Assembly: GCA_029260295.1 (NCBI GenBank)
Contig: JAJDDN010000002.1
Location: forward strand, 1 to 64,000
Source of the DNA: Phycisphaerales bacterium
GTDB lineage: Bacteria > Planctomycetota > Phycisphaerae > Phycisphaerales > UBA1924
Length of the DNA stretch: 64,000 bases
Direction of reading: 5' to 3'
Both the position numbers and the translations under genes were made by a program. Positions 1-64,000 of the stretch are shown here, piece after piece; position 1 is the stretch's first letter; the number at the start of each line of letters is the position of its first letter. The notes beneath the pieces are model-generated. The model saw nothing but the letters and a program-made list of their open reading frames with translations. It was not told where the DNA came from and did no database searches.

Positions 1-1137
1 GGTCGTCGCATCGGCGGACTTGGCAGCAACCTCGTTGACCGATTGCGAGAGCTCTTCAACAGCCGCAGCAACCTGCTGGGTCTGCTGCTCCTGAGTCTGA
101 AGACCGGTCGCCATCTCCTCAGAAGACGCAGCAATCTGAGTCGACGCAGACGCAACAGCCTGGGATGTGCTTTGAATCTCAGTCACCATATTGGTCATAT
201 TGTCAAGAAATGCATTGAACCATTTTGCGAGAGTGCCCATTTCATCAGTGCTTGTAATATCGATGCGTTGAGTAAGGTCGCCTTCACCTGAAACTTTCAT
301 GACTTCTACAATCTGAGCCAGCGGGTGAGCGAGCATTCTCCGCATCATAACCATAAAGCCACCGAATGTCAGGATCACAATCGGAACAGTCCAGGTCATC
401 CCCTTAGCGAAGAATCCGGCAACGCTCGCATCAAGAGTTTCAAGCGGCATCTGGACCTCATAAGCTCCATGCATGTACCCAGGAGTCCAGCTCTCGTAAC
501 GGAAACCGAGCGCGTCCTTACCATCAAAGTTGCCCTCGGCATCTCGCTCATCATACCGAGCAGGATCGCCATGGCATGCCATGCATGATTCATCAAGAAT
601 GATTGCCCTCATGTAGTGAAGCGTGTTGGTTTCGTTATCAACACGCGATAGAATTGTTTCCCCGCTGCTGTTGTATTCCTTTGTTAGATCATGAATCATC
701 TGATCGCGGAATCCGCCTGATTCAGGCGCATTATCAGGGTTTCTCGCTTCAAGCGATACAATTTTAAAATCTACATTCTCGTTCTCGGCTGCCTCAGCCG
801 CGGCTTGCCACCCCACTATCACAGGAATATTTTCAAAGTACCGGGTCGTTGAATAGTGCGCCCCCTGATCAATCTGCTCGAGCGCGGTGGCCAACAGTTC
901 CTCTGTGTTGATGTCACCAGCGACTACCTTTTTAGATGCACTATTCTTTGCAGCATCGGCAACAGCAGTAAACCCTGAAGCCCGCGACACAAATGAGTCC
1001 TGCATGTCAGCCCGATAGCCAGACAAGAACACAACATAGTTCGCAGCAACAACCACTCCTAATATCAAGAAGGTAGTCACAATTATTTTTGCCGGTAATC
1101 CAACACTGAACCCCGATTGTTCTTTTTTCTTGCTCAT
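1..1137 (-). CDS. Methyl-accepting chemotaxis protein with haem-type (Tll0287/DUF3365-like) sensor domain, 3' end cut by window
   Basis: Reading from ATG at 1137 gives 379 open codons that run off the left edge. A short basic N-terminus leads into a transmembrane segment (about residues 12-34). Next comes an extracytoplasmic region of roughly 160 residues containing C-M-A-C-H-G, a CxxCH c-type haem site, in the context seen in Tll0287-like/DUF3365 sensors. A second transmembrane segment (about 225-245), a HAMP domain and the start of the MCP signalling coiled coil follow, with Gln/Glu-rich methylation-type repeats. It should relay a redox or gas signal to CheA/CheW. The cytoplasmic tip lies outside the window. 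The domain family is inferred from layout and the CxxCH motif. Confidence 0.85.
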   Translation of the reverse strand, partial: MSKKKEQSGFSVGLPAKIIVTTFLILGVVVAANYVVFLSGYRADMQDSFVSRASGFTAVADAAKNSASKKVVAGDINTEELLATALEQIDQGAHYSTTRYFENIPVIVGWQAAAEAAENENVDFKIVSLEARNPDNAPESGGFRDQMIHDLTKEYNSSGETILSRVDNETNTLHYMRAIILDESCMACHGDPARYDERDAEGNFDGKDALGFRYESWTPGYMHGAYEVQMPLETLDASVAGFFAKGMTWTVPIVILTFGGFMVMMRRMLAHPLAQIVEVMKVSGEGDLTQRIDITSTDEMGTLAKWFNAFLDNMTNMVTEIQSTSQAVASASTQIAASSEEMATGLQTQEQQTQQVAAAVEELSQSVNEVAAKSADATT

Positions 1138-1252
1138 TGCACACACTCCAACTTTCCTAAGATTGCGATTTCATTTCCCCTGCATAACAGGAACGCATCT
1201 GGCATCGGAATCTCCAAGTCTCCACTTCGCCACTGCAACCGCAATTGAAAAA

Positions 1253-1274
1253 TATGACACACATTTGTGTCATA
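1253..1274. promoter_or_regulatory. Perfect inverted repeat, operator-like
   Basis: Two perfect 9-base arms (TATGACACA / TGTGTCATA) are separated by 4 bases. The palindrome lies in the 264-base gap between the MCP start (1137) and the glutamine synthetase stop (1402), about 115 bases upstream of the MCP ATG. Size and symmetry fit a dimeric transcription-factor site. The regulator is unknown. Confidence 0.45.
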
Positions 1275-1401
1275 CTTGCGCCCAATAACCCGGACTTGTT
1301 GTCAAACTGCATGCAAAGCAGCTTTTGGGCGCATATTTGCATATTCGCATCTAGAGGTATGAAATGCTTTGCTATCTATTATCAACAATCAAGCCAGAGG
1401 C

Positions 1402-3594
1402 TTACCGAATAGTTAATAACTGGCTGTATCCGGGCAATGGCCACAAGTTGTGGTCAACTTTCGCCTCAAGATTATCCGCCGCAGACCGAAGGTCTTGCAT
1501 CGAGCAGAGCACATGATCCCGGATATACACACACGCATCGTGCGATTCCAACGACGCGAACCTGAAGTGGTCATCTAGATCAGTTATCTTGAGCCCAAGA
1601 ATACGCACAAGACCCGCGATCTCTTCGAGTGATTCCTTCAAACCAGATGCATCAACACCCGCCTCAACAGTCGAGCTGACTGCACATGCCAAGTTTTGTT
1701 GGTATTCAATACATGCCGGCAAAATCATGGTCCGGGCAATCGAAATCATTTGCCGGGTTTCTATCCCGATCTGGGTCACATATTTTTCAGCAAAGATCTC
1801 GGTCCGACTCTCAAGCTCGACCTTGCTCAAAACCTTGTACTTCTCAAACATAGAACCGACTTTGGGATCCATAAGAGCAGGGATCGCATCAGGAGTTGTC
1901 CGCAAGTTGGGCAGCCCGCGAGCCGCCGCTTCATCCTGCCATTCTTGCGTGTAGTTGTCACCATTAAAGACGATCGCCCGGTGATCCTTGATTACCTGCT
2001 GCAACACCTTCTGGATAACCCCCTCGGCCTGCTCTTGAGTAGCCCCTTCAGGCACAGAACCCTCAATCTCCGTAGCCAAGAAATCGAGGCTCTCAGCAAC
2101 AATCGCGTTGATCACCGTATTGGGCCACGCTACAGAAGCCGTCGAGCCCACAGCCCTGAACTCGAACCGGTTCCCCGTAAAGGCGAACGGCGAGGTCCGG
2201 TTCCGGTCACCTGAATCTCGTTTCAACGCAGGAAGCGTCCGAGCACCAAGCTCCAGATTCCCTCCCTTGAGCGTCCGGCTGGTTTCGCCGCTCTCGATCT
2301 GATCGATCAGATCCGTGAGCATATCGCCAAGGAAAATCGAAATAATCGCAGGCGGAGCCTCATTGGCACCCAAACGATGGTCATTGGACGCGCTCGATAT
2401 CGTGGCCCGGAGCAGATCCGCATGCAGATGCACCGCGCGGATCACGCTACAGAGATAGGTCATGAACTGCAGATTGTCGTGCGTGTCGTCCTGAGGATCG
2501 AGCAGATTCACCCCAGTATTGGTCGAAAGCGACCAGTTGTTGTGCTTGCCAGATCCATTGACCCCAGCGAACGGCTTCTCGTGCAGGATCGCCACAAACC
2601 CGAACCGCCCCGCAACACTCTTGAGCGTCTGCATCAGCATCGCCTGATGGTCACAGGCAATATTGGTCGTCTCAAACAACGGAGCAATCTCGTACTGCCC
2701 GGGCGCGACCTCGTTGTGGCGGGTCTGGACCGGGATCCCCAGCCGAGCCAGTTCCCGCTCAACCTCAGCCATAAACGAAAGCACCCGGCTCGGGATCGCT
2801 CCAAAGTAATGGTCATCAAGCTGCTGATGCTTGGGAGGCATCGACCCAAAGAGGGTCCGATCACAACTCACCAGATCAGGACGAGCGTAGAACAGATTCC
2901 GATCGACCAAAAAATACTCTTGCTCTGCGCCCAAAGTTGAGCCAATCGAGCTAACCCCTTCATCGGTCCCGAAGAACTTCAGAATCCGCATCGCTTGCGT
3001 ACTGATCGCATCAATTGATCGCAGCAGAGGCGTCTTCTTATCGAGCGCCTCGCCGTTCCAAGACACGAACGCGGTTGGGATGCTGAGGGTCGCGTAGTTT
3101 GATCCGCGGATGATAAATGCCGGAGAAGTCACATCCCAAGCGGTATATCCGCGTGCTTCAAAGGTTGCCCGGAGCCCACCCGAGGGGAAGCTTGACGCGT
3201 CAGGCTCGCCCTGAATCAGGGAGTTCCCACTAAGCCGGTATACAACGCCCCCCTTACCGTCGGGCGAGGTGAGGCTGTCATGTTTTTCAGCCGTGAGCCC
3301 GGTCATCGGCTGGAACCAGTGCGTGTAGTGCGTCGCGCCACGATCGGTGGCCCAGTCCTTCATCGCCCCCGCGATGACATCCGCATCGGCCAATGTCAGC
3401 TTGCCACCACCCTGAAGAACCCGCTCTACAGAGCTAAAAACGCTCTCTGGGAGGCTCTCTTTCATCTTTCGCATGTCAAAGACATCGGCAGCAAAGATCT
3501 CATCAATCCGCTGTGGGGAGTTCTCAGAGTCCAAACTTACATGCTGCCAATGATTCGATGCAGCGATTGCTTCTGACTTGGGATCACGGTTCAT
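1402..3594 (-). CDS. glnN: Glutamine synthetase, type III
   Basis: 730 residues, the usual size for the large GSIII family (about 700-730) rather than GSI or GSII. It makes glutamine from glutamate, ammonia and ATP. Diagnostic stretches are L-G-A-E-Q-E-Y-F (metal-binding Glu residues), [22 protein letters not shown] (ammonia/ATP loop) and N-R-T-S-P-F-A-F. The start is ATG at 3594, preceded by AGGA at a proper distance; an upstream in-frame codon at 3669 would add 25 low-complexity residues and is less likely. It is transcribed alone. No GlnK or glutamate synthase gene is nearby. Confidence 0.95.
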
Positions 3595-3796
3595 AGTCGT
3601 TCGTCCTCGTCTTGCAGGGTCCAAATGTATTCTCAGGCGGTAAAGAAGAGCATAGTCAGCGTAAACCAATACCGACCACCACCACTTCAGCTGAAACTAC
3701 GAATTCTGAACAAGAATAGTTCACAGCCAAACATCAAAATCTGACTATTAACCAAACTGATCCGGTAGAATGACCCGCTCTACAGCACGACCACAA

Positions 3797-3880
<84 letters not shown>

Positions 3881-3938
3881 TTTGTTCTCAACCTACACAA
3901 ATCTCTCATCCACACCGGTCCCTGCATAAAGGATTATC

Positions 3939-5606
3939 GTGAGCCAACCCCCAGCGGATACCCTAAAGCTCCTACTCGCCAAAGGTCCATCGAAAATGGA
4001 TCCCATCGAACTGACAGGCTTAGATGTAAAGGTCCTCGGCCGGAGCTCAACCTGCGACATCCCCCTCGATGACCCCGAAGCCTCACTCTCACGCAGGCAT
4101 GTTGAAATCTCCTACACCAACGATCAATGGAACGCCACAGATCTCGGCTCACGCAACGGTACAAAGCTCAACGGGACCCCACTCACCCCCGAGTACCCCA
4201 CCGCGATCAACCACGGCGATGTACTCAGACTCGGCTCCTGGGTCTTCCGGGTCAGCACCAGAGATGGCAGCACCATCTCATCTGACTCCACCATGATCAA
4301 CACCCTCAACGACACCAACGAAGGCACCAGCCTCGTTGAACGCGTTTCAGCAGAACCACTCGCAAACCTTGCGAGCCATCGCCTCGCGGTACTCCTTGAA
4401 TGCGCCGACAACATCCATGGCTCACAGAACCTCAATGAGGCCGCAAAGATCGCTCTCCACGCCATGATCGAATCCACAGGTTTTTCAAGAGCTGTGTTCA
4501 TCACCCCGTGTGAAACCCAAGGCCAGTTCCAAACGGTTGCGTTCGAATCCAAAAACCCGTTCGATGAGGTCGCCTCGGTCAACTTCAGCCAGTCCCTGCT
4601 CGAATCCGCATCCAAAGGCGATGTCGTCCGCCTCTCGGGCGCAGGATCACAAGCCGACTACGGCCAGAGCATCGCCGAACTCGATATCCACTCCGCGCTG
4701 TGCGTGCCCGTGATGATCGAGAGCACCCCCATCGGGTATCTCTACCTCGACGCCCGAGGCTCAGAGAACGCTGTCAAGCACGACGCGTCGGCCTTCGGGC
4801 GTGCTGTGGGCCGTCTGCTCGGGCTTACCGCATCGAATCTCCGGAGCAAAGAACTCGAAATCGAACAACACACGATGCAGTACGACCTCGACGCCGCCGC
4901 CGATGCCCAAAAACTGTTGCTCCCTCCTGATAACGGCGTCGTCGCGGGGGTCTCCTATTCCATGCTGATGCGCCCCGGACGCCTCGTCGCGGGCGATCTC
5001 TTCGGGGTTGTCGAACTCGCCGACGGCCGCGTTTGTGCCTTCCTTGGAGATGTCTCGGGCAAAGGAGCCGGTGCCGCGATCATGATGGCGACTACCCAAA
5101 GCTACATCCATGCGATGTTTGAGCATACATCCGATCTCTCCGTCGTGATGACCAAGCTCAACAAGCACATCGCCGAGCGGTCCACCGGACAGTTTGTAAC
5201 CATGTGGATCGGGATACTCAAACCAGACACCGATGGTAGCGGTGCCGAAGTCGAGTTCATCGACGCCGGGCACGGGCACTGGATGATCACACAAAGCAAC
5301 GCCGATGCACTCCGTCCAAAATTCTCAGGCAGCGTTGTTGTCGGGGTCGACCCTGATATCCAGTTCACCTCTGAATCCATCAGACTCGACCAAGGCCAAA
5401 GGATGGTACTTTTTTCTGACGGCATCGTAGAACAAACCCCTCCTGAATCCGACGACGAGTACGGGCTCCCGAGAGCCGGCGCATTACTCAGAACATGCGC
5501 CACACATCAAGAAGATGTCTCCCGATTACTTGCGGGCGTACTCGAGTTTGCCCAGTCGGACCAACTCCGCGACGATACCACCATCGCCTCTGTTGGACTG
5601 GCTTGA
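3939..5606 (+). CDS. FHA-GAF-SpoIIE (PP2C-type) phosphatase
   Basis: 555 residues starting at GTG 3939, with AAAGGA about 6 bases upstream. An N-terminal FHA domain (about 25-100) shows L-G-R-S-S-T-C-D, S-R-R-H and G-S-R-N-G-T, the phosphothreonine-binding signature. A GAF-like domain covers about 145-300. A SpoIIE/PPM serine phosphatase fills about 320-555, with A-G-D-L-F-G and G-D-V-S-G-K-G metal-binding motifs and a terminal D-D-x-T. Such proteins dephosphorylate anti-sigma-factor antagonists or kinase substrates. The neighbouring Ser/Thr kinase gene suggests the FHA domain docks on a target phosphorylated by that kinase; this link is inference. Confidence 0.9.
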   Translation: MSQPPADTLKLLLAKGPSKMDPIELTGLDVKVLGRSSTCDIPLDDPEASLSRRHVEISYTNDQWNATDLGSRNGTKLNGTPLTPEYPTAINHGDVLRLGSWVFRVSTRDGSTISSDSTMINTLNDTNEGTSLVERVSAEPLANLASHRLAVLLECADNIHGSQNLNEAAKIALHAMIESTGFSRAVFITPCETQGQFQTVAFESKNPFDEVASVNFSQSLLESASKGDVVRLSGAGSQADYGQSIAELDIHSALCVPVMIESTPIGYLYLDARGSENAVKHDASAFGRAVGRLLGLTASNLRSKELEIEQHTMQYDLDAAADAQKLLLPPDNGVVAGVSYSMLMRPGRLVAGDLFGVVELADGRVCAFLGDVSGKGAGAAIMMATTQSYIHAMFEHTSDLSVVMTKLNKHIAERSTGQFVTMWIGILKPDTDGSGAEVEFIDAGHGHWMITQSNADALRPKFSGSVVVGVDPDIQFTSESIRLDQGQRMVLFSDGIVEQTPPESDDEYGLPRAGALLRTCATHQEDVSRLLAGVLEFAQSDQLRDDTTIASVGLA

Positions 5607-5673
5607 TCGAGTTGCTGACATGCTCGTCCGGTATATGTGGCTAAATTTATTTCGGATCTGATCCCCGAGCGTG

Positions 5674-5679
5674 TATACT
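5674..5679 (+). promoter_or_regulatory. Possible -10 element directly before the kinase ATG
   Basis: TATACT ends 6 bases before the ATG at 5686, so transcription would begin at or near the start codon. No Shine-Dalgarno sequence is visible. The -35 candidate 17 bases upstream (TTCGGA) is weak. Confidence 0.35.
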
Positions 5680-5685
5680 GCCCGT

Positions 5686-7854
5686 ATGGATGACACCAAG
5701 CCAACATCTGAGGATCATCGCGATCATGATCCATGCGATAAGGCTTCGCCAAAGAAGGCCCAACGCGAGACAATGGCGACCATGGCCGATTCGTCCATGC
5801 ACTCCGCATGTGACGATGTCACAATACCAGATTATGTCGAGTACGAGCACGATGTGCCCACCCTCCCCAGCGGTACCGTCATCGGGAAATACACCATCGA
5901 CAAAGTCCTCGGCGTCGGAGGCATGGGTGCCGTCTACAGAGCAACCCAGAACAAGCCCCACCGCCAGGTCGCACTCAAACTCATCCGCCCCGGCGTGCTC
6001 TCTTCAAAGTCCATCCGCAGATTCGATCTCGAAGCCGAGATCCTCGGCCGCCTCGACCACCCCAACATCGCCAAGATCCACGAAGCCGGGATCGATTCAG
6101 AATCCGGCTCACCGTACTTTGCCATGGAGTATGTCGCCGGCCAAGAGCTCGGGGACTATGTCAAAGACGAGAATCTCAATACCCGCGACCGACTCGAACT
6201 CTTCGTCAAACTCTGCGACGCGATCCAGCACGCCCACGCCAAGGGGATCATCCACCGGGACCTCAAGCCTGCCAATGTCCTCGTAGACCAAGACGGCGAA
6301 CCAAAGGTCCTGGACTTTGGTGTCGCCAGAGCAACCGATGTCAACTCATCAAACGCCACCATGCAAACCAACGCCGGCCAACTCATCGGCACGCTCTTCT
6401 ACATGAGCCCAGAGCAAGCCATCGGCGACACACTCAACCTCGACATCCGCTCAGATGTCTACGCGCTGGGCGTCGTCCTCTTCGAAATCCTCACCGGCGA
6501 GATCCCCTACAACCTCGAAGACAAAGCCATCCATGAAGCGGTCCGGATCATCCAGGACACCAAACCGACTCGGCTGAGCAAAGTTGACCACGCGTTCAAA
6601 GGCGACATCGACATCATCGTCGGCAAAGCATTGATCAAAGAAAAAGACCGCCGCTACCAGAGCGTCGCCGATCTCTCAGCCGACATCCGAAGGTTCCTGA
6701 GCAACCAACCAATCTCCGCACGAGCCCCCAGCACGATCTACAAAACCTCCAAGTTCGTCCGTCGTAACACAGGGCTAACAGTCACCGCAGGGTGCATCCT
6801 CGTTGTGTTCTCTGTAGGCATCGGGTACGCGGTTTCTCTCAGGAACCAGCGGATGGAAACAAGCCGGATGATGCTCGACAACATCCTCCTGACACTCAAC
6901 GAGATGGGCGTCCAGAACGGGCGCTCAACCGACGGCGCCTCTCTGGCCAAACGTATGCTCGACATGTATTCAGAAAACGGCGAATCCATGCTCTCGGGCG
7001 ACCAAAACCGACTCGCCGTGTTCTACTCCGATCTCGGCGAAGCCTTCCTCGGCTACGAGCACAACAAAGAAGCACTCTCATCATTTGTCAAAGTCCTCTC
7101 CATTCGGGAGCGGACATACCAAGCTCCGCACCCCTTGATCGCAAGCGCCCTGCACGATGTCGCCCGAGCCATGTTCTTTCTCAACGACTATCCCCAAGCC
7201 CAGGTGTACTACCAGCGGGCCCTGGAAATGCGAGAGCAGCTCTTCGATCTTGATGACCCCAACGCCGCCGATCTTGCCACAACCCTCGACCATCTCGGGT
7301 CAACAAACCTCAGGCTCGGCAACCTTGACACCGCAATTACACTGTATCAACGGGCAAAGAACATCCGGCTGACGCTCTTCGGCGCCGACAGCCTGCAAGT
7401 TGCCCAGACAAACAACTCCATCGCTTCGTTCTACAAAAAACAAAACCAGCACGAACTCGCCGAGCCCATCTTTAGAGAACTCCTTGCCTTCCTCAAAGCA
7501 CTCCCCGAGGACACCCCGAAACCGGTATGGGAAGCACGGACCCTTCATAGCCTCGGAAAGACCCTGATCCATCTGAAGGAATTTGATCAGGCCATCGCAA
7601 TCCTCAACGAATCTCTCGAACTCAAACAAGACCTGCTTGGAAACGACACCGCATCGGTCGCCCAAACCCAGCAAACGCTCGCCGAGGCCTACTACCACAA
7701 TCAGGACTTCCCAAACGCAATCACCCACGCCAACGAAGCCGTCCGCGTCCGAACGCACATCGGGGATGATGATCTGACTCAAGCAGCAATAAGAACACTC
7801 GAGTTCATCCAAACAAAAGCGGCCGATGCAACATCGACCGCCGACTCAGGATGA
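5686..7854 (+). CDS. Ser/Thr protein kinase with C-terminal TPR repeats
   Basis: 722 residues. A Hanks-type kinase domain (about 66-345) has G-V-G-G-M-G-A-V-Y, an A-L-K lysine, H-R-D-L-K-P-A-N, D-F-G and S-P-E-Q, so all catalytic residues are present. A transmembrane helix (about 363-383) follows, then a long TPR array (about 440-705) that would sit outside the cytoplasm. This kinase-TM-TPR arrangement is common in Planctomycetota. ATG 5686 was chosen over GTG 5671. It lies about 80 bases after the SpoIIE phosphatase gene on the same strand, suggesting a kinase/phosphatase pair. Confidence 0.92.
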   Translation: MDDTKPTSEDHRDHDPCDKASPKKAQRETMATMADSSMHSACDDVTIPDYVEYEHDVPTLPSGTVIGKYTIDKVLGVGGMGAVYRATQNKPHRQVALKLIRPGVLSSKSIRRFDLEAEILGRLDHPNIAKIHEAGIDSESGSPYFAMEYVAGQELGDYVKDENLNTRDRLELFVKLCDAIQHAHAKGIIHRDLKPANVLVDQDGEPKVLDFGVARATDVNSSNATMQTNAGQLIGTLFYMSPEQAIGDTLNLDIRSDVYALGVVLFEILTGEIPYNLEDKAIHEAVRIIQDTKPTRLSKVDHAFKGDIDIIVGKALIKEKDRRYQSVADLSADIRRFLSNQPISARAPSTIYKTSKFVRRNTGLTVTAGCILVVFSVGIGYAVSLRNQRMETSRMMLDNILLTLNEMGVQNGRSTDGASLAKRMLDMYSENGESMLSGDQNRLAVFYSDLGEAFLGYEHNKEALSSFVKVLSIRERTYQAPHPLIASALHDVARAMFFLNDYPQAQVYYQRALEMREQLFDLDDPNAADLATTLDHLGSTNLRLGNLDTAITLYQRAKNIRLTLFGADSLQVAQTNNSIASFYKKQNQHELAEPIFRELLAFLKALPEDTPKPVWEARTLHSLGKTLIHLKEFDQAIAILNESLELKQDLLGNDTASVAQTQQTLAEAYYHNQDFPNAITHANEAVRVRTHIGDDDLTQAAIRTLEFIQTKAADATSTADSG

Positions 7855-7883
7855 GTTGATTCGCAGTTCTATCTCAAGACGCC

Positions 7884-8558
7884 TCAACGACGCCGGCGTG
7901 TAAATCCAATACCAGCAATCGCCAGAAGCCCAGCACCACCAGGTGTTGGTGTAATCTCGATGCCGTACCCTCCAGCAGTGCCCTGACCACCAGACCATGC
8001 GGCCAGCGGATTGTCTGCACCCGCCCCGTCAGGACCGGACACCTCGGTGCTGCTATCAAACGAGAAGATCTCTTGGTAGAAACCATCACCGAGCCCGGGA
8101 CCTTGACTAAAGCTCAAAGGCACATTGCCGCTCTCGGTAATCGCAAGGAAGTAGATCCCGGGAGGAAGAAACAGCGTCACGCCGTCGGTCGAAGGCGTGG
8201 TCAATCGTGAATCAGGACCACCAAGAATCGGATCATCATCATTCCCAAGCAGCCCGAATCCCGCGCTGTCAAAGAGCCAGAGCGAAGGATTGAAGAGCCC
8301 GGTGGTGCTCATGTTGAAGCCAAACTGAACCGCCCCACCCACATTATCACCGTTCAGGATCACCAACTCGTAGACATCTTCGCGGTCTTCACCACCGAGC
8401 GTGCCGGCGATTGTTTGAAGCGGACCTACCGAAGTCGCATCTTGTGCATCCCCGAGCGTGCTCCCCGCATCGCCATCCTCGATCCAATCCGGGCCTGCAA
8501 TCGCGGCTCCTGAAAAAGATCCTAAAATCAACGCCACACGAAGTGCTCGCATTTTCAT
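7884..8558 (-). CDS. Secreted protein with PEP-CTERM-like sorting tail
   Basis: 224 residues. ATG at 8558 follows AGGGGAG by 9 bases; an in-frame TTG at 8564 is too close to that site. A signal peptide ends near A-I-A-G. The middle resembles a bacterial pre-peptidase-like beta domain (E-D-V-Y-E-L, L-W-L-F-D, I-Y-F-L-A-I-T). The C-terminus reads P-T-P-G-G-A-G followed by a short hydrophobic stretch and R-R-R-R, the layout of PEP-CTERM exosortase substrates. Molecular function is unknown. No exosortase is visible in the window. Confidence 0.8.
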   Translation of the reverse strand: MKMRALRVALILGSFSGAAIAGPDWIEDGDAGSTLGDAQDATSVGPLQTIAGTLGGEDREDVYELVILNGDNVGGAVQFGFNMSTTGLFNPSLWLFDSAGFGLLGNDDDPILGGPDSRLTTPSTDGVTLFLPPGIYFLAITESGNVPLSFSQGPGLGDGFYQEIFSFDSSTEVSGPDGAGADNPLAAWSGGQGTAGGYGIEITPTPGGAGLLAIAGIGFTRRRR

Positions 8559-8904
8559 ATCCAAAGTCTCCCCTTGAGAGTCAAGTTAGTAGAACAGTGG
8601 AAACCTACCTCAGACTCCCCCACAGTGCCAAGAAAAACGGAACTTCCAGCGAAAGTTGCCCACTTCACACGCCTTCATACAAAACGAGTGCCTCAACAAA
8701 CTCATTTGTCACTCAATTCAATACATACAAAGCGATTGTTACAAACTTGATCTCAACATCCTTATTCAATTAATTGCTAAAAAATCAGCTGCTTAATCCA
8801 AAAATACTGGTCAATACATCGTTTTTCGTGTCTCTTTAATCTTAAGCAAGTCCCCGGAAAGTCCGGGGCATGCTGTGCGCTATGAACTCAAAGGGGAGAC
8901 TTAA
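8559..8904. other. Divergent intergenic region between two exoprotein genes
   Basis: About 345 bases, AT-richer than the flanks. It must hold promoters for both divergent exoprotein genes. Both leaders carry a very similar CTCAA(A)GGGGAGACTT block containing the Shine-Dalgarno site. A hairpin is listed separately. No convincing gene is seen; open frames here have no ribosome site and run antisense into the flanking gene. Confidence 0.5.
8852..8868 (+). promoter_or_regulatory. Leader hairpin before exoprotein gene
   Basis: CCCCGGA and TCCGGGG form a 7-base-pair stem with loop AAG. It ends 36 bases before the ATG at 8905 and about 20 bases before the Shine-Dalgarno block. No T-run follows, so it is more likely a 5' leader stem than a terminator. 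Confidence 0.4.
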
Positions 8905-9537
8905 ATGCTCAACAAATGCTCTATCGGAACACTCGTTCTTGTTGCCTCAACCGGGAGTGCACTGGCCTCCATCTCAACCTACACAAGCGACACCTCACTC
9001 ATCGGTGGCCTCACCAACTTCGCTGACTTCAACAGCCTCAACAACTTTCAATCCCTTCTCAACTACCAAGAAGACGGCCTTCAAATTAGCGCACACAGAG
9101 ACTACTTCAGCTGGAACGCTCCAGGCTTCGACGGCTCCGAAATGTTCTACGCCGGTACAGGATCACTCGAACTGATCGACATCACCCTCGTCAGCGGCGA
9201 CAACTTCGGTGATGTGGATATGCAGATTTCATCAGGCTGGTCACCAATCGTGACCGGCACCATGTATCTCTGGGCACAGCTCTATGACGACGGAAACCTC
9301 GTCGGCGAGTTTGATATCGACGCCCAGTCAGGCGACTATGTCGGATTCGCAGGCGGCGGGTACGATCAGATCCTGATCGGTAGCTATGTCACCGCTGATG
9401 TCCGCGACTCCCACGACCCAATCGCCCGCAACGCCATCGCCCTCGACAACATCAGCGCAGGCACCGTGGTCCCCGCCCCAGCAACTCTCCTGGTCCCAGC
9501 AATGGCCATGATCGGCATGCGCCGCCGCCGCAGCTAA
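8905..9537 (+). CDS. Secreted protein with PEP-CTERM-like sorting tail
   Basis: 210 residues starting at ATG 8905 after AAAGGGGAG. A signal peptide ends near S-A-L-A-S. The mature part is Asp/Gly/Ser-rich and probably all-beta; no catalytic motif is recognised. The end reads V-V-P-A-P-A-T-L-L, a hydrophobic segment and M-R-R-R-R-S, typical of PEP-CTERM proteins anchored or processed by an exosortase. It is divergent from the other sorted exoprotein at 7884-8558 and shares its leader motif, so the two may be co-regulated. Confidence 0.82.
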   Translation: MLNKCSIGTLVLVASTGSALASISTYTSDTSLIGGLTNFADFNSLNNFQSLLNYQEDGLQISAHRDYFSWNAPGFDGSEMFYAGTGSLELIDITLVSGDNFGDVDMQISSGWSPIVTGTMYLWAQLYDDGNLVGEFDIDAQSGDYVGFAGGGYDQILIGSYVTADVRDSHDPIARNAIALDNISAGTVVPAPATLLVPAMAMIGMRRRRS

Positions 9538-9697
9538 TCAGCCCATAACCACCAAACTCAGATCACCGAAACGCTCTAGCCCCCACCCAGCCCACATTGC
9601 ATGCAAATGTGCAAGTTTCTGGCACGCTTTGGCGGGCAAACCCAACTCAGATCGCTATTGTTCACGACGCTCTTGGACCTGATTGGTCCAGATCGCT

Positions 9698-9784
9698 GGT
9701 GCGATGGCTGAGCGGTTGAAGGCGCTCGACTTGAAATCGAGTGACCCTGAAAGGGGTCCGTGGGTTCGAATCCCTCTCGCACCG
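9698..9784 (+). tRNA. tRNA-Ser (anticodon UGA)
   Basis: Acceptor strands GGTGCGA and TCGCACC pair. The anticodon loop CTTGAAA gives TGA. There is a long class II variable arm, a GGTTCGAATCC T-arm and discriminator G. CCA is not encoded. Confidence 0.96.
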
Positions 9785-9864
9785 TTTCATTTGATGATCG
9801 GATCTCCCGATCCCCAGTAAGCTCGGGATTGATCCGAACAAGAAATCCCTCCAGAACGCCTCCC

Positions 9865-10293
9865 ATGACCGGCAACCCCATCGAACTCGATCTCTCCCCC
9901 TCTGGCGACTCCAACCAGCCGCTGGATCACACCATCTCCGTCGAAAAAATCCGCGAGATGGTCGAACTCTTCTATTCCCGCACTCAAAAAGACGATCTCC
10001 TCGGCCCGATCTTCGAAGAACGCGTCGCCGACTGGGACGCCCACTACGAAAAAATGACCCGCTTCTGGTCCTCAGCCACCATGCACGCCGGCACATACTC
10101 CGGACGCCCCATCGAAGCCCACAGCTTCGGTGGATTCACCAAAGCCCACTTCGACCGCTGGGTCGAAATGTTCACTGCGACCGCAAACGATGTCTTCTCA
10201 CCAAGCGATGCAAAGGTACTCACCGACCTCGCCAAAAGAATGGCCTCGACCATCGCGATGCGTATCGGCGTTGGCCGGATCGATTTCAACTAG
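9865..10293 (+). CDS. Group III truncated haemoglobin
   Basis: 142 residues from ATG 9865. The sequence follows the group III (P) truncated globin pattern: V-E-L-F-Y near the N-terminus, then F-W-S-S-A and Y-S-G-R-P-I-E-A-H, and the region F-T-K-A-H-F-D-R-W, whose His is the probable proximal haem ligand. These proteins bind haem and O2 or NO; physiological roles vary. The open frame extends upstream into the tRNA-Ser gene, so the internal ATG is preferred although no strong ribosome site precedes it. It converges on the panC-like gene with a 3-base gap. Confidence 0.85.
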   Translation: MTGNPIELDLSPSGDSNQPLDHTISVEKIREMVELFYSRTQKDDLLGPIFEERVADWDAHYEKMTRFWSSATMHAGTYSGRPIEAHSFGGFTKAHFDRWVEMFTATANDVFSPSDAKVLTDLAKRMASTIAMRIGVGRIDFN

Positions 10294-10296
10294 CAT

Positions 10297-11235
10297 TCAG
10301 ATCCGGCGGGTCTCTGCAAGCCTCACACCATCAATGATGTACGCGATGTAGAGCATCGCCGGGCTCTTCACCCATTCCAACGGCTCAAGAGTAACCGGAT
10401 CAACACACACAACCGAATCAATCTCAAGAACGCAGCTCCCGGTATCAATCGACTCAACCCCCTCCATCAACCCCGCGATCAACTCAATAATCCGCCCGCC
10501 TTCCGGCTTGCGAGCAAACCGTTCGAGCTGCCCGGCAACCCGCCCCGCCATCGCACGCTGCGTCTCATCGAGCAGCACCAGCCGCGAGCTCCAAGACACC
10601 CCATCATCCGCGCGAACCACAGGCACCTGCACAAGCTCGATCCCCGTCCCCAGCCAACGGTTCATCGCATCCAAAATAGCAACCTGCTGAATATCCTTCT
10701 GCCCAAAGTACGCCCGGCTTGGCGTCACCATCTCAAACAACAGCCGCACCACCGTCGCCACCCCGTCGAAGTGCCATGGATGTTCCGCCCCATCCATCTT
10801 CAATGCCAGCCGGCCCGGTACACGGACATAGTCCATCCCGCCATCCACCCCCACGCGATCAACTGTAAACACATCCGGGTCCCGATCCCTGCTCGCCCCG
10901 TCCTGCAAATCAAAGATCCCCGCCAGCGAATCCATGCACGGATACACCTCTTCAACGCTCGGCACAAACACCGCATCGACCCCGCACCCCTCAGCAATCT
11001 TCAGATCATCCTCAAGCCGCCTCGGATAGTTCTCGTAGGCGTTACGCCGAAACTGCAATGGATTCACAAACAGACTCAGCACCACCCGATCATTCTCAGC
11101 CCGAGCCCGATCCAGCAGATGCACATGCCCATCATGCAGACACCCCATCGTCGGCACAAGACCAACGGATCCCCCATCATCCACCGCCCGTGATGTCCAC
11201 GCCCGCATCTGAGCGGCTGATTCAATAACTTCCAT
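10297..11235 (-). CDS. panC: Pantoate--beta-alanine ligase (PanC) homologue, divergent
   Basis: 312 residues against about 280 for typical PanC. The nucleotidyl-transfer motifs are present: P-T-M-G-C-L-H-D-G-H (HIGH-type), V-N-P-L-Q-F, F-D-G-V-A-T-V-V, F-G-Q-K-D-I-Q-Q and a KMSKS-like S-W-S-S-R. PanC adenylates pantoate and joins it to beta-alanine. An extra stretch of about 25 residues precedes F-D-G-V, and the usual S-R-P-G-H-F loop is replaced by E-H-P-W-H-F, so substrate use may differ. It is the last gene of a four-gene minus-strand operon, 3 bases after the decarboxylase gene. The pantothenate role is established for the family; the variant role is inference. Confidence 0.85.
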   Translation of the reverse strand: MEVIESAAQMRAWTSRAVDDGGSVGLVPTMGCLHDGHVHLLDRARAENDRVVLSLFVNPLQFRRNAYENYPRRLEDDLKIAEGCGVDAVFVPSVEEVYPCMDSLAGIFDLQDGASRDRDPDVFTVDRVGVDGGMDYVRVPGRLALKMDGAEHPWHFDGVATVVRLLFEMVTPSRAYFGQKDIQQVAILDAMNRWLGTGIELVQVPVVRADDGVSWSSRLVLLDETQRAMAGRVAGQLERFARKPEGGRIIELIAGLMEGVESIDTGSCVLEIDSVVCVDPVTLEPLEWVKSPAMLYIAYIIDGVRLAETRRI

Positions 11236-11238
11236 CGG

Positions 11239-12525
11239 CTACTCTAGGAACTGCGGAATCGACTGCCCATCAAGCACTGACTCTACAGAAGATCTCTCCC
11301 GGATCACCGAACAATCCCCCCCAACCACCAACACCTCCGTCGGCGTCCCCCTACTCAAAAACATGCTCATCGAAGCCGTCAGCCCGTACCCCCCAGAGTT
11401 CATCATCGCCACCACATCCCCAACCTGCACCCCAGGCAGCTCCACCGAAGACCGCCACTGATCCGCCGATGTACACAAAGGCCCCCCAAGCATCACCGGA
11501 TTCGTGTCATCACTTTCCACCCGATCCGCAACAACCACCCGGTACGAGTTGGCCGTGATCGGAAGCAGCGCGTGATGGATCCCACCATCAACAATGGCGA
11601 ATGTTTCCCCACCAGACACCTTCACATCCACCACCCGCGACACATACACGCCGTATTCCGAAACCAGCACCCGCCCCGGCTCAATCATAAACCGAGTCCC
11701 TGTAAGCCCGGTCGTCTTCCGTGCCTTCAAAATAAGCTCAGACAACCCCCGCCCAAACCCATCCAGATCAAACCCATCTTCATCATCACGATGACTCACC
11801 CCAAGCCCCCCCCCAAAGTTGAGAGACTTGATCTCTACGCCGCTCGCAGTACCGATCCGGATCGCCATCTCGATCCCGAGCTCGCACGACCGCAACATCT
11901 CCCAAGCATCGAGCACCTGCGACCCAAGCATCGTGTGCAATCCGCCAAACTCAACATGCTCCAGCCCACCGATCAATCCGATCGCATCAACAACCCCCGA
12001 TTCATCAATCCCAAATTTTTGAGCACCCCCGCCCGTCCGGATCTTCCCATGCCCCGAACCCTCCGCAGCAAGATTCACCCGGATCCCAACCCGCTGAACT
12101 ACCCCAAGCCGACCGGCGACCGCATCAATCCGTTCGATTTCCCCCACCGATTCCGCATTCACCTGCCCAACCCCTGCACCAATAGCATGCTCAAGTTCCC
12201 CGTCCGTTTTCCCAGGCCCCGCAAAGAGAATTCGCGCCGGATCAAACCCGCTGGCCATCACTGCGACCAGTTCCCCGCTCGACGCGATCTCCGCACCATC
12301 AACCCCGCTCCGCTCGATCAATCGGCACACCCCAATCGCAGGATTCGCCTTGATCGAATAGTAAATTTCGACATCATCCCCGATTGATTCTTTCAACCCA
12401 GCAACGCCCGCCGCGATCGAATCCCCGCCATATAAAAACATCGGCGTCCCAAACTCCCCCGCCGCCAAGGCAACATCGACCCCATCCACAACCAGCCGAC
12501 CATCAACAACCTGAATCCCGCTCAT
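11239..12525 (-). CDS. Fold-type III PLP-dependent amino-acid decarboxylase (DAP/ornithine decarboxylase superfamily)
   Basis: 428 residues. The PLP lysine lies in Y-Y-S-I-K-A-N-P. H-T-M-L-G-S-Q, N-F-G-G-G-L-G, E-P-G-R and the C-terminal G-G-P-L-C-T-S-A-D (catalytic Cys) are all present, so it should be active. It resembles LysA, but the absence of lysine-pathway neighbours and the link with an ATP-grasp ligase recall BtrK-type decarboxylases of natural-product pathways. The gene starts with an ATGA overlap with the ATP-grasp gene, implying coupled translation. The true substrate cannot be read from sequence. Confidence 0.88.
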   Translation of the reverse strand: MSGIQVVDGRLVVDGVDVALAAGEFGTPMFLYGGDSIAAGVAGLKESIGDDVEIYYSIKANPAIGVCRLIERSGVDGAEIASSGELVAVMASGFDPARILFAGPGKTDGELEHAIGAGVGQVNAESVGEIERIDAVAGRLGVVQRVGIRVNLAAEGSGHGKIRTGGGAQKFGIDESGVVDAIGLIGGLEHVEFGGLHTMLGSQVLDAWEMLRSCELGIEMAIRIGTASGVEIKSLNFGGGLGVSHRDDEDGFDLDGFGRGLSELILKARKTTGLTGTRFMIEPGRVLVSEYGVYVSRVVDVKVSGGETFAIVDGGIHHALLPITANSYRVVVADRVESDDTNPVMLGGPLCTSADQWRSSVELPGVQVGDVVAMMNSGGYGLTASMSMFLSRGTPTEVLVVGGDCSVIRERSSVESVLDGQSIPQFLE

Positions 12526-13754
12526 TGCGCCACCCCCAGCTCCCCGCCAGTAACCCGGCTCAATAGCACATCACACACCGAGCCCACCTGATCAAGATCA
12601 TCCCCAAACACCATCGCATCAAGCACCGGCCGCCGACCAGTCGGCACCATCAAAGGCACCATCCCATAGCCAGTGGATACATCAAACATCAGCCCCTCGC
12701 CCACACCCCCAGCAACACCACCAAACCCATCAACACCCTCAACGCGGATCCCGGTCATCAACCGGAACGCCGGCTTCCCGAGCCGCTTGCTCATCAGCAG
12801 CGGGAAGGTCGAGGTATTCACCCGCGGGTTGATCTCCACAATAAACACTTCCCCGCTACTCGTCACGATAAAATCAATCCCCACAACCCCCCGGTACCCC
12901 GCCTCATACAACCACCGCCCGACACGCTCGCCCTGATCAAGAAGCTGCTCGTCGTCACCCAGTGGGCTTGGATACTCATTGCCACCAAACGCAAAGCTCT
13001 GCGTCATCTGCTGCGCCGACACACCTAGCAACTCAGGCCCAGCTTCACTGATGTCAAACTGTACATTTGGCGAGTTGGTCACCTCAAGCAACGGCTGCAA
13101 CACAAACAACCTCGACCGATCAGACCGCCCAACCCCAACCCTCAGCCGCTCAAAATCAGACTCCCCCTCTTCCCCCTCCACCTTCCACACACCATGCCCG
13201 CCGATGCTCAAATCCGACCGCACCATCACCGCGCCGTATTCGTTGAGCATGTGACGCGCCGTCGAGATCGCATCGTCCCGAGCCGCCACTGTTGTCGGGA
13301 TCGTTGCCACCCCGGCGTGACCCAGGATCGGGCACAGATTCGATTTCAGATTCAACCGGTTCAACAACGCGGCTTTAGGAGCCCGCAACCCGCCACCAAG
13401 CACCCCCGCCAGCTCCTCAACCTCGTCCCCGCCCATATACGGCTCAACAACCCACGCCTCTTTCCCCAGCTCCGACATCAACAATTCGTCAGACAGAATC
13501 CGGCCGGCAAGCGTCTCCCCTTGGCCACCAGCAACACAAAGAGTCCCAATCTCAAACCCAATCGACCCAAGAAAGTCCAGCCAATCCCCATCAGGCTCCG
13601 AATCCACCACCACCGTATCCCCAGGCCGGCTCAGCACCAACGCCCGCTGCGAAAGCATCCGCAGAGCCACCGAGCCCAATCCGTCACCCAACCCATCGCC
13701 AAGCCGGGACGCTTCGAGCGAATGAACAATCAGCCTCGACCGTGATTCACGCAC
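12522..13754 (-). CDS. ATP-grasp carboxylate-amine ligase with pre-ATP-grasp domain
   Basis: About 410 residues from GTG 13754; a TTG at 13796 would add 14 residues but overlap the upstream gene by 50 bases. The N-terminal 110 residues look like a pre-ATP-grasp domain. The ATP-binding glycine loop is S-D-L-S-I-G-G-H-G. The metal-binding end is G-I-D-F then V-E-I-N-P-R-V-N-T-S-T. Closest by eye are peptide/amino-acid ligases of the PGM1/BtrJ kind. It overlaps the upstream peptidase gene by 8 bases and the downstream decarboxylase gene by 4. It probably forms an amide or thioester on an amino acid; the substrate is unknown. Confidence 0.85.
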   Translation of the reverse strand: MRESRSRLIVHSLEASRLGDGLGDGLGSVALRMLSQRALVLSRPGDTVVVDSEPDGDWLDFLGSIGFEIGTLCVAGGQGETLAGRILSDELLMSELGKEAWVVEPYMGGDEVEELAGVLGGGLRAPKAALLNRLNLKSNLCPILGHAGVATIPTTVAARDDAISTARHMLNEYGAVMVRSDLSIGGHGVWKVEGEEGESDFERLRVGVGRSDRSRLFVLQPLLEVTNSPNVQFDISEAGPELLGVSAQQMTQSFAFGGNEYPSPLGDDEQLLDQGERVGRWLYEAGYRGVVGIDFIVTSSGEVFIVEINPRVNTSTFPLLMSKRLGKPAFRLMTGIRVEGVDGFGGVAGGVGEGLMFDVSTGYGMVPLMVPTGRRPVLDAMVFGDDLDQVGSVCDVLLSRVTGGELGVAQ

Positions 13755-14718
13755 TAGGCACACCGTGCAACGATTTCGCACAAAGTACCGCGTCAAGAAT
13801 CGCCGCCTCGATCACCTTTGAAGCCAGCACCCCCACACGATTCAGGTCGAACTCACACTCGCCCATTGAAAGCACAAACACCATGTCCCCGTCGTACTGC
13901 GTATGGCATGGCGACACCGCCCGAGCAATCCCCGCCTGCGCAATCCGCGCCACCACCGTCGCCTGCGTCTTGGTCAACTTCGCATTGGTCGCGATCACGC
14001 ACAGCGTGGTATTACTCCCAAACCCGATCGGCCGCACATCACCTGCGATCATCGCCGCTGAGGTGTCGAGCGCCGAGCCATCATCTTTACGAGCCCCCGC
14101 CACGATCTTTCCTGATCCAGAATCAACCACATCCCCAAACGCGTTAACCGCCGCGACCGCCCCGACCTTTAATCCATCATCCGTCACCCACCCCGCGCTC
14201 CCCAGCCCGCCCTTGGTTGCATGCTCATGCCCATGAACCTTCCCAACCACGGCACCAGTCCCCGCCCCGACATTCCCACGCTCAAACTCAACCCCCGCCG
14301 ATTCGCATGCTGCAAGTCCATCAGCCTTCGATGGGAACACCCCCGCATCCCCGATTCCAAGATCGAACAACGCCGCCCCGGGCACGATCGGCACCGCGCC
14401 CTGCTGGGTCACAAACCCACGATCCTGATTAAGAAAGAACTCCATCGCACCCTGAATACAACCAAGCCCCATCGCCGACCCGCCGCTCAGCATGATCCCC
14501 TGAATCGTCTCGACAAGCCCGCATGGATCCAGCAGTTCAATCTCGTGAGAAGCCGTGGCCCCACCCCGGACATCGACCCCCGCGACCGCGTCGCGGTCGC
14601 AGATGACCGCCGTGCAACCCGTCGCGCCATCCAAATCGGTCGAATGCCCAACGCGTACTCCGTCCACAAGCGTGATCGAGCGTTCCCGTGCTGTATTCGA
14701 GTTCCATTGAGCGGTCAT
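13747..14718 (-). CDS. P1 family (S58, DmpA-like) peptidase / beta-aminopeptidase
   Basis: 323 residues from ATG 14718; an in-frame ATG at 14754 would add 12. Family signatures are V-G-H-S-T-D near the N-terminus, L-S-G-G-S-A-M-G-L-G, V-G-A-G-T-G and S-N-T-T-L-C-V-I-A-T-N, where the self-cleaving N-terminal nucleophile should lie. Members hydrolyse N-terminal amino acids, often beta-amino acids, from amides and small peptides. TATTAT ends 6 bases before ATG 14718, so this may be the promoter-proximal gene of the operon with the ATP-grasp, decarboxylase and PanC-like genes. Confidence 0.88.
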   Translation of the reverse strand: MTAQWNSNTARERSITLVDGVRVGHSTDLDGATGCTAVICDRDAVAGVDVRGGATASHEIELLDPCGLVETIQGIMLSGGSAMGLGCIQGAMEFFLNQDRGFVTQQGAVPIVPGAALFDLGIGDAGVFPSKADGLAACESAGVEFERGNVGAGTGAVVGKVHGHEHATKGGLGSAGWVTDDGLKVGAVAAVNAFGDVVDSGSGKIVAGARKDDGSALDTSAAMIAGDVRPIGFGSNTTLCVIATNAKLTKTQATVVARIAQAGIARAVSPCHTQYDGDMVFVLSMGECEFDLNRVGVLASKVIEAAILDAVLCAKSLHGVPSA

Positions 14719-14759
14719 GGCTGGATAATACGCCTTGACCCCCCCAACCACCATTCTTT

Positions 14760-15248
14760 TCAGAACTTCATCCGCTGCGACATCGCCCGCTGCATATCCC
14801 GCTGATTCTCTCGATCCGCGATCGCGTGCCGTTTGTCGTGCTGGGCCTTGCCCTTGGCGATCCCGAGCGTGACTTTTGCGTATGCACCGGAGAAATACAG
14901 CTTCAAAGGCACCAGTGTCACCCCTTTGACATCCACCGCCCTCGCCAACCGCTCGATCTCCCGCTTTTTGGCCAGCAGCATCCGGTCCCGCTTGGGACGA
15001 TGATTAAGCGCACCAGCGGGCTGATACGGGGCGATATCGACCTGGTGCAGCGTCAGCCGGGGCGGGTCCAGATCCACCGTAATAAACCCCTCTTTGAGCG
15101 AGCAGCTCCCGTCGCGGATGCTCTTGACCTCCGACCCCTCCAGAACGATCCCGACCTCCATCGTGTCCTCGATGAAGTAATCATGCCTCGCCCGACGGTT
15201 GTCGAATGTTGGCGTATCGGTCTTGGATTTCTTGTTCTTCTTGGCCAT
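14760..15248 (-). CDS. smpB: SsrA-binding protein SmpB
   Basis: 162 residues, normal length. It has N-R-R-A-R-H-D-Y, the conserved I-V-L-E-G-S-E-V-K-S-I-R core, and a basic tail ending K-R-H-A-I-A-D-R-E-N-Q-R. SmpB binds tmRNA and brings it to stalled ribosomes for trans-translation. It is followed after about 40 bases by the P1 peptidase gene on the same strand. The tmRNA gene itself is not in the window. Confidence 0.97.
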   Translation of the reverse strand: MAKKNKKSKTDTPTFDNRRARHDYFIEDTMEVGIVLEGSEVKSIRDGSCSLKEGFITVDLDPPRLTLHQVDIAPYQPAGALNHRPKRDRMLLAKKREIERLARAVDVKGVTLVPLKLYFSGAYAKVTLGIAKGKAQHDKRHAIADRENQRDMQRAMSQRMKF

Positions 15249-15311
15249 AGCTACCCAAAGGATAGGGTACCAAACTTGAACGATCCCCCCAATCCCCTAC
15301 CATCCCCGCGT

Positions 15312-15824
15312 ATGCCCAAGTCCTTGCCCTACATTCTGCTCCTCATACTCATGACCATCCCAGGCTGCACGCACCCGGTCAACGCCCGCCTAGAACTCGG
15401 GGCCCAGTCCAGAACCCCCACATTTGAGATCAACGACAATCTCCCCCCGATCCAAGCTGCCTCTACCACCCGCTCCCGCTGGAACACCACCGTCATCATC
15501 GCCCCCATCGACGGCATCGTCCACGGCCCAACCTTCCGCCTCTACCCAGTTCCCCGAAACAACGACCACCCCAGAACCTACGGACTCCTCCCCACCGCCG
15601 ACTCGGCACTCGATCATCAAACACATTCACCCGCCGCATCCCTTCACTTCACACGCACCGAACTCGTCGCCACGATGACCAGCATCATCGATCCATTCAT
15701 GATCCATTACCATCTAACCAACGCCCACTGGAGCCCCAGACGCGTCTGGAAACGATCACGGCAGGACAACACATGGTCCTCTGGCCAACCAGCAAGCTCT
15801 ATACAGGAACCGAACCATGACTGA
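15312..15824 (+). CDS. Small putative lipoprotein, function unknown
   Basis: 170 residues from ATG 15312. The N-terminus is a lipoprotein-type signal (M-P-K-S-L, hydrophobic stretch, M-T-I-P-G-C). No known domain is recognised in the rest, which is polar and ends in a basic/Trp-containing tail. The last 8 bases overlap the rhodanese gene start, so the two are probably co-transcribed. The frame is open further upstream through smpB antisense, but only this ATG gives a signal sequence. Confidence 0.6.
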   Translation: MPKSLPYILLLILMTIPGCTHPVNARLELGAQSRTPTFEINDNLPPIQAASTTRSRWNTTVIIAPIDGIVHGPTFRLYPVPRNNDHPRTYGLLPTADSALDHQTHSPAASLHFTRTELVATMTSIIDPFMIHYHLTNAHWSPRRVWKRSRQDNTWSSGQPASSIQEPNHD

Positions 15825-16188
15825 CCTACCAAACAACCCACCAAACTACCCCTTCAACGATGCCCTCGAAATCAGCGTCGTCGAAACAAACGACAAGCAC
15901 AACGCCAAGGCCGCCGAGTTCCTGCTCATTGACATCCGCGAGCCCCACGAACTCGAAATCGCCGCGATCCCAGGCTCCACCAACATCCCGATGGGCGATC
16001 TCCCCGCCGCCCTCGCCGAGCTTGAAATCGAAGACGACACGCTGGTCGCGGTCCTCTGCCGCACCGGAAAACGCTCGCTGGATGTTGCGATGTACATGCA
16101 TGAGCAGGGATTCACCGGTGCCCGCTCGGTCGCCGGGGGCATCCACTGGTGGTCCGACCGCCTCGATTCATCACTGACCAAATATTGA
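15817..16188 (+). CDS. Rhodanese-domain sulfurtransferase
   Basis: 123 residues, a single rhodanese domain. L-L-I-D-I-R-E-P-H-E-L-E is the CH2A-type start, and the active loop is C-R-T-G-K-R-S with the persulfide-carrying Cys. It moves sulfane sulfur to an acceptor such as thiols or cyanide. The start overlaps the stop of the upstream lipoprotein gene; mqnD follows after 16 bases. Confidence 0.92.
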   Translation: MTDLPNNPPNYPFNDALEISVVETNDKHNAKAAEFLLIDIREPHELEIAAIPGSTNIPMGDLPAALAELEIEDDTLVAVLCRTGKRSLDVAMYMHEQGFTGARSVAGGIHWWSDRLDSSLTKY

Positions 16189-16204
16189 AACTCTGAAAGC
16201 CCTC

Positions 16205-17143
16205 ATGACCCAAACCGAACTCATCACACTCTCGCTCGCCCACTCGCCCGACTCCGATGACCTCGTCATGTGGTGGCCCCTGACAGGCATCACCAATCCC
16301 GATGGCTCCCAGATCGAAGGCCCCCTCGGAAAGCCTCAGCTCGATACCGGCCCCTTCCGTTTCAACCTCGTCGCCCGCGATGTCGAAGAACTCAACCAAC
16401 TCGCCATCAACCCCGGTCAATCCGACCCCTACGACATCACCGCCATCTCATGCGCCGCCTACCCGGCACTGGCTGACCGCTACCTCATCACCCGCTCCGG
16501 CGGCTCCTTCGGCGAAAACTACGGCCCTAAAGTCGTCGTCGCCGCCGATTCCAAACTCCAATCCCTCGATGATCTCACCACAACAACAACCATCGCCGTC
16601 CCAGGTGTCAACACCAGCGCCTTTCTCACCCTCAACCTTATCTCCCCCGGCTTCAAATACATCCCCATGCTCTTCTCCGAGATCCCAGACGCGGTCAAAC
16701 ACGGCAAAGCCGACGCGGGGCTCCTCATCCACGAGGCCCAGCTCACATTCCAAGACTCCGGACTCCGCCAGATCGGCGACATCGGGCAATGGTGGCACAG
16801 CGATACGCAAGGCAAGCCGCTCCCACTCGGGCTCAATGTCATCGCCCGCTCCCTCGAAACCCGCTTCGGAGTCGGCACCTGCCAGACCATCGCCGATCTC
16901 CTGACGGCATCAATCGAAACCGCCGTCCGCGAGAAGGACGCCTCCCGTCTCCACCTCCAGCTCAATAAGGGCGACCGCACCGAATGGGATGACCCGGAAC
17001 TGGTTGACAAATACCTCTCGATGTATGTCTCTGATTTGACACTCGACATGGGACCAGCCGGACGCGAAGCGATCAATCTTCTCCTGACGAGGGGAGCAGA
17101 TGCGGGATTGTGTGAATCGGTCGATTCGATCGAGATCATCTGA
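16205..17143 (+). CDS. mqnD: 1,4-dihydroxy-6-naphthoate synthase-like protein (futalosine menaquinone pathway)
   Basis: 312 residues. The N-terminus L-A-H-S-P-D-S-D-D and the periplasmic-binding-protein fold pattern (Y-D-I-T-A-I-S, F-G-E-N-Y-G-P-K-V-V-V, A-G-L-L-I-H-E-A-Q) match MqnD. MqnD cleaves cyclic de-hypoxanthine futalosine to dihydroxynaphthoate. This points to menaquinone made by the futalosine route. No other mqn gene is in the window. A related substrate-binding-like protein cannot be excluded. Confidence 0.85.
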   Translation: MTQTELITLSLAHSPDSDDLVMWWPLTGITNPDGSQIEGPLGKPQLDTGPFRFNLVARDVEELNQLAINPGQSDPYDITAISCAAYPALADRYLITRSGGSFGENYGPKVVVAADSKLQSLDDLTTTTTIAVPGVNTSAFLTLNLISPGFKYIPMLFSEIPDAVKHGKADAGLLIHEAQLTFQDSGLRQIGDIGQWWHSDTQGKPLPLGLNVIARSLETRFGVGTCQTIADLLTASIETAVREKDASRLHLQLNKGDRTEWDDPELVDKYLSMYVSDLTLDMGPAGREAINLLLTRGADAGLCESVDSIEII

Positions 17144-17204
17144 CCGACCGAACCTACGCTCTGGGTATCACCGACCATCTTCCCCGCGACTAGTGGAGAG
17201 ACCA

Positions 17205-18692
17205 ATGACCCGATCAGTGCCATTGCCAGTCTTGGATGATTCTCCCAAAGAAGAGTGCGGCGTCGTCGCAGTCTGGAACCACCCAGATGCTGTCCACCTC
17301 GGATACCTCGGGCTCTTTGCGCTCCAGCACCGAGGCCAAGAAGCCGCCGGACTCGCCGCGACCTCCAACGGCAAGATCAACTCCCAGCGCGGCCAAGGAC
17401 TCGTCTCCGATGTCCTCACCCCAGACCGACTGGCTCTGCTCGACAACTACTACAACAAAGACAAAACCTCACACCCCCAAAATCGCGGCGTCATCGGTCA
17501 CACCCGATACTCAACCGCCGGCGGCTCAGGAATCGAAAACATCCAACCCCTCGTCGAGACCATGTTCGACGGCCCAATCGCCGTCGCCCACAACGGGAAC
17601 CTCATCAACGCAGACGCATGGAAACACGAACTCTCAAAGCGGGGCCAGATCTTCCACACTTCGTCAGACACCGAGGTCATGATCCATCTCCTCGCTTCTC
17701 CTGATCAACGCGACACCCCAGATCCAACCGCCGCGATGCTCCGGAATCTGCAAGGCGCCTTCTCGCTGACCCTGCTGTTCAAAGACCGCATCGAAGCCGC
17801 CCGTGACCCGTGGGGTTTTCGCCCTCTGGTTCTCGGGAAACTCGATGATGGTTCGCCGGTCGTCGCATCCGAAACCGTCGCCCTTGATGTCATGGGCGCC
17901 GAGTTCATCCGCGAGATCGAACCGGGAGAAATTGTCACGCTTTCTGACGAAGGTGTCTCCACCCGCCGCTTCGCCGCACCGGCAACCAAGCTCGCCAGGT
18001 GCATTTTCGAGCATGTCTACTTCGCCAACCCCGCGTCCACTGTCTTTGGCCAGAATGTACTTATCAGCCGCGAGCGCTTCGGTGCCCAGCTCGCCATCGA
18101 GTCTCCTGTTGAGGCCGACATCGTTATGCCAATGCCGGACTCAGGACGCAGCGCCGCCAACGGCTTCGCCCACCAATCCGGGATCCCCTACCGCGAGGGC
18201 ATTGTCCCCAACCGCTATGTGGGCCGCACATTCATCAAACCGACCCAGGCCGAGCGTGCCGCCGCGGTCCGCCTCAAACTCAATGTTGTCTCCGAGATCG
18301 TCCAAGGCAAACGCGTCATCATCGTCGACGACTCGATCGTCCGGGGCACCACAACACGCGAAAAAATGAAACAGATCCGAGAAGCAGGTGCCAAAGAGAT
18401 CCATGTCCGCATCTCCTGCCCACCGATCACCAACCCCTGCTTCTTTGGCGTGGACTTTGCAACCCCCGATCAGCTCATCGCGCACGAACGATCCATTGAA
18501 GAAATCCGCAAGTTCCTCGGCGTCGATTCACTCCACTACCTCTCACACGACGGAATGCTCAGCGTCATGAACAACGCAGATACCGGCTACTGCACCGCCT
18601 GCTTTACGGGGGACTACCCGGTTGATCCCAGCCGCCCGCTCGCGTGCGAAGTCTCGGCCAAAGCCCAGACCCCGCTCATGAACAACGGCTGA
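17205..18692 (+). CDS. purF: Amidophosphoribosyltransferase PurF
   Basis: 495 residues from ATG 17205, after GGAGAG. The class II glutamine amidotransferase starts at the Cys of E-E-C-G-V-V-A-V, about residue 18, so a short propeptide is removed. H-R-G-Q-E and G-H-T-R-Y-S-T belong to the glutaminase half. The PRPP loop is V-I-I-V-D-D-S-I-V-R-G-T-T. It catalyses the first step of purine synthesis. Cys residues near the end (C-T-A-C, C-P-P-I-T-N-P-C) hint at a 4Fe-4S form, as in Bacillus-type PurF. Confidence 0.97.
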   Translation: MTRSVPLPVLDDSPKEECGVVAVWNHPDAVHLGYLGLFALQHRGQEAAGLAATSNGKINSQRGQGLVSDVLTPDRLALLDNYYNKDKTSHPQNRGVIGHTRYSTAGGSGIENIQPLVETMFDGPIAVAHNGNLINADAWKHELSKRGQIFHTSSDTEVMIHLLASPDQRDTPDPTAAMLRNLQGAFSLTLLFKDRIEAARDPWGFRPLVLGKLDDGSPVVASETVALDVMGAEFIREIEPGEIVTLSDEGVSTRRFAAPATKLARCIFEHVYFANPASTVFGQNVLISRERFGAQLAIESPVEADIVMPMPDSGRSAANGFAHQSGIPYREGIVPNRYVGRTFIKPTQAERAAAVRLKLNVVSEIVQGKRVIIVDDSIVRGTTTREKMKQIREAGAKEIHVRISCPPITNPCFFGVDFATPDQLIAHERSIEEIRKFLGVDSLHYLSHDGMLSVMNNADTGYCTACFTGDYPVDPSRPLACEVSAKAQTPLMNNG

Positions 18693-18697
18693 TCGGC

Positions 18698-21600
18698 TTA
18701 CTGATCATTCAAGAAATCGCCGCCCGCACCGGCCCCGACACCAGAAGTCCCGAACGGCCTGAACACCACCCCGATACTCGTCTCATCCCGGATGTTATCA
18801 AAGCTCAACGCAATCCCGAGCGTCCCGATCTGGAACTGACGCTCCACCCGTGCAAAGAAGTTCTGAAAATCGCCACGATCAAAGTTGTAGTTGGCTGATG
18901 TTGCAAGCGTGTACTTGTCTGTCAATGTGTATCTTGTTGATCCTGTCAAAAAAGTCGAATCGATCGCCCGGATATCCCGGTACTCAATCGAGCTCACAAA
19001 CCCGGGATGGTGCTGAACAATCACCCCGGCGCTGGTCCGGGCGGTCTTGTCCAAGTCTATATCAAATACCGCCGATCCAGAGAACGCCAGCACATCCGTC
19101 GGCGAAAACACGATCTCAGAGCTGACATATGTACCAGGATTCGAGAGCTCAGGGCGAGCCGCGAAGTAGTCGGGAATCACGCTCGTCCCCGTACGATCGC
19201 TCGACCACACATACTCGGTATTGATCTTCAAAATATCCGCATCACGCCACCGCCCGGGCCCGCCGCGTTTGGTCTGCCAGGTCTGGTCGATCCCCGCACG
19301 AATCATCGTCCCACGAATCAGCCCCTCGATATCGTCATCAAAGATCGGCGTATCCCCAGCGGCAAACCCCGAGTCCGCCTGCCAGATCGTTACCGAAGGC
19401 TCAACAATATGACGCATCCGGTGTATATCAAAGAAGTCGCTGCTCGCGCTGTCGTTCACCTTAGTCAGCGTCGTTGCCACGGTTGTCCCCACCGCGCCCC
19501 AGTACCGCATGTTGTCCGTCTGCGTGGGCGAAAAAGTATCGAACGATGTGTCGTATGCCGTGATGCGCCCGACAACAAAAGGCGTGACACGGAAGTCCCC
19601 AACATCAAACCGCGCGACCACCTCGTGGCGGGTATCAAACCGCCCGACCGTGTCTTCATTGAGTCCAAGGGCACGCTGTGTGTCGGCAAGCGACACGCCA
19701 GGAGCCGTCCCAAACACCGCACCAGAGAGCGCAGCAGAATCGAATCCATATTCGGCCGCCGTGACTTCAGAGAACCGCAGCCGCATCGCCCCGATGCTCG
19801 CCTCGAACTGATATTCGAACACACCGGGCATGATCTCAGGAAACAGATCATGGGCCACCGAAACAAAGCTCGCCTCTGGAATCTTGTCAACCCCATACCC
19901 GGGCGACTGCAACAAATGCTCGGCCGCAAAGAAATCATTCGGACTCCCCGACAACTCAAGTGCAAACTGCGTCCGCTCATCGGTCCGCTCGACCCGCAGC
20001 AACGAATCAAAGTCCACCGTCTCACGCCCACGCTGTTCTTCCAAGGCTGGGACATACGCCTCATCTGAAATGAATGTCCCCTTGCTCACAATCGTCCAAG
20101 GCTCACCAACCCGCCAGATGTCATCGAAACTGATCATCCCACGAGTCTCACCGGCCCGGTCAATCTTGCGGCCGCCCGATGTAATATCAGTACCGTTGTC
20201 ATCAGGAAGCAGATAAGAATACAGATTCCCCCGGTGCCCATTGGTATCCCAGCTGCCGCTGAGTCCGAACCCGATCCCACGCTCGCCGTAGTAGTCCAGT
20301 TGCAAATCAGCCTTCACACCAGGGATCGAATCAACCCCAAACAGCGAGAACGCATCCCACCGCGTCTTGATCGCAAGCCCAGAGCGGTTTGAGTCACCGA
20401 TCTGGATCTCCCTGAGCGGGAACGCGTCCGTATTCCCTTTGACCACAGGCAGCCAGAAAATCGGCACCGACCCGAGCCGAAGCGTGATGTTCCGTCCATC
20501 AATAAATACCCGCCGGACCAGATCCGATCCGGGTTCGACCGAAACTTCACCGCCATCATCCGCAAAGCCTTCACGCACGGTCCCAACAAGCCCAAGCAGC
20601 CCACCACGCTGTCGCTGCTCATCACGGATAGAAATCTTCAGCTTCGACACACCGATACTCAGGTCAGGCTCAAAGAACGCGCTGTTGGCGATCCGCGCTT
20701 CTTCGGCTTCAAACTCGCCACGCGAAGTCTGACGCACCGACTTGGCACGCAAATACAAAGGCATATTGGTCCGCTGGTCCACCGTCCAGAACACCGCATC
20801 GAGCATCAGCATCTTGTCGTTGGCAAGATCCACATAGACCTTGGGCGACCGGACCGACCAGTCCGCGTTGCCCACAAACACGCCGCCCTCTAAATAGATC
20901 CCCTCGATCTCCGAAGCGTTCATCTGCGAAGGCGAAGCACTCGCCTCGTTCCCGTCCTTTAAGAAGATCACCGCACGCTCGGCCTCAAGATCCATCGTCT
21001 GCCGAGACGCCGGGTCCTGATACTGCATCGTCACCCCGCCCTCAGCGGTGATCGTTGCAGGTTGATCGTCTTCCCCGCCAGCACCCTCCTGCGCCCCCTG
21101 CAGCACAACCTTGCCATCAATCGCAATCGAGAAAATCCCCGTCGCCTTGAAGATCGGTTCTTGCTCGGCACGGGGATCATCCACACCCTCAGCAGCTTGA
21201 TCGTCGGCCCGAGCAACCACAGGCTCGGTCGTCGATGGCTCAGAACGCGCAACTGGATTGGTCAGCACATCGCCTGGCACGCTGGGCTGAGCAGGATCAC
21301 TCGGCTGCTGAACAACCCGTTGGTCATCGACCACCACTTGGCCACGCGAACGAGCTAGTACACGCTCGACCCGTGACATCTTCGGTCCAGGGACAGGCAT
21401 CGGGAGCGAGCGTTCGTTGTCGGCAACCACCACTCCACCGGACGGCATTTCCTTGGGAGCCCACCGCAACGCGCTCTCTAGATTGATAGCCTCCTTGGGC
21501 GTTTCTTTCACACCCAGCACACGCTGTTGGTAAAGCTCGTCGGAGCGGTCCATAAATTTTGTGAGATCATCCCGCCCGGGCATTTCATCGAACCGTGCCC

Positions 21601-22027
21601 CGAGCCGGAGTTTGATTGATTCCTGAAGCCGGACCACCGCCCGCACCGGGACCCGGTGCCCAGAGAACGAACCATCCGCGCTCGTCAGGTCTTCAAAGAT
21701 CCCGAATACCTGATACACCCCATCGTCGATCTTCCGGAGCCAAAGATCGGCCCGGCGTGCGTTGAGTACGGATCCACCGATCTCCACTTCAACATCCCGA
21801 TCGAGGACCATCCGGTTGGTTTGGCCGTCTCGCCACACCCACCCAGCCTCGGCCTTGAGAGTAATCACACCATCGACGGCGGCAATCGCAAGATCCACTG
21901 AATCGAAGGATTGTCCAGTCGGATGACCAGTCGGCTGTGCCGTTCCGCTGCCCATCGCAGCGACTGAACCCGCGCACAGCACGAGTCCGGCGAGTATGGT
22001 TTGGGCGGTTGTCAAAGCCGTTGGCAT
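18698..22027 (-). CDS. lptD: LPS-assembly outer-membrane protein LptD (OstA/Imp)
   Basis: 1109 residues from ATG 22027, preceded by AGGAAGG at 10 bases; this start gives a clean signal peptide ending S-V-A-A. In-frame starts at 22057 and 22063 lack a ribosome site. The N-terminal part has an OstA-like beta-jellyroll (V-I-T-L-K-A-E-A-G-W), followed by an acidic/Pro linker of about 200 residues and the LptD barrel region (I-F-W-L-P-V-V-K-G-N, F-P-L-R-E-I-Q-I-G). It would insert lipopolysaccharide into the outer leaflet. It is larger than the proteobacterial protein (about 780) because of the linker. It converges on purF with a 5-base gap. Confidence 0.85.
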   Translation of the reverse strand: MPTALTTAQTILAGLVLCAGSVAAMGSGTAQPTGHPTGQSFDSVDLAIAAVDGVITLKAEAGWVWRDGQTNRMVLDRDVEVEIGGSVLNARRADLWLRKIDDGVYQVFGIFEDLTSADGSFSGHRVPVRAVVRLQESIKLRLGARFDEMPGRDDLTKFMDRSDELYQQRVLGVKETPKEAINLESALRWAPKEMPSGGVVVADNERSLPMPVPGPKMSRVERVLARSRGQVVVDDQRVVQQPSDPAQPSVPGDVLTNPVARSEPSTTEPVVARADDQAAEGVDDPRAEQEPIFKATGIFSIAIDGKVVLQGAQEGAGGEDDQPATITAEGGVTMQYQDPASRQTMDLEAERAVIFLKDGNEASASPSQMNASEIEGIYLEGGVFVGNADWSVRSPKVYVDLANDKMLMLDAVFWTVDQRTNMPLYLRAKSVRQTSRGEFEAEEARIANSAFFEPDLSIGVSKLKISIRDEQRQRGGLLGLVGTVREGFADDGGEVSVEPGSDLVRRVFIDGRNITLRLGSVPIFWLPVVKGNTDAFPLREIQIGDSNRSGLAIKTRWDAFSLFGVDSIPGVKADLQLDYYGERGIGFGLSGSWDTNGHRGNLYSYLLPDDNGTDITSGGRKIDRAGETRGMISFDDIWRVGEPWTIVSKGTFISDEAYVPALEEQRGRETVDFDSLLRVERTDERTQFALELSGSPNDFFAAEHLLQSPGYGVDKIPEASFVSVAHDLFPEIMPGVFEYQFEASIGAMRLRFSEVTAAEYGFDSAALSGAVFGTAPGVSLADTQRALGLNEDTVGRFDTRHEVVARFDVGDFRVTPFVVGRITAYDTSFDTFSPTQTDNMRYWGAVGTTVATTLTKVNDSASSDFFDIHRMRHIVEPSVTIWQADSGFAAGDTPIFDDDIEGLIRGTMIRAGIDQTWQTKRGGPGRWRDADILKINTEYVWSSDRTGTSVIPDYFAARPELSNPGTYVSSEIVFSPTDVLAFSGSAVFDIDLDKTARTSAGVIVQHHPGFVSSIEYRDIRAIDSTFLTGSTRYTLTDKYTLATSANYNFDRGDFQNFFARVERQFQIGTLGIALSFDNIRDETSIGVVFRPFGTSGVGAGAGGDFLNDQ

Positions 22028-22183
22028 GCGTGGCGGGCCTTCCTGCTCGCGAGTCATTTTCAAGCCGGATCATCAACTCAGAATCGATCCAGACTCAACC
22101 AAATTACACCCTGTGACCATCAATCACAAGTCGATCACTACCCTAGGCATGGAACTCTGCCCACCACGCCCATATGCTCGCCC

Positions 22184-23179
22184 ATGAGCACACACACCAA
22201 GCGACGAATGATTTCCCAGATGAACCCCTCCGAACGCCTCGACGGGGTATTCGCCATCGCAAACGCCCAGCAAGGCATGACCAAGAATGGCAAGCCATAC
22301 CTCCGCTGCCTGCTCGGTGATGCCTCAGGTCAGACCGCTGGACGCATGTGGTCCATCGACGAAAACCACTTCCAACGCCTCCCCACCGACGGCTTCGTCT
22401 GGGTTGAAGGCGAAACCCAAGCCTACCAAGGCGAACTCCAAATCATCATCCACAACATCGACGCCCACGAGCCGACCCCAGAAGAGATCCGCGATCTCCT
22501 CCCGTCCTCCGAACGCGATCCCAACGAGATGTTCGCAGAGGTCGTCGCGCTGCTGGGCACTCTTGAGCATCCAGCAATGCAGGCACTCGCAAAGACTTAC
22601 ATGGCCGACGAGCACCTCATGGACGCCTTCCGCACCGCTCCCGCAGCGGTCCGCCTCCACCACGCGTACCTCGGCGGGCTCCTCGAACACACCCTGACGC
22701 TCATGCAGATCGCCGACAAGATCTGTCCGCTCTACCCCAAGATCAGCCGCGACATCGTGATGATGGGTCTCTTCCTCCACGATCTTGGCAAGACCCGCGA
22801 GCTCTTCTTCGACAAGGGCTTCGGCTACTCCGACCGCGGCGAACTCATCGGCCACCTCGTTGAGGGGGCCATCATGCTCCACGACAAGGGTCAGCAGATG
22901 ATGCTCGAGACCGGCACACGAATGCCTGCTGGCGTTCTGATGGTTCTCCAGCACATCATCATCTCGCACCACGAGCGTCCTGAGTACGGTGCCGCCAAGA
23001 TCCCGTCTTCGCCAGAAGCAGTCATGGTGTCGCTGATCGACAACCTCGACGCCAAAACCATCCTCACCCTCGCTGCAGCCCGCCCCGACCGCCAGAACAT
23101 GGCACTCGGCGGCAACTTCACCGAAAAGAACTGGGCCCTGGGCACCAAGGTCTTTAAACCAGACCCACTGGCTGAGTGA
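22184..23179 (+). CDS. OB-fold/HD-domain 3'-5' exoribonuclease, YhaM-like
   Basis: 331 residues. An N-terminal OB-fold nucleic-acid-binding domain (about 20-95; K-N-G-K-P-Y-L-R-C) precedes an HD phosphohydrolase domain with H-H-A-Y-L-G-G-L-L-E-H-T and L-F-L-H-D-L-G-K-T metal ligands. That is the YhaM layout; YhaM trims RNA and DNA 3' ends. Start at 22184 is tentative: TATGCT ends 5 bases upstream, and ATGs at 22208 and 22220 are alternatives. Confidence 0.85.
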   Translation: MSTHTKRRMISQMNPSERLDGVFAIANAQQGMTKNGKPYLRCLLGDASGQTAGRMWSIDENHFQRLPTDGFVWVEGETQAYQGELQIIIHNIDAHEPTPEEIRDLLPSSERDPNEMFAEVVALLGTLEHPAMQALAKTYMADEHLMDAFRTAPAAVRLHHAYLGGLLEHTLTLMQIADKICPLYPKISRDIVMMGLFLHDLGKTRELFFDKGFGYSDRGELIGHLVEGAIMLHDKGQQMMLETGTRMPAGVLMVLQHIIISHHERPEYGAAKIPSSPEAVMVSLIDNLDAKTILTLAAARPDRQNMALGGNFTEKNWALGTKVFKPDPLAE

Positions 23180-23200
23180 TCCCTCGATGTGAAGACCCCT

Positions 23201-23310
23201 CTTCGGTGCCCTCCTTTGACCCGCTTCGGGCAAAGGAGGTCTTGGTAGTATTGGAGGTTCAGTTCCTCCTTTACTCGCCAAGAGGCGAGCTAAAGGAGGG
23301 CACCGGCACC
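23201..23310. repeat. Double-hairpin repeat B, copy 1
   Basis: The element opens CTTCGGTGCC and closes GGCACCGGC, so its ends pair. Inside are two hairpins: CCTCCTTTG..CAAAGGAGG around a CCCG/CGGG stem, and CCTCCTTTA..TAAAGGAGG around CTCGCC/GGCGAG. Related copies lie at 24351-24458 and 31966-32070. It sits between the HD exonuclease and AMP nucleosidase genes. Confidence 0.8.
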
Positions 23311-23372
23311 TGGCTAACGCCCTCAGGCGTGTCGTTGTATACTCATGATACACGATTCAACGAAGGATTCTG

Positions 23373-24176
23373 ATGCCAGATTCAACCAATACCAATCCAC
23401 ATATGAGCTCCAAGCTCGATATCGCTAAAAACTGGCTCCCGCGCTATACCGGCATGCCCATCGATGAGTTCGGCGACTATGTGCTGCTCACCAACTTTGC
23501 CAACTATGTCACCGAGTTTGCCCAGCAGTTCAACTGCGACATCCAAGGCATCGGCAAACCAATGCAAGCGGCCACCAACTCGGCCGGGCTCACCATCGTC
23601 AACTTCGGGATCGGCTCACCCAACGCGGCGACCATTATGGATCTACTCTCGGCACGCAAACCCGACGGCGTGCTCTTCCTCGGGAAATGCGGCGGGCTCA
23701 AAGACTCCACAGAAATCGGACACTTCGTCCTGCCCATCGCCGCAATCCGAGGCGAAGGCACCTCTGACGACTACTTCCCGCCCGAGGTCCCGGCGCTTCC
23801 GAGCTTCAAGCTCCATAAGTTCGTGTCGGACCGGATCGTCGAAAAAAATATGGAGTACCGCACCGGCGTGGTCTACACCACCAACCGTCGCGTCTGGGAA
23901 CACGACAAAAAGTTCCGAGGCCGCCTCAAACGCATGACCGCCCTGGCGATCGATATGGAAACCGCAACGGTGTTCATCGTCGGTCACCACAACGAGATCT
24001 CACGCGGGGCACTCTTGCTCGTTTCCGATGTGCCGATGACCCCCGAAGGCGTCAAGACCGAAGAGTCCGACCGCTCGGTGACGGCCAACTACGCCAAGAT
24101 GCACCTACAAATCGGGATCGACGCCATGACCCAGATCGGCACCCAAGGCGAGCCCATCAAGCACTTCACCTATTAG
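23373..24176 (+). CDS. amn: AMP nucleosidase (short form)
   Basis: 267 residues from ATG 23373, preceded by AAGGA. It is a nucleoside phosphorylase/nucleosidase-fold protein: V-N-F-G-I-G-S-P-N-A-A, F-L-G-K-C-G-G-L, A-I-D-M-E-T-A-T-V-F (substrate-binding Glu) and a late S-D-V-P-M-T-P. Short AMP nucleosidases of this type hydrolyse AMP to adenine and ribose 5-phosphate. Repeat elements flank it on both sides, and a strong hairpin follows the stop. Confidence 0.88.
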   Translation: MPDSTNTNPHMSSKLDIAKNWLPRYTGMPIDEFGDYVLLTNFANYVTEFAQQFNCDIQGIGKPMQAATNSAGLTIVNFGIGSPNAATIMDLLSARKPDGVLFLGKCGGLKDSTEIGHFVLPIAAIRGEGTSDDYFPPEVPALPSFKLHKFVSDRIVEKNMEYRTGVVYTTNRRVWEHDKKFRGRLKRMTALAIDMETATVFIVGHHNEISRGALLLVSDVPMTPEGVKTEESDRSVTANYAKMHLQIGIDAMTQIGTQGEPIKHFTY

Positions 24177-24184
24177 GGATTGCG

Positions 24185-24300
24185 GTGCCCCGATCCGGAT
24201 TCTGATCCGCATCGGGTCTTTGGTGGACGAGGGTGCCCTGTTCACGCCCGATGTCTTCATCGGGTTTGAGCAGGTCTTGGTGATTGTGAATCCTGCTTAA
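24185..24300. repeat. Repeat A, copy 1
   Basis: The core GGGTGCCCTGTTCACGCCCG begins at 24231 and continues through an internal CCCGATG/CATCGGG stem to GAGCAGGTCTTGGTG, then GAATCCTGCTTAA. Copies 2 and 3 at 31.8-32.2 kb share this core almost base for base. The hairpin 5' of the core differs in sequence from the other two copies. Confidence 0.8.
24189..24220 (+). terminator. Hairpin after AMP nucleosidase
   Basis: CCCGATCCGGAT and ATCCGCATCGGG pair with one C-C mismatch around loop TCTG; TCTTT follows. It probably terminates amn and may also be the 5' hairpin of repeat A copy 1. Confidence 0.5.
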
Positions 24301-24350
24301 GCTCCGCGCAAGCAGGTCACCCGCCACTTCATCTATCAGGGATCGCAATC

Positions 24351-24458
24351 TTCGGTGCCCTCCTTTGACCCGCTTCAGGCAAAGGAGGTCTTTGTTGTGC
24401 GAAGGATTCCCGTTCCTCTTTTACTCGCCAAGAAGCGAGCGAAAGGAGGACACCCGGC
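24351..24458. repeat. Double-hairpin repeat B, copy 2
   Basis: Opens TTCGGTGCCCTCCTTTGACC and closes AAAGGAGGACACCCGGC. Same order of outer pairing and two inner hairpins as copy 1 (CTCGCC/AGCGAG in the second), with about 15-20 percent differences, several of them in loops. Lies about 50 bases after repeat A copy 1. Confidence 0.8.
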
Positions 24459-24601
24459 AACAACTCCTCCAGAGCGGGAGAACCAAGTTCTTCAAGCAAG
24501 ATCTGCAGGCGGACTGAGCCGAATCTGACATTCAGAACAAGTGAGGGATCAACAAACTCCTTTTAAAGCTAGGTAGTTTTTTACACCTTTTTTCTCCTGA
24601 A

Positions 24602-25804
24602 TTGGCGGCGGTGAGCCTGTTCGGTTCATCTGCGCATGCCTCTCCTATACAAAGCCGCGGTGCAATCGAGCAATCAGGCAGCACTCACCAAGGGATACCG
24701 GGGCAGGTGATCGCAGGTTTCCCAACTCCGGGAAGCCTTCATGTCAGTACGCTTACAAATCTCTCTTGGATTCCAACAGCCAATACGATTGTTTACCATG
24801 TCTACTTCGGCACAGATTTGACGCCTGACGAGACGGAGTTTATGGGGACTGTCAGCACGAACTCCTTCGAGCTCAGCACCCTCAAACCATTTACCACATA
24901 CTTCTGGCGGATCGATGCGAGCGATGGGATCGCAACCATTCCCGGACTTGTGTTTTTCTTCACAACCGGGGCCGAAGCGGTCTTTGATCTCAATGTGCAG
25001 GAAGTGAGCTATGACACGAGCGTGCCCCTTCCAATTGACGAGGATATTTTGGTCCACACAGTGGTGACCAACAATGGCGAATTGCATACGGCTTCACTCC
25101 GCATGAGCTTCTATGCCTCGACCGACAACATCATCACCGAAGATGACCAGTTGGTCGACTTTGACATCATCACTGAGGACATCCCAGGCTTTGGCAGCTA
25201 CGAAGAAGATCGTTTGATTTATATCCCCGAGGATCTGAGAGGTCAGGATCTATACATAGGTGTCATTGTCACCGGCACCGGCGATGCAGATGAAGTGAAC
25301 CTGAGAAACAATGTCCTTTCGGGCTCATCGCCATTAAACACCACCGCGGTGGTGTACGACCTGGTTGCCGTCGAATGTACATACGACATATTTACTATGT
25401 ATAACCAGGGCGACTCGGTCGCTATTGAATTTATCGTGTCCAATACTGGCGATTTCTTTTCGAGCTTTTTAATGGATTTTTACATATCCCAAGACGCCAT
25501 CATCACGCCTTCGGATATATACATCGGGTCATCGGATACCAACTTCGCAACGGCGGGCGGGGTGTCAGATTGGTTCGCTTGGATGCCGTTGCCAGAAGTG
25601 ATGACCACGGGCGACTGGTACATCGGATACATCGTGTCTGATGATGGCATAGTCGATGCGACGCCGGAGGACAACTGGGTCTCAGGGATCTCGCCTATAT
25701 TCGTGTCCGGCACGACTTGTGATGCCGATCTTACTGGTGAGGGGCAACTCGACTTCTTCGATATCAGTACATTCCTGACTGAGTTCGCATCTGGTTGCCC
25801 GTAA
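24602..25804 (+). CDS. Secreted CARDB-type protein with single dockerin motif; N-terminus apparently truncated
   Basis: Up to 400 residues. The best frame start is a TTG at 24602; upstream in frame there is no ATG before a stop at 24542-24544. The first residues A-A-V-S-L-F-G-S-S-A-H-A align with the end of the signal peptide of the paralogue at 25987, so about 16 residues of signal sequence look lost or start at a non-standard codon. One Fn3-like domain (Y-F-W-R-I-D) precedes two CARDB-like beta domains (about 125-230 and 245-350). A single dockerin-like calcium motif (D-L-T-G-E-G-Q-L-D-F-F-D-I) ends in G-C-P. May be a decaying gene. Confidence 0.7.
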   Translation: MAAVSLFGSSAHASPIQSRGAIEQSGSTHQGIPGQVIAGFPTPGSLHVSTLTNLSWIPTANTIVYHVYFGTDLTPDETEFMGTVSTNSFELSTLKPFTTYFWRIDASDGIATIPGLVFFFTTGAEAVFDLNVQEVSYDTSVPLPIDEDILVHTVVTNNGELHTASLRMSFYASTDNIITEDDQLVDFDIITEDIPGFGSYEEDRLIYIPEDLRGQDLYIGVIVTGTGDADEVNLRNNVLSGSSPLNTTAVVYDLVAVECTYDIFTMYNQGDSVAIEFIVSNTGDFFSSFLMDFYISQDAIITPSDIYIGSSDTNFATAGGVSDWFAWMPLPEVMTTGDWYIGYIVSDDGIVDATPEDNWVSGISPIFVSGTTCDADLTGEGQLDFFDISTFLTEFASGCP

Positions 25805-25824
25805 GACCACAAATGCTTTCACCA

Positions 25825-25855
25825 ACACCATCAACTTTGAGTTGGTGGTGTTTTT
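25825..25855 (+). terminator. Rho-independent terminator
   Basis: ACACCATCAACT pairs with AGTTGGTGGTGT (12 pairs, one T-G) around loop TTG, directly followed by a run of T. It lies 21 bases after the stop of the first dockerin paralogue. Confidence 0.85.
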
Positions 25856-25986
25856 ATTGGACATGGCAAGTTGCTAATCAGGAATAGCTATTCCTGATTT
25901 CTCTGTTGCTTGCGGGGGACAAGTCCAGTACCATCTCTCCAGGGGTTTATTTGCAAATCGGGAGCAAAAATGCGAGAGAATTATCA

Positions 25987-27333
25987 ATGAACTCATCTGG
26001 ATCTAGCATTGCACGAGCGTCAGCTCTGGCTATGGCCGCAGTAAGCGTCGTCGGCTCGCCCGTTCAGGCTGGCCCGACACAAAGGGGCCACGCGATCGCA
26101 CAGCCAACCAGCGTGCAACGCGGCGGGAATCCCGGTCAGTCGCCCATTGGAAATCCCATTCCAGGGTCGATCGGCGTAAGTATCGAGACTGATCTTTCGT
26201 GGCTTCAAGCACTCAATACATTTTCGTACAATGTCTACTTCGGCACGGACTCAACACCAGACGCGACCGAGTTTTTGGGGAACACCGCTAGGCTCTCATT
26301 CTCCCTCGACACTTTGGAATGGGACACAACCTATTTCTGGCGAATCGATTCCGTTGGCCTCTTCACTCTTCCCGGCTTTACTTGGTTCTTTACGACCGAG
26401 CCCCAGCCAACCCCGGATCTCAATATCACCGATGTGATTTACACAACACCAGGATCCTTTCATCCCGGTGATGAACTCTTCGTGACGACCATTGTGCAGA
26501 ACGACGGCAACGCGGCGACCGATGTGGTCACTATTCGGTACTACGCATCACTTGATGATGTCATCACCCAGGACGACATCTTTATCGGCATCGTAAACAA
26601 CGCCTTCGATCTACCCATCGGCGAGGACAACTTTATCGCACGGAGCCTTGTGCTTTCTGATGATTTCCCTGCTGGCGATTACTACTTCGGGGCATATGCC
26701 ACGGATTTAGAAGGGCTCGATACAAACCTGAGCAACAACGGGAGAGCGGACTCAAAGGCACGGACAGTGCTCCCGCCGCGTTTTGATTTGAGAGCGTGGG
26801 TATACTCTTACGACGAATGCATTTCCTACAGCCTTGGCGACACAATCGATGTCACATCGAGCGTGTTCAACACTGGTGACCTTCCAGTAACAGAAATAAA
26901 CTTGGATTTCTATGCATCCACAGACTCCACAATCACCAGAGACGACATCCTGCTCGGAGAGATTGATTTCTTTGGATCACTCGATGACGGCACCACTTGG
27001 GTCGTAGATGACACCCCTGTGTTGCTCGTCGGGGATAATCCCGCTGAAATACTCACCCCGGGGACTTACTACATCGGGATCTATGTACGAGAAGGCGTCA
27101 ATGACGACGAAAACCTCGCCAACAACGGGCTCGCCGGCGAGTTCCCAATCACGATCATTGGCCCATGTCCCGCAGACCTTACCAACGACGGCACGCTCGA
27201 CTTCTTCGACATCGCCGCATTCCTTACCCCCTTCTCTAACCAAGAGCCCGTCGCCGATTTCACCGGAGACACGCTCTTGAACTTCTTCGATATCGCCGCA
27301 TTCCTCACTGCGTTTGGGGATGGCTGCCCGTAA
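25987..27333 (+). CDS. Secreted CARDB-type protein with double GC-type dockerin
   Basis: 448 residues from ATG 25987. Signal peptide ends near P-V-Q-A-G. Domains in order: Fn3-like (about 60-135, T-Y-F-W-R-I-D), CARDB-like (about 145-255), CARDB-like (about 270-390), then a dockerin pair with D-L-T-N-D-G-T-L-D-F-F-D-I and D-F-T-G-D-T-L-L-N-F-F-D-I and terminal G-C-P. CARDB domains are adhesion-type beta folds; dockerins bind calcium and usually a cohesin partner, which is not seen here. Middle member of three tandem paralogues. Confidence 0.88.
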   Translation: MNSSGSSIARASALAMAAVSVVGSPVQAGPTQRGHAIAQPTSVQRGGNPGQSPIGNPIPGSIGVSIETDLSWLQALNTFSYNVYFGTDSTPDATEFLGNTARLSFSLDTLEWDTTYFWRIDSVGLFTLPGFTWFFTTEPQPTPDLNITDVIYTTPGSFHPGDELFVTTIVQNDGNAATDVVTIRYYASLDDVITQDDIFIGIVNNAFDLPIGEDNFIARSLVLSDDFPAGDYYFGAYATDLEGLDTNLSNNGRADSKARTVLPPRFDLRAWVYSYDECISYSLGDTIDVTSSVFNTGDLPVTEINLDFYASTDSTITRDDILLGEIDFFGSLDDGTTWVVDDTPVLLVGDNPAEILTPGTYYIGIYVREGVNDDENLANNGLAGEFPITIIGPCPADLTNDGTLDFFDIAAFLTPFSNQEPVADFTGDTLLNFFDIAAFLTAFGDGCP

Positions 27334-27402
27334 GCCAACCTGTTGATCTGACAACCTGCCATTAGACAAAACATCATGCAAAGCTAAAAACAAGAGAGAC
27401 CA

Positions 27403-28776
27403 ATGAAGTCATCAAGTTTACATATCGTTCGAGTATCTGCCCTGTGTGCTTTGACACTCAGCATTGCAAGCCCGTTTGCCCACGCTGGGCCGACCCGAAG
27501 CAACAGGGCGGCTGCCAAACAAGGAACCCAACTCCAACTGCCCGCCGGGATTCCCGGGCAGGTCACAGAAGGCACACCAGCCGATGGGGCGGTCGGCGTG
27601 GGTCTTGATACCGATCTTGCATGGTTGCCAAGTTCAAATACCAACTCGTACATCGTGCGCTTTGGGACGAGCCCAGATCTGGATGCCGTGACTCCTTTGG
27701 GGACGACCACCGGGCTTACATATGCACTCGATACGCTTAACTGGAACACAACCTATTACTGGCGGATTGATTCTCTGGGCACCTTCGGTGGAGTCCCGAT
27801 TACGATTCCCGGCGCTGCGCTTTCGTTCCGGGCGGAACCCGACTTTCTTCCGGACCTGTTCCCCTCCTCTTTCAACTTCTTCCCGACCATGGAGTATCGC
27901 CCTGGGTACAGAATGCCGATGGAAATCGACATCAACAACCAGGGACAAGGGCCCGCGTTCGGGATTGGCTTTGAGACCTACCTGTCGGTGGACCGTGTGA
28001 TCACCACCGATGACTTTCTGATTGATGTCCAGACCTTCAGCGATCTTGGATTGGCCAGCGGGCAGTCGCTTGAGTTTATTTACGACATCACGCTCCCTCT
28101 CGGAGGTATACCCGCGGGGGATTACTACATTGGATGCATTGCCGTTGACCCCGACATGCTGGAAGTTGATCTGGCCAACAATGCCGCGGCATCGCTCTCA
28201 ACAATTACAATGCAAGCTCCGCTGATCGATCTGGAGGCGACCGATTGCTTCTACGACGAGGGTATCGAATATATTATTGGCGATGCGAACTCTGACGCTG
28301 TTCATGTTATTGCTGGCGGGGTGAACTTTGGAGACCTGCCTGCCGATGTGATCAGACTGGACATTTATCTTTCAACAAACTCTACTATCACGGAATTTGA
28401 TTCGCTGCTCTCATCAACGATTTTCTTTGATGTTCTCCCGGACGAGTTCTTTGGAGTAGAGATCGATGTGAACCTGCTTGATTCTTCTGAGCCGCTGGTT
28501 GAAGGATCCTATTGGATTGGTGTCATTGTTGATCAGGTAAATGCGATCGACGAGCGGCCTTTCAACAACGATCTCGCCGGACCACACCAGATCACGATCG
28601 TCGGCCCTTGCCTCGCAGACCTCAACAACGACGGCATCTTGGACTTCTTCGACATCAGCGCCTTCCTCACCGCGTTCTCAAACCAAGACCCCGTCGCAGA
28701 TTTCACCGGAGACATGACCTTCGACTTCTTCGACATCTCCGCGTTCCTCACCGCATTCGGAGACGGCTGCCCGTAA
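27403..28776 (+). CDS. Secreted CARDB-type protein with double GC-type dockerin
   Basis: 457 residues; ATG 27403 follows AAGAGAGA. Clear signal peptide ending F-A-H-A-G. Same architecture as the gene before it: Fn3-like (T-Y-Y-W-R-I-D), two CARDB-like domains, and two dockerin repeats (D-L-N-N-D-G-I-L-D-F-F-D-I, D-F-T-G-D-M-T-F-D-F-F-D-I) ending G-C-P. It starts 69 bases after the previous stop, so the pair could be co-transcribed. Third of the tandem paralogues and the most intact. Confidence 0.88.
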   Translation: MKSSSLHIVRVSALCALTLSIASPFAHAGPTRSNRAAAKQGTQLQLPAGIPGQVTEGTPADGAVGVGLDTDLAWLPSSNTNSYIVRFGTSPDLDAVTPLGTTTGLTYALDTLNWNTTYYWRIDSLGTFGGVPITIPGAALSFRAEPDFLPDLFPSSFNFFPTMEYRPGYRMPMEIDINNQGQGPAFGIGFETYLSVDRVITTDDFLIDVQTFSDLGLASGQSLEFIYDITLPLGGIPAGDYYIGCIAVDPDMLEVDLANNAAASLSTITMQAPLIDLEATDCFYDEGIEYIIGDANSDAVHVIAGGVNFGDLPADVIRLDIYLSTNSTITEFDSLLSSTIFFDVLPDEFFGVEIDVNLLDSSEPLVEGSYWIGVIVDQVNAIDERPFNNDLAGPHQITIVGPCLADLNNDGILDFFDISAFLTAFSNQDPVADFTGDMTFDFFDISAFLTAFGDGCP

Positions 28777-28828
28777 GCCTCAAGTCCAGGCAAGGTATTT
28801 AGATTCGGAGTGTGTGTAGTATGTCCGT

Positions 28829-29101
28829 ATGAAGATCACGATCGACATCCCAGAGTACAACGACAACACCGGACTTATCCATAACGGCTCAGGCGGGAAA
28901 ATTCGCGTCGTTGGAGACCCTCAAAGCACAAACGCCCGTATCGAAGGCGACCGTGACGGCATGATCACACTCGCCAACGCCCTGCTCTCCATCGCACACA
29001 ACTGGGACACGGCCCCACCATTCGCACACCACCACCTCGACCCGCATCCAGTACTGGATGAAGGCTCAACTTCAATCGTCGTCCGAAGACTCAATTGCTG
29101 A
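28829..29101 (+). CDS. Small protein resembling immunity protein family Imm32
   Basis: 90 residues from ATG 28829. The pattern G-L-I-H then L-A-N-A-L-L-S-I-A, H-H-H-L-D-P and L-D-E-G-S-T-S-I-V-V-R-R resembles Imm32-type proteins, many of which accompany polymorphic toxins. No toxin gene is adjacent, so an immunity role is only a resemblance. No Shine-Dalgarno is visible; TAGTAT ends 6 bases upstream. Convergent with the zinc-ribbon membrane protein gene. Confidence 0.55.
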   Translation: MKITIDIPEYNDNTGLIHNGSGGKIRVVGDPQSTNARIEGDRDGMITLANALLSIAHNWDTAPPFAHHHLDPHPVLDEGSTSIVVRRLNC

Positions 29102-29131
29102 GCAGGTGACTGACTCCACTGGGTGCCCCGA

Positions 29132-29887
29132 CTACCAAATGATCACCTCTTGCGGATCACCCAGCAAAAATCCCACCAACATCAACCCCAGCACCCCGCC
29201 GATAGCACCGAGTACGAATGCACCGATCCAGATCAAGGCACCGAGCAGTGAATGCATTTGATACGCGCGCCTGGTCGAGTACATGCACAGCCGTTCTCGC
29301 TCGCGCATGTAGAGCTTTCCCCACCGTATAGCGAGCACCAGACTCGCTCCGATCCAATGAAGAACCACAACATAAACCACCACCATCATAATATCCATGG
29401 TCTTCGATTCGCTCAGGCCCGTTCTGCCGAGCACCAAAGACACCGCGCTCCCAAACATCGTGATCGGCGCAATCATTAACCAAGGCGCATGCAAGACCGG
29501 CATGAACCGAATCCACATTGATACATTGACCACCCGATCTTCCGCAGGCCCAAAATCACAAATCACCAACCCGAGCAACAAACTCGCACCAACCAATATT
29601 CCAATCGAAAATATCGCATAAAACGCAAACACCCCGGAGTACTCGTTGCCCGCGATTTCCGCGCCCGCTGCATACAGCAAGACCACACCGATCCAGAACA
29701 CGACCGCCTTCTTCATCTGCATAACAAACGCGGACTCGATCGATGCTCGCAACGCCTTGGCCACTCTGGCCCGCTCCGGCCAATCCGTCCCGCATTCAGG
29801 ACACAACTGACTGAAGCGGTCTTCGATCAGATACCCGCACTCATAACACTCGATCAGCTTCGGATTCGACGACTTGAGAGCACTCAT
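29132..29887 (-). CDS. Zinc-ribbon multi-pass membrane protein, function unknown
   Basis: 251 residues from ATG 29887; the frame extends 33 codons upstream but the extension looks non-coding. An N-terminal zinc ribbon (C-Y-E-C-G, 13-residue spacer, C-P-E-C-G) is followed by about five to six hydrophobic helices (about 60-85, 95-120, 135-165, 175-200, 215-245). A similar ribbon occurs in the 542-residue protein at 48277-49905. No enzymatic motif is recognised. Confidence 0.65.
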   Translation of the reverse strand: MSALKSSNPKLIECYECGYLIEDRFSQLCPECGTDWPERARVAKALRASIESAFVMQMKKAVVFWIGVVLLYAAGAEIAGNEYSGVFAFYAIFSIGILVGASLLLGLVICDFGPAEDRVVNVSMWIRFMPVLHAPWLMIAPITMFGSAVSLVLGRTGLSESKTMDIMMVVVYVVVLHWIGASLVLAIRWGKLYMRERERLCMYSTRRAYQMHSLLGALIWIGAFVLGAIGGVLGLMLVGFLLGDPQEVIIW

Positions 29888-30169
29888 ACAAGACCCAATC
29901 GGCTCGCCCTCCCAGCCAACCCAAGCCCAATTCAGACACCGAATCACCTTTGAGAACTCCCCACCCGAAAACACGCCACCGCCCATCCTCGTAGTCCGAG
30001 AAAGTCCTCACACTTCAATCTCGAGCAACTGGTCGCCGAGGAGACACTGTCCTGGGCGCCGTCTCAACACAATCCCGAAGCGAGGCGCAACACTACGACA
30101 TGCAGAAACCGGCCACCATTTACATGGCACCCGGCTTGTGGTGATTACTTGTTGCGGTCAATTTCGCAG

Positions 30170-31630
30170 TTATTTATCGTGCGGAGTCGGGCGTGGATCG
30201 TTTTGAGAATCGCGGAGGAGTTGTTGCATCTGCATCTTCATCGCGTCAAGTTCGCGTTGCTGGCGCGTGAGGTCGGCTTGGAGGGCGGCGTTTTGTTCCA
30301 TCACGATGTCGTACTGGGTCAGCGGGCCTCTCACTGGGGTGAACTCGTCGGGAATATTGGGTCCTGCTTGCACGGCGGCACTGCCGTAGGCGGTTGGGAT
30401 GAAGATGGCGGAAAGTTGGATATCTAACGCGGCCGCCGAGGCGGAACCAGTGCTGAGATCCCCGTTCAGGTGGTAGGTGTTGGGACCTTCGACCGCTGAG
30501 AATACGCTGTGGACGGTGACGGCGTGGTCATAAGTACCACTGGGTACCGTGCTGCCCAGGCGAGTTTCCACATCACCATTGGTTGGTAGACTAGTAGCAC
30601 TGGTGGACACACCGATATTGACGGAGGTGGTCGAACCAGCGACATGACTGGCAGAGAGTTCCATCGACGCGATGACCAAGACATACCCGTTGGATGGCGC
30701 ATTGACGGTCACTGAGGCGATGTTATCGACAGCAACTGAGTCGGCAGTGAGTGAGACCGACGAGTTGCTCGAATTCTCGGCGACCCCTGCTTCGTTGAGA
30801 ATCTCGGTGGAGTTGATTGAGTTTAATGGGAGGATGACGCTGTTGTTGCCTGCGATGCTGGAGTCGAGAATGATCGAGCGATTGGTCCCCTGTATCCCAA
30901 GATACGATGACTCTGAACTATCCCTATTTCCATCAAAGATGAACCCTGAAGCCCCAGAGTTATTGCGGGCAATCTGTGCAAAGCCACCGCCGCCGAACGA
31001 GACATCCGGTTCGAAGCGGAAGTTGGGGATGTTGTCCCGGTTATAGAGCGTTATGAGGCCTGAATCAGATACAGTCTGTCCAAAGATTGCCCGGACTTCT
31101 TCGAGCTCGTTGGTCAATACAAGCCCAGCGTTTTGGGTCGGGCTACTGCGAATATCGACGAGCCCTCGGACGCTGTTGACGGTGATGATCTCGCTGTTCT
31201 CGTAAGCGTCTTGAAGAGATGTATCGGAGCTGTCCGCATGACCAGCACGCAGGGCGTAGTTGGCTAAGGGCGCGGGGGCAATGCGTTGGCGTGGGGCCAG
31301 GATGGTAACGCCGGGCTGGCCGGCTTCAGTGACTCGGAGCTCAAGCCAACGGGTCTGATCTGAATCAAAGACCACGCCTGAGAGCGCGAAGTTGACATAG
31401 GCCTCGAAGAGCCCGTCGGTCACTTCGATATTGGATACGGTCTTCGAGAAACTCGCGGTGCCACCGCTCTCGGCTTGGTGGATCTGGAAGGTGATATCGT
31501 AGAGCCCGTTGGCGGGGGCACCGTTGTCATTGAGGGTGCCTTGGTACATGAACGAGTCATTGATAGGCTGGGCGACTGCGAGCGATGAGGCTGCCAGAAC
31601 AGCACAAGCGGCGAGCGTACGGATTTTCAT
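30170..31630 (-). CDS. Secreted protein with phage-tail-fibre-like N-terminus and C-terminal coiled coil
   Basis: 486 residues; ATG 31630 is preceded by GAGAGGGA. Signal peptide ends A-V-A-Q. The first 120 residues have F-M-Y-Q-G-T-L-N-D-N-G and Y-D-I-T-F-Q-I, a pattern common at the start of bacterial tail-fibre-like or 'YQG' exoproteins. The centre is beta-rich and low in Cys, and the last 45 residues form a Gln/Leu-rich coiled coil (Q-R-E-L-D-A-M-K-M-Q-M). A trimeric surface fibre is plausible but unproved. Repeat elements begin about 195 bases upstream. Confidence 0.7.
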   Translation of the reverse strand: MKIRTLAACAVLAASSLAVAQPINDSFMYQGTLNDNGAPANGLYDITFQIHQAESGGTASFSKTVSNIEVTDGLFEAYVNFALSGVVFDSDQTRWLELRVTEAGQPGVTILAPRQRIAPAPLANYALRAGHADSSDTSLQDAYENSEIITVNSVRGLVDIRSSPTQNAGLVLTNELEEVRAIFGQTVSDSGLITLYNRDNIPNFRFEPDVSFGGGGFAQIARNNSGASGFIFDGNRDSSESSYLGIQGTNRSIILDSSIAGNNSVILPLNSINSTEILNEAGVAENSSNSSVSLTADSVAVDNIASVTVNAPSNGYVLVIASMELSASHVAGSTTSVNIGVSTSATSLPTNGDVETRLGSTVPSGTYDHAVTVHSVFSAVEGPNTYHLNGDLSTGSASAAALDIQLSAIFIPTAYGSAAVQAGPNIPDEFTPVRGPLTQYDIVMEQNAALQADLTRQQRELDAMKMQMQQLLRDSQNDPRPTPHDK

Positions 31631-31825
31631 GATTGATTCCCTCTCTTGTTGATCTCAATGGAAAACGGACAAGAAGGTATTCTATCTGTTCGTAAAATCG
31701 ATTGCAACCCTGTTATGCCATAACAGACTCGCATTCTAATGTGCAGCCTCGGGTCTTTGATGATTTGGGAAGGGCCCGATCCCGGCTTCGCCACAGACGG
31801 CGAGCCTGGGCACCCGGCAATAGAA

Positions 31826-31963
31826 GAAGGCCGTCATTCCTATCCCATAGGAATGACGGCCTTCATCTTCGTCGTTCGGTGTGGGGGATGGTGGAATCTG
31901 GGTGCCCTGTCCACGCCCGATGTCTTCATCGGGTTTGAGCAGGTCTTGGTGGCCGTGGATCCT
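31826..31963. repeat. Repeat A, copy 2
   Basis: Begins with an 18-pair perfect hairpin at 31826-31864 (loop CCC; arm GAAGGCCGTCATTCCTAT). About 35 bases follow, then the GGGTGCCCTG..CACGCCC core with the CCCGATG/CATCGGG stem, ending near GTGGATCCT. Repeat B copy 3 follows directly. The whole unit is over 90 percent identical to copy 3. Confidence 0.85.
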
Positions 31964-31965
31964 CT

Positions 31966-32070
31966 CTTCGGTGCCGTGCTTCGACCGCTTCGGCGAAGCA
32001 CGATTCACAAAGACGGCCCCCGAACTCCAAAGACCTCCTTCGCCGAAACGGCCGAAGGAGGGCACCGGGC
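31966..32070. repeat. Double-hairpin repeat B, copy 3
   Basis: Opens CTTCGGTGCC and closes GGCACCGGGC like copies 1 and 2. The inner stems are different bases that still pair: CGTGCTTCG/CGAAGCACG for the first hairpin and CCTCCTTCG/CGAAGGAGG for the second. Structure is kept while sequence changes. It lies between repeat A copies 2 and 3. Confidence 0.8.
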
Positions 32071-32077
32071 AAAAGAA

Positions 32078-32220
32078 GAAGGCCATCATTCCTATCCCAT
32101 AGGAATGATGGCCTTCATCTTCGTCGTTCGGTGTGGGGGATGGTGGAATCTGGGGGCCCTGTTCACGCCCGATGTCTTCATCAGGTTTGAGCAGGTCTTG
32201 GTGCTCGCGGATCCTGCTTA
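32078..32220. repeat. Repeat A, copy 3
   Basis: The hairpin at 32078-32116 has arm GAAGGCCATCATTCCTAT, with loop CCC. One pair is A-T here where copy 2 has G-C, both sides changed. The core then runs to GCGGATCCTGCTTAG. One base in the internal stem (CATCAGG) breaks a pair found in copies 1 and 2. Confidence 0.85.
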
Positions 32221-32278
32221 GCACCCGGCAGGAGCCGAAGACGACACCTACATGGCACCCGACTACCCGACAAATTAT

Positions 32279-33211
32279 TTAGTTGGTTTGCACAATATAC
32301 GAAACTTCAAAATTGGTCCCAAGGATTCGCTTGAACTCTTTGTGCATTTGGAGCATGTACCACTTTGCAAAACTCTCAAGCTGTGCATTATCGAAAAAAC
32401 TCTCGATAAAAACGCGAGTTGCTTTCAATTGAAATGTTGACGCGCATATAGCACCGTCTTTACATCTTGATATGTCATTCAATGGGAGCAAATCTCCAGA
32501 CATCGAACCCTTCTGAATGATCTTGCCAGTCACATCAGCAGCATGCATCGTAGTTGAATAATCTTTGTATAGAAGGTACTCCGTTTTCATGCCCATCCCC
32601 ACCGCCAAATCTCGTAGGTGCTGGTGACCTGTGTGGCACATGTACCAAGGCGAGTTGTTCTTTTTTTTCTTGATTTCTTTATGCCTTTTTGCGATTTCAG
32701 TGTAATTATTGTCTTGGTGTCGTTTGTCTAAATGATCCAGCAAATCTTGAGCTTGCTTCTTGATGTCTTCTGTGGGTACTGTCTTAAGCAAATCAAAATT
32801 GCCTGAGAGAATATTCTTAGCCCATTTGCTCTGCTCTTGTAATCTCCAATATAAGAATGCACGAGCTCGGTCGTCTACCTGTTTCGGATCTTCAGAAAGA
32901 CACGCGAGATTTATCGCCGATTCGAGAAGAGATCTGTTCATTAACATCGCTTGCTCACCAAGGCCTGAAGCAATGCATTTTGCTGTACCTAATGATCTCG
33001 CAAGCGTGCCGCGGTACATCATGCAAGCAACGCTCTCCCCTGTACCCATCGTTCGTTCGTCTGCATATGAAGCGAGTAGATGAGTCCCATAGTTGCACAG
33101 TCGCTCTACAAGCCAAGACATTTTGGCAACTTCACTGATCGCATCAGATCCCAACTCTGATATAAATGCGCTGTGTGGCCCTTCAATGATTCTTGGGATG
33201 TCATAGCTCAT
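32279..33211 (-). CDS. DUF5677-like protein, likely acquired gene
   Basis: 310 residues. Mostly helical, with R-S-L-L-E-S-A-I-N-L-A-C-L in the middle third, which resembles the DUF5677 family, then a Lys-rich stretch (K-R-H-K-E-I-K-K-K-K-N-N) and a C-terminal helical part. No signal peptide or transmembrane helix. Function is unknown; family members often sit in accessory or defence regions. Base and codon use is visibly AT-richer than neighbours and the gene lies next to the repeat cluster, which suggests transfer. Confidence 0.6.
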   Translation of the reverse strand: MSYDIPRIIEGPHSAFISELGSDAISEVAKMSWLVERLCNYGTHLLASYADERTMGTGESVACMMYRGTLARSLGTAKCIASGLGEQAMLMNRSLLESAINLACLSEDPKQVDDRARAFLYWRLQEQSKWAKNILSGNFDLLKTVPTEDIKKQAQDLLDHLDKRHQDNNYTEIAKRHKEIKKKKNNSPWYMCHTGHQHLRDLAVGMGMKTEYLLYKDYSTTMHAADVTGKIIQKGSMSGDLLPLNDISRCKDGAICASTFQLKATRVFIESFFDNAQLESFAKWYMLQMHKEFKRILGTNFEVSYIVQTN

Positions 33212-33322
33212 AGCTGTTACCTCGTTACGATCCTCAGATTATCAAAAACGCATTCCTTACGCATCTGGATACTAGGCCTTTATTCGGTATCCCGCTCCAC
33301 CACCTCTAAACCCCCCACCACC

Positions 33323-33351
33323 TTGACATTCCACCCCTCCCCGCCTTCAAT
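33323..33351 (+). promoter_or_regulatory. Probable rpsD promoter
   Basis: TTGACA at 33323-33328 and TTCAAT at 33346-33351 are 17 bases apart. Transcription from here would give a leader of about 130 bases before the rpsD ATG. The leader contains a GGGC..GCCC stem just after the start. Confidence 0.5.
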
Positions 33352-33491
33352 CACCTCCCTTGGGCATCGTGCCCGGGCCAATCCGTCGGACCGAAGACTC
33401 GGCCACCCGACATGGTCGCTGCAACCCAGCAGCACCGCATGAACAGCTTTCAATAAGCAACCCATGCGGACGGAAGAAAGGAACAGCCGCT

Positions 33492-34091
33492 ATGGCTACA
33501 TACACAGGACCAAAGGTCCGTCTCTCGCGTCGTGTTGGTGTCCCCATTTGTGATACCCCAAAGCACACATCAAAGCGTCAACTCACCCCTCCGGGTATGC
33601 ACGGCTTCCGCGGTCGTCGCCTCAAAGACTACGGCATCCGCCTGCTCGAAAAGCAAAAACTCCGCTACCACTACAACATCCTCGAAAAGCAGTTCCGAGG
33701 CACCGTCAACGAAGCCAAACGCAAGCCGGGCAACTCGGGCGATGTGCTCATGCAGCTCCTCGAACGCCGCCTCGACAATGTCGTGCGTCGTACCGGCATG
33801 GTCCGCACCATCTGGGCATCACGCCAGCTCGTCGGCCACGGCCATGTCCTCGTCAACGGCAAGAAGTGTGACATCCCCTCACGCCGCCTCAATGTCGGCG
33901 ATGTCATCACCGTCAAGCCAGGCATCGAAAAACTCGTCCGCGAGAACATGGAATCCTTGGGCGGCCACGAGGTCCCGGGTTGGATCGCATTCAACCCATC
34001 GGAACTCAACGCCAAGGTGGCCTCACTGCCTACCAAGGACCAGATCCCATTCGATGTGAACACAAACCTCATCATCGAATTCTACCGCTAA
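33492..34091 (+). CDS. rpsD: 30S ribosomal protein S4
   Basis: 199 residues from ATG 33492, with GAAAGGAA upstream. The S4 RNA-binding domain (about 90-150) shows R-R-L-D-N-V-V-R-R and R-Q-L-V-G-H-G-H-V-L-V-N-G-K. The N-terminus lacks the four-Cys zinc cluster of some S4 proteins. It stands alone rather than in the usual alpha operon with rpsM, rpsK and rpoA. Confidence 0.97.
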   Translation: MATYTGPKVRLSRRVGVPICDTPKHTSKRQLTPPGMHGFRGRRLKDYGIRLLEKQKLRYHYNILEKQFRGTVNEAKRKPGNSGDVLMQLLERRLDNVVRRTGMVRTIWASRQLVGHGHVLVNGKKCDIPSRRLNVGDVITVKPGIEKLVRENMESLGGHEVPGWIAFNPSELNAKVASLPTKDQIPFDVNTNLIIEFYR

Positions 34092-34142
34092 ACAAATCAA
34101 AAACCCTTCCGTCGTCCGCGACGGTCTGGGATGAGCCACGCG

Positions 34143-34174
34143 AATCCTCGGCCAACGCCGGGGATTTGCTTTTT
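34143..34174 (+). terminator. rpsD terminator
   Basis: AATCCTCGGC pairs with GCCGGGGATT (10 pairs, one T-G) around loop CAAC, followed by TGCTTTTT. A smaller CCGTC/GACGG hairpin lies just before it. Confidence 0.8.
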
Positions 34175-34239
34175 CCCCCCAAAGTAAACCCTTCGCTTAA
34201 AACACGCATCGTTTACATCATTTGAATACTGGAGCCGAC

Positions 34240-36309
34240 ATGCTCAAAATCATCCGCAAGTACCAGCTCATCATCCTCGTCATCGGCGGCTCGCTGCTCA
34301 TGTTCGTGTTCATGTTCCAGCCAATCATCGGCAAGCTCTCACCAGACCAACGAAAAACAACCGTCGCCAAACTCGCCGACGGCACAACATTCAACGGCTT
34401 TGATATGCAGAGAGCGAACTTCGATCTCTCCGTACTCAAACGGGTCTACCCACGCCTATTGGCCTCCATCGAACAAGGCGGGCTCGGTCTCGAACCCGGG
34501 ACAGAAGAAAGCACCGAACGCCACTGGCTCCTCCTCTCCAAACAAGCAAACGACGCCGGTCTCATTGGAGACGCCGGCGAAGGTCGAACATGGATCCCCG
34601 TCCTCGCACAACGCGAAGCCGCGAGTTTCATCCAAGAACAAATGCAGCAAGGCCTGATCACCTCACAACAGCAAGCCATCGACTCCATGGCCGCCATGAC
34701 CACCCAGGTTGAGAACGCCCTCAAAAGAAATGTCTCACTCGCCACCGGCATGATGCGAGGCATCGACGAGAACGAAGTCTACAGAACCCTCGCAACTGCC
34801 CGAGGCATCGAACGCCTCTACCGGGTCTTCAGCACACTGCCCGCATACTCAGACCTCGGCGCCATGCTCGCCGCCAAATCCCGTTACGATTCAATCGCAG
34901 TAGACGCCGCCCTCGTCAAAGCCGACCTTTTCACCGATTCGATCCCTCTACCAAACGAAGATCAACTCCAAGCATTCTTTGATCAGTACAAGGCCGACGC
35001 CCCAACCGACAACGACTACCGAATCGGATACACCCAGCCCGCCCGCGTCAAGCTCGGCTGGCTCACACTCAGCAAACAAGCCATCGAGACCGCGATCGTC
35101 ATCGACCGCGTCGAACTCAACAAAATCTGGCGCACCGACCACGCCCTCCCCGAAGGCACCCGGAAATACCCCGGAGACTTCGCCGGCGAGCGTCTCAGCA
35201 TCGAAGCCGCCTACCGCGACCAGCGTGCCTTCGACATCCTCTACGAAGCCGACAAGATCATCCGGTCCAAGGTCCTCCAAGCCACCCGCGGATTCTCAAA
35301 GAACGACAACTTCTTCGTCCTCCCAGACGACTGGAACACCAGACGCCCAACCCTCGAATCCCTCGCCCAGTCCGTCGTCGATGGCCTCCTCGAACAACTC
35401 AATGTCACCATCCCGCTCCCCGCGGTCCAGATCCACTCAGACCGCTTGCTCAATAGCAACGAAATCTCCGCCCTCCCAGGGTTCGGTACCTCTGTCTACA
35501 GGATCGGATCACGCACCCTCCGCACAGTGCTCATCCCGCAAGCGAGCCAATCACAAGAGGTCGCCGCACTCCTCACCATCCAGCCAAGCGTCCCAATCGT
35601 CAATCCCGCCGCCGAAGACGCCCAGGGCAACCGCTACTACGCAATCGTCTACGAAACCATTCCCGCCGGGCCCGCTGGCTCAATCGACGACGCCGGCCGC
35701 GACAAGGTTCTCAAAGACTACCGCACCATCAAGTCCTACGAACTCCTCAGCCAGAACCTCTCTTCATTCATCACCCAAGCAACCACAACAAACGATCTCG
35801 CCCCCGCCATCGACGCCGCCCTAGCACTCGGCGAGGGCGGCATCCAACGCCCGGGCGTCGCACGGAACCTGCTCGTTCAATCCGAAAACATCGCCCGAGG
35901 CAGCCTGGCACTCTTCGTAGATCCCGGGCTCAACACCCCAGAGTTCCGTGAAGCAATCATCAACGCCGCTTCAGATATCCACGAACTCACCCCACCCGAA
36001 ACAGTCACACAATCCCCGATCATCGTCGCGATCCCAATCCCGAGCATCAAAGGCATCGGGCTCGCCAGGGTCATCGCACCAAGACCCATGACCAGCGAAG
36101 ACTTTACAACCAATCTCACGCAAATCCTCAATCAAGAATCTCAAAATGAAATCCGAAATGCACTCATCGAAACCGAAGCATCGCCCTTCTCACTCGATTC
36201 CATGTCCGAACGCTACGGCTACACCCGCGTCAAAAAACGGGTAGACGAAACCGATGAGCCCGAAGCTCCATCCGATGATTCTGAAGATTCAGAGTCCGCC
36301 GAAAGCTAA
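34240..36309 (+). CDS. Membrane-anchored PpiD/SurA-N-like protein, no recognisable PPIase domain
   Basis: 689 residues from ATG 34240, with TGGAGC before it (TTG 34222 is less likely). The N-terminus M-L-K-I-I-R-K-Y-Q followed by one transmembrane helix (about 10-30) is the PpiD pattern. The middle contains P-N-E-D-Q-L-Q-A-F-F and similar helical segments like the SurA/PpiD chaperone region. I find no parvulin motif (G-x-x-x-x-x-x-S or a late G-x-x-L-G). The C-terminal 20 residues are strongly acidic. A periplasmic chaperone for exported proteins is the most likely role. Confidence 0.55.
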   Translation: MLKIIRKYQLIILVIGGSLLMFVFMFQPIIGKLSPDQRKTTVAKLADGTTFNGFDMQRANFDLSVLKRVYPRLLASIEQGGLGLEPGTEESTERHWLLLSKQANDAGLIGDAGEGRTWIPVLAQREAASFIQEQMQQGLITSQQQAIDSMAAMTTQVENALKRNVSLATGMMRGIDENEVYRTLATARGIERLYRVFSTLPAYSDLGAMLAAKSRYDSIAVDAALVKADLFTDSIPLPNEDQLQAFFDQYKADAPTDNDYRIGYTQPARVKLGWLTLSKQAIETAIVIDRVELNKIWRTDHALPEGTRKYPGDFAGERLSIEAAYRDQRAFDILYEADKIIRSKVLQATRGFSKNDNFFVLPDDWNTRRPTLESLAQSVVDGLLEQLNVTIPLPAVQIHSDRLLNSNEISALPGFGTSVYRIGSRTLRTVLIPQASQSQEVAALLTIQPSVPIVNPAAEDAQGNRYYAIVYETIPAGPAGSIDDAGRDKVLKDYRTIKSYELLSQNLSSFITQATTTNDLAPAIDAALALGEGGIQRPGVARNLLVQSENIARGSLALFVDPGLNTPEFREAIINAASDIHELTPPETVTQSPIIVAIPIPSIKGIGLARVIAPRPMTSEDFTTNLTQILNQESQNEIRNALIETEASPFSLDSMSERYGYTRVKKRVDETDEPEAPSDDSEDSESAES

Positions 36310-36510
36310 TCAGCCACCACCAATAAGACTGACAATCTCAACCCGCTGGCCATCCTGAAGTATACAAGAAACTCGTTCCCGCTTAGGGACGAGTTTTTTA
36401 TCCACCTCAGCCGCACAGATCGCATCGCCCATCCCAAGCATCTCGATCAGCCCCTCAACACTCATCCCCTCGGGCAGCTCTTTGGACTCACCATTGACAA
36501 TACAGTTCAT
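36310..36510 (-). CDS. thiS: Sulfur carrier protein ThiS
   Basis: 66 residues, a ubiquitin-like fold: M-N-C-I-V-N-G-E at the start, L-V-P-K-R-E-R in the middle and the required C-terminal Gly-Gly (I-G-G-G), which becomes a thiocarboxylate and gives sulfur to the thiazole ring of thiamine. Starts 3 bases after the pncC stop, so it is in an operon with pncC and the B12/MeaB gene. No thiG or thiF is nearby. A related carrier such as MoaD cannot be fully excluded. Confidence 0.85.
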   Translation of the reverse strand: MNCIVNGESKELPEGMSVEGLIEMLGMGDAICAAEVDKKLVPKRERVSCILQDGQRVEIVSLIGGG

Positions 36511-36513
36511 GAT

Positions 36514-37014
36514 TCACCCTTCTCCCGGATCAAGCAGACTCAATGCCGTCAATACAGACTGCATCCGAACCGCTTCCCGATCCCCATCGAACTGCGCCAA
36601 TGAACATTTAACTTCCTCTTGCCCACCAACGGCAAGCCCAAACCATACCGTCCCCACCGGCTTATCCTCCGTCCCACCACCCGGCCCCGCGATCCCCGTA
36701 ATCGAAACACTCCGGTTCACACCAAGCACTGATACCCCACCCATCGCCATGTGCGCCGCAACCTGCGAGCTCACCGCGCCGTGTTCATCAAGCGTTTCAC
36801 GCTGAACACCCACCAACCGGTTTTTTAACTCATCAGAATAAGTCATCAACCCCCCAGCAAACGCATCCGACGCCCCACTGATCGCCGTAAGAGCCCCCCC
36901 GACAAGCCCACCGGTGCACGACTCAACGCACCCAACCGTCACCCCGCGTGCCTTGGCATTGGCAATCACCCGCGCTGCGGCCTCAAGGATCTCATCACTG
37001 AACACACCGCTCAT
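36514..37014 (-). CDS. pncC: Nicotinamide-nucleotide amidohydrolase PncC (CinA C-terminal domain)
   Basis: 166 residues, only the CinA C-terminal domain. V-E-S-C-T-G-G-L-V-G-G, G-G-L-M-T-Y-S-D-E-L-K and G-I-A-G-P-G-G-G-T are all conserved. It deamidates NMN to nicotinate mononucleotide in pyridine-nucleotide recycling. It overlaps the upstream B12/MeaB gene by ATGA. Confidence 0.93.
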   Translation of the reverse strand: MSGVFSDEILEAAARVIANAKARGVTVGCVESCTGGLVGGALTAISGASDAFAGGLMTYSDELKNRLVGVQRETLDEHGAVSSQVAAHMAMGGVSVLGVNRSVSITGIAGPGGGTEDKPVGTVWFGLAVGGQEEVKCSLAQFDGDREAVRMQSVLTALSLLDPGEG

Positions 37015-38168
37015 CTGAACAACCCATCAAAGAGCTCCGGGATCCCCTGAGCATGCGTCGCAACCGTCTCAAACACCGGGGTCTTGCCCGCAATCTCATG
37101 AAGATCACTCGCCAGAACATCCTTCCCAGGATGATCCGCCTTGTTGCACACAAACACATCGGCGATCTCAAGGATCCCCGCCTTGTCCATCTGCACCGAG
37201 TCCCCCGCTCCAGGCGTCAGCACAACAACAGTCGTATCAACATACTCCCGGATCATCGTCTCGTTCTGCCCCGCACCAACGGTCTCTACAAACACCGTGT
37301 CATACGCCTGATCCCCTTCAAACGCCCCACCAATCAGCTCGACCGCCTCGCTGAGTCCGTGATAGTCTTCGCCTCGGATCGCCAGCGATCGATAGAACAC
37401 ATGCTCCCCGATGTTGTTGAAATCAACCCGCAAACGATCACCAAGCAATGCCCCCGAAGTAATCGGGCTCTTGGGATCAAACGCGATCACCCCGCACCGA
37501 CCGATCGAAGGATCCTTCTTCGCACGATCAGCATGCTCACGCACCATCTGCGCAAGCAGCGTGCTCTTGCCCGCACCCGGAGCACCAGTAAACCCGATCA
37601 CATGCTTAGGACGACGACGCACCGCATCGGGCCGCATCGCCTTCTCGTCGTGCATCAATGAAATATCACGCGCAAGCTGAGCCGAACCATGCCCCGATGG
37701 CACCAGGTGATCCTGTGCCTTCACATCGGCCCGCACCGCGTTGACAATATCAAGCAGCCCCGTCCCCGTCGGGAAGCATTCCTGCACACCCATCGCCTTG
37801 AGCTTCTCAACATCCTCCGCAGGCAGAATCCCACCCATCAACAACGGAATATCACTCCGCCCAACATCCTTCAAACCCTGGATCAGATTCCTGCCAAGCA
37901 CCAGGTGCGAGTTGGACATCATCGACGCCGCGATCACATCAACATCCTCATCCCGTGCAGAGATCGCAAGCGACGCAGGCGTCTGCCACAACCCCGAATA
38001 GATCACATGCACCCCGGAGTCCCGCAACGCCCGGGCAATGACCTTCACCCCCCGGTCATGCCCATCGAGCCCCATCTTCCCAAGCAAAACCCGAGGCCGG
38101 TGATCCAAATCACCGCACCGATCCATCTTCTCAAACTCACTGGTCGCCGAACCAAGCTGCTGGGCCAT
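37011..38168 (-). CDS. Fusion of cobalamin-binding domain and MeaB/ArgK-type GTPase
   Basis: 385 residues. Residues about 25-150 are a B12-binding domain of the methylmalonyl-CoA mutase small-region type: G-K-M-G-L-D-G-H-D-R-G holds the DxHxxG cobalt ligand. Residues about 180-385 are a MeaB-like G protein with G-A-P-G-A-G-K-S-T (Walker A), E-T-V-G-A-G-Q and N-K-A-D. Such GTPases load and protect B12 on acyl-CoA mutases; the two parts are joined in IcmF, but there a mutase domain follows, and here it does not. The catalytic mutase subunit would have to be encoded elsewhere. First gene of the operon with pncC and thiS. Confidence 0.88.
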   Translation of the reverse strand: MAQQLGSATSEFEKMDRCGDLDHRPRVLLGKMGLDGHDRGVKVIARALRDSGVHVIYSGLWQTPASLAISARDEDVDVIAASMMSNSHLVLGRNLIQGLKDVGRSDIPLLMGGILPAEDVEKLKAMGVQECFPTGTGLLDIVNAVRADVKAQDHLVPSGHGSAQLARDISLMHDEKAMRPDAVRRRPKHVIGFTGAPGAGKSTLLAQMVREHADRAKKDPSIGRCGVIAFDPKSPITSGALLGDRLRVDFNNIGEHVFYRSLAIRGEDYHGLSEAVELIGGAFEGDQAYDTVFVETVGAGQNETMIREYVDTTVVVLTPGAGDSVQMDKAGILEIADVFVCNKADHPGKDVLASDLHEIAGKTPVFETVATHAQGIPELFDGLFR

Positions 38169-38286
38169 ATCTACATCCTTCGTACCAAATAGGGAAACGG
38201 AACAGGACGAGATTCTATGCGCAAAGAATCTCTAAGCCGACCGCTCGCACTCGATCTTAAACACCCCCGGAACCCCCCAAACCAGC

Positions 38287-39843
38287 CTAGTTCGACAGCG
38301 GCCTGATAATCCCAAGGTCAATCACCACACCATTGGGCTGGTACAAATCGACATTCAACTCGTCGTCCTTGAGCGAGGTAATCACCACCGATGTCCGCCC
38401 CGAACTCTCCGCGTTAATGAAGTCGGCATACGAAGGCCCCGCATATTTCTCGTTGTTCCGCTCGTTGGCATGGAAGTGGTAATGCGCCAAAGCCCGATCA
38501 GAGAACCGGAACATATCTTCAGAAGCCACAAACCGCTCATCGCTCACCCGGTCCCTCGCCCGCGGCCGGAACAGAATCGCACGGTGATAATCAGACTTGG
38601 GATCAACATCAAGAATCCCCCCATACTCGGTCTTGTTGTCCTTCTTATCAAGCCGACGCTGAATGTACAGCTTCTCGGTCACCGTCTCAGAACGGATCGC
38701 CACATCCACAACAAGAATCGTCACCAGATCACCCCAAGAGAGCTGCCCCTCCCAGTCACTCAGCCGCTCCCGCCGGGGCTGCCCGCCCTTGTCGGCCTTC
38801 CGCTTGATATGCGTCCGCTTGGACAACCGATCCCCAAGCAATTCTACAAGCCCATCCCGGCTCATCGTCAACCATTCGGGCCGATTCGTATTGGCCCAGC
38901 GGATTGCTTCAAAGTGCCTCAACTCAAGCCCCCGCCGCTGACTGCCACGCAATGCCGAAACCACGCCTCGGCACTCCTCCCACCACACAACATTGCTCGC
39001 CGACCAACTCTTATCACTCGACCTCCGCAACTGACGCAACCACGACAACTCCATCGCCTGATCAGGAAGAACCGCAAAGTCATCCCACAACACCTGCAAA
39101 TCCGACAGCGTCTGCCGAGTCCCCGCATCGCTTGTCGAAAGATCAATATCCGATTCAAGCAACGCCTTGCGCTTCGAACCATCCTTATCAAGCCGCGCAA
39201 GCAATCCCCACGCATCGTCGCGCGTCCGGTCCGCTACCCGTAGGATCGACCGCTCCTCACGGTTCGATGCCCCCTTCAACGGATCAAGGAACACCTCAAA
39301 CACAACAGTCTCCAAAGGCTGCCCCGGAGACAACGCCTCGATCGCCTTCCGCTCCATCCGTTCCTCATCAGGATAACCAGGCGCAACGCGTGCATAACTC
39401 CGAACGATCGCGGGCATCAACCCCTGCCACTTGGCCCGGATCGCGTGCTGCAGAATAATCCGCACCGCCTGCCTGTCCTCTTCCGTTGGAAGAATCAACC
39501 GCGCCATCCGCGCCGAATCCGCATCCCCCTCCGGCGATGTATCCGACATTAACAAATCCAGCGAGGTGTACCGCAAGTCAGGCGAAGTCGCCGACGACCA
39601 CGCAAGGTTCTTGAGCGCCTGCCGCGTCCGTTCACGGACACGAACCCCCGCAACAACCTCGTCCCAAGCCTGCTCGGCCGCCGCCACCCGATCCCGCTCA
39701 AGCAGGTTCGGGTTCCGGACATCCAAAATCGGATTCCCCGTAGGCTTGTAATGAGACTGCGCCGAACATCCGGCCAGACCAGAAACAGCAAGCGTCAGCG
39801 AAACAGAACACACGATCAGCAGCAAAGTGCGGGTTTGAGTCAT
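38287..39843 (-). CDS. Putative lipoprotein, function unknown
   Basis: 518 residues. The N-terminus has a hydrophobic signal and the lipobox L-A-G-C, so it is probably lipidated. The body is rich in Arg, Asp and Leu, mostly helical in the first 350 residues, and has no recognised domain. The last 150 residues look more beta-like. It is transcribed away from the nfu gene. TAGACT ends 6 bases before its ATG. Confidence 0.6.
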   Translation of the reverse strand: MTQTRTLLLIVCSVSLTLAVSGLAGCSAQSHYKPTGNPILDVRNPNLLERDRVAAAEQAWDEVVAGVRVRERTRQALKNLAWSSATSPDLRYTSLDLLMSDTSPEGDADSARMARLILPTEEDRQAVRIILQHAIRAKWQGLMPAIVRSYARVAPGYPDEERMERKAIEALSPGQPLETVVFEVFLDPLKGASNREERSILRVADRTRDDAWGLLARLDKDGSKRKALLESDIDLSTSDAGTRQTLSDLQVLWDDFAVLPDQAMELSWLRQLRRSSDKSWSASNVVWWEECRGVVSALRGSQRRGLELRHFEAIRWANTNRPEWLTMSRDGLVELLGDRLSKRTHIKRKADKGGQPRRERLSDWEGQLSWGDLVTILVVDVAIRSETVTEKLYIQRRLDKKDNKTEYGGILDVDPKSDYHRAILFRPRARDRVSDERFVASEDMFRFSDRALAHYHFHANERNNEKYAGPSYADFINAESSGRTSVVITSLKDDELNVDLYQPNGVVIDLGIIRPLSN

Positions 39844-39964
39844 AGCACCAGTCTATGCAATACCCAAACAAATATGACACCTCAACACCCCCCACACCAC
39901 CCAAATCCCCACCATTCGGTCCGCAACTCGCCCATCCGATCCAGACTCCGGGCTATCATCTCAC

Positions 39965-40216
39965 ATGGCCACCAAACCGCTTTCAAACTCATTGAATGAC
40001 CGCGTTCGAGAAGTCATCGACCTCATCCGCCCAGCCGTACAATCCGACGGAGGCGATATCGAACTCGTTGAAGTCACCAACGACGGCGTCGTCACCATCC
40101 GAATGCACGGCGCCTGCGTCGGATGCCCATCCTCTGACATGACCCTCAGAATAGGTATCGAGCGAACCCTCCGGGAAAGAATCCCTGAGGTCATCCGAGT
40201 CGAAGCCATCTCCTGA
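39965..40216 (+). CDS. NifU C-terminal (Nfu) iron-sulfur scaffold protein
   Basis: 83 residues, a stand-alone Nfu domain. R-P-A-V-Q-S-D-G-G-D-I-E-L and the cluster-binding C-V-G-C-P-S-S match the family. It holds and delivers 4Fe-4S clusters to apoproteins. TATCAT ends 5 bases before the ATG and no Shine-Dalgarno is seen. Confidence 0.93.
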   Translation: MATKPLSNSLNDRVREVIDLIRPAVQSDGGDIELVEVTNDGVVTIRMHGACVGCPSSDMTLRIGIERTLRERIPEVIRVEAIS

Positions 40217-40296
40217 ACCCTTCTGGATCGATTGTGGGCCGTTTGTGGGCAACAGAGCGTAATTGGTGATATATCAGAAGGTTGGGGCCTTTTCCC

Positions 40297-40325
40297 TTGT
40301 TGAAAAACCCCCACACCGGTATACT
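40297..40325 (+). promoter_or_regulatory. Probable csrA promoter
   Basis: TTGTTG at 40297-40302 and TATACT at 40320-40325 are separated by 17 bases. The start site would be about 40332, giving a leader of about 40 bases that includes AAGGATTGGAG before the csrA ATG. Confidence 0.6.
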
Positions 40326-40370
40326 ATCTTCAACGACCGGCAACGAAGCCGGCAAGGATTGGAGCCAAGG

Positions 40371-40604
40371 ATGCTTGTCATTACCCGACGAGAGGGCGAA
40401 GAAGTTGTGATCGGTGACCCAAAGAACCCCATCGGGGTTGTGCGGATCGCATCAGTCAAAGGCGAACGCGTCCGCGTTGCATTCGACTTCCCACGCGAAG
40501 TCGAGATCCATCGACGAGAGATCGCAGACCAGATCGTCATCGAAGCAGAAGAAGGCTACGAGACCGGCGTCATCGCCAAAATCGCCCCCGCTGTCTCAAG
40601 TTAA
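40371..40604 (+). CDS. csrA: Carbon storage regulator CsrA
   Basis: 77 residues. M-L-V-I-T-R-R-E-G-E, I-G-V-V-R-I-A-S-V-K and V-E-I-H-R-R-E-I are the conserved RNA-binding strands, including the C-terminal Arg. CsrA binds GGA motifs in mRNA leaders to control translation. Its own leader contains two GGA triplets (in AAGGAT and TGGAGC) and AAGGATG at the start codon, consistent with autoregulation. No flagellar genes (fliW) are nearby. Confidence 0.95.
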   Translation: MLVITRREGEEVVIGDPKNPIGVVRIASVKGERVRVAFDFPREVEIHRREIADQIVIEAEEGYETGVIAKIAPAVSS

Positions 40605-40636
40605 ACCCACTCATCCAATCAAACCAGCAATAAAAA

Positions 40637-40662
40637 AACCCGTCCTATGACGGGTTGTTTTG
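40637..40662. terminator. Bidirectional terminator between csrA and the GH13 gene
   Basis: AACCCGTC pairs with GACGGGTT around loop CTAT. A run of 7 A precedes and GTTTTG follows, so it can end transcription of csrA on the plus strand and of the GH13 gene on the minus strand. Confidence 0.85.
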
Positions 40663-40701
40663 TATTCAAATATTTCCTCGGCTCTATCAGTCAGGCCCCC
40701 A

Positions 40702-43029
40702 TTACGGGCAACCGGCACTAAACAAGGTCAAGAACCCCGCGATATCAAAGAAGTCATGCGAACCATCGCCATTGATGTCCGCTTCGACTCCACCACTTCC
40801 AAAGGCTGTCAGGAAAGCCGCAATATCAAAGAAGTCCAACGACCCGTCACCGGTGAAGTCCGCGATACACGCAGCCGCGGGCTGGTGCTCAAGGATCAGC
40901 ACACCCATCGCCGGAATGTCCAGCATAATGGACTGTGCATGCGGGCCGTTGGCGATCGCCTCTGGATCAAAGCTACCCGAAGTCCCAAAGCCCGATCCGT
41001 TGTACATCGAATCCTGTGTATTGAGCACAACGCCCCAACTCCCGTCACGCGGAATCCCGATACGGTATCCAGAATGATCGTTGTTCGAGAAGTTGGCAAC
41101 TACCACAAAGCTGCCCCCACCATTCTCCCAGCGTTCCATCGCCAGTACATCAGAGCTGTTATTGGTGTGGTAGACCCAAGTATTCTCATTGGCACGCAAC
41201 GCCGGCTCAGACCGACGGAGCCCGATGACATCACGGTACATGTTAAAGATACCGCTATAGGTCGTCTTGTGCGACCAGTCGATCTTGCTCTCTTCCCACC
41301 CATCATTCTCGAGCCACTCGGCACCCTGAAGAATCCCGGGAACACCCTTACTCAGCAGTGTGAGCGTATTGGCCAGCGTGGTCCTGCCACGAGCGAATAT
41401 ATCGTCGTTCGGAAAAGTCGGATCAATCGCCCGCACCGCTCGCTCGTGCCCATTGAGTGGCCAAGCGTCATCGTGGAGTTCAAAGTAGTTAAAGACCTGC
41501 GTGCCGCTCACGCCGCCACTGCCATCGAGCGCCGCCGCAACCCCCGCGATGTTCGGGCTCCCGAACGATGCGCCAAAGATCGCATCCCGCATCGAGTTCT
41601 TAAAGCTGTTGTGGTACTGTGAATCAAACTCAATCCCGGTCTGCACCCAGATATTATCGATATAGATCTCAGCGATCGCCTGCGCATCAGAGTACCGACG
41701 ATTGATCATCCGGTTCATCTCTCGCACCAGGTTCTGTCCAGAGTTCCATTGCGATGTCCATCCCGAATCCGTCATCGCCATCACAGCATCCTGCCGGTAC
41801 CCGTCCATGCGGAACTCGCCCATGACATGGTGCACCGAGTCGATGTAGTAATCGAACACACCCTGATTATCAAAGTCCGCCTGAGCGCCCCAAGGCGTAT
41901 CCTGAGCGACGCTATCAAAGTACAACTGCGTCCCGTCATAGTTCCATAAAAAATTGTCGCTCGGCGACACATGATTCCACACAACATCAAGCACAACCGC
42001 AATCCCCTGCCCATGCAACTGATCAATCATATATTTCAGATCATCAGGCGACCCAAGCGCATCCTCCCAAGCGAACACCGAAACCGGGTTGTACCCGCCA
42101 GAATGACTCCCCGGGAACTCATTAATCGGATTGAGCATCACAACATTGATGCCAAGATCACCGAGATGCCCCGCCCGGTCACCCACATCGCGGTACCCAC
42201 TGGGGTTCCCCGTCGGCCCAACAGGATCATTCCGCCCCGCAAAGCTCCCGACATGAAGCTGGTACACAACCCACTCATCAAGCGGGTCAGCAACAAAGTC
42301 GTCATGCTGCCACTGATACGCAAAGGGATCCGAAATCAACGCATTAAAGTTGTCGCCTGGAACAAGTGCCGAAGCATGCGGATCGGTATTCCAATGGCTG
42401 TTGTTGAAGTAGAACTTATACATATCCCCGACACTCGCACCCGAGACAAAGCCAATAAAGTCTTCCCCGACCTTCGTCAATGCGTCGCCCACCGCCCAGC
42501 CGTTAAACTCACCGCGAACCTGCACGCTCGTCCGCGTTGGCGACCAAACACGGAAGACCGTACCACCAGCAACCGGCGTAGCCCCCATGCGTGCATGCTC
42601 TAGCGAATTAAAGTTGACCATGAAACGATCGCCAGGAAGCGTCTCTGCTGGACCATTAGAACCAACAAAGTCAGTATCAGAACCATCGGTCGTCTCAAAG
42701 ACATATTCAACAGTGGTCCCCGCCGTGCTCGGTAATGTAGCCGACCAAATATCCTTTGGACCCAACGCCCCCGCATTGCTCGCAGAAACCCACCCCACAA
42801 ACGAACCATCCACCCAGTACCCCACACGCGCCCCCGTCAGATCCCCGCCCTTAGCGAGCAGTTGCACATCAAAGGATTCACCATTCATAGGAACCAACGG
42901 CCGAAGGTCCTGCTGAACCTCGTGGCTGAGCAGACCCCATTCAACATTATTATCCTGCCCCTGCGCACTCATTGTGCCCGCCGCAAGCAAGCCCAAAGCA
43001 ACGCTATTCGTCCATCTTATCAAGTTCAT
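40702..43029 (-). CDS. Secreted GH13 (alpha-amylase family) glycoside hydrolase with double dockerin
   Basis: 775 residues from ATG 43029, preceded by AAAGGGA. Signal peptide ends M-S-A-Q-G. An N-terminal beta domain, then a CBM48-like domain (F-R-V-W-S-P-T-R-T-S-V-Q-V), then the GH13 barrel (about 260-680) with V-V-W-N-H, G-Y-R-Q-D-A-V (nucleophile Asp), A-I-A-E-I-Y (acid/base Glu) and E-L-H-D-D. The order resembles branching-enzyme or amylase-type GH13 members. The C-terminus has two dockerin motifs (D-F-T-G-D-G-S-L-D-F-F-D-I, D-I-N-G-D-G-S-H-D-F-F-D-I) and G-C-P. It acts on alpha-glucans outside the cell; linkage specificity is not readable. Confidence 0.9.
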   Translation of the reverse strand: MNLIRWTNSVALGLLAAGTMSAQGQDNNVEWGLLSHEVQQDLRPLVPMNGESFDVQLLAKGGDLTGARVGYWVDGSFVGWVSASNAGALGPKDIWSATLPSTAGTTVEYVFETTDGSDTDFVGSNGPAETLPGDRFMVNFNSLEHARMGATPVAGGTVFRVWSPTRTSVQVRGEFNGWAVGDALTKVGEDFIGFVSGASVGDMYKFYFNNSHWNTDPHASALVPGDNFNALISDPFAYQWQHDDFVADPLDEWVVYQLHVGSFAGRNDPVGPTGNPSGYRDVGDRAGHLGDLGINVVMLNPINEFPGSHSGGYNPVSVFAWEDALGSPDDLKYMIDQLHGQGIAVVLDVVWNHVSPSDNFLWNYDGTQLYFDSVAQDTPWGAQADFDNQGVFDYYIDSVHHVMGEFRMDGYRQDAVMAMTDSGWTSQWNSGQNLVREMNRMINRRYSDAQAIAEIYIDNIWVQTGIEFDSQYHNSFKNSMRDAIFGASFGSPNIAGVAAALDGSGGVSGTQVFNYFELHDDAWPLNGHERAVRAIDPTFPNDDIFARGRTTLANTLTLLSKGVPGILQGAEWLENDGWEESKIDWSHKTTYSGIFNMYRDVIGLRRSEPALRANENTWVYHTNNSSDVLAMERWENGGGSFVVVANFSNNDHSGYRIGIPRDGSWGVVLNTQDSMYNGSGFGTSGSFDPEAIANGPHAQSIMLDIPAMGVLILEHQPAAACIADFTGDGSLDFFDIAAFLTAFGSGGVEADINGDGSHDFFDIAGFLTLFSAGCP

Positions 43030-43127
43030 GATTGATCCCTTTACCATAGAATTGGCCCAAAAATACACAATCGGTGTATAAAACGCCAAATCTAACACAT
43101 CCCAAGACACAATGCAAGCATAAAGAA

Positions 43128-43146
43128 CCCCGACACTACGCCGGGG
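43128..43146 (-). terminator. Possible ndk terminator
   Basis: CCCCG and CGGGG pair around a 9-base loop; on the minus strand TTCTTT follows. Short stem, so modest support. It lies about 35 bases after the ndk stop. Confidence 0.4.
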
Positions 43147-43180
43147 CACATATTTCTATCAGTTTCACATTCCCGGACCC

Positions 43181-43651
43181 TTATTCAGGATCGCCGCCGG
43201 ACATGTCGTACACCCAACCCTCGATCGCACGATCCAGATCCTGAATATCACCCTCACCGAAGAAGAGCCCGATTTCTTTGGTCGCGGCCTCAGGAGAGTC
43301 CGACCCATGAATCAGGTTAAACGAGTTCGAAACGCCAAAGTCACCACGGATAGTCCCCGCATCGGCCTTGGAGCCGAAGGTCGCACCCATCATCGAGCGA
43401 GCGATCGCAATCGCGCCAACGCCACGGATGGCGAGAACACAGACTGGTGAAGAGGTCATGAATCCAACAAGACCGTCATAGAAAGGCTTGCCTGCATGAT
43501 CAGCGTAGTGAGTCCCGGCGAGTTCTTTGGAGATCGTCATCATTTTCATCCCGACGACGGCCAAGCCCTTCTCTTCAAAACGAGTGATGATCTTGCCCAT
43601 AAGCCCGCGTTGAACAGCGTCTGGCTTGAGGATAATGAGTGTGGTTTCCAT
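43181..43651 (-). CDS. ndk: Nucleoside diphosphate kinase
   Basis: 156 residues from ATG 43651; the frame extends 36 codons upstream but family members start at this Met. L-I-I-L-K-P-D-A-V-Q-R, R-S-M-M-G-A-T, G-T-I-R-G-D-F-G and the phospho-His site N-L-I-H-G-S-D-S are intact. It equalises NTP pools by phosphate exchange. Slightly longer than the usual 140 residues at the C-terminus. Confidence 0.97.
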   Translation of the reverse strand: METTLIILKPDAVQRGLMGKIITRFEEKGLAVVGMKMMTISKELAGTHYADHAGKPFYDGLVGFMTSSPVCVLAIRGVGAIAIARSMMGATFGSKADAGTIRGDFGVSNSFNLIHGSDSPEAATKEIGLFFGEGDIQDLDRAIEGWVYDMSGGDPE

Positions 43652-43857
43652 CTGAAATACTCCGGTTTTTGGTGTTGTTAATCCCACGCCAAGATCCTTA
43701 CTTTGGAGGGCCTTCACTTTGGGGGGCGCGGTCAGAATGATAGCCACGCCACCAGCCAATCAAGTGCCCACAACACCCTACCAGGCCCCATTTTACCAAC
43801 TTGCGGGCTATGCTCTCAGTCCCACATTTAAGCCATAAATCCACCCAGGAGCACCAC

Positions 43858-44739
43858 ATGACCATCGACCCCCCAATCGACCACGGAATCAGCACCATCG
43901 GAATCATCGGCTCAGGACAAATGGGTGGCGGCATCGCCCAAATCGGGGCCGTCAACGGCTTCAAAACCGTCGTCTACGACCTCTCCGAAGACGCCCTCAC
44001 CAAGTGCAAAGCACTCCACGAAAAACTACTCGCACGCGCCGTCCAAAAAGAACGCATGACCCAGGACGAAGCCACCGCCGCACTGGCCAATATTACCTAC
44101 GCCGCAAACATCGAAGCCCTCGACCCCTCCGACATCGTCATCGAAGCCGTCGTCGAGAACGCCGAAATCAAAAAGAAAATCTTCGCAGACCTCGCCAAAA
44201 GATTCACAGGCAACCAAATCCTCGCCACGAACACCTCCTCCATCTCCATCACCGACATCGCCACATCAGTAGGCGACGCCGCCGACCGATTCATCGGGAT
44301 GCACTTCTTCAACCCAGTCCCCATCATGAAACTCGTCGAAGTCATCAACGGCCTAGCGACCTCCCAAGAAACCACCGACCGCACCCTCGCCCTCTCAGCG
44401 GCAATGGGCAAGGTCGCCGTCCCCGCCAACGACCGCGCCGGCTTCGTCTCCAACCGCATCCTCATGCCCATGATCAACGAAGCGTTCTACGCTTGGATGG
44501 AAGGCGTCGCAGAACCAGAGCACATCGACGAGATCATGAAGCTCGGCATGGCACACCCCATGGGCCCACTCCGCCTCGCGGACTTCATCGGACTCGACAC
44601 CTGCCAGCACATCATGGAAGTCATGGCCGAAGGATTGAACAACCCACGCTACCTCGCGTGCCCATTGCTCAAACAACTCGTCACCGCTGGAAGACTCGGA
44701 AACAAAACCGGACACGGCGTCTTTGATTACTCAAAGTGA
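43858..44739 (+). CDS. hbd: 3-hydroxybutyryl-CoA dehydrogenase
   Basis: 293 residues from ATG 43858 with CAGGAG upstream. The Rossmann NAD site is I-G-I-I-G-S-G-Q-M-G-G-G. The catalytic His lies in I-G-M-H-F-F-N-P-V-P and the partner Asn/Glu in N-R-I-L-M-P. The C-terminal domain ends G-H-G-V-F-D-Y. It interconverts 3-hydroxyacyl-CoA and acetoacetyl-CoA in butyrate or fatty-acid metabolism. No thiolase or crotonase gene is adjacent. Confidence 0.95.
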   Translation: MTIDPPIDHGISTIGIIGSGQMGGGIAQIGAVNGFKTVVYDLSEDALTKCKALHEKLLARAVQKERMTQDEATAALANITYAANIEALDPSDIVIEAVVENAEIKKKIFADLAKRFTGNQILATNTSSISITDIATSVGDAADRFIGMHFFNPVPIMKLVEVINGLATSQETTDRTLALSAAMGKVAVPANDRAGFVSNRILMPMINEAFYAWMEGVAEPEHIDEIMKLGMAHPMGPLRLADFIGLDTCQHIMEVMAEGLNNPRYLACPLLKQLVTAGRLGNKTGHGVFDYSK

Positions 44740-44760
44740 TGGAACGACTTTCTAGTTTAT

Positions 44761-44810
44761 AAACGACTCCGAAATCCGCAAACCAGACTCAATAAACGAG
44801 TCCGAAATCC
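44761..44810. repeat. Short direct repeat upstream of TPR gene
   Basis: AAACGACTCCGAAATCC at 44761 and AAACGAGTCCGAAATCC at 44794 differ by one base and are 33 bases apart, about three helical turns. They lie 60-110 bases upstream of the TPR/recX gene pair. Confidence 0.5.
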
Positions 44811-44870
44811 TCAATATGGTTTTCTTCTGCGCGCTGTTGAACTCGCATAAAATTAGAGTAATGTGTGTGC

Positions 44871-45179
44871 ATGCCAACGCGCGAGCAAATACAAAAACTC
44901 TTAGACCTCGAGCCCGACGACCCCTTCATGCTCTACGCGATGGCAACATTCCACGCACAAAATAACAACCACAAAGAAGCCGTCGAGTTCTTCGAAAAAA
45001 CAATCGAAGCCGACTCTGATTACTGCTACGCATACTTCCACATGGCACGCTCACTCCAAGCCCTCAAACGCATCGAAGAAGCCAAAATAGTCCTCGATCA
45101 CGGCCTCGAAGCCGCCCTACATACAAATGACGCCAAAGGCATCAGCGAGATCAAGTCATACCGTACAATGCTGGTATGA
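44871..45179 (+). CDS. Small TPR protein
   Basis: 102 residues from ATG 44871; a GTG two codons earlier is possible. It contains about two to three TPR-type helix pairs (L-D-L-E-P-D-D-P-F-M-L-Y-A-M-A, A-Y-F-H-M-A-R-S-L-Q-A-L). No signal peptide. The stop overlaps the recX start by ATGA, so the two are translated together. Partner unknown. Confidence 0.75.
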   Translation: MPTREQIQKLLDLEPDDPFMLYAMATFHAQNNNHKEAVEFFEKTIEADSDYCYAYFHMARSLQALKRIEEAKIVLDHGLEAALHTNDAKGISEIKSYRTMLV

Positions 45180-45898
45180 CCTCTGGTAACCCTCAATACT
45201 CCAACCGCACATACCGGACCCGGAAACCCACCCCCGCCGAGATCCCAACCGACGGCTCCGCCGCCATCACATCCCTCCGCCCCTGCTCAGACCAACCCGA
45301 CCAATTAACGGTGCGTGTAAATAAGTGCCTCATGGGCCGCATCAGCTTCACCACCAAAGCCAAACACCGCCTTGCTATAGATACCGAGTGGACCGAAGAA
45401 CTCAGCGACGCACTCCACACCGAACTCACCCGCTCCCGCGCCTACCTCTCCGCTGCACGCATGCTCGGCGCCCGCGCCAAATCCGCCTTCGAACTCAAGC
45501 AATCCCTCCGCCGCAAAGGCAACGACCCCGAAGCGATCGACTGGGCAATTAACCGTCTCCTAGAACTCGGCCTCCTCAACGACACCGAATACGCCGCGAT
45601 GGCCGCCCGCTCAATCATCCGCGCTAAACCCGCAGGCCGCCGCTTCATCGAAGCCAAGCTCCGCACCAAAGGCATCGACCGACAGATCATCACCGAAACC
45701 CTCGACGAACAACTCGAAGGCTCCAACCCATACGACGAAGCCCTCAAACTCGCCCAGCGGATGAGCCGATCGCTCACACAAACGCTCGAACCCGAGGTCC
45801 GCAAACGCCGCCTCGCAGGCCGACTTGCTCGCCGAGGATTCGATTTCGATGTCGTCCGCAAGGTTATTGAAACAATTGAATCCCAAAGAGACACATAG
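45176..45898 (+). CDS. recX: Regulatory protein RecX
   Basis: 240 residues, with a family core of about 150 at the C-terminus: A-A-R-M-L-G-A-R-A-K-S, E-L-K-Q-S-L-R-R-K-G and L-L-N-D-T-E-Y-A, in three-helix repeats. RecX limits RecA filament growth. The N-terminal 75 residues are less conserved; a later start is possible, but the ATGA overlap with the upstream TPR gene supports this one. recA is not in the window. Confidence 0.88.
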   Translation: MTSGNPQYSNRTYRTRKPTPAEIPTDGSAAITSLRPCSDQPDQLTVRVNKCLMGRISFTTKAKHRLAIDTEWTEELSDALHTELTRSRAYLSAARMLGARAKSAFELKQSLRRKGNDPEAIDWAINRLLELGLLNDTEYAAMAARSIIRAKPAGRRFIEAKLRTKGIDRQIITETLDEQLEGSNPYDEALKLAQRMSRSLTQTLEPEVRKRRLAGRLARRGFDFDVVRKVIETIESQRDT

Positions 45899-45906
45899 CA
45901 GGGTGC

Positions 45907-45935
45907 CACTACTCGCCCTCTTGGGCGCAGTAGTG
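45907..45935 (+). terminator. Hairpin after recX
   Basis: CACTACT-CGCCC pairs with GGGCG-C-AGTAGTG (12 pairs, one bulged base) around TCTT. Only a weak T tail follows. Confidence 0.5.
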
Positions 45936-45951
45936 TCTTGAAAACAAAATA

Positions 45952-45980
45952 AACGCCCGGAGCAAAAAACTCCGAGCGTT
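45952..45980 (-). terminator. Terminator of tRNA-Glu
   Basis: AACGCTCGGAG and CTCCGGGCGTT pair on the minus strand with one mismatch around a T-rich loop, followed by TATTTTGTTTT. It lies 8 bases after the tRNA 3' end. Confidence 0.75.
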
Positions 45981-45988
45981 CATCAAAG

Positions 45989-46062
45989 TGACCCCAGCGG
46001 GATTTGAACCCGCGTTACCAGGTTGAGAACCTGGTGTCCTAACCAGGCTAGACGATGGGGCC
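45989..46062 (-). tRNA. tRNA-Glu (anticodon CUC)
   Basis: On the minus strand, acceptor GGCCCCA pairs with TGGGGTC (one G-T), discriminator A. The anticodon loop TTCTCAA gives CTC, and the T-arm GGGTTCAAATCCC is canonical. CCA is not encoded. Confidence 0.95.
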
Positions 46063-46195
46063 AACACACCGGCCCCATCAGACAATCCCATCAGTAAACC
46101 AATAGAACCAATCTGACAAAAGCCGGCAAGGATTATACCCCAAACCCCTTCCAATTCCCCCTCCCAAGACCCCAAGCCCCCAAGAATCTGCTGTG

Positions 46196-46927
46196 ATGAT
46201 GCCTGATTCAATCCAACGCCAAAGCCAACCAATCCCGCTCCAAGATTCCGCCCCGGCGAATCTCTACTTTGGGGGGTCGTTCGATCCTCCACATCTCGGC
46301 CACACCTCACTCCCCGCCCAAGCCGCAAAAGCACTCCAGCAACAACTCGATCTCCCCGCAGGCTCATGCCGCCTCATCTATGTCCCCGCCGCACGATCCC
46401 CGCACAAAGACACCGCCCCCACCGCCGACCACCATCGCCTGGCAATGCTCAACCTCGCCCTCAAGGACCTCGAATGTCCATGGACCATCTGGGACCAAGA
46501 ACTCCAAGACGCCCCGCTCAATCCAGGAGAGCCGAGCTACTGGGCCGACACCTGGGCCATCGCAAACCAACTCCTCCCAAACACCACCAACCGCTTCCTC
46601 ATCGGCGCCGACCAAGCCCTCTCAATGCACCGCTGGCACCGCTACACCGAGTTCTGGAAATCCGCCGTCGTCATGATGCGTGGCGACGCCCACGACATCG
46701 ACACCCTCATCCAATCACTCGACAACCTAAAAGTCTGGACCCCAGAAGACCTCAACCACTGGCGATCCTCCTGCCTCACGCTTGAAATGGTCCCGTGGTC
46801 ATCAACCTCAATCCGCAACCAACTCGCAACCAACCGGCAAATAGACAACCCACAAAAAAACACCCGGATCGAAGGACTCGATCCGGGTGTTCAATCATAC
46901 ATTTTCGAGCAAGGCCTCTATCTCTAG
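46196..46927 (+). CDS. nadD: Nicotinate-nucleotide adenylyltransferase
   Basis: 243 residues; ATG 46196 or 46199 (GTG 46193 is also in frame). F-G-G-S-F-D-P-P-H-L-G-H is the HxGH nucleotidyl-transfer site. R-S-P-H-K, I-G-A-D-Q-A and S-S-T-S-I-R-N are the other NadD signatures. It adenylates nicotinate mononucleotide in NAD synthesis. The last 25 codons overlap the minus-strand terminator of metK. Confidence 0.95.
   Translation: MMPDSIQRQSQPIPLQDSAPANLYFGGSFDPPHLGHTSLPAQAAKALQQQLDLPAGSCRLIYVPAARSPHKDTAPTADHHRLAMLNLALKDLECPWTIWDQELQDAPLNPGEPSYWADTWAIANQLLPNTTNRFLIGADQALSMHRWHRYTEFWKSAVVMMRGDAHDIDTLIQSLDNLKVWTPEDLNHWRSSCLTLEMVPWSSTSIRNQLATNRQIDNPQKNTRIEGLDPGVQSYIFEQGLYL
46852..46891 (-). terminator. 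metK: metK terminator lying inside the nadD coding region
   Basis: AACACCCGGATCG and CGATCCGGGTGTT form a perfect 13-pair stem. On the minus strand it is followed at once by seven T. It lies about 60 bases after the metK stop, while the same bases encode the C-terminal part of NadD. Confidence 0.88.
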
Positions 46928-46948
46928 AAACCCGCCCTTTAAACCGTC

Positions 46949-48133
46949 TTACGCGGTGCAAGCACTCGCAGCCTTGACAGCAGCCTTCAAAGCCTCAGCC
47001 TTGTCGGTCTTCTCCCAAGTAAAGAACGACTGACCGTTCTTCTCAACAGCAGTCCGCCCAAAGTGCCCATGACGAGCAGACTTGCGGTAAATCGGCTTCC
47101 GAAGATTCAAAGAATCAATAATCCCACGCGGTGTAAGAGGGAACACCTCACGCACGGCCTTAGCAATCGCATCCTCGCACACCTTGGCACTGCCAAAGGT
47201 ATCCACATGCACACTGGTAGGCTCAGCAACACCAATCGCGTACGAAAGCTGAATCTCACACTCATCAGCCAGATCCGCAGCAACAATGTTCTTGGCAATA
47301 TACCGAGCCATGTACGCCGCCGAACGGTCAACCTTGGTCGGATCCTTCCCAGAGAACGCCCCGCCGCCGTGACGACCACGCCCGCCGTAGGTATCAACAA
47401 TAATCTTCCGCCCCGTCAAGCCCGCGTCGCCGTGAGGCCCGCCAAGCTCGAATCGCCCAGTCGGATTCACATGCACTGTGATCCCAGGGTTCCAGTGCTT
47501 GCCCAGGACCGGCTTGATGATGTGGTCGATGACCTGATTGCGGAGCTCGTCCTGGCGGTCATTCCATGTTTTATCGTGCTGCGTCGAGATCACAACAGTG
47601 TCAACACGCACGGGTTTGCCGCCGTCGTATTCGACTGTGACCTGGCTCTTGGCATCTGGGCGGAGTCCAGGGATAATGTCATCCCGGCGAACCATCGCCT
47701 GACGACCAACAAGCTTGTGGCTCAGCATGATCGGCAATGGCATCAGTTCTTCGGTTTCCTTGCAAGCAAACCCGAACATCATCCCCTGATCGCCCGCGCC
47801 CTCTTTGTTCACACCCATCGCGATGTCAGGCGACTGCTGATTAATCGAAACCAGCACCGCACACGACTCGGCATCAAACCGCATGTCCCCGTCGTTGTAC
47901 CCGATCTCGCGGATCACATCGCGGGTGATCCCAGGAATATCAACATACGCGCTCGTGGTGACTTCGCCAGCGATGATCGCCATCCCCGTAGACACCATCG
48001 TCTCAACAGCAACCCGCGAATGCGGATCCTTCTCGAGCATCGCATCAAGGATCGCATCAGAAATCTGGTCGGCCACCTTATCAGGGTGCCCCATAGAGAC
48101 GGATTCGGAAGTAAAGAAATGAGATTCTGGCAT
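46949..48133 (-). CDS. metK: S-adenosylmethionine synthase
   Basis: 394 residues, normal length. [22 protein letters not shown] and [10 protein letters not shown] are conserved. It joins methionine and ATP to SAM. ATG 48133 follows CAGGAGC. A -10 TATAAT is at 48166-48171 (minus strand), giving a leader of about 25-30 bases, too short for a SAM riboswitch. Confidence 0.98.
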
Positions 48134-48165
48134 GTCGGCTCCTGGTGGCTAAAGGGTTACCAACC

Positions 48166-48171
48166 ATTATA
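48166..48171 (-). promoter_or_regulatory. metK -10 element
   Basis: A perfect TATAAT on the minus strand, 32 bases before the metK ATG. No clear -35 hexamer at the usual distance. Confidence 0.55.
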
Positions 48172-48276
48172 CGGGGCACTCCCCGACAATCACGCCCACC
48201 CCCGGCCCAATTGTGTCCTCTATCCACCAAAGCAAACCGTCCCAGCCCCGCCGATAACCACCCTGTACAATCAGCC

Positions 48277-49905
48277 ATGAATACATTTTTGATATATAAC
48301 ATCACAGGATGGCTCCTCGCCGGGATCGGCCTCTCGCTCATCCTCATCGGCCTCTTCGCAAAGCGCATCGTCATCCACAAACTCCCCCACTGCGGCGGAT
48401 GCGGATACCCGCTCAATGGGGTGCCAGAGACCAAGGGAGCCGTCATATGCCCGGAATGCGGGCGAGTTCCTAAAAACCCCGCCGAGACATACACGATGCG
48501 CCGAGGAAAGTTGTTTGTGATTATGGGTGTGATTCTCACTGCAGGTTCGTTTGTTTTGCCTCAAATTCCCGCCATGCGTGCAAATGGGTGGCAAACCGCC
48601 TTCCCAATGTCCATTCAAATCCGGATGTGGAACTCAGGCGACAAACGACTTCGGGATCGGATCTATAACAAGTTTCGAAGCGGTGAACTACAAAATTCTG
48701 AGCGTGACCAACTCCGCACTGTAGTTATAAAAACACTCAATGACCCAAACGCCACAGGCCCCGAACTCAACTCCGCTGTTTCTTTCTTGTACCTTACCGC
48801 TGGAACACCGCCCCTTATCGAGGAACTTGATCTGGCCCAAGCAATCATCAATGGGTCCCTAGAATCTAAAAAACTCTACATGCAATATGTGAACTCTTAC
48901 CCGCCACCTACATCTACCGAACTCAGAAATGCCCGACGGGATGCGACCAAGGACCAAGACAAGTTTGTTCGAGCACGAGCCGCCGGGTGGTTAATCCGTT
49001 CGCCAGCCGATGACCCTGAAGATTTGAAGGCTATCCGCCAGCTCATCATCGAAAGCGACGATTCCACTTTTTGGTATGTCCGTGGAGAATTTGACGAGAC
49101 CACTCAGGAGATTGTCGAGATCGCGGTTTCTCTGCTCGATCACGAACAAACCCAGATCCGAAAGCGAGCACTTGACTGTATCGGACAGTACACCAGCCGA
49201 GGGAAGTACGAACTCTCTCAGCAAGGCTCAGAGCGCGTTCTGGCACTCCTCGATGATCCTAATACTTCCATCAGCTGGGCAGCGACACTGATGACTGAAG
49301 ACCTGCCCGAGTCCGCTCAACCTATGATCGAAGAACTCTTACTTTCAACCCAAGATTCCAAACTCTTTGAAACTCTAATACATCAGATTCAACGGATTGA
49401 TCCAGATCCAGTCGGATTGACTCCTGCACTTGCCGCCATCTCTCGTAATGAAGGACACTCACTTCGGACCCGACTTAAAGCTGTCCGAGCATATCAATAT
49501 ATCCGCAGCCGGGCGCAGGTGACAGATGATCCTGAAAACCTCTGGCCAGTCTATGAAGCATTGGTCAAAACCCTTGCCCAAGGAGACCATGAAACAACAC
49601 TTCTCTATGGTTCAACGATGGGAACGAACTTCCAGCCATGGGTTGCAACAGCAATCGGTAAGCTGATGCTTAATGAGGGAGTTGAAGAAGGAAACATAGG
49701 AGCATGGCTCACAATGCACCCCGGTATAACCGCTCTTTTGAGAAGTTGGGAGCATGACACCCAAAATCCAATTGAGCAATACCACCGAGCATTGATCCGG
49801 GCGAGCACAAAAGGGGCAAACTCAGTTGAGATGATTCGAGCAGCCGCTATACAAATCAAGACGATTCATTTCCCAAACGACCCGAATCCCCAGCCCGATC
49901 CCTAA
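48277..49905 (+). CDS. Membrane protein with zinc ribbon and HEAT-like repeats, function unknown
   Basis: 542 residues from ATG 48277; TACAAT ends 5 bases upstream. A first transmembrane helix (about 8-30) is followed by a zinc ribbon (C-G-G-C-G-Y-P-L, then C-P-E-C-G-R), a second transmembrane helix (about 78-97) and about 430 residues of helical repeats resembling HEAT/armadillo arrays. The second half uses more AT-rich codons than neighbouring genes. The zinc ribbon resembles that of the protein at 29132-29887. Confidence 0.65.
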   Translation: MNTFLIYNITGWLLAGIGLSLILIGLFAKRIVIHKLPHCGGCGYPLNGVPETKGAVICPECGRVPKNPAETYTMRRGKLFVIMGVILTAGSFVLPQIPAMRANGWQTAFPMSIQIRMWNSGDKRLRDRIYNKFRSGELQNSERDQLRTVVIKTLNDPNATGPELNSAVSFLYLTAGTPPLIEELDLAQAIINGSLESKKLYMQYVNSYPPPTSTELRNARRDATKDQDKFVRARAAGWLIRSPADDPEDLKAIRQLIIESDDSTFWYVRGEFDETTQEIVEIAVSLLDHEQTQIRKRALDCIGQYTSRGKYELSQQGSERVLALLDDPNTSISWAATLMTEDLPESAQPMIEELLLSTQDSKLFETLIHQIQRIDPDPVGLTPALAAISRNEGHSLRTRLKAVRAYQYIRSRAQVTDDPENLWPVYEALVKTLAQGDHETTLLYGSTMGTNFQPWVATAIGKLMLNEGVEEGNIGAWLTMHPGITALLRSWEHDTQNPIEQYHRALIRASTKGANSVEMIRAAAIQIKTIHFPNDPNPQPDP

Positions 49906-49947
49906 TCCAGTGGAGCCACCCCAACAACACCGCTATCCTCTCATCAC

Positions 49948-51033
49948 ATGCCCAAACCCACCAAAAAATCGCCCGGTTTGACTTACGCAAAATCAGGCGT
50001 CAACATCGACGCCGGGGACAAGTTCGTCGGATCCATCGGATCACTCCTCCGCCGCACCCATGGCCAGCGCGTCATCGACAACCCAGGCGGCTTCGCAGGG
50101 CTCCTCCGCCTCGACTACAACGAACAACTCTTCAAACACAACTTCACAGACCCCGTCCTCGTAGCATGCGCCGACGGCGTCGGCACCAAAGTCCACCTCG
50201 CCATCGAAATGAACAAACACGACACCGTAGGCATCGACCTCGTCGCCATGAATGTCAACGACCTCATCGTCCAAGGCGCCGAGCCCCTCCTCTTCCTCGA
50301 CTACATCGCAGTCCACTCCGTAGACCAAGACATCCTCCACGACCTCGTCCGTGGAATCTCAGACGGCTGCCAGCAAGCCGGCTGCGCACTCATCGGAGGC
50401 GAAACCGCCGAAATGAACGACCTCTACAAACCAGGCGACTACGACCTCGCCGGCTTCTCCGTCGGAGTCGTCGAACTCAAACGCGCCACAGACCCCATGC
50501 GCGTTGAACCCGGAGACATCATCCTGGGACTCGCAAGCTCCGGAGTCCACTCCAACGGCTACTCCCTCGTCCGCAGCATCATCAAACACGCCAAACTCAA
50601 ACTCAACAAAGTCTACCCAGAGCTCGATCCAGAAAAAACCCTAGGCGACATCCTCCTCACGCCAACAAGAATCTACGCAGACCCAATCGTCAAACTCCTG
50701 CGATCCTACAAAGTCAAAAAAGTAGTCTCAGGCATGGCCCACATCACCGGCGGCGGGCTCGAAGGCAACCTCAACAGAGCCCTCCCAAAGCATGTCGATG
50801 CCTCGATCAAAAAAGGATCATGGGACACCCCACCCATCTTCGACTTCCTCCAGTCGCAGGGCGACATCGACGACGCAGAGATGCGCAAGGTCTTCAACAT
50901 GGGCGTCGGCTACTGCCTCATCGTCCGCCCCACCTTCGCCCAGGCCGTCAAAAAGAAGCTTGAAAAAGCAGGCGAAACCGTCTACACCCTCGGCAAAATC
51001 ACCAAAGGCACCGGCAAAGTCCGCCTCCGCTAG
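49948..51033 (+). CDS. purM: Phosphoribosylformylglycinamidine cyclo-ligase
   Basis: 361 residues. G-V-N-I-D-A-G-D-K, A-D-G-V-G-T-K, G-G-E-T-A-E-M and H-I-T-G-G-G-L-E-G-N are the AIR synthetase signatures. It closes the imidazole ring in purine synthesis. It is separate from purF (17.2 kb). Converges on the histidine kinase gene with a 7-base gap. Confidence 0.97.
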   Translation: MPKPTKKSPGLTYAKSGVNIDAGDKFVGSIGSLLRRTHGQRVIDNPGGFAGLLRLDYNEQLFKHNFTDPVLVACADGVGTKVHLAIEMNKHDTVGIDLVAMNVNDLIVQGAEPLLFLDYIAVHSVDQDILHDLVRGISDGCQQAGCALIGGETAEMNDLYKPGDYDLAGFSVGVVELKRATDPMRVEPGDIILGLASSGVHSNGYSLVRSIIKHAKLKLNKVYPELDPEKTLGDILLTPTRIYADPIVKLLRSYKVKKVVSGMAHITGGGLEGNLNRALPKHVDASIKKGSWDTPPIFDFLQSQGDIDDAEMRKVFNMGVGYCLIVRPTFAQAVKKKLEKAGETVYTLGKITKGTGKVRLR

Positions 51034-51040
51034 CCATCAT

Positions 51041-53104
51041 CTACGCCGACTGACGACCATCGCACTCCGACCACATTTTGCACAATGATACAAGTTGCTT
51101 CCGGTCAATCGGCTTGGTCGAGTAGTCGTCACACCCCGCATCAAGGCACCGCTGACGATCCCCACTCATCGCATGGGCGGTCAACGCCACGATGGGAGTG
51201 CTGACCCCCTCTTTACGAAGCGCTCCCGTTGCGGTATATCCATCCATTACAGGCATCTGCATATCCATCAGGATCATGTGGAATGGAGCACGCAACTTCT
51301 GGGCTTCCTTATACTCATCAATCGCGATCTTTCCGTTGTCAGCGATCGTCACATCTGCACCCGCCTTTTTGAGGACATGTGATATCAACCGCTGATTATC
51401 CGGCCCATCCTCAGCAAGCAAAATCCGGATGCCAGAGAGCGGCTTGAGGTTCACCGGCTCCATCGTACTCTTCCCCGTATCAACTAGGGGCTCTTGACTC
51501 AGGTCACCGATTGTCTCGGCCCGGAACAACTCCACCGACTCAGACACACAAGGATCAAGCCGGATTGTGAACACCGAACCGTGATGAATCAATGATCGAA
51601 CGATGACATCCCCGCCCTGGAGCATCGCCAGCGACTTTGATATGCACAACCCGAGCCCCGAGCCCCCGAACTTCCGAGTCATCGTCGAATCCGCTTGTTG
51701 GAAAGTATGGAAAAGATTCTTCAACTGCTCATCGGTCATCCCAATACCAGTATCGTGAACCTCGATCCACAATGGGGCTTCGATTGACCCGTCAAGAATA
51801 TCACACCCGATGACAATCTCGACGAGCCCCTCGCTTGTGAACTTAATAGCATTCCCAACAAGATTCGTCAGAATTTGACGGGTCCGGAGCGGATCAATCA
51901 TCGCATAGCGCGGAATTGATGAAGCGTATCTCAGCCGGAGTTCAATTCCCTTCTCTTGCGACCTCACACGCATCAGCGACATCACTTCTTCAATCAAGAC
52001 TGCCAGATCACATTCGATGCGTTCAATTGTCATCTTGCCCGCCTCGACCTTGGTAATATCGAGAATGTCATTGATAATTGACAGCAAGAAGTTCCCATTC
52101 CTCTGGATCGTATGAATATAATCAGCACGCTCAGTACTGGTGATATTCTCCGTCGCCAACAACTCGGTGTATCCAAGAATCGCGGTCATTGGTGTACGGA
52201 TCTCATGACTCATATTGGCTAAAAAATCTGTTTTCGAGTTGTTTGCATCCGTGGCCTCCTGAACCGCCACAAGCAAATCTTCGGTCTGCTCTTCAACCAT
52301 AAACTGGAGAGATTCGTTAAGATCAATGAGATCAAGCCCATGCTGGCCAACAGCGAGCCGCATCCGTTCAAACGCTCGACCGAGCCCCCCGATCTCATCA
52401 TCGCCAAGGAACGGCGTCTCGTGCGTGTAATCTCCTTCAGAGAGCTTCTCCGCCGCGCCCACAAGTGAATCGAGCCGGGCGAGCTCATACCTCACAAGAA
52501 CTGACCCGATCAACAACGCAACGAGTCCAAATACAAACCCAATAGTCAGTGTTGAGACAATCTGGCTCCGTAGAGCACTCTCAATTGCAGCCGAGGAAAG
52601 CTTTAACTCAATCCGCCCCACTACAGATTCCGTGCTCCCCATTGCATCATCCACGCCCGGGTCATGATTCTCATCGAGCCCAACGCCTTCCAATCCGAGA
52701 TCCAAACCCAGCCCAAGATCCATGTCCACGGGTCTAATTTCGTGCTCGTAAATGAGACCTCGCCGATCAGCGATTTCATTGAACACACCCGCAATAAGAC
52801 GATTCTCGCTATCGTACACTTTACATGAAATTATCTGGTTGTCGCCGTCCAGAACTGATTGAAGTATCCGCTGGACCTCATCATAATCCCCAACATTCAT
52901 TGGCAACTGGCTAGCAAGCGCGATCCCCTCGATCTGTGTATGTGCTGATTTTTCTTGATCACGAGATGCAAACCTGTTCATCTGCAGAATACTCAGTGCA
53001 GACATCGCACCAATGCACAGCACTACGATCATCAGGGCACCAAGGGTTGCCTTTCGATGAAGCGTCAAACGCTGATAAAACAAGATGCCTGATTCCTTAT
53101 TCAT
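51041..53104 (-). CDS. Membrane-bound hybrid histidine kinase
   Basis: 687 residues from ATG 53104, overlapping the upstream gene by 8 bases. Transmembrane helices at about 17-40 and 180-205 enclose an extracytoplasmic sensor. HAMP (about 205-260), HisKA with S-H-E-I-R-T-P-M, HATPase with N-L-V-G-N-A-I-K-F and G-S-G-L-G-L follow, then a receiver domain with M-D-M-Q-M-P-V-M-D-G-Y. All phosphotransfer residues are present. No output domain, so it needs a separate Hpt or regulator. Coupled with a periplasmic binding protein and TonB receptor. Confidence 0.93.
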   Translation of the reverse strand: MNKESGILFYQRLTLHRKATLGALMIVVLCIGAMSALSILQMNRFASRDQEKSAHTQIEGIALASQLPMNVGDYDEVQRILQSVLDGDNQIISCKVYDSENRLIAGVFNEIADRRGLIYEHEIRPVDMDLGLGLDLGLEGVGLDENHDPGVDDAMGSTESVVGRIELKLSSAAIESALRSQIVSTLTIGFVFGLVALLIGSVLVRYELARLDSLVGAAEKLSEGDYTHETPFLGDDEIGGLGRAFERMRLAVGQHGLDLIDLNESLQFMVEEQTEDLLVAVQEATDANNSKTDFLANMSHEIRTPMTAILGYTELLATENITSTERADYIHTIQRNGNFLLSIINDILDITKVEAGKMTIERIECDLAVLIEEVMSLMRVRSQEKGIELRLRYASSIPRYAMIDPLRTRQILTNLVGNAIKFTSEGLVEIVIGCDILDGSIEAPLWIEVHDTGIGMTDEQLKNLFHTFQQADSTMTRKFGGSGLGLCISKSLAMLQGGDVIVRSLIHHGSVFTIRLDPCVSESVELFRAETIGDLSQEPLVDTGKSTMEPVNLKPLSGIRILLAEDGPDNQRLISHVLKKAGADVTIADNGKIAIDEYKEAQKLRAPFHMILMDMQMPVMDGYTATGALRKEGVSTPIVALTAHAMSGDRQRCLDAGCDDYSTKPIDRKQLVSLCKMWSECDGRQSA

Positions 53105-53996
53105 AGAGGAAGTCCGCCTCATTCAACAGGATCTTTGAGATCACTGCACCAATCCGCTTGGCGACCATTTGATTGATCGCGATATCAGGATCAGGCGCAG
53201 AAATCGGCTGCGCCCCAACAACATCAATACCCAATCTTTGTACGCGCAGAACAAGCTTGCCAGCCTGGTCGCCTTGCGCACCAGGATCAACCCCTATCCC
53301 AATCAACGCCCCGGCCTTGACAACCTGAGGAGAGAATGCAAAGACACGCATCTTATTTCGAATAGACGCGATCAACAAAGCCTTGACCGTTGCCGCCGAA
53401 TACACCTTCGGGTCAGAAATCATCCATGCAAAGTCAACACGCAGATCAATGAGAGCCCGCACGCCCTTGGCATCCGATCCATGCTCGTCAAGATCAACCC
53501 CTTTCAACTCCCACCCGGCAGGGAGCTGATCCCTTGCCAGACCGAGTAAATCCATCGACCGCTGAGAACTTGACCGGTAAAGCACACCCACGGTTCGGGT
53601 AGTGCCCTGTGCACGCCTCATCAGTTCAAACTGAACCAAGGGAGGCACATCCGCACTAATCCCGGTAGTCCGCGGGCGCGTATCAAGCCCGAGCATGCCG
53701 GGATTGGGAACCATCGAATAAACCAATGGCACCGATTGATCAAGATTCCGAGCGGCAGACAACGCCGCCTTGGCACCAACTGCCAAACAAATATCATCTT
53801 TGCTAAGCATGTCATAATCAGATTTTTTAAGCTGTGAAAGCAGCTTGAGCACAACCTCAGATTCACTACCCTGATCGATCAACGCCCCCGCTCTCGATGC
53901 ACTGATCTGGTATTGCTTGGAATCAGAACTGAGAACAACAAGAACCTTCCGAGCCGCCGATGCATCAAACACACAGAAACACAGCACCATCATCAT
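53097..53996 (-). CDS. Periplasmic ABC-type substrate-binding-like protein (ABC_sub_bind family)
   Basis: 299 residues, short signal peptide ending D-A-S-A-A. Two-lobed binding-protein pattern: V-L-V-V-L-S-S-D, V-P-L-V-Y-S-M-V-P-N-P and R-T-V-G-V-L-Y-R-S-S-S match the ABC_sub_bind (PF04392-like) group. No ABC permease or ATPase is nearby; instead its stop overlaps the start of the hybrid kinase gene, so it likely presents a ligand to that kinase. The first Met codons (three in a row) make the exact start uncertain. Confidence 0.8.
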   Translation of the reverse strand: MMMVLCFCVFDASAARKVLVVLSSDSKQYQISASRAGALIDQGSESEVVLKLLSQLKKSDYDMLSKDDICLAVGAKAALSAARNLDQSVPLVYSMVPNPGMLGLDTRPRTTGISADVPPLVQFELMRRAQGTTRTVGVLYRSSSQRSMDLLGLARDQLPAGWELKGVDLDEHGSDAKGVRALIDLRVDFAWMISDPKVYSAATVKALLIASIRNKMRVFAFSPQVVKAGALIGIGVDPGAQGDQAGKLVLRVQRLGIDVVGAQPISAPDPDIAINQMVAKRIGAVISKILLNEADFLYE

Positions 53997-54083
53997 CGCG
54001 ATGCGACGGCTGAATCCTGTCCTGAGTTGTGCTGGTCGGAGGTTGATGACTGATTGATTCCTTCTTATACGCTTATGGTCTAC

Positions 54084-56216
54084 TTAGAACTTGATCTGCA
54101 CACGCCCAAAAATCGAACGCCCGGGAGTCTCAAATGAGTTGATAAACAATGTGCCAACAGGAGACACCACAATGTCGGTTTCGTCAAGAATGTCCGAAAC
54201 ACCGATCATGATTTCGCCGCGGCCATCAAAAACATCCATCGCCCAGGTCAAATCCAATCTGTGCCGTTCGGGCCAGTCGCCGTCGTTGAACCCATCGGGC
54301 TGCCCCTCCCCGGTATACCGATAGTTCATTGACAGCGTATGGTCCTCAAAAAACTTGAGTCGCGCGCGAACACCGGCATTGTTTTCAGTCGGGCGATAGG
54401 CACGGATATTCGGATCTGGATCAATCCTGCTCTTGAAATCAAAGTGATTAAATCCGTACCACGCCGAAAGCGCGAGATGCTCTGTAGTGTGAGCGATCTC
54501 GGCTTCGAACCCGTAAGCCTCTCCATCGAACCCGTTGGCCAGCGTATTAGACAAAAGCCCCTGAGCCGTTGGGTCTGGAATAGTCACGACACCAACCAAG
54601 TCCTCATAGCGGTTATAGAACCCATCGACACGGACCGTGACCTCATCGGAGAGCCGGCCGTAGTACCCGACCTCGCCAGAATAAATCTGCTCATTATCCA
54701 GATCCCCAGCCGGGAACAAGGAAAATCCGAATGACCCCGGAATAAACGGCGGGCTCGGGAGCGGCGACCGAACATCGCCAAGCTCGCGGATCGAAACCTG
54801 CTGAGCCCGGAACGCCTTGGCGATCGAGAAACGAAGCGTGTGATTGGACTCCTCATCAAGCGAATGAATCAAACTCATCCGCCCCGACCAATCGGTGTCC
54901 GTTCCTGAATACCAATCAATCCGAGCCTGCGTTTCCAGAGAGTTGCGGTCATTGATCTCCCAGCGATCAACAAAGTAAAACCCGGCCCACTGCTCTTCGT
55001 CGCTCAACTCTCGCACAGAGAAGAAGGCATCCTGAAGATCAAAGTCATAGAACGAAAAACGAACGGATGCACCGACCGACCCCGTGTGATTCTCCGCGGG
55101 CGTGAAAGAATACTGAGCATCAATGTTCCAATCAGAGGATTTGTGCCGCCAAACAGACGGCCGCGTCACATCCTCGTACAGCCCGTACGCCTGGATCATG
55201 ATTGAAGAATCATCATCGATCTCGTGATCAAGCTTAAAGTTGAAACGGGTGGCCTGGATCTCTTCATCAGCCCCAGGCTGGTACCCGACAAACTCGAAAT
55301 CGCCACGCTCGATATCGGAGAACGAAACACCAAACCGCATCTCTGTAGACGCGTCCAACGAATACCCCGCCTGCCAATCCACGCGTGTATTGCGCGAGAA
55401 GTCCCGTGAGGTGATCATATCATTGTTAATCGCATCCTCGGATGTTTCCAGATCATCATACTGAGCGCTGATTCTCCACCCGAACTTCTCGTCCCCCGCT
55501 CCGAGCCGGAAGTACCCAGAGTAATCCCCAAACTCATTAACAGTTGTAGATGACATGAATCCAAGCTGATCCCGTGGATCCTTCCGGATGACATTCACCA
55601 CCCCGTTAAACGCGTTGGCACCCCAAACCGCCCCGCCAGGACCACGAACAACCTCGATCCGCTCGATATCCTCAGGCAGGATCGAGAACCGCTGAAAGTC
55701 CGCCCCGCCAGCCACCGGCCCGCCGATCTGCTGACCATCAAGCAAAAACAATGTCCGGTCATTCACTTCCCCCCCCATCCCACGCACACCGATCGCGTAC
55801 CGGTTCCGGTCCAGCCGCGTCACATTCATCCCCGGAATAAACTCAAGCGCCTCGGCGATATTGGTCACGCCAGAATAGTGAATATCCGCAGCCGTAAAGA
55901 TCGAAACCGCCGCCCCCGCCTGATTCACCCGCTGCACGCTCCGGCCTGCAGTAATCACAACATCAAAGTCCTCAAACATCAAATCAAGCGCCGAATCAAG
56001 CGACTCAAAATCGTCATCAGGATCCAACAACTCCTCATCACCATTTAAACTCAGTTCACTCTCCCCCTCAATAACCACACCCACTTCATCTCCACCCGGC
56101 GCAGGCTCTGCATCGGCAAACGCCATCGATACAAAAACACAACTCGTTATCAACACCAAAGTGCCTACACGACACTGATGGAGCGAAGTGCCTATCGATT
56201 TTTTTGGAAAATGCAT
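54084..56216 (-). CDS. TonB-dependent outer-membrane receptor
   Basis: 710 residues; ATG 56216 follows CAGAGGA. Signal peptide ends A-F-A-D-A. D-V-V-I-T-A-G looks like a TonB box, followed by the plug domain (about 90-215; S-I-F-T-A-A-D-I, G-V-R-G-M-G-G, E-V-V-R-G-P-G-G-A-V-W-G) and a beta-barrel ending in aromatic F (V-Q-I-K-F). The ligand is unknown; it may be a vitamin, siderophore or glycan. About 87 bases before the binding-protein gene on the same strand. Confidence 0.93.
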   Translation of the reverse strand: MHFPKKSIGTSLHQCRVGTLVLITSCVFVSMAFADAEPAPGGDEVGVVIEGESELSLNGDEELLDPDDDFESLDSALDLMFEDFDVVITAGRSVQRVNQAGAAVSIFTAADIHYSGVTNIAEALEFIPGMNVTRLDRNRYAIGVRGMGGEVNDRTLFLLDGQQIGGPVAGGADFQRFSILPEDIERIEVVRGPGGAVWGANAFNGVVNVIRKDPRDQLGFMSSTTVNEFGDYSGYFRLGAGDEKFGWRISAQYDDLETSEDAINNDMITSRDFSRNTRVDWQAGYSLDASTEMRFGVSFSDIERGDFEFVGYQPGADEEIQATRFNFKLDHEIDDDSSIMIQAYGLYEDVTRPSVWRHKSSDWNIDAQYSFTPAENHTGSVGASVRFSFYDFDLQDAFFSVRELSDEEQWAGFYFVDRWEINDRNSLETQARIDWYSGTDTDWSGRMSLIHSLDEESNHTLRFSIAKAFRAQQVSIRELGDVRSPLPSPPFIPGSFGFSLFPAGDLDNEQIYSGEVGYYGRLSDEVTVRVDGFYNRYEDLVGVVTIPDPTAQGLLSNTLANGFDGEAYGFEAEIAHTTEHLALSAWYGFNHFDFKSRIDPDPNIRAYRPTENNAGVRARLKFFEDHTLSMNYRYTGEGQPDGFNDGDWPERHRLDLTWAMDVFDGRGEIMIGVSDILDETDIVVSPVGTLFINSFETPGRSIFGRVQIKF

Positions 56217-56889
56217 GCCGTTTCCTCTGGTTCAACCAAAACATATATCGGTCCTACCTGCACACGATTTGAGCCGAACCTTTCCCCTTTCAAGAATTTG
56301 AAAACTCCCATTTGACAATAATCCGATCTTCATTTAAACCGCTGCCCCATCACTCAAACCTCTGGGATCCAAGCCTGAATTCATCAATAAAACCACAAAT
56401 AACTCCTATCCTGATCCACCAACACCATTCCAATACCTCACTTTCAACCGAGCCCACAGCCATCCCCAACAACCAAGAACTGCCGGCCAAGAATCCAAAG
56501 ACCACAATGTCCCAATAACAGAGCAACCCTCTGAAATACCAACCCCAATTCACTGCTCCAAATCTCTTCATCTCATCAACCAAGATCTGCAATGCAAAAA
56601 ACCACACCCTGTGTCCCCGCCTACTCCTTAATTGCATCCCTCCACATCATGTCCAAGCACCTCCTCAAAGCCCCCCCAAGCCCCTGAAACACGACTACAC
56701 CCCATACCAAGACCCAAACTCACCCTCACACCCTAATTTCGACCAATTTCATTTCATTTTCTTCTCTTGCCCTCCCCCTTGCCGGGTCTAGACTTACGAG
56801 CATCGCCATGAGGCGTTGCAGTCGAAAAAGAAGAAGCCCGGCTCTCTCTCTCGATCTGAAAAAACTCACGGGCAAATTGGAAGACTGCA
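56217..56889. other. Long intergenic region without a convincing gene
   Basis: About 670 bases between the divergent TonB receptor and RRM protein genes. Open frames here lack ribosome sites and have unusual composition. The right end holds a possible RRM-gene promoter (TTGCCC at 56767, TAGACT at 56789, 16 bases apart) and a leader with an ATCGCC/GGCG-type small stem. Most of the rest is C-rich, AT-mixed and unassigned. Confidence 0.5.
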
Positions 56890-57246
56890 ATGTTGAACCT
56901 GTACGTAGGGAATCTCCCTTACACGATGAACGACCAAGAACTCAATGAACTTTTCTCGCAGATTGGCGATGTCCAATCAGCCAAGGTCATGAGCGACCGC
57001 GAAACCGGCCGCTCGCGTGGCTTCGGCTTCGTCGAGATGGCTGACGCTGACGCCGGCCACCAAGCAATCGAAAAACTCAACGGCCAAGACTGTGACGGCC
57101 GTGCACTCGTCGTGAACGAAGCTCGTCCACGCGAAGAACGCCCACGCGGCGGCGGCGGTGGCGGTGGCTACGGCGGCGGCGGCGGTGGTGGTTACGGCGG
57201 CGGTGGCGGCGGTCGCTCAGGCGGCGGCGGTGGCGGCAGCTGGTAA
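56890..57246 (+). CDS. Glycine-rich RNA-binding protein (single RRM)
   Basis: 118 residues. One RRM (about 2-80) with RNP2 L-Y-V-G-N-L and RNP1 R-S-R-G-F-G-F-V-E-M, followed by about 35 residues of Gly runs broken by Tyr, Arg and Ser. Such cold-induced RNA chaperones are common in cyanobacteria and Planctomycetota. The Gly tract is encoded by GGC/GGT repeats, so its length could vary between strains. Confidence 0.95.
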   Translation: MLNLYVGNLPYTMNDQELNELFSQIGDVQSAKVMSDRETGRSRGFGFVEMADADAGHQAIEKLNGQDCDGRALVVNEARPREERPRGGGGGGGYGGGGGGGYGGGGGGRSGGGGGGSW

Positions 57247-57283
57247 ACCAGCCCGTTTAACCAACCGTAATATCTAAAATCAC

Positions 57284-57320
57284 GAAAGACCCGTCGGTTC
57301 ACCGGCGGGTCTTTCAATTA
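57284..57320 (+). terminator. Terminator after RRM protein gene
   Basis: GAAAGACCCGTCGG pairs with CCGGCGGGTCTTTC (14 pairs, one T-G) around TTCA, about 38 bases after the stop. The T tail is weak beyond the stem. Confidence 0.7.
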
Positions 57321-57346
57321 ATCGCACACAAATCTACCCAATAAAA

Positions 57347-59065
57347 TCAAACGCTCGAAATCGTCTCCGTCACACCCACATCAGGAAACCCAAGCGACTC
57401 AAGCACCTGCTCGCGAAGCTTAAACTTCTGAACCTTCCCCGTCACCGTCATCGGGAACTCATCAACAACCATCCAATACCTCGGGATCTTAAAGTGCGCG
57501 ATCTTCCCCCTGCACATATCCCGGAAGTCAGCCTCCGCAGGTCTTGCCGCCCCCTCCCGCAGCACAACACAAGCACAAAGCTCCTCGCCAAACTTCGGAT
57601 CTGGCACCCCCACCACCGCGACATCGTACACAATCTCAAGCGTATGCAAAAACTCCTCGATCTCACGCGGATACAGGTTCTCGCCCCCCCGGATCACCAT
57701 CTCCTTAATCCGCCCAGTAATCTTCACATACCCGTCCTCGTCCATCTCCCCAATATCACCAGAGTGCAACCATCCCCGCTCGTCAATCGCCTCATCGGTC
57801 GCCTCGGGATTGTTGTCGTACCCAGACATGATGTTATACCCACGGAAACAGATCTCCCCTGGATAACCGCACTCAACGGTCCGCCCGCTCACAACATCAA
57901 CAATCTTCTGCTCCTGCCAAGGAAGCACACGCCCAACAGTCGACACCCGACGCTCGATCGGATCAGCCGCCCGCGTCATGTTCGTCAAAGGCGACGCCTC
58001 CGTCTGCCCATACCCAATCAGAATCTCACGCATATGCATCCGCTCGATCACATTCGTCATCACCTCCACCGGACAAGGCGCCCCCGCCATAATCCCGGTA
58101 CGAAGCGACGACAAATCAAACCCATCAAACTTCTTATGCCCAAGCTCCGCGATAAACATCGTCGGCACCCCGTGCAACGCCGTGCACCGCTCGCTCGCCA
58201 CAGCACCAAGCGCCTCCCCCGCATCAAACGAAGGCCCCGGAATCACAAGCGTCGAACCCTTAGTCATCGCCGCCAAGTTCCCCAACACCATCCCGAAGCA
58301 ATGATAAAAAGGCACCGGAACACAAAGCCGGTCGTTCTCAGTAAGCCCCATGACCTCCGCAGAGATCGCCGCATTATTCAAAATATTATTATGGCTCAGC
58401 GTCACCCCCTTAGGGAACCCCGTTGTCCCCGAGGTGTACTGGATATTGATCTCGTCATCAACATCAAGCATCCCCCGCCGCTCGATCAGCTTCTCGTCAG
58501 GCAGATCATCCCCAAGCTCCGCAAACGCCCGCCGCGTAAACATCCCCGGATATTCCTTAGACCCAATAAACACCACATCCCGCAGATGCGGGAACCGCCA
58601 AGAATCAATCTGACCCGGCTCGCATTCCAGAACCTCCGGACAAACTTCATACAGCATCTCAACATAGTTCGACGACCGAAAAGACTCGATCAATATCAAC
58701 ACCTTACTCCGAGACTCGCGCAGCGCATACTCAAGCTCATGTGTCCGGTACGCCGGGTTGATATTGACCAGCACCGCACCAATTTTGGCCGTCGCGTACT
58801 GCGCCACCACCCACTCATAGTTATTCGTAGACCAGATCGCAACCCGGTCCCCCTTATCGATCCCAAGCGACAAAAACGCCTTGGCCGCCCGGTCCACCAC
58901 CTGATTCAGCTCCCGGTAAGTAAACCGCACCCCCTGCTGCAAACTCACCAAGGCCTCCGTATCCGGAAACCGATCCGCCACATCATCAAGACACCGCCCA
59001 ATCGTCATCCCGAGTAACGCCGATCCCGACCCACAACTGTCATACGAACTCTGCAAGCGTCCCAT
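57347..59065 (-). CDS. Fatty-acyl-CoA synthetase (AMP-dependent ligase)
   Basis: 572 residues; ATG 59065 follows AGAGAGG. Motifs: Y-T-S-G-T-T-G-F-P-K-G (AMP-binding P-loop), G-Y-G-Q-T-E-A-S-P, W-L-H-S-G-D-I-G and the late G-R-I-K-E-M-V-I-R-G-G-E-N with catalytic Lys near the C-terminus (G-K-V-Q-K). It activates a carboxylic acid, probably a medium- to long-chain fatty acid, to its CoA ester. No operon partners. Confidence 0.92.
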   Translation of the reverse strand: MGRLQSSYDSCGSGSALLGMTIGRCLDDVADRFPDTEALVSLQQGVRFTYRELNQVVDRAAKAFLSLGIDKGDRVAIWSTNNYEWVVAQYATAKIGAVLVNINPAYRTHELEYALRESRSKVLILIESFRSSNYVEMLYEVCPEVLECEPGQIDSWRFPHLRDVVFIGSKEYPGMFTRRAFAELGDDLPDEKLIERRGMLDVDDEINIQYTSGTTGFPKGVTLSHNNILNNAAISAEVMGLTENDRLCVPVPFYHCFGMVLGNLAAMTKGSTLVIPGPSFDAGEALGAVASERCTALHGVPTMFIAELGHKKFDGFDLSSLRTGIMAGAPCPVEVMTNVIERMHMREILIGYGQTEASPLTNMTRAADPIERRVSTVGRVLPWQEQKIVDVVSGRTVECGYPGEICFRGYNIMSGYDNNPEATDEAIDERGWLHSGDIGEMDEDGYVKITGRIKEMVIRGGENLYPREIEEFLHTLEIVYDVAVVGVPDPKFGEELCACVVLREGAARPAEADFRDMCRGKIAHFKIPRYWMVVDEFPMTVTGKVQKFKLREQVLESLGFPDVGVTETISSV

Positions 59066-59275
59066 CGAACCAAACCTCTCTAGAAGAGATCCACGCTCAA
59101 CGGCCCAGGCACATATGCCTTGAAGAGACGCTCAACGATCGACTCAACCACCCCAATTATTGACCCAACAGTCAATCAATTCCTCAACGCAGACTCATAT
59201 TGCAATTAGAAAAAATAACAACTCAATAGAGTTCCCCGACTCAATCAATCATCAACCCGAAATCAACACCACCAG

Positions 59276-62200
59276 TTATGGGCAACCCGTAGAGAACAAG
59301 GTCAGGAATGTCGCGATGTCAAAGAAATCAAACTCGCCATCGCCCGTAAAGTCCGCCGCTGGATCCATCGCGGCAAACGCCGCCAGGAACGATGCAATAT
59401 CAAAGAAGTCCAACGCCCCATCAAGATTCTGATCCGTCGGGCAAGTCTGACCAATGATCAGCTCCGTTCCCAAACTGACCACCTTCGTCACCAACCCCGA
59501 AGGAGCCGGTGGCATATTGACCACATCAAACTCCCCAGTAATGTCCGACCCCTCAATAATCGTCCGTGCCCAGAACCCCGTCGGGGAGAACCCATCAATA
59601 AACAGCACATCCAGCGTCCCGTGCAACTCAACAGTCGATGAGCTATCAAGCAGATCACCCAACACCGCATTGACCTCCGCCTCAAAGTGTGAGCTGGAAC
59701 CAAACAATACAGGCTGGTTCGCGAACATCGTCCCGACACTCAGCCCCGGTGCAATCGTTCCGTTGTTCACTAGATCCATCCCGATCTGCCCGATCCCCTC
59801 AAGCCGTTGCCCGCTACCGAGCCCCCCCTGCAATCCGCCCGTCCCAAGCAGCCGCGACTGGGTGCTGGGACGATTGAGCCGGATGGTTCCCGTCCCGCCA
59901 ACCGTCATCGCATCATCCCACAACAACGAAGTCGCCGAACCACCCGAGTTCGAGTTGACCACGATCAACCCGTCATTGACTAGCCCGGTCTTGAGCGTCA
60001 AAGTCTGAGCATTCAACAAGTTGAGATCCCCCGAAAGGGTCACCCCGTCGAGCGTGCTTGATGAAAGCACCTCGATATCAGCCCCGAGGATTGTTTCCAA
60101 GCCCCCGCCCGCGATAACACTCCCGCTCAACTCAATCTGTGCGCCCGCACTAGCCGCCCGGATCATCCCGCCCGCCCCCTGGTTGATCGTAATACCAGAG
60201 ACATCAATACGAGCATCATTCACCGCCTCGATCATCGCATTATTGATCTTGGCGTTGGTCACCATCCGCATCTCCCCGCCGTTTACATTGGCCTGAATAA
60301 GACCCTCATTGACGATCACGCCCTCGATCTGCCCCTGCCCCATGACCGTATGGAAAGCTGGGATCGTGAGAGTCACCCCCGAAGCCGTCTGAATGCGGGC
60401 CTGAGACGATGGCCGATTCAGCACAACCGTTCCTATCCCTTCCAGCGACATTGAATCATTGAAGATCATCGTCGTCGCGCTCCCCCCTGAGTTTGAGTTG
60501 ATCGTGATGAGACCATTATTTGTAATCGAGTTCTTTACGATCAGCGTCTGAGCATTGAGAAGATCCAGATCACCAGTAAAGTTCATACCATCAAGCGTAC
60601 TCGATGACAAAACAACGACTTCCCCGCCATTGATGTTCTCCAAGTTTCCGTTCACGATCGTCGCCCCGCTCAGCTCAATCTGCGAGCCCGCCCCATCAGC
60701 CCGGATCACAGCACCCGCCCCCTGATTGATCGTGATACCCGAGACATCAATACGAGCGCCATTAAACGCCCGGATCGTCGCATTATTCGTTTTCGCATTC
60801 GTTAACAGCCGCATCTCGCCGCCAAGCACACCACACTGAATTTGCCCGTGATTAATGATCACGCCCTCGATCTGCCCCTGCCCAAAGATCGTCTGCGTAG
60901 CAGGGATCGTGAGGGTCACGCCCGCGAGCGTCTGAATCCGTGCCCTCGAACTCGTCTGACTCAGGTGAACCGCGCCGGTCCCCGCCAGCGTCATCGAATG
61001 ATTAAACACAAGGTTTGTTGCACTTCCACCAGCAGTAGAGTTCACGGTAATCAGCCCGTTGTTCACAAAGGTATTGGAAATAGCCAGCGTCTGAGCATTG
61101 GGAAGATCCAGATCGCCCAACAAACTCACCCCATCGAGCGTGCTCGAACCATTCACCATTATCTTCGCCCCATTGACCGCTTCAAGATCACCGCCATCGA
61201 TCGTCACACCACTAAGTTTGACCTGAGAATCAATCCCATCAGCACGAACAACACCAGGCGCAATCTGCGAGATCGTAATCCCAGTGATATCAAGCCGAGC
61301 CCCGTTGATCGCCTCGATGGTCGCGTTATTGGTTTTCGGATTCGTAACCAGCCGCATATCCTCAAGAGCATGACTCGTCTGAATCAATCCATTATTGACA
61401 ACCGCCCCCTCGATCTGCCCCCGCCCAGTAATCGTCTGATCCGCCGGGATCGTCAGCACCACACCCGCCCCTGTCTGAATGCGAGACCTCGAACCCGTCT
61501 GATTGAGAAGCACACCCCCCGGTCCATCGAGGCTCATCGAATCCGCGAAAAACAGTGTCGTCGCACTCCCACCCGAGTTCGAGTTTACATTGATCAATCC
61601 CTCATTCACAAACGAGTTCCTGATCGTCAGAGTCTGCGCATTGAGAAGATCCAACCCCCCTGATTTAAACACGCTGTCAAGAACACTCGAACTGGCCACC
61701 TCTGTAATTCCATCAACACCGGCTGTCAAACTCCCCCCCACGATCGTCGCCGCACTCAACTCCACCTTTGACCCCACGCCCTCAGATTGGATCACTCCAT
61801 TGACCCCCTGGGAAATAGTGATCGAAGCAACATCAAGCCGCGCCCCGTTAACCGCCTCCATCAGCAAGTTATTCGTCTTGGAATTTGTCACCAAACGCAT
61901 CTCCTGGCCCGCAATATTGGACCGCACAATCCCGCCGTTGAGCAAACCAGCCTCGATCTGTCCCTGCCCATGAATCATGTGCGAACCCGACTGCGTCACC
62001 ACCGCCCCACCCGCTGACCGAATCCGCGACATCGTCCCAGGCCGATTCAGCAGCACACTACCGGTCCCATCAAGCACACTGTTGCCACCAAAGAAAATTT
62101 GTGTAGCTGACGAACCAGAGTTCGAGTTAATCACAATCTGCCCATTGTTCGTAAGCAGCGACCCATTAATCGTCAGCGTCTGCGCATTCAACAATCCAAG

Positions 62201-62458
62201 CGTCGTATCAGGATTCGCAACATCCAAAAATCCCACAGCATCACTCGAAGACATACTCACCGTGTACACACCAACACCCCCAAGCAACGCCCCATCAAAC
62301 GAGTCAGGAACCAAACCAGTATCCCACCTGAATCCCTCATTCCAAAGCCCACTCACAGGCGCATCCCAACTATGAACCACCCCCGCCTGCGCAACAAGCG
62401 ACGCCGCCGTAAGCACACCCAGACCTATACCCGCCGCCGATTTCGTTACCCTGTACAT
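59276..62458 (-). CDS. Large secreted dockerin protein with four to five 181-residue repeats
   Basis: 1060 residues from ATG 62458, preceded by AAAGGGA (Mets at 62473 and a GTG at 62485 are alternatives). Signal peptide ends V-A-Q-A-G. Four tandem repeats of about 181 residues and a partial fifth begin at successive L-L-N-A-Q-T-L sites; each holds N-S-N-S-G-G-S-A-T and G-Q-G-Q-I-E-type motifs, suggesting a beta-helix. A non-repeat part (about 870-1000) precedes two dockerin motifs (D-Q-N-L-D-G-A-L-D-F-F-D-I, D-F-T-G-D-G-E-F-D-F-F-D-I) and G-C-P. Adhesin or structural surface protein is the best guess. Confidence 0.85.
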   Translation of the reverse strand: MYRVTKSAAGIGLGVLTAASLVAQAGVVHSWDAPVSGLWNEGFRWDTGLVPDSFDGALLGGVGVYTVSMSSSDAVGFLDVANPDTTLGLLNAQTLTINGSLLTNNGQIVINSNSGSSATQIFFGGNSVLDGTGSVLLNRPGTMSRIRSAGGAVVTQSGSHMIHGQGQIEAGLLNGGIVRSNIAGQEMRLVTNSKTNNLLMEAVNGARLDVASITISQGVNGVIQSEGVGSKVELSAATIVGGSLTAGVDGITEVASSSVLDSVFKSGGLDLLNAQTLTIRNSFVNEGLINVNSNSGGSATTLFFADSMSLDGPGGVLLNQTGSRSRIQTGAGVVLTIPADQTITGRGQIEGAVVNNGLIQTSHALEDMRLVTNPKTNNATIEAINGARLDITGITISQIAPGVVRADGIDSQVKLSGVTIDGGDLEAVNGAKIMVNGSSTLDGVSLLGDLDLPNAQTLAISNTFVNNGLITVNSTAGGSATNLVFNHSMTLAGTGAVHLSQTSSRARIQTLAGVTLTIPATQTIFGQGQIEGVIINHGQIQCGVLGGEMRLLTNAKTNNATIRAFNGARIDVSGITINQGAGAVIRADGAGSQIELSGATIVNGNLENINGGEVVVLSSSTLDGMNFTGDLDLLNAQTLIVKNSITNNGLITINSNSGGSATTMIFNDSMSLEGIGTVVLNRPSSQARIQTASGVTLTIPAFHTVMGQGQIEGVIVNEGLIQANVNGGEMRMVTNAKINNAMIEAVNDARIDVSGITINQGAGGMIRAASAGAQIELSGSVIAGGGLETILGADIEVLSSSTLDGVTLSGDLNLLNAQTLTLKTGLVNDGLIVVNSNSGGSATSLLWDDAMTVGGTGTIRLNRPSTQSRLLGTGGLQGGLGSGQRLEGIGQIGMDLVNNGTIAPGLSVGTMFANQPVLFGSSSHFEAEVNAVLGDLLDSSSTVELHGTLDVLFIDGFSPTGFWARTIIEGSDITGEFDVVNMPPAPSGLVTKVVSLGTELIIGQTCPTDQNLDGALDFFDIASFLAAFAAMDPAADFTGDGEFDFFDIATFLTLFSTGCP

Positions 62459-62720
62459 TCCAATCCCTTTCATACAAGTTTCCACAGCATCCCAAGCCCT
62501 CTCCGAACGCCATGCCCATGAGTTGTTCCATACAGATTACCGGACCAAAGATTTCACCCCAACAAAAAAACAATAAATCTCATCAATTCCCCCACCACCA
62601 TTCAAAACACCCCCCCATCTCCCCCCACACAATCCCCAAAAACAACCCTTGCATCCAGCCCCATCCCCATGTAAACTAAGAAACATTATATTCCATGACC
62701 ATCATTCCAAGGCCACCCAA

Positions 62721-64000
62721 ATGACCCCCACATCAATCCATAAACTGACTACAAAACTCCTCCCCACCCTCCTCCTCACCCTCTTCACCATCCTCACCCC
62801 CCAATCAAAAGCCGACGGCGTAGTCTGTCACGATCGTGATTACCTTGGGTCATTTGTGACACTTGATAGCGCATTTGGTGTGGCGGTACAGGACAATATT
62901 GCATATATAGCTGTGAATAACGCCGGCCTACAAATTCTTGATATCACCGATCCGACCAACCCGATAGCCCTCGGAACAATTGACACCGGGTTTTCCGCAA
63001 AAAATGTGTTTGTAGCCGGCACCACAGTATATTTAACCGACTCATCAGGCATTCATATCATTGATGCGAGTGAACCCGAAACCCCAGTCTTACTCGGGTT
63101 CTATGATGCGCTCGGCTCAGTAGAAGACATATCCTTTGTTGGCACAATCGCGTACATCGCCGCGAACTCAGCATTTCTCCAAGTTGTCGATTTAAGCGAT
63201 CCAGCATCACCAAATCTTCTTCGCACTGTGTTCACATGGTCCGCTTCAGGCATCGATATTGTGGAATCCACAGCATACATCACCATCGCAGGCGCACTCA
63301 CAATCCTTGATATCAGCGACCCCGCAAGCCCCTCTACAACTGGCACACTAAACTCCTTAGGCGATACAGAAGGCATATCCGTCCATGGACACCTGGCATA
63401 TGTCATCAGTGGAGACTGGGGCAACGAGCCAGCCCTCTATGTAATAGATGTAAGCAATCCAGCAGATCCACTTATACTGGGCACATACGACTCACCCAGT
63501 TCTTCTAAAAACCTTGTCGTAGTTGGATCTATCGTATTTCTTGCTGACCTTTCCAGTTTACAGATTGTTGATGTATCCATCCCCACAATGCCCGCGATGA
63601 TAGCCACATACAAAATACCCGGGCCAGGGCTGGTGCTTGATGTCGAAGTCCAAAACGACATGGCCTATATCGCGAACAGCAACTCTGGAATACAAATCAT
63701 TGAGATCAGCGACCCAGACTCCCCACCACTACTTGCCACCCACGACACACCAGGATCCGCACACGAAGTTGAACTGGCAGGAACAACCGCATATGTTGCT
63801 GATAAAAGTGCAGGCCTTCAAATTGTCGATGTAGCCAACCCCGAAAACCCCACCTTAATCGGCTCGTACGACACCCCAGGAAGCTCTTACGATGTTTGCA
63901 TCCAGGACAACACCGCGTACATCGCAGATCGTTCCGCTGGCCTCCAGATCATCGATATAAGCAACCCGGCATCACCAAACTTGCTCGGATCAATAGCCAC
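62721..64000 (+). CDS. LVIVD-repeat secreted protein, 3' end outside window
   Basis: From ATG 62721 the frame stays open for 426 codons to the window edge. A signal peptide (T-L-L-L-T-L-F-T-I-L, then Q-S-K-A) leads into repeats of about 40-45 residues with G-L-Q-I-V/L-D-I/V-S-N-P cores and A-Y-I-A strands, the LVIVD beta-propeller pattern; about nine are visible. No ribosome site is clear. Function unknown; such proteins are extracellular, often in surface assemblies. Confidence 0.85.
   Translation, partial: MTPTSIHKLTTKLLPTLLLTLFTILTPQSKADGVVCHDRDYLGSFVTLDSAFGVAVQDNIAYIAVNNAGLQILDITDPTNPIALGTIDTGFSAKNVFVAGTTVYLTDSSGIHIIDASEPETPVLLGFYDALGSVEDISFVGTIAYIAANSAFLQVVDLSDPASPNLLRTVFTWSASGIDIVESTAYITIAGALTILDISDPASPSTTGTLNSLGDTEGISVHGHLAYVISGDWGNEPALYVIDVSNPADPLILGTYDSPSSSKNLVVVGSIVFLADLSSLQIVDVSIPTMPAMIATYKIPGPGLVLDVEVQNDMAYIANSNSGIQIIEISDPDSPPLLATHDTPGSAHEVELAGTTAYVADKSAGLQIVDVANPENPTLIGSYDTPGSSYDVCIQDNTAYIADRSAGLQIIDISNPASPNLLGSIA

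Follow-up and report, generated by a model that had tools for sequence, protein, structure and literature searches.

The window, a 64,000-nucleotide stretch of a Phycisphaerales genome, contains four intact open reading frames on the minus strand:

13747..14718, minus strand: gene 1, predicted S58 (P1 family) Ntn-type amidohydrolase (ATG start, 323 aa; PF03576, 142 bits)
12522..13754, minus strand: gene 2, predicted BtrJ/PGM1/LdmS-type ATP-grasp ligase (GTG start, 410 aa; PreAtp-grasp and ATP-grasp_3)
11239..12525, minus strand: gene 3, predicted BtrK-like fold-III PLP decarboxylase (ATG start, 428 aa; BtrK, 225 bits)
10297..11235, minus strand: gene 4, predicted divergent PanC (pantoate--beta-alanine ligase; ATG start, 312 aa; TIGR00018, 225.6 bits)

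The coordinates confirm the tight spacing first described from the sequence alone, with overlaps of 8 and 4 bases followed by a 3-base gap (11236-11238). The earlier observation that no carrier protein is visible also holds, since the genes leave no room between them. No dedicated ACP lies beside the ATP-grasp/PLP pair, either in the window or at the related locus L114, where the gene spacings are 12, -4, and 8 bases and likewise leave no room. A housekeeping ACP encoded elsewhere in the genome may serve as the carrier. Comparison of the window with its nearest relative yields dN/dS values of 0.10-0.31 for the four genes.

Relationships of the four enzymes

The sequence-only reading had described gene 1 as a DmpA-type peptidase, of which only the family assignment stands: gene 1 belongs to S58 (PF03576, Peptidase_S58; E value of 3.3e-41), but its best solved relatives are the nylon hydrolase 9cxr, 9yys, and ThnT. 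An Asn-Thr-Thr stretch of gene 1 aligns with all three, and the SNTT stretch is identical in the three complete carrier copies of gene 1 seen. The hypothetical D-aminopeptidase 2drh reaches only 7e-5 to 1e-6, far behind these top relatives. No DmpA- or BapA-named chain is present among the gene 1 matches at E values of up to 10 (protein) or 1 (profile), leaving an identity as DmpA proper unsupported. Gene 1 shares the S58 family with ThnT and the NylC-type hydrolases but differs from them in gene context. ThnT acts on pantetheine.

Genes 1, 3, and 4 match their families at levels far above chance; family matches of gene 2 are weaker (PF02655, 2.4e-9; PreAtp-grasp, 7.5e-7), and its best NCBIfam model, the LdmS Asp-Met ligase, scores far under the cut-off. 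Peptide ligases are its top PDB matches by both sequence and fold. Amino-acid ligases lead the fold search with the predicted structure (mean pLDDT of 66) at a TM of about 0.5 and an rmsd of about 14, weakly suggesting that gene 2 is nearest to amino-acid and peptide ligases by fold. Its one plasmid match adjoins a type III PLP enzyme and an ACP.

Gene 3 matches PF02784 at 3.3e-39. Among solved chains, BtrK (225 bits) outscores every LysA chain, the best DAP decarboxylase reaching 188 bits, and the score against the lysA model TIGR01048 (286.9 bits) falls below the cut-off of 297.9. The sequence reads CTSAD at the position of CE..D in LysA, and this CT..D motif is that of BtrK; CTSADQW is identical in all five cassette gene 3 sequences aligned. 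Compared with three LysA chains, Leu321 and Thr352 replace the Arg before Pro and the Glu of CE..D, which in LysA bind the distal end of DAP. These residues, the sub-cut-off score, and the stronger BtrK match argue against a LysA identity, and gene 3, as judged from its sequence, is BtrK-like rather than LysA-like.

The earlier comparison of genes 2 and 3 with BtrJ/BtrK is thus borne out by the best match to BtrK, the replaced LysA residues, the peptide-ligase-type ATP-grasp enzyme, and the plasmid match beside a PLP enzyme and an ACP. The cassette resembles the BtrJ-BtrI-BtrK set of butirosin synthesis in placing an ATP-grasp ligase beside a fold-III PLP decarboxylase, and among solved chains gene 3 is closest to BtrK. 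BtrJ has a role in butirosin side-chain synthesis, and gene 2 is likened to it by description, not by sequence. In contrast to the butirosin set, the cassette has no carrier protein and includes panC as well as a gene for an S58 hydrolase, and its donor would be aspartate instead of glutamate.

Gene 4 matches PF02569 at 9.4e-71, exceeds the TIGR00018 equivalog cut-off of 212.75, and retains the residues for pantoate and ATP. Six active-site residues of MtPanC (His44, His47, Asn69, Gln72, Lys160, and Gln164), as named in excerpts of PMC5772511, are kept in all four cassette sequences aligned and fall at gene 4 positions 34, 37, 58, 61, 180, and 184, as assigned by motif in an alignment without the M. 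tuberculosis sequence. Gene 4 shares the HxGH, FVNPxQF, KDxQQ, and SSR motifs with canonical PanC but differs in about 30 inserted residues (roughly 101-134), deletion of the Asp after FVNPxQF, and the replacement of RPGHF by HPWHF, SSRN by SSRL, and RL..DN by RLAET. The cassette changes R152H, A214S, N219L, the deleted Asp, D308E, and N309T all fall where 50 of 50 canonical rows are invariant. The insertion and altered substrate loop reported previously are therefore both real in the alignment; the insertion alone is not distinctive because the canonical PanCs L033, L034, and L035 of the class also hold extra residues near its site. Since conserved PanC positions are changed, the use of free beta-alanine as the acceptor by gene 4 is uncertain. 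Its predicted structure has a mean pLDDT of 64.

Distribution of the cassette and replacement of panC

A conserved gene order had been proposed as a check on the operon, and the order recurs in four Phycisphaerae metagenome-assembled genomes (G649, G650, G651, and G652), whereas gene 2 was not found among the 24 family members listed. Together with the window genome, these make five carriers, which form one clade in a PanB tree. The window and G651 each contain the whole cassette intact. The cassette genes of G649 are split over two contigs, and those of G650 and G652 are cut by contig ends, with the S58 gene beyond the contig; the S58 gene is seen in three of the five carriers. Genes 2 and 3 remain adjacent at three loci (L113-L115) at 47-66% identity, and their 4-base overlap is preserved at all three. 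The contig scan that found the carriers demanded exact motif matches, so the count is at least five and more may exist. Scans of viral contigs, and of genome contigs with the first alignment, gave no lead. A description of the cassette was not among the matches listed in the open-licence PMC literature, which is no proof of absence.

The operon PanC is the sole panC match in all five carriers, and gene 4 is the only PF02569 match in the window genome. The sequence-only reading had raised the possibility of a second, canonical panC with gene 4 as an extra ligase; none was found. It had also regarded the lack of another panC, taken together with a decarboxylase that is the only lysA, as a sign of ordinary housekeeping genes. 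The window genome does present no other panC, though gene 3 lacks the LysA specificity residues. We interpret the locus as a pantothenate operon because its PanC is foreign to the family. The cassette PanC forms a separate clade in the PanC tree, outside the clade that holds the panC of all 24 family non-carriers searched. The tree rules out descent from the family's own PanC, and the cassette copy therefore replaced the native gene.

The canonical panD that had likewise been suggested as a check was not found by PF02261 in the window genome (92% complete) or the four other carriers, and panB is present in all five carriers and in all 29 genomes searched. Because the carriers are one clade, the five absences of panD represent about one event. 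Across a class sample of 150 genomes, the window genome included, PF02261 matches occur in 110; the other 40 have no PF02261 panD, yet 145 of the 150 have a PanC match. The cassette-less sister G291 and eight other family members have neither panD nor gene 2, which suggests that panD was probably lost first and that another source of beta-alanine existed. The same genomes weaken the idea that the cassette caused the loss of panD.

A candidate route to pantothenate and its alternatives

We favor, at slightly better than even confidence, the interpretation that the four genes form a pantothenate (vitamin B5) cassette complete in itself, one that provides the beta-alanine moiety with no need for PanD. 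The ATP-grasp enzyme would join L-aspartate through its beta-carboxylate (side chain) to an acceptor X, which could be a small amine or the thiol of a housekeeping carrier or CoA. The BtrK-like PLP enzyme would then strip the alpha-carboxyl from aspartyl-X, whose alpha-amino group would stay free for PLP, to yield beta-alanyl-X. The S58 amidohydrolase would hydrolyze this product to beta-alanine and regenerate X, and the cassette PanC would adenylate pantoate from the genome's PanB and join it to the beta-alanine moiety. Alternatively, PanC would act first and the S58 enzyme would hydrolyze pantothenoyl-X to pantothenate. We infer the aspartate donor, the identity of X, the order of the last two steps, and the involvement of genes 1-3 with PanC at all. 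As for the earlier interpretation, its idea that the set makes and trims a decarboxylated amino-acid amide holds up as a lead; the BtrJ/BtrK chemistry is retained, and the role of PanC as an extra ligase is not, given a sole panC, the presence of panB, and no panD found.

PanD, PanP, and the archaeal MfnA-type aspartate decarboxylases provide beta-alanine for PanC in one step on free aspartate. The proposed cassette route differs in having multiple steps, and PF02261 was not found in the carriers. Its logic resembles that of the FlvN-FlvL-FlvO (fluvirucin) and VinN-VinL-VinO (vicenistatin) sets, in which, according to excerpts of PMC10951976 and PMC11284099, aspartate or 3-methylaspartate is bound by a carboxylate and then decarboxylated at the alpha position, so that a beta-amino acid stays bound. 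The Flv enzymes are proposed to convert carrier-bound aspartate to carrier-bound beta-alanine (PMC10951976, in part), and VinO acts only once the thioester has formed (PMC11284099, in part). Both sets pair an adenylation enzyme with a stand-alone ACP, and their product goes into a polyketide, whereas the cassette has an ATP-grasp enzyme, no ACP, and a vitamin ligase.

A possible though somewhat unlikely alternative is that gene 4 is a working pantothenate synthetase that receives beta-alanine from elsewhere, for instance through the action of a PF00282 PLP decarboxylase on aspartate, while genes 1-3 build and then trim a different decarboxylated amino-acid unit that does not serve PanC. PF00282 decarboxylases, which might make beta-alanine, occur in all 29 genomes, and the panD-less relatives without gene 2 agree with such a source. 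The window genome has two copies, one aromatic-type and the other with RhbB (207 bits; cut-off of 900) and PanP (170 bits; cut-off of 606) as its best models. DVU0867, a Desulfovibrio PF00282 protein annotated as an aromatic decarboxylase, is described in excerpts of PMC10102598 as an aspartate decarboxylase that complements an Escherichia coli panD mutant. However, the aromatic-type copy is also present in 15 panD-positive relatives, so PF00282 as a substitute tracking panD loss in the family is unsupported, and the second type is found in only one of the five carriers, the second copy of G652 being different. This alternative also offers no reason why the genes stay next to panC or why the native panC was replaced.

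It is improbable that the cassette product is an analogue or conjugate of pantothenate, built for example with a different omega-amino acid, and that the altered PanC no longer takes part in vitamin synthesis. The insertion and the changes at invariant positions would fit such a role, as would the pantetheine activity of the S58 relative ThnT. Against it, this PanC passes the TIGR00018 cut-off with its pantoate and ATP residues intact and is the only panC match in five genomes that all have panB, and loss of the vitamin would demand uptake. A chance grouping of housekeeping genes (lysA, panC, a general aminopeptidase, and an unrelated ATP-grasp enzyme) is very improbable: gene 3 does come near the lysA cut-off (287 versus 298 bits), but both LysA specificity residues are replaced, the CT..D motif and the best solved match are those of BtrK, and gene 2, absent from the 24 listed family members, still accompanies gene 3 at L113-L115.

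Within the favored interpretation of a pantothenate cassette, a rather unlikely but specific version is that beta-alanine is never free: the altered PanC would pantoylate beta-alanyl-X, and the ThnT-like S58 enzyme would release pantothenate. Such a conjugate route would account for the exchange of the native PanC for one altered at otherwise invariant residues and, if true, would mean that a universal vitamin is made by way of a conjugate. According to excerpts of PMC7142369, panD replacement is frequent elsewhere, and the source of beta-alanine has been traced in single cases, such as uracil degradation in Rhizobium etli (PMC7142369) and the PF00282 enzyme of Desulfovibrio (PMC10102598). More broadly, a ligate-decarboxylate-release cassette, if true, would provide a further answer to the source of beta-alanine in panD-less bacteria and would place antibiotic-type carrier chemistry at work in primary metabolism.

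The four-gene cassette and its distribution

The cassette comprises four minus-strand genes arranged as first described, with overlaps of 8 and 4 bases and a last gap of 3 bases. The spacers are too small for a carrier protein, in agreement with the earlier remark that none is visible, and GC content at each codon position is similar across the four genes. The cassette and its flanks in the window are as follows.

7884-8564 and 8905-9537: two genes without a Pfam family
9697-9785, strand opposite to PanC: tRNA-Ser(TGA)
9835-10290, convergent with PanC: bacterial-like globin gene (PF01152, 26 bits)
10297-11235, minus: PanC (gene 4)
11239-12525, minus: PLP enzyme (gene 3)
12522-13754, minus: ATP-grasp ligase, GTG start (gene 2)
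13747-14718, minus: S58 peptidase (gene 1)
14760-15248, minus: smpB, 41 bases upstream of the cassette

The conservation of gene order sought by the sequence-only reading holds in part: the order recurs, complete or partial, in four Phycisphaerales or Phycisphaeraceae MAGs but not in the 24 family members listed, where nothing beyond a weak gene 2 match was found, even in the one member of the same genus (G291). Besides the genome of the window, a class-wide gene 2 search of 298 genomes returned 19 weak matches of partial length, at 26-47% identity and with E-values of 1e-10 or above, and a phylum sample of 392 genomes returned nine weak ones (25-37%). The sole plasmid match, 27.7% identical, is from Streptomyces and adjoins a type III PLP enzyme and an acyl carrier protein. 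A contig scan with a conserved gene 2 fragment, which requires exact motif matches and so may have missed loci, recovered seven loci: the four MAGs, so titled in their records (57-82% identity over the fragment), and three Actinomycetes (39-45%). The MAG loci carry the following genes.

L112 (G649): S58 peptidase, ATP-grasp, start of the PLP gene
L119 (second contig of G649): PanC and most of a PLP gene
L113 (G650): partial ATP-grasp, PLP, PanC; damaged
L114 (G651): all four genes
L115 (G652): ATP-grasp, PLP, most of PanC

The 4-base ATP-grasp/PLP overlap is kept in three loci (L113, L114 and L115), and L112 keeps the 8-base one; L114 has spacings of 12 bases (S58 to ATP-grasp) and 8 bases (PLP to PanC). 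Between the window and L112/L119, dN/dS is 0.10, 0.27, 0.28 and 0.31 for genes 1, 2, 3 and 4. In L113 (MAG bin_ak_oxhcr2.003), a stop lies inside the decarboxylase frame (505-1779) and a run of N breaks PanC (1788-2586), damage that reflects either low-coverage assembly or decay. Five other Planctomycetota genomes (L101, L105, L106, L107 and L109) encode an ATP-grasp protein with distant similarity to gene 2 (divided between two frames in L107). The gene after it encodes a protein of ~370-385 aa, peptidase-like on visual inspection; this is a different pair.

Pantothenate genes in carriers and relatives

The second, canonical panC envisaged earlier was not found in the genome of the window, where the only match is the operon's own gene and panD has no match. 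The four other carriers likewise yielded no panD and no panC besides the cassette's, the two matches in G650 being pieces of a single gene split by a run of N. panB is present in each of the five carriers and 24 family members searched, 29 genomes in all. panD (PF02261) occurs in 15 of the 25 family genomes, that of the window included, and in 110 of 150 genomes sampled from the class, the genome of the window being among the 40 without it; a PanC match is found in 145 of the 150, yet those 40 lack a PF02261 panD. If carriers were independent, the chance that none of five has panD would be 0.0016 at the class frequency of panD and 0.017 at the family frequency; they are not, because they form one clade (88/83) on a midpoint-rooted PanB tree of the 29 genomes. 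Its sister (100/99) is G291, a genome without panD or gene 2 that retains a canonical panC, and the panD-bearing G185 and G189 branch next (99/97). panD was therefore probably lost before the cassette arrived, so less can be concluded from its absence. The cassette itself is real and conserved in one clade.

The PanC tree has 54 rows. Its four cassette sequences make up one clade (100/100), which joins rows from the class's other families (96/85) and sits apart from the family's own clade (100/100), whose 25 rows represent 24 genes, one of them included twice. From this placement, we infer that the cassette panC replaced the native one.

The upstream neighbours in the window (14760-18692) are smpB, a menaquinone-biosynthesis-family gene and a purF-like gene. 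By eye, the canonical panC of G213 (L102 9218-12779) lies near apparent counterparts of smpB and the menaquinone-type gene, and that of G189 (L100 82-10301) near an apparent purF-like counterpart. With such counterparts near the panC of relatives without gene 2, the locus looks like the former site of panC. The tRNA-Ser(TGA) of the window lies downstream of PanC, beyond the globin gene; that of G651 (L114 10655-10743) lies 13 bases past PanC on the opposite strand, and that of panD-positive G189 (L100 13402-13488) ~3 kb from its canonical panC, past gcvT. This tRNA may mark the entry point of the cassette. The two Pfam-less genes have look-alikes downstream of the G651 cassette (L114 10858-12507), which, judged by eye, suggests a common downstream flank. 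Very probably, the cassette is the pantothenate synthetase locus of these bacteria.

Features of the four proteins

Gene 4 matches Pantoate_ligase (238 bits) and exceeds the panC NCBIfam cut-off (225.6 versus 212.75). The six MtPanC residues named in PMC5772511 (His44, His47, Asn69, Gln72, Lys160 and Gln164) are kept in all four cassette sequences, as is the Ser-Ser-Arg that touches ATP in the simulations reported there. At columns invariant in 50/50 canonical rows, the cassette sequences carry R152H, A214S and N219L, have lost the Asp after the FVNPxQF motif and, in the three reaching that far, carry D308E and N309T; G154W falls at a column kept in 47/50. By motif, the deleted Asp lies near or within residues 75-88, the stretch said in a review of MtPanC to gate the active site (PMC7770189). 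The insertion noted earlier, ~30 residues, recurs in all four cassette sequences, although extra residues occur there in some canonical class PanCs too. We read pantoate activation as intact, and the acceptor side may be changed.

Gene 3 has both fold-III decarboxylase domains and, among solved structures, scores higher against BtrK (225 bits) than against the best DAP decarboxylase (188 bits). It falls below the lysA NCBIfam cut-off (286.9 versus 297.9) and those of six other models listed. In LysA, an Arg before Pro and the Glu of CE..D hold the far end of DAP. Aligned with three LysA chains, gene 3 has Leu321 in place of the Arg and shares CT..D with BtrK where these chains have CE..D; CTSADQW is present in all five cassette copies.

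Gene 1 matches Peptidase_S58 (142 bits) and no NCBIfam model. Its earlier assignment to the DmpA type was not borne out: no chain named DmpA or BapA is among the solved-structure matches listed, where nylon hydrolase, 9yys and ThnT, whose substrate is pantetheine, are nearest and a hypothetical D-aminopeptidase is far behind.

Gene 2 has pre-ATP-grasp and ATP-grasp domains with modest scores (30 and 38 bits), and its top NCBIfam model is the Asp-Met ligase LdmS (44 bits versus a cut-off of 475). Peptide ligases lead its profile search of solved structures (8ynd, then LdmS 7r8p), with PGM1 and BesA behind carbamoyl phosphate synthetase. A fold search with a moderate-confidence model (mean pLDDT 66) puts the same four ligases on top, at a TM of about 0.5.

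Possible sources of beta-alanine

A PF00282 decarboxylase is a live rival as the beta-alanine source, since a Desulfovibrio vulgaris PF00282 protein annotated as an aromatic decarboxylase is reported to complement an E. coli panD mutant (PMC10102598). Such decarboxylases occur in 29/29 genomes, each with one type 41-89% identical to the window genome's copy; a second type is found in that genome, G291 and G213 among the loci compared, and none of nine PF00282 proteins scanned reaches a curated cut-off. Rhizobium etli is reported to use uracil degradation instead (PMC7142369).

That genes 1-3 make the beta-alanine moiety for PanC is the best single explanation, about equally likely to be right or wrong. 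Beyond gene content and residues, we infer the mechanism. Because the amino group of the substrate has to stay free for a PLP decarboxylase, aspartate must be bound through one of its carboxylates. If this is the beta-carboxylate, loss of the alpha-carboxyl would leave a beta-alanyl group. The S58 amidohydrolase, from a family that cleaves amides of omega-amino acids (nylon oligomers), would then release either beta-alanine or pantothenate. The same bound-aspartate decarboxylation is proposed for FlvN, FlvL and FlvO in making the beta-alanine starter of fluvirucin (PMC10951976), and VinO is described as requiring a thioester of 3-methylaspartate (PMC11284099). If true, synthesis of vitamin B5 by the cassette without PanD would be a new variant, in which antibiotic-type decarboxylation of a bound amino acid serves vitamin synthesis.
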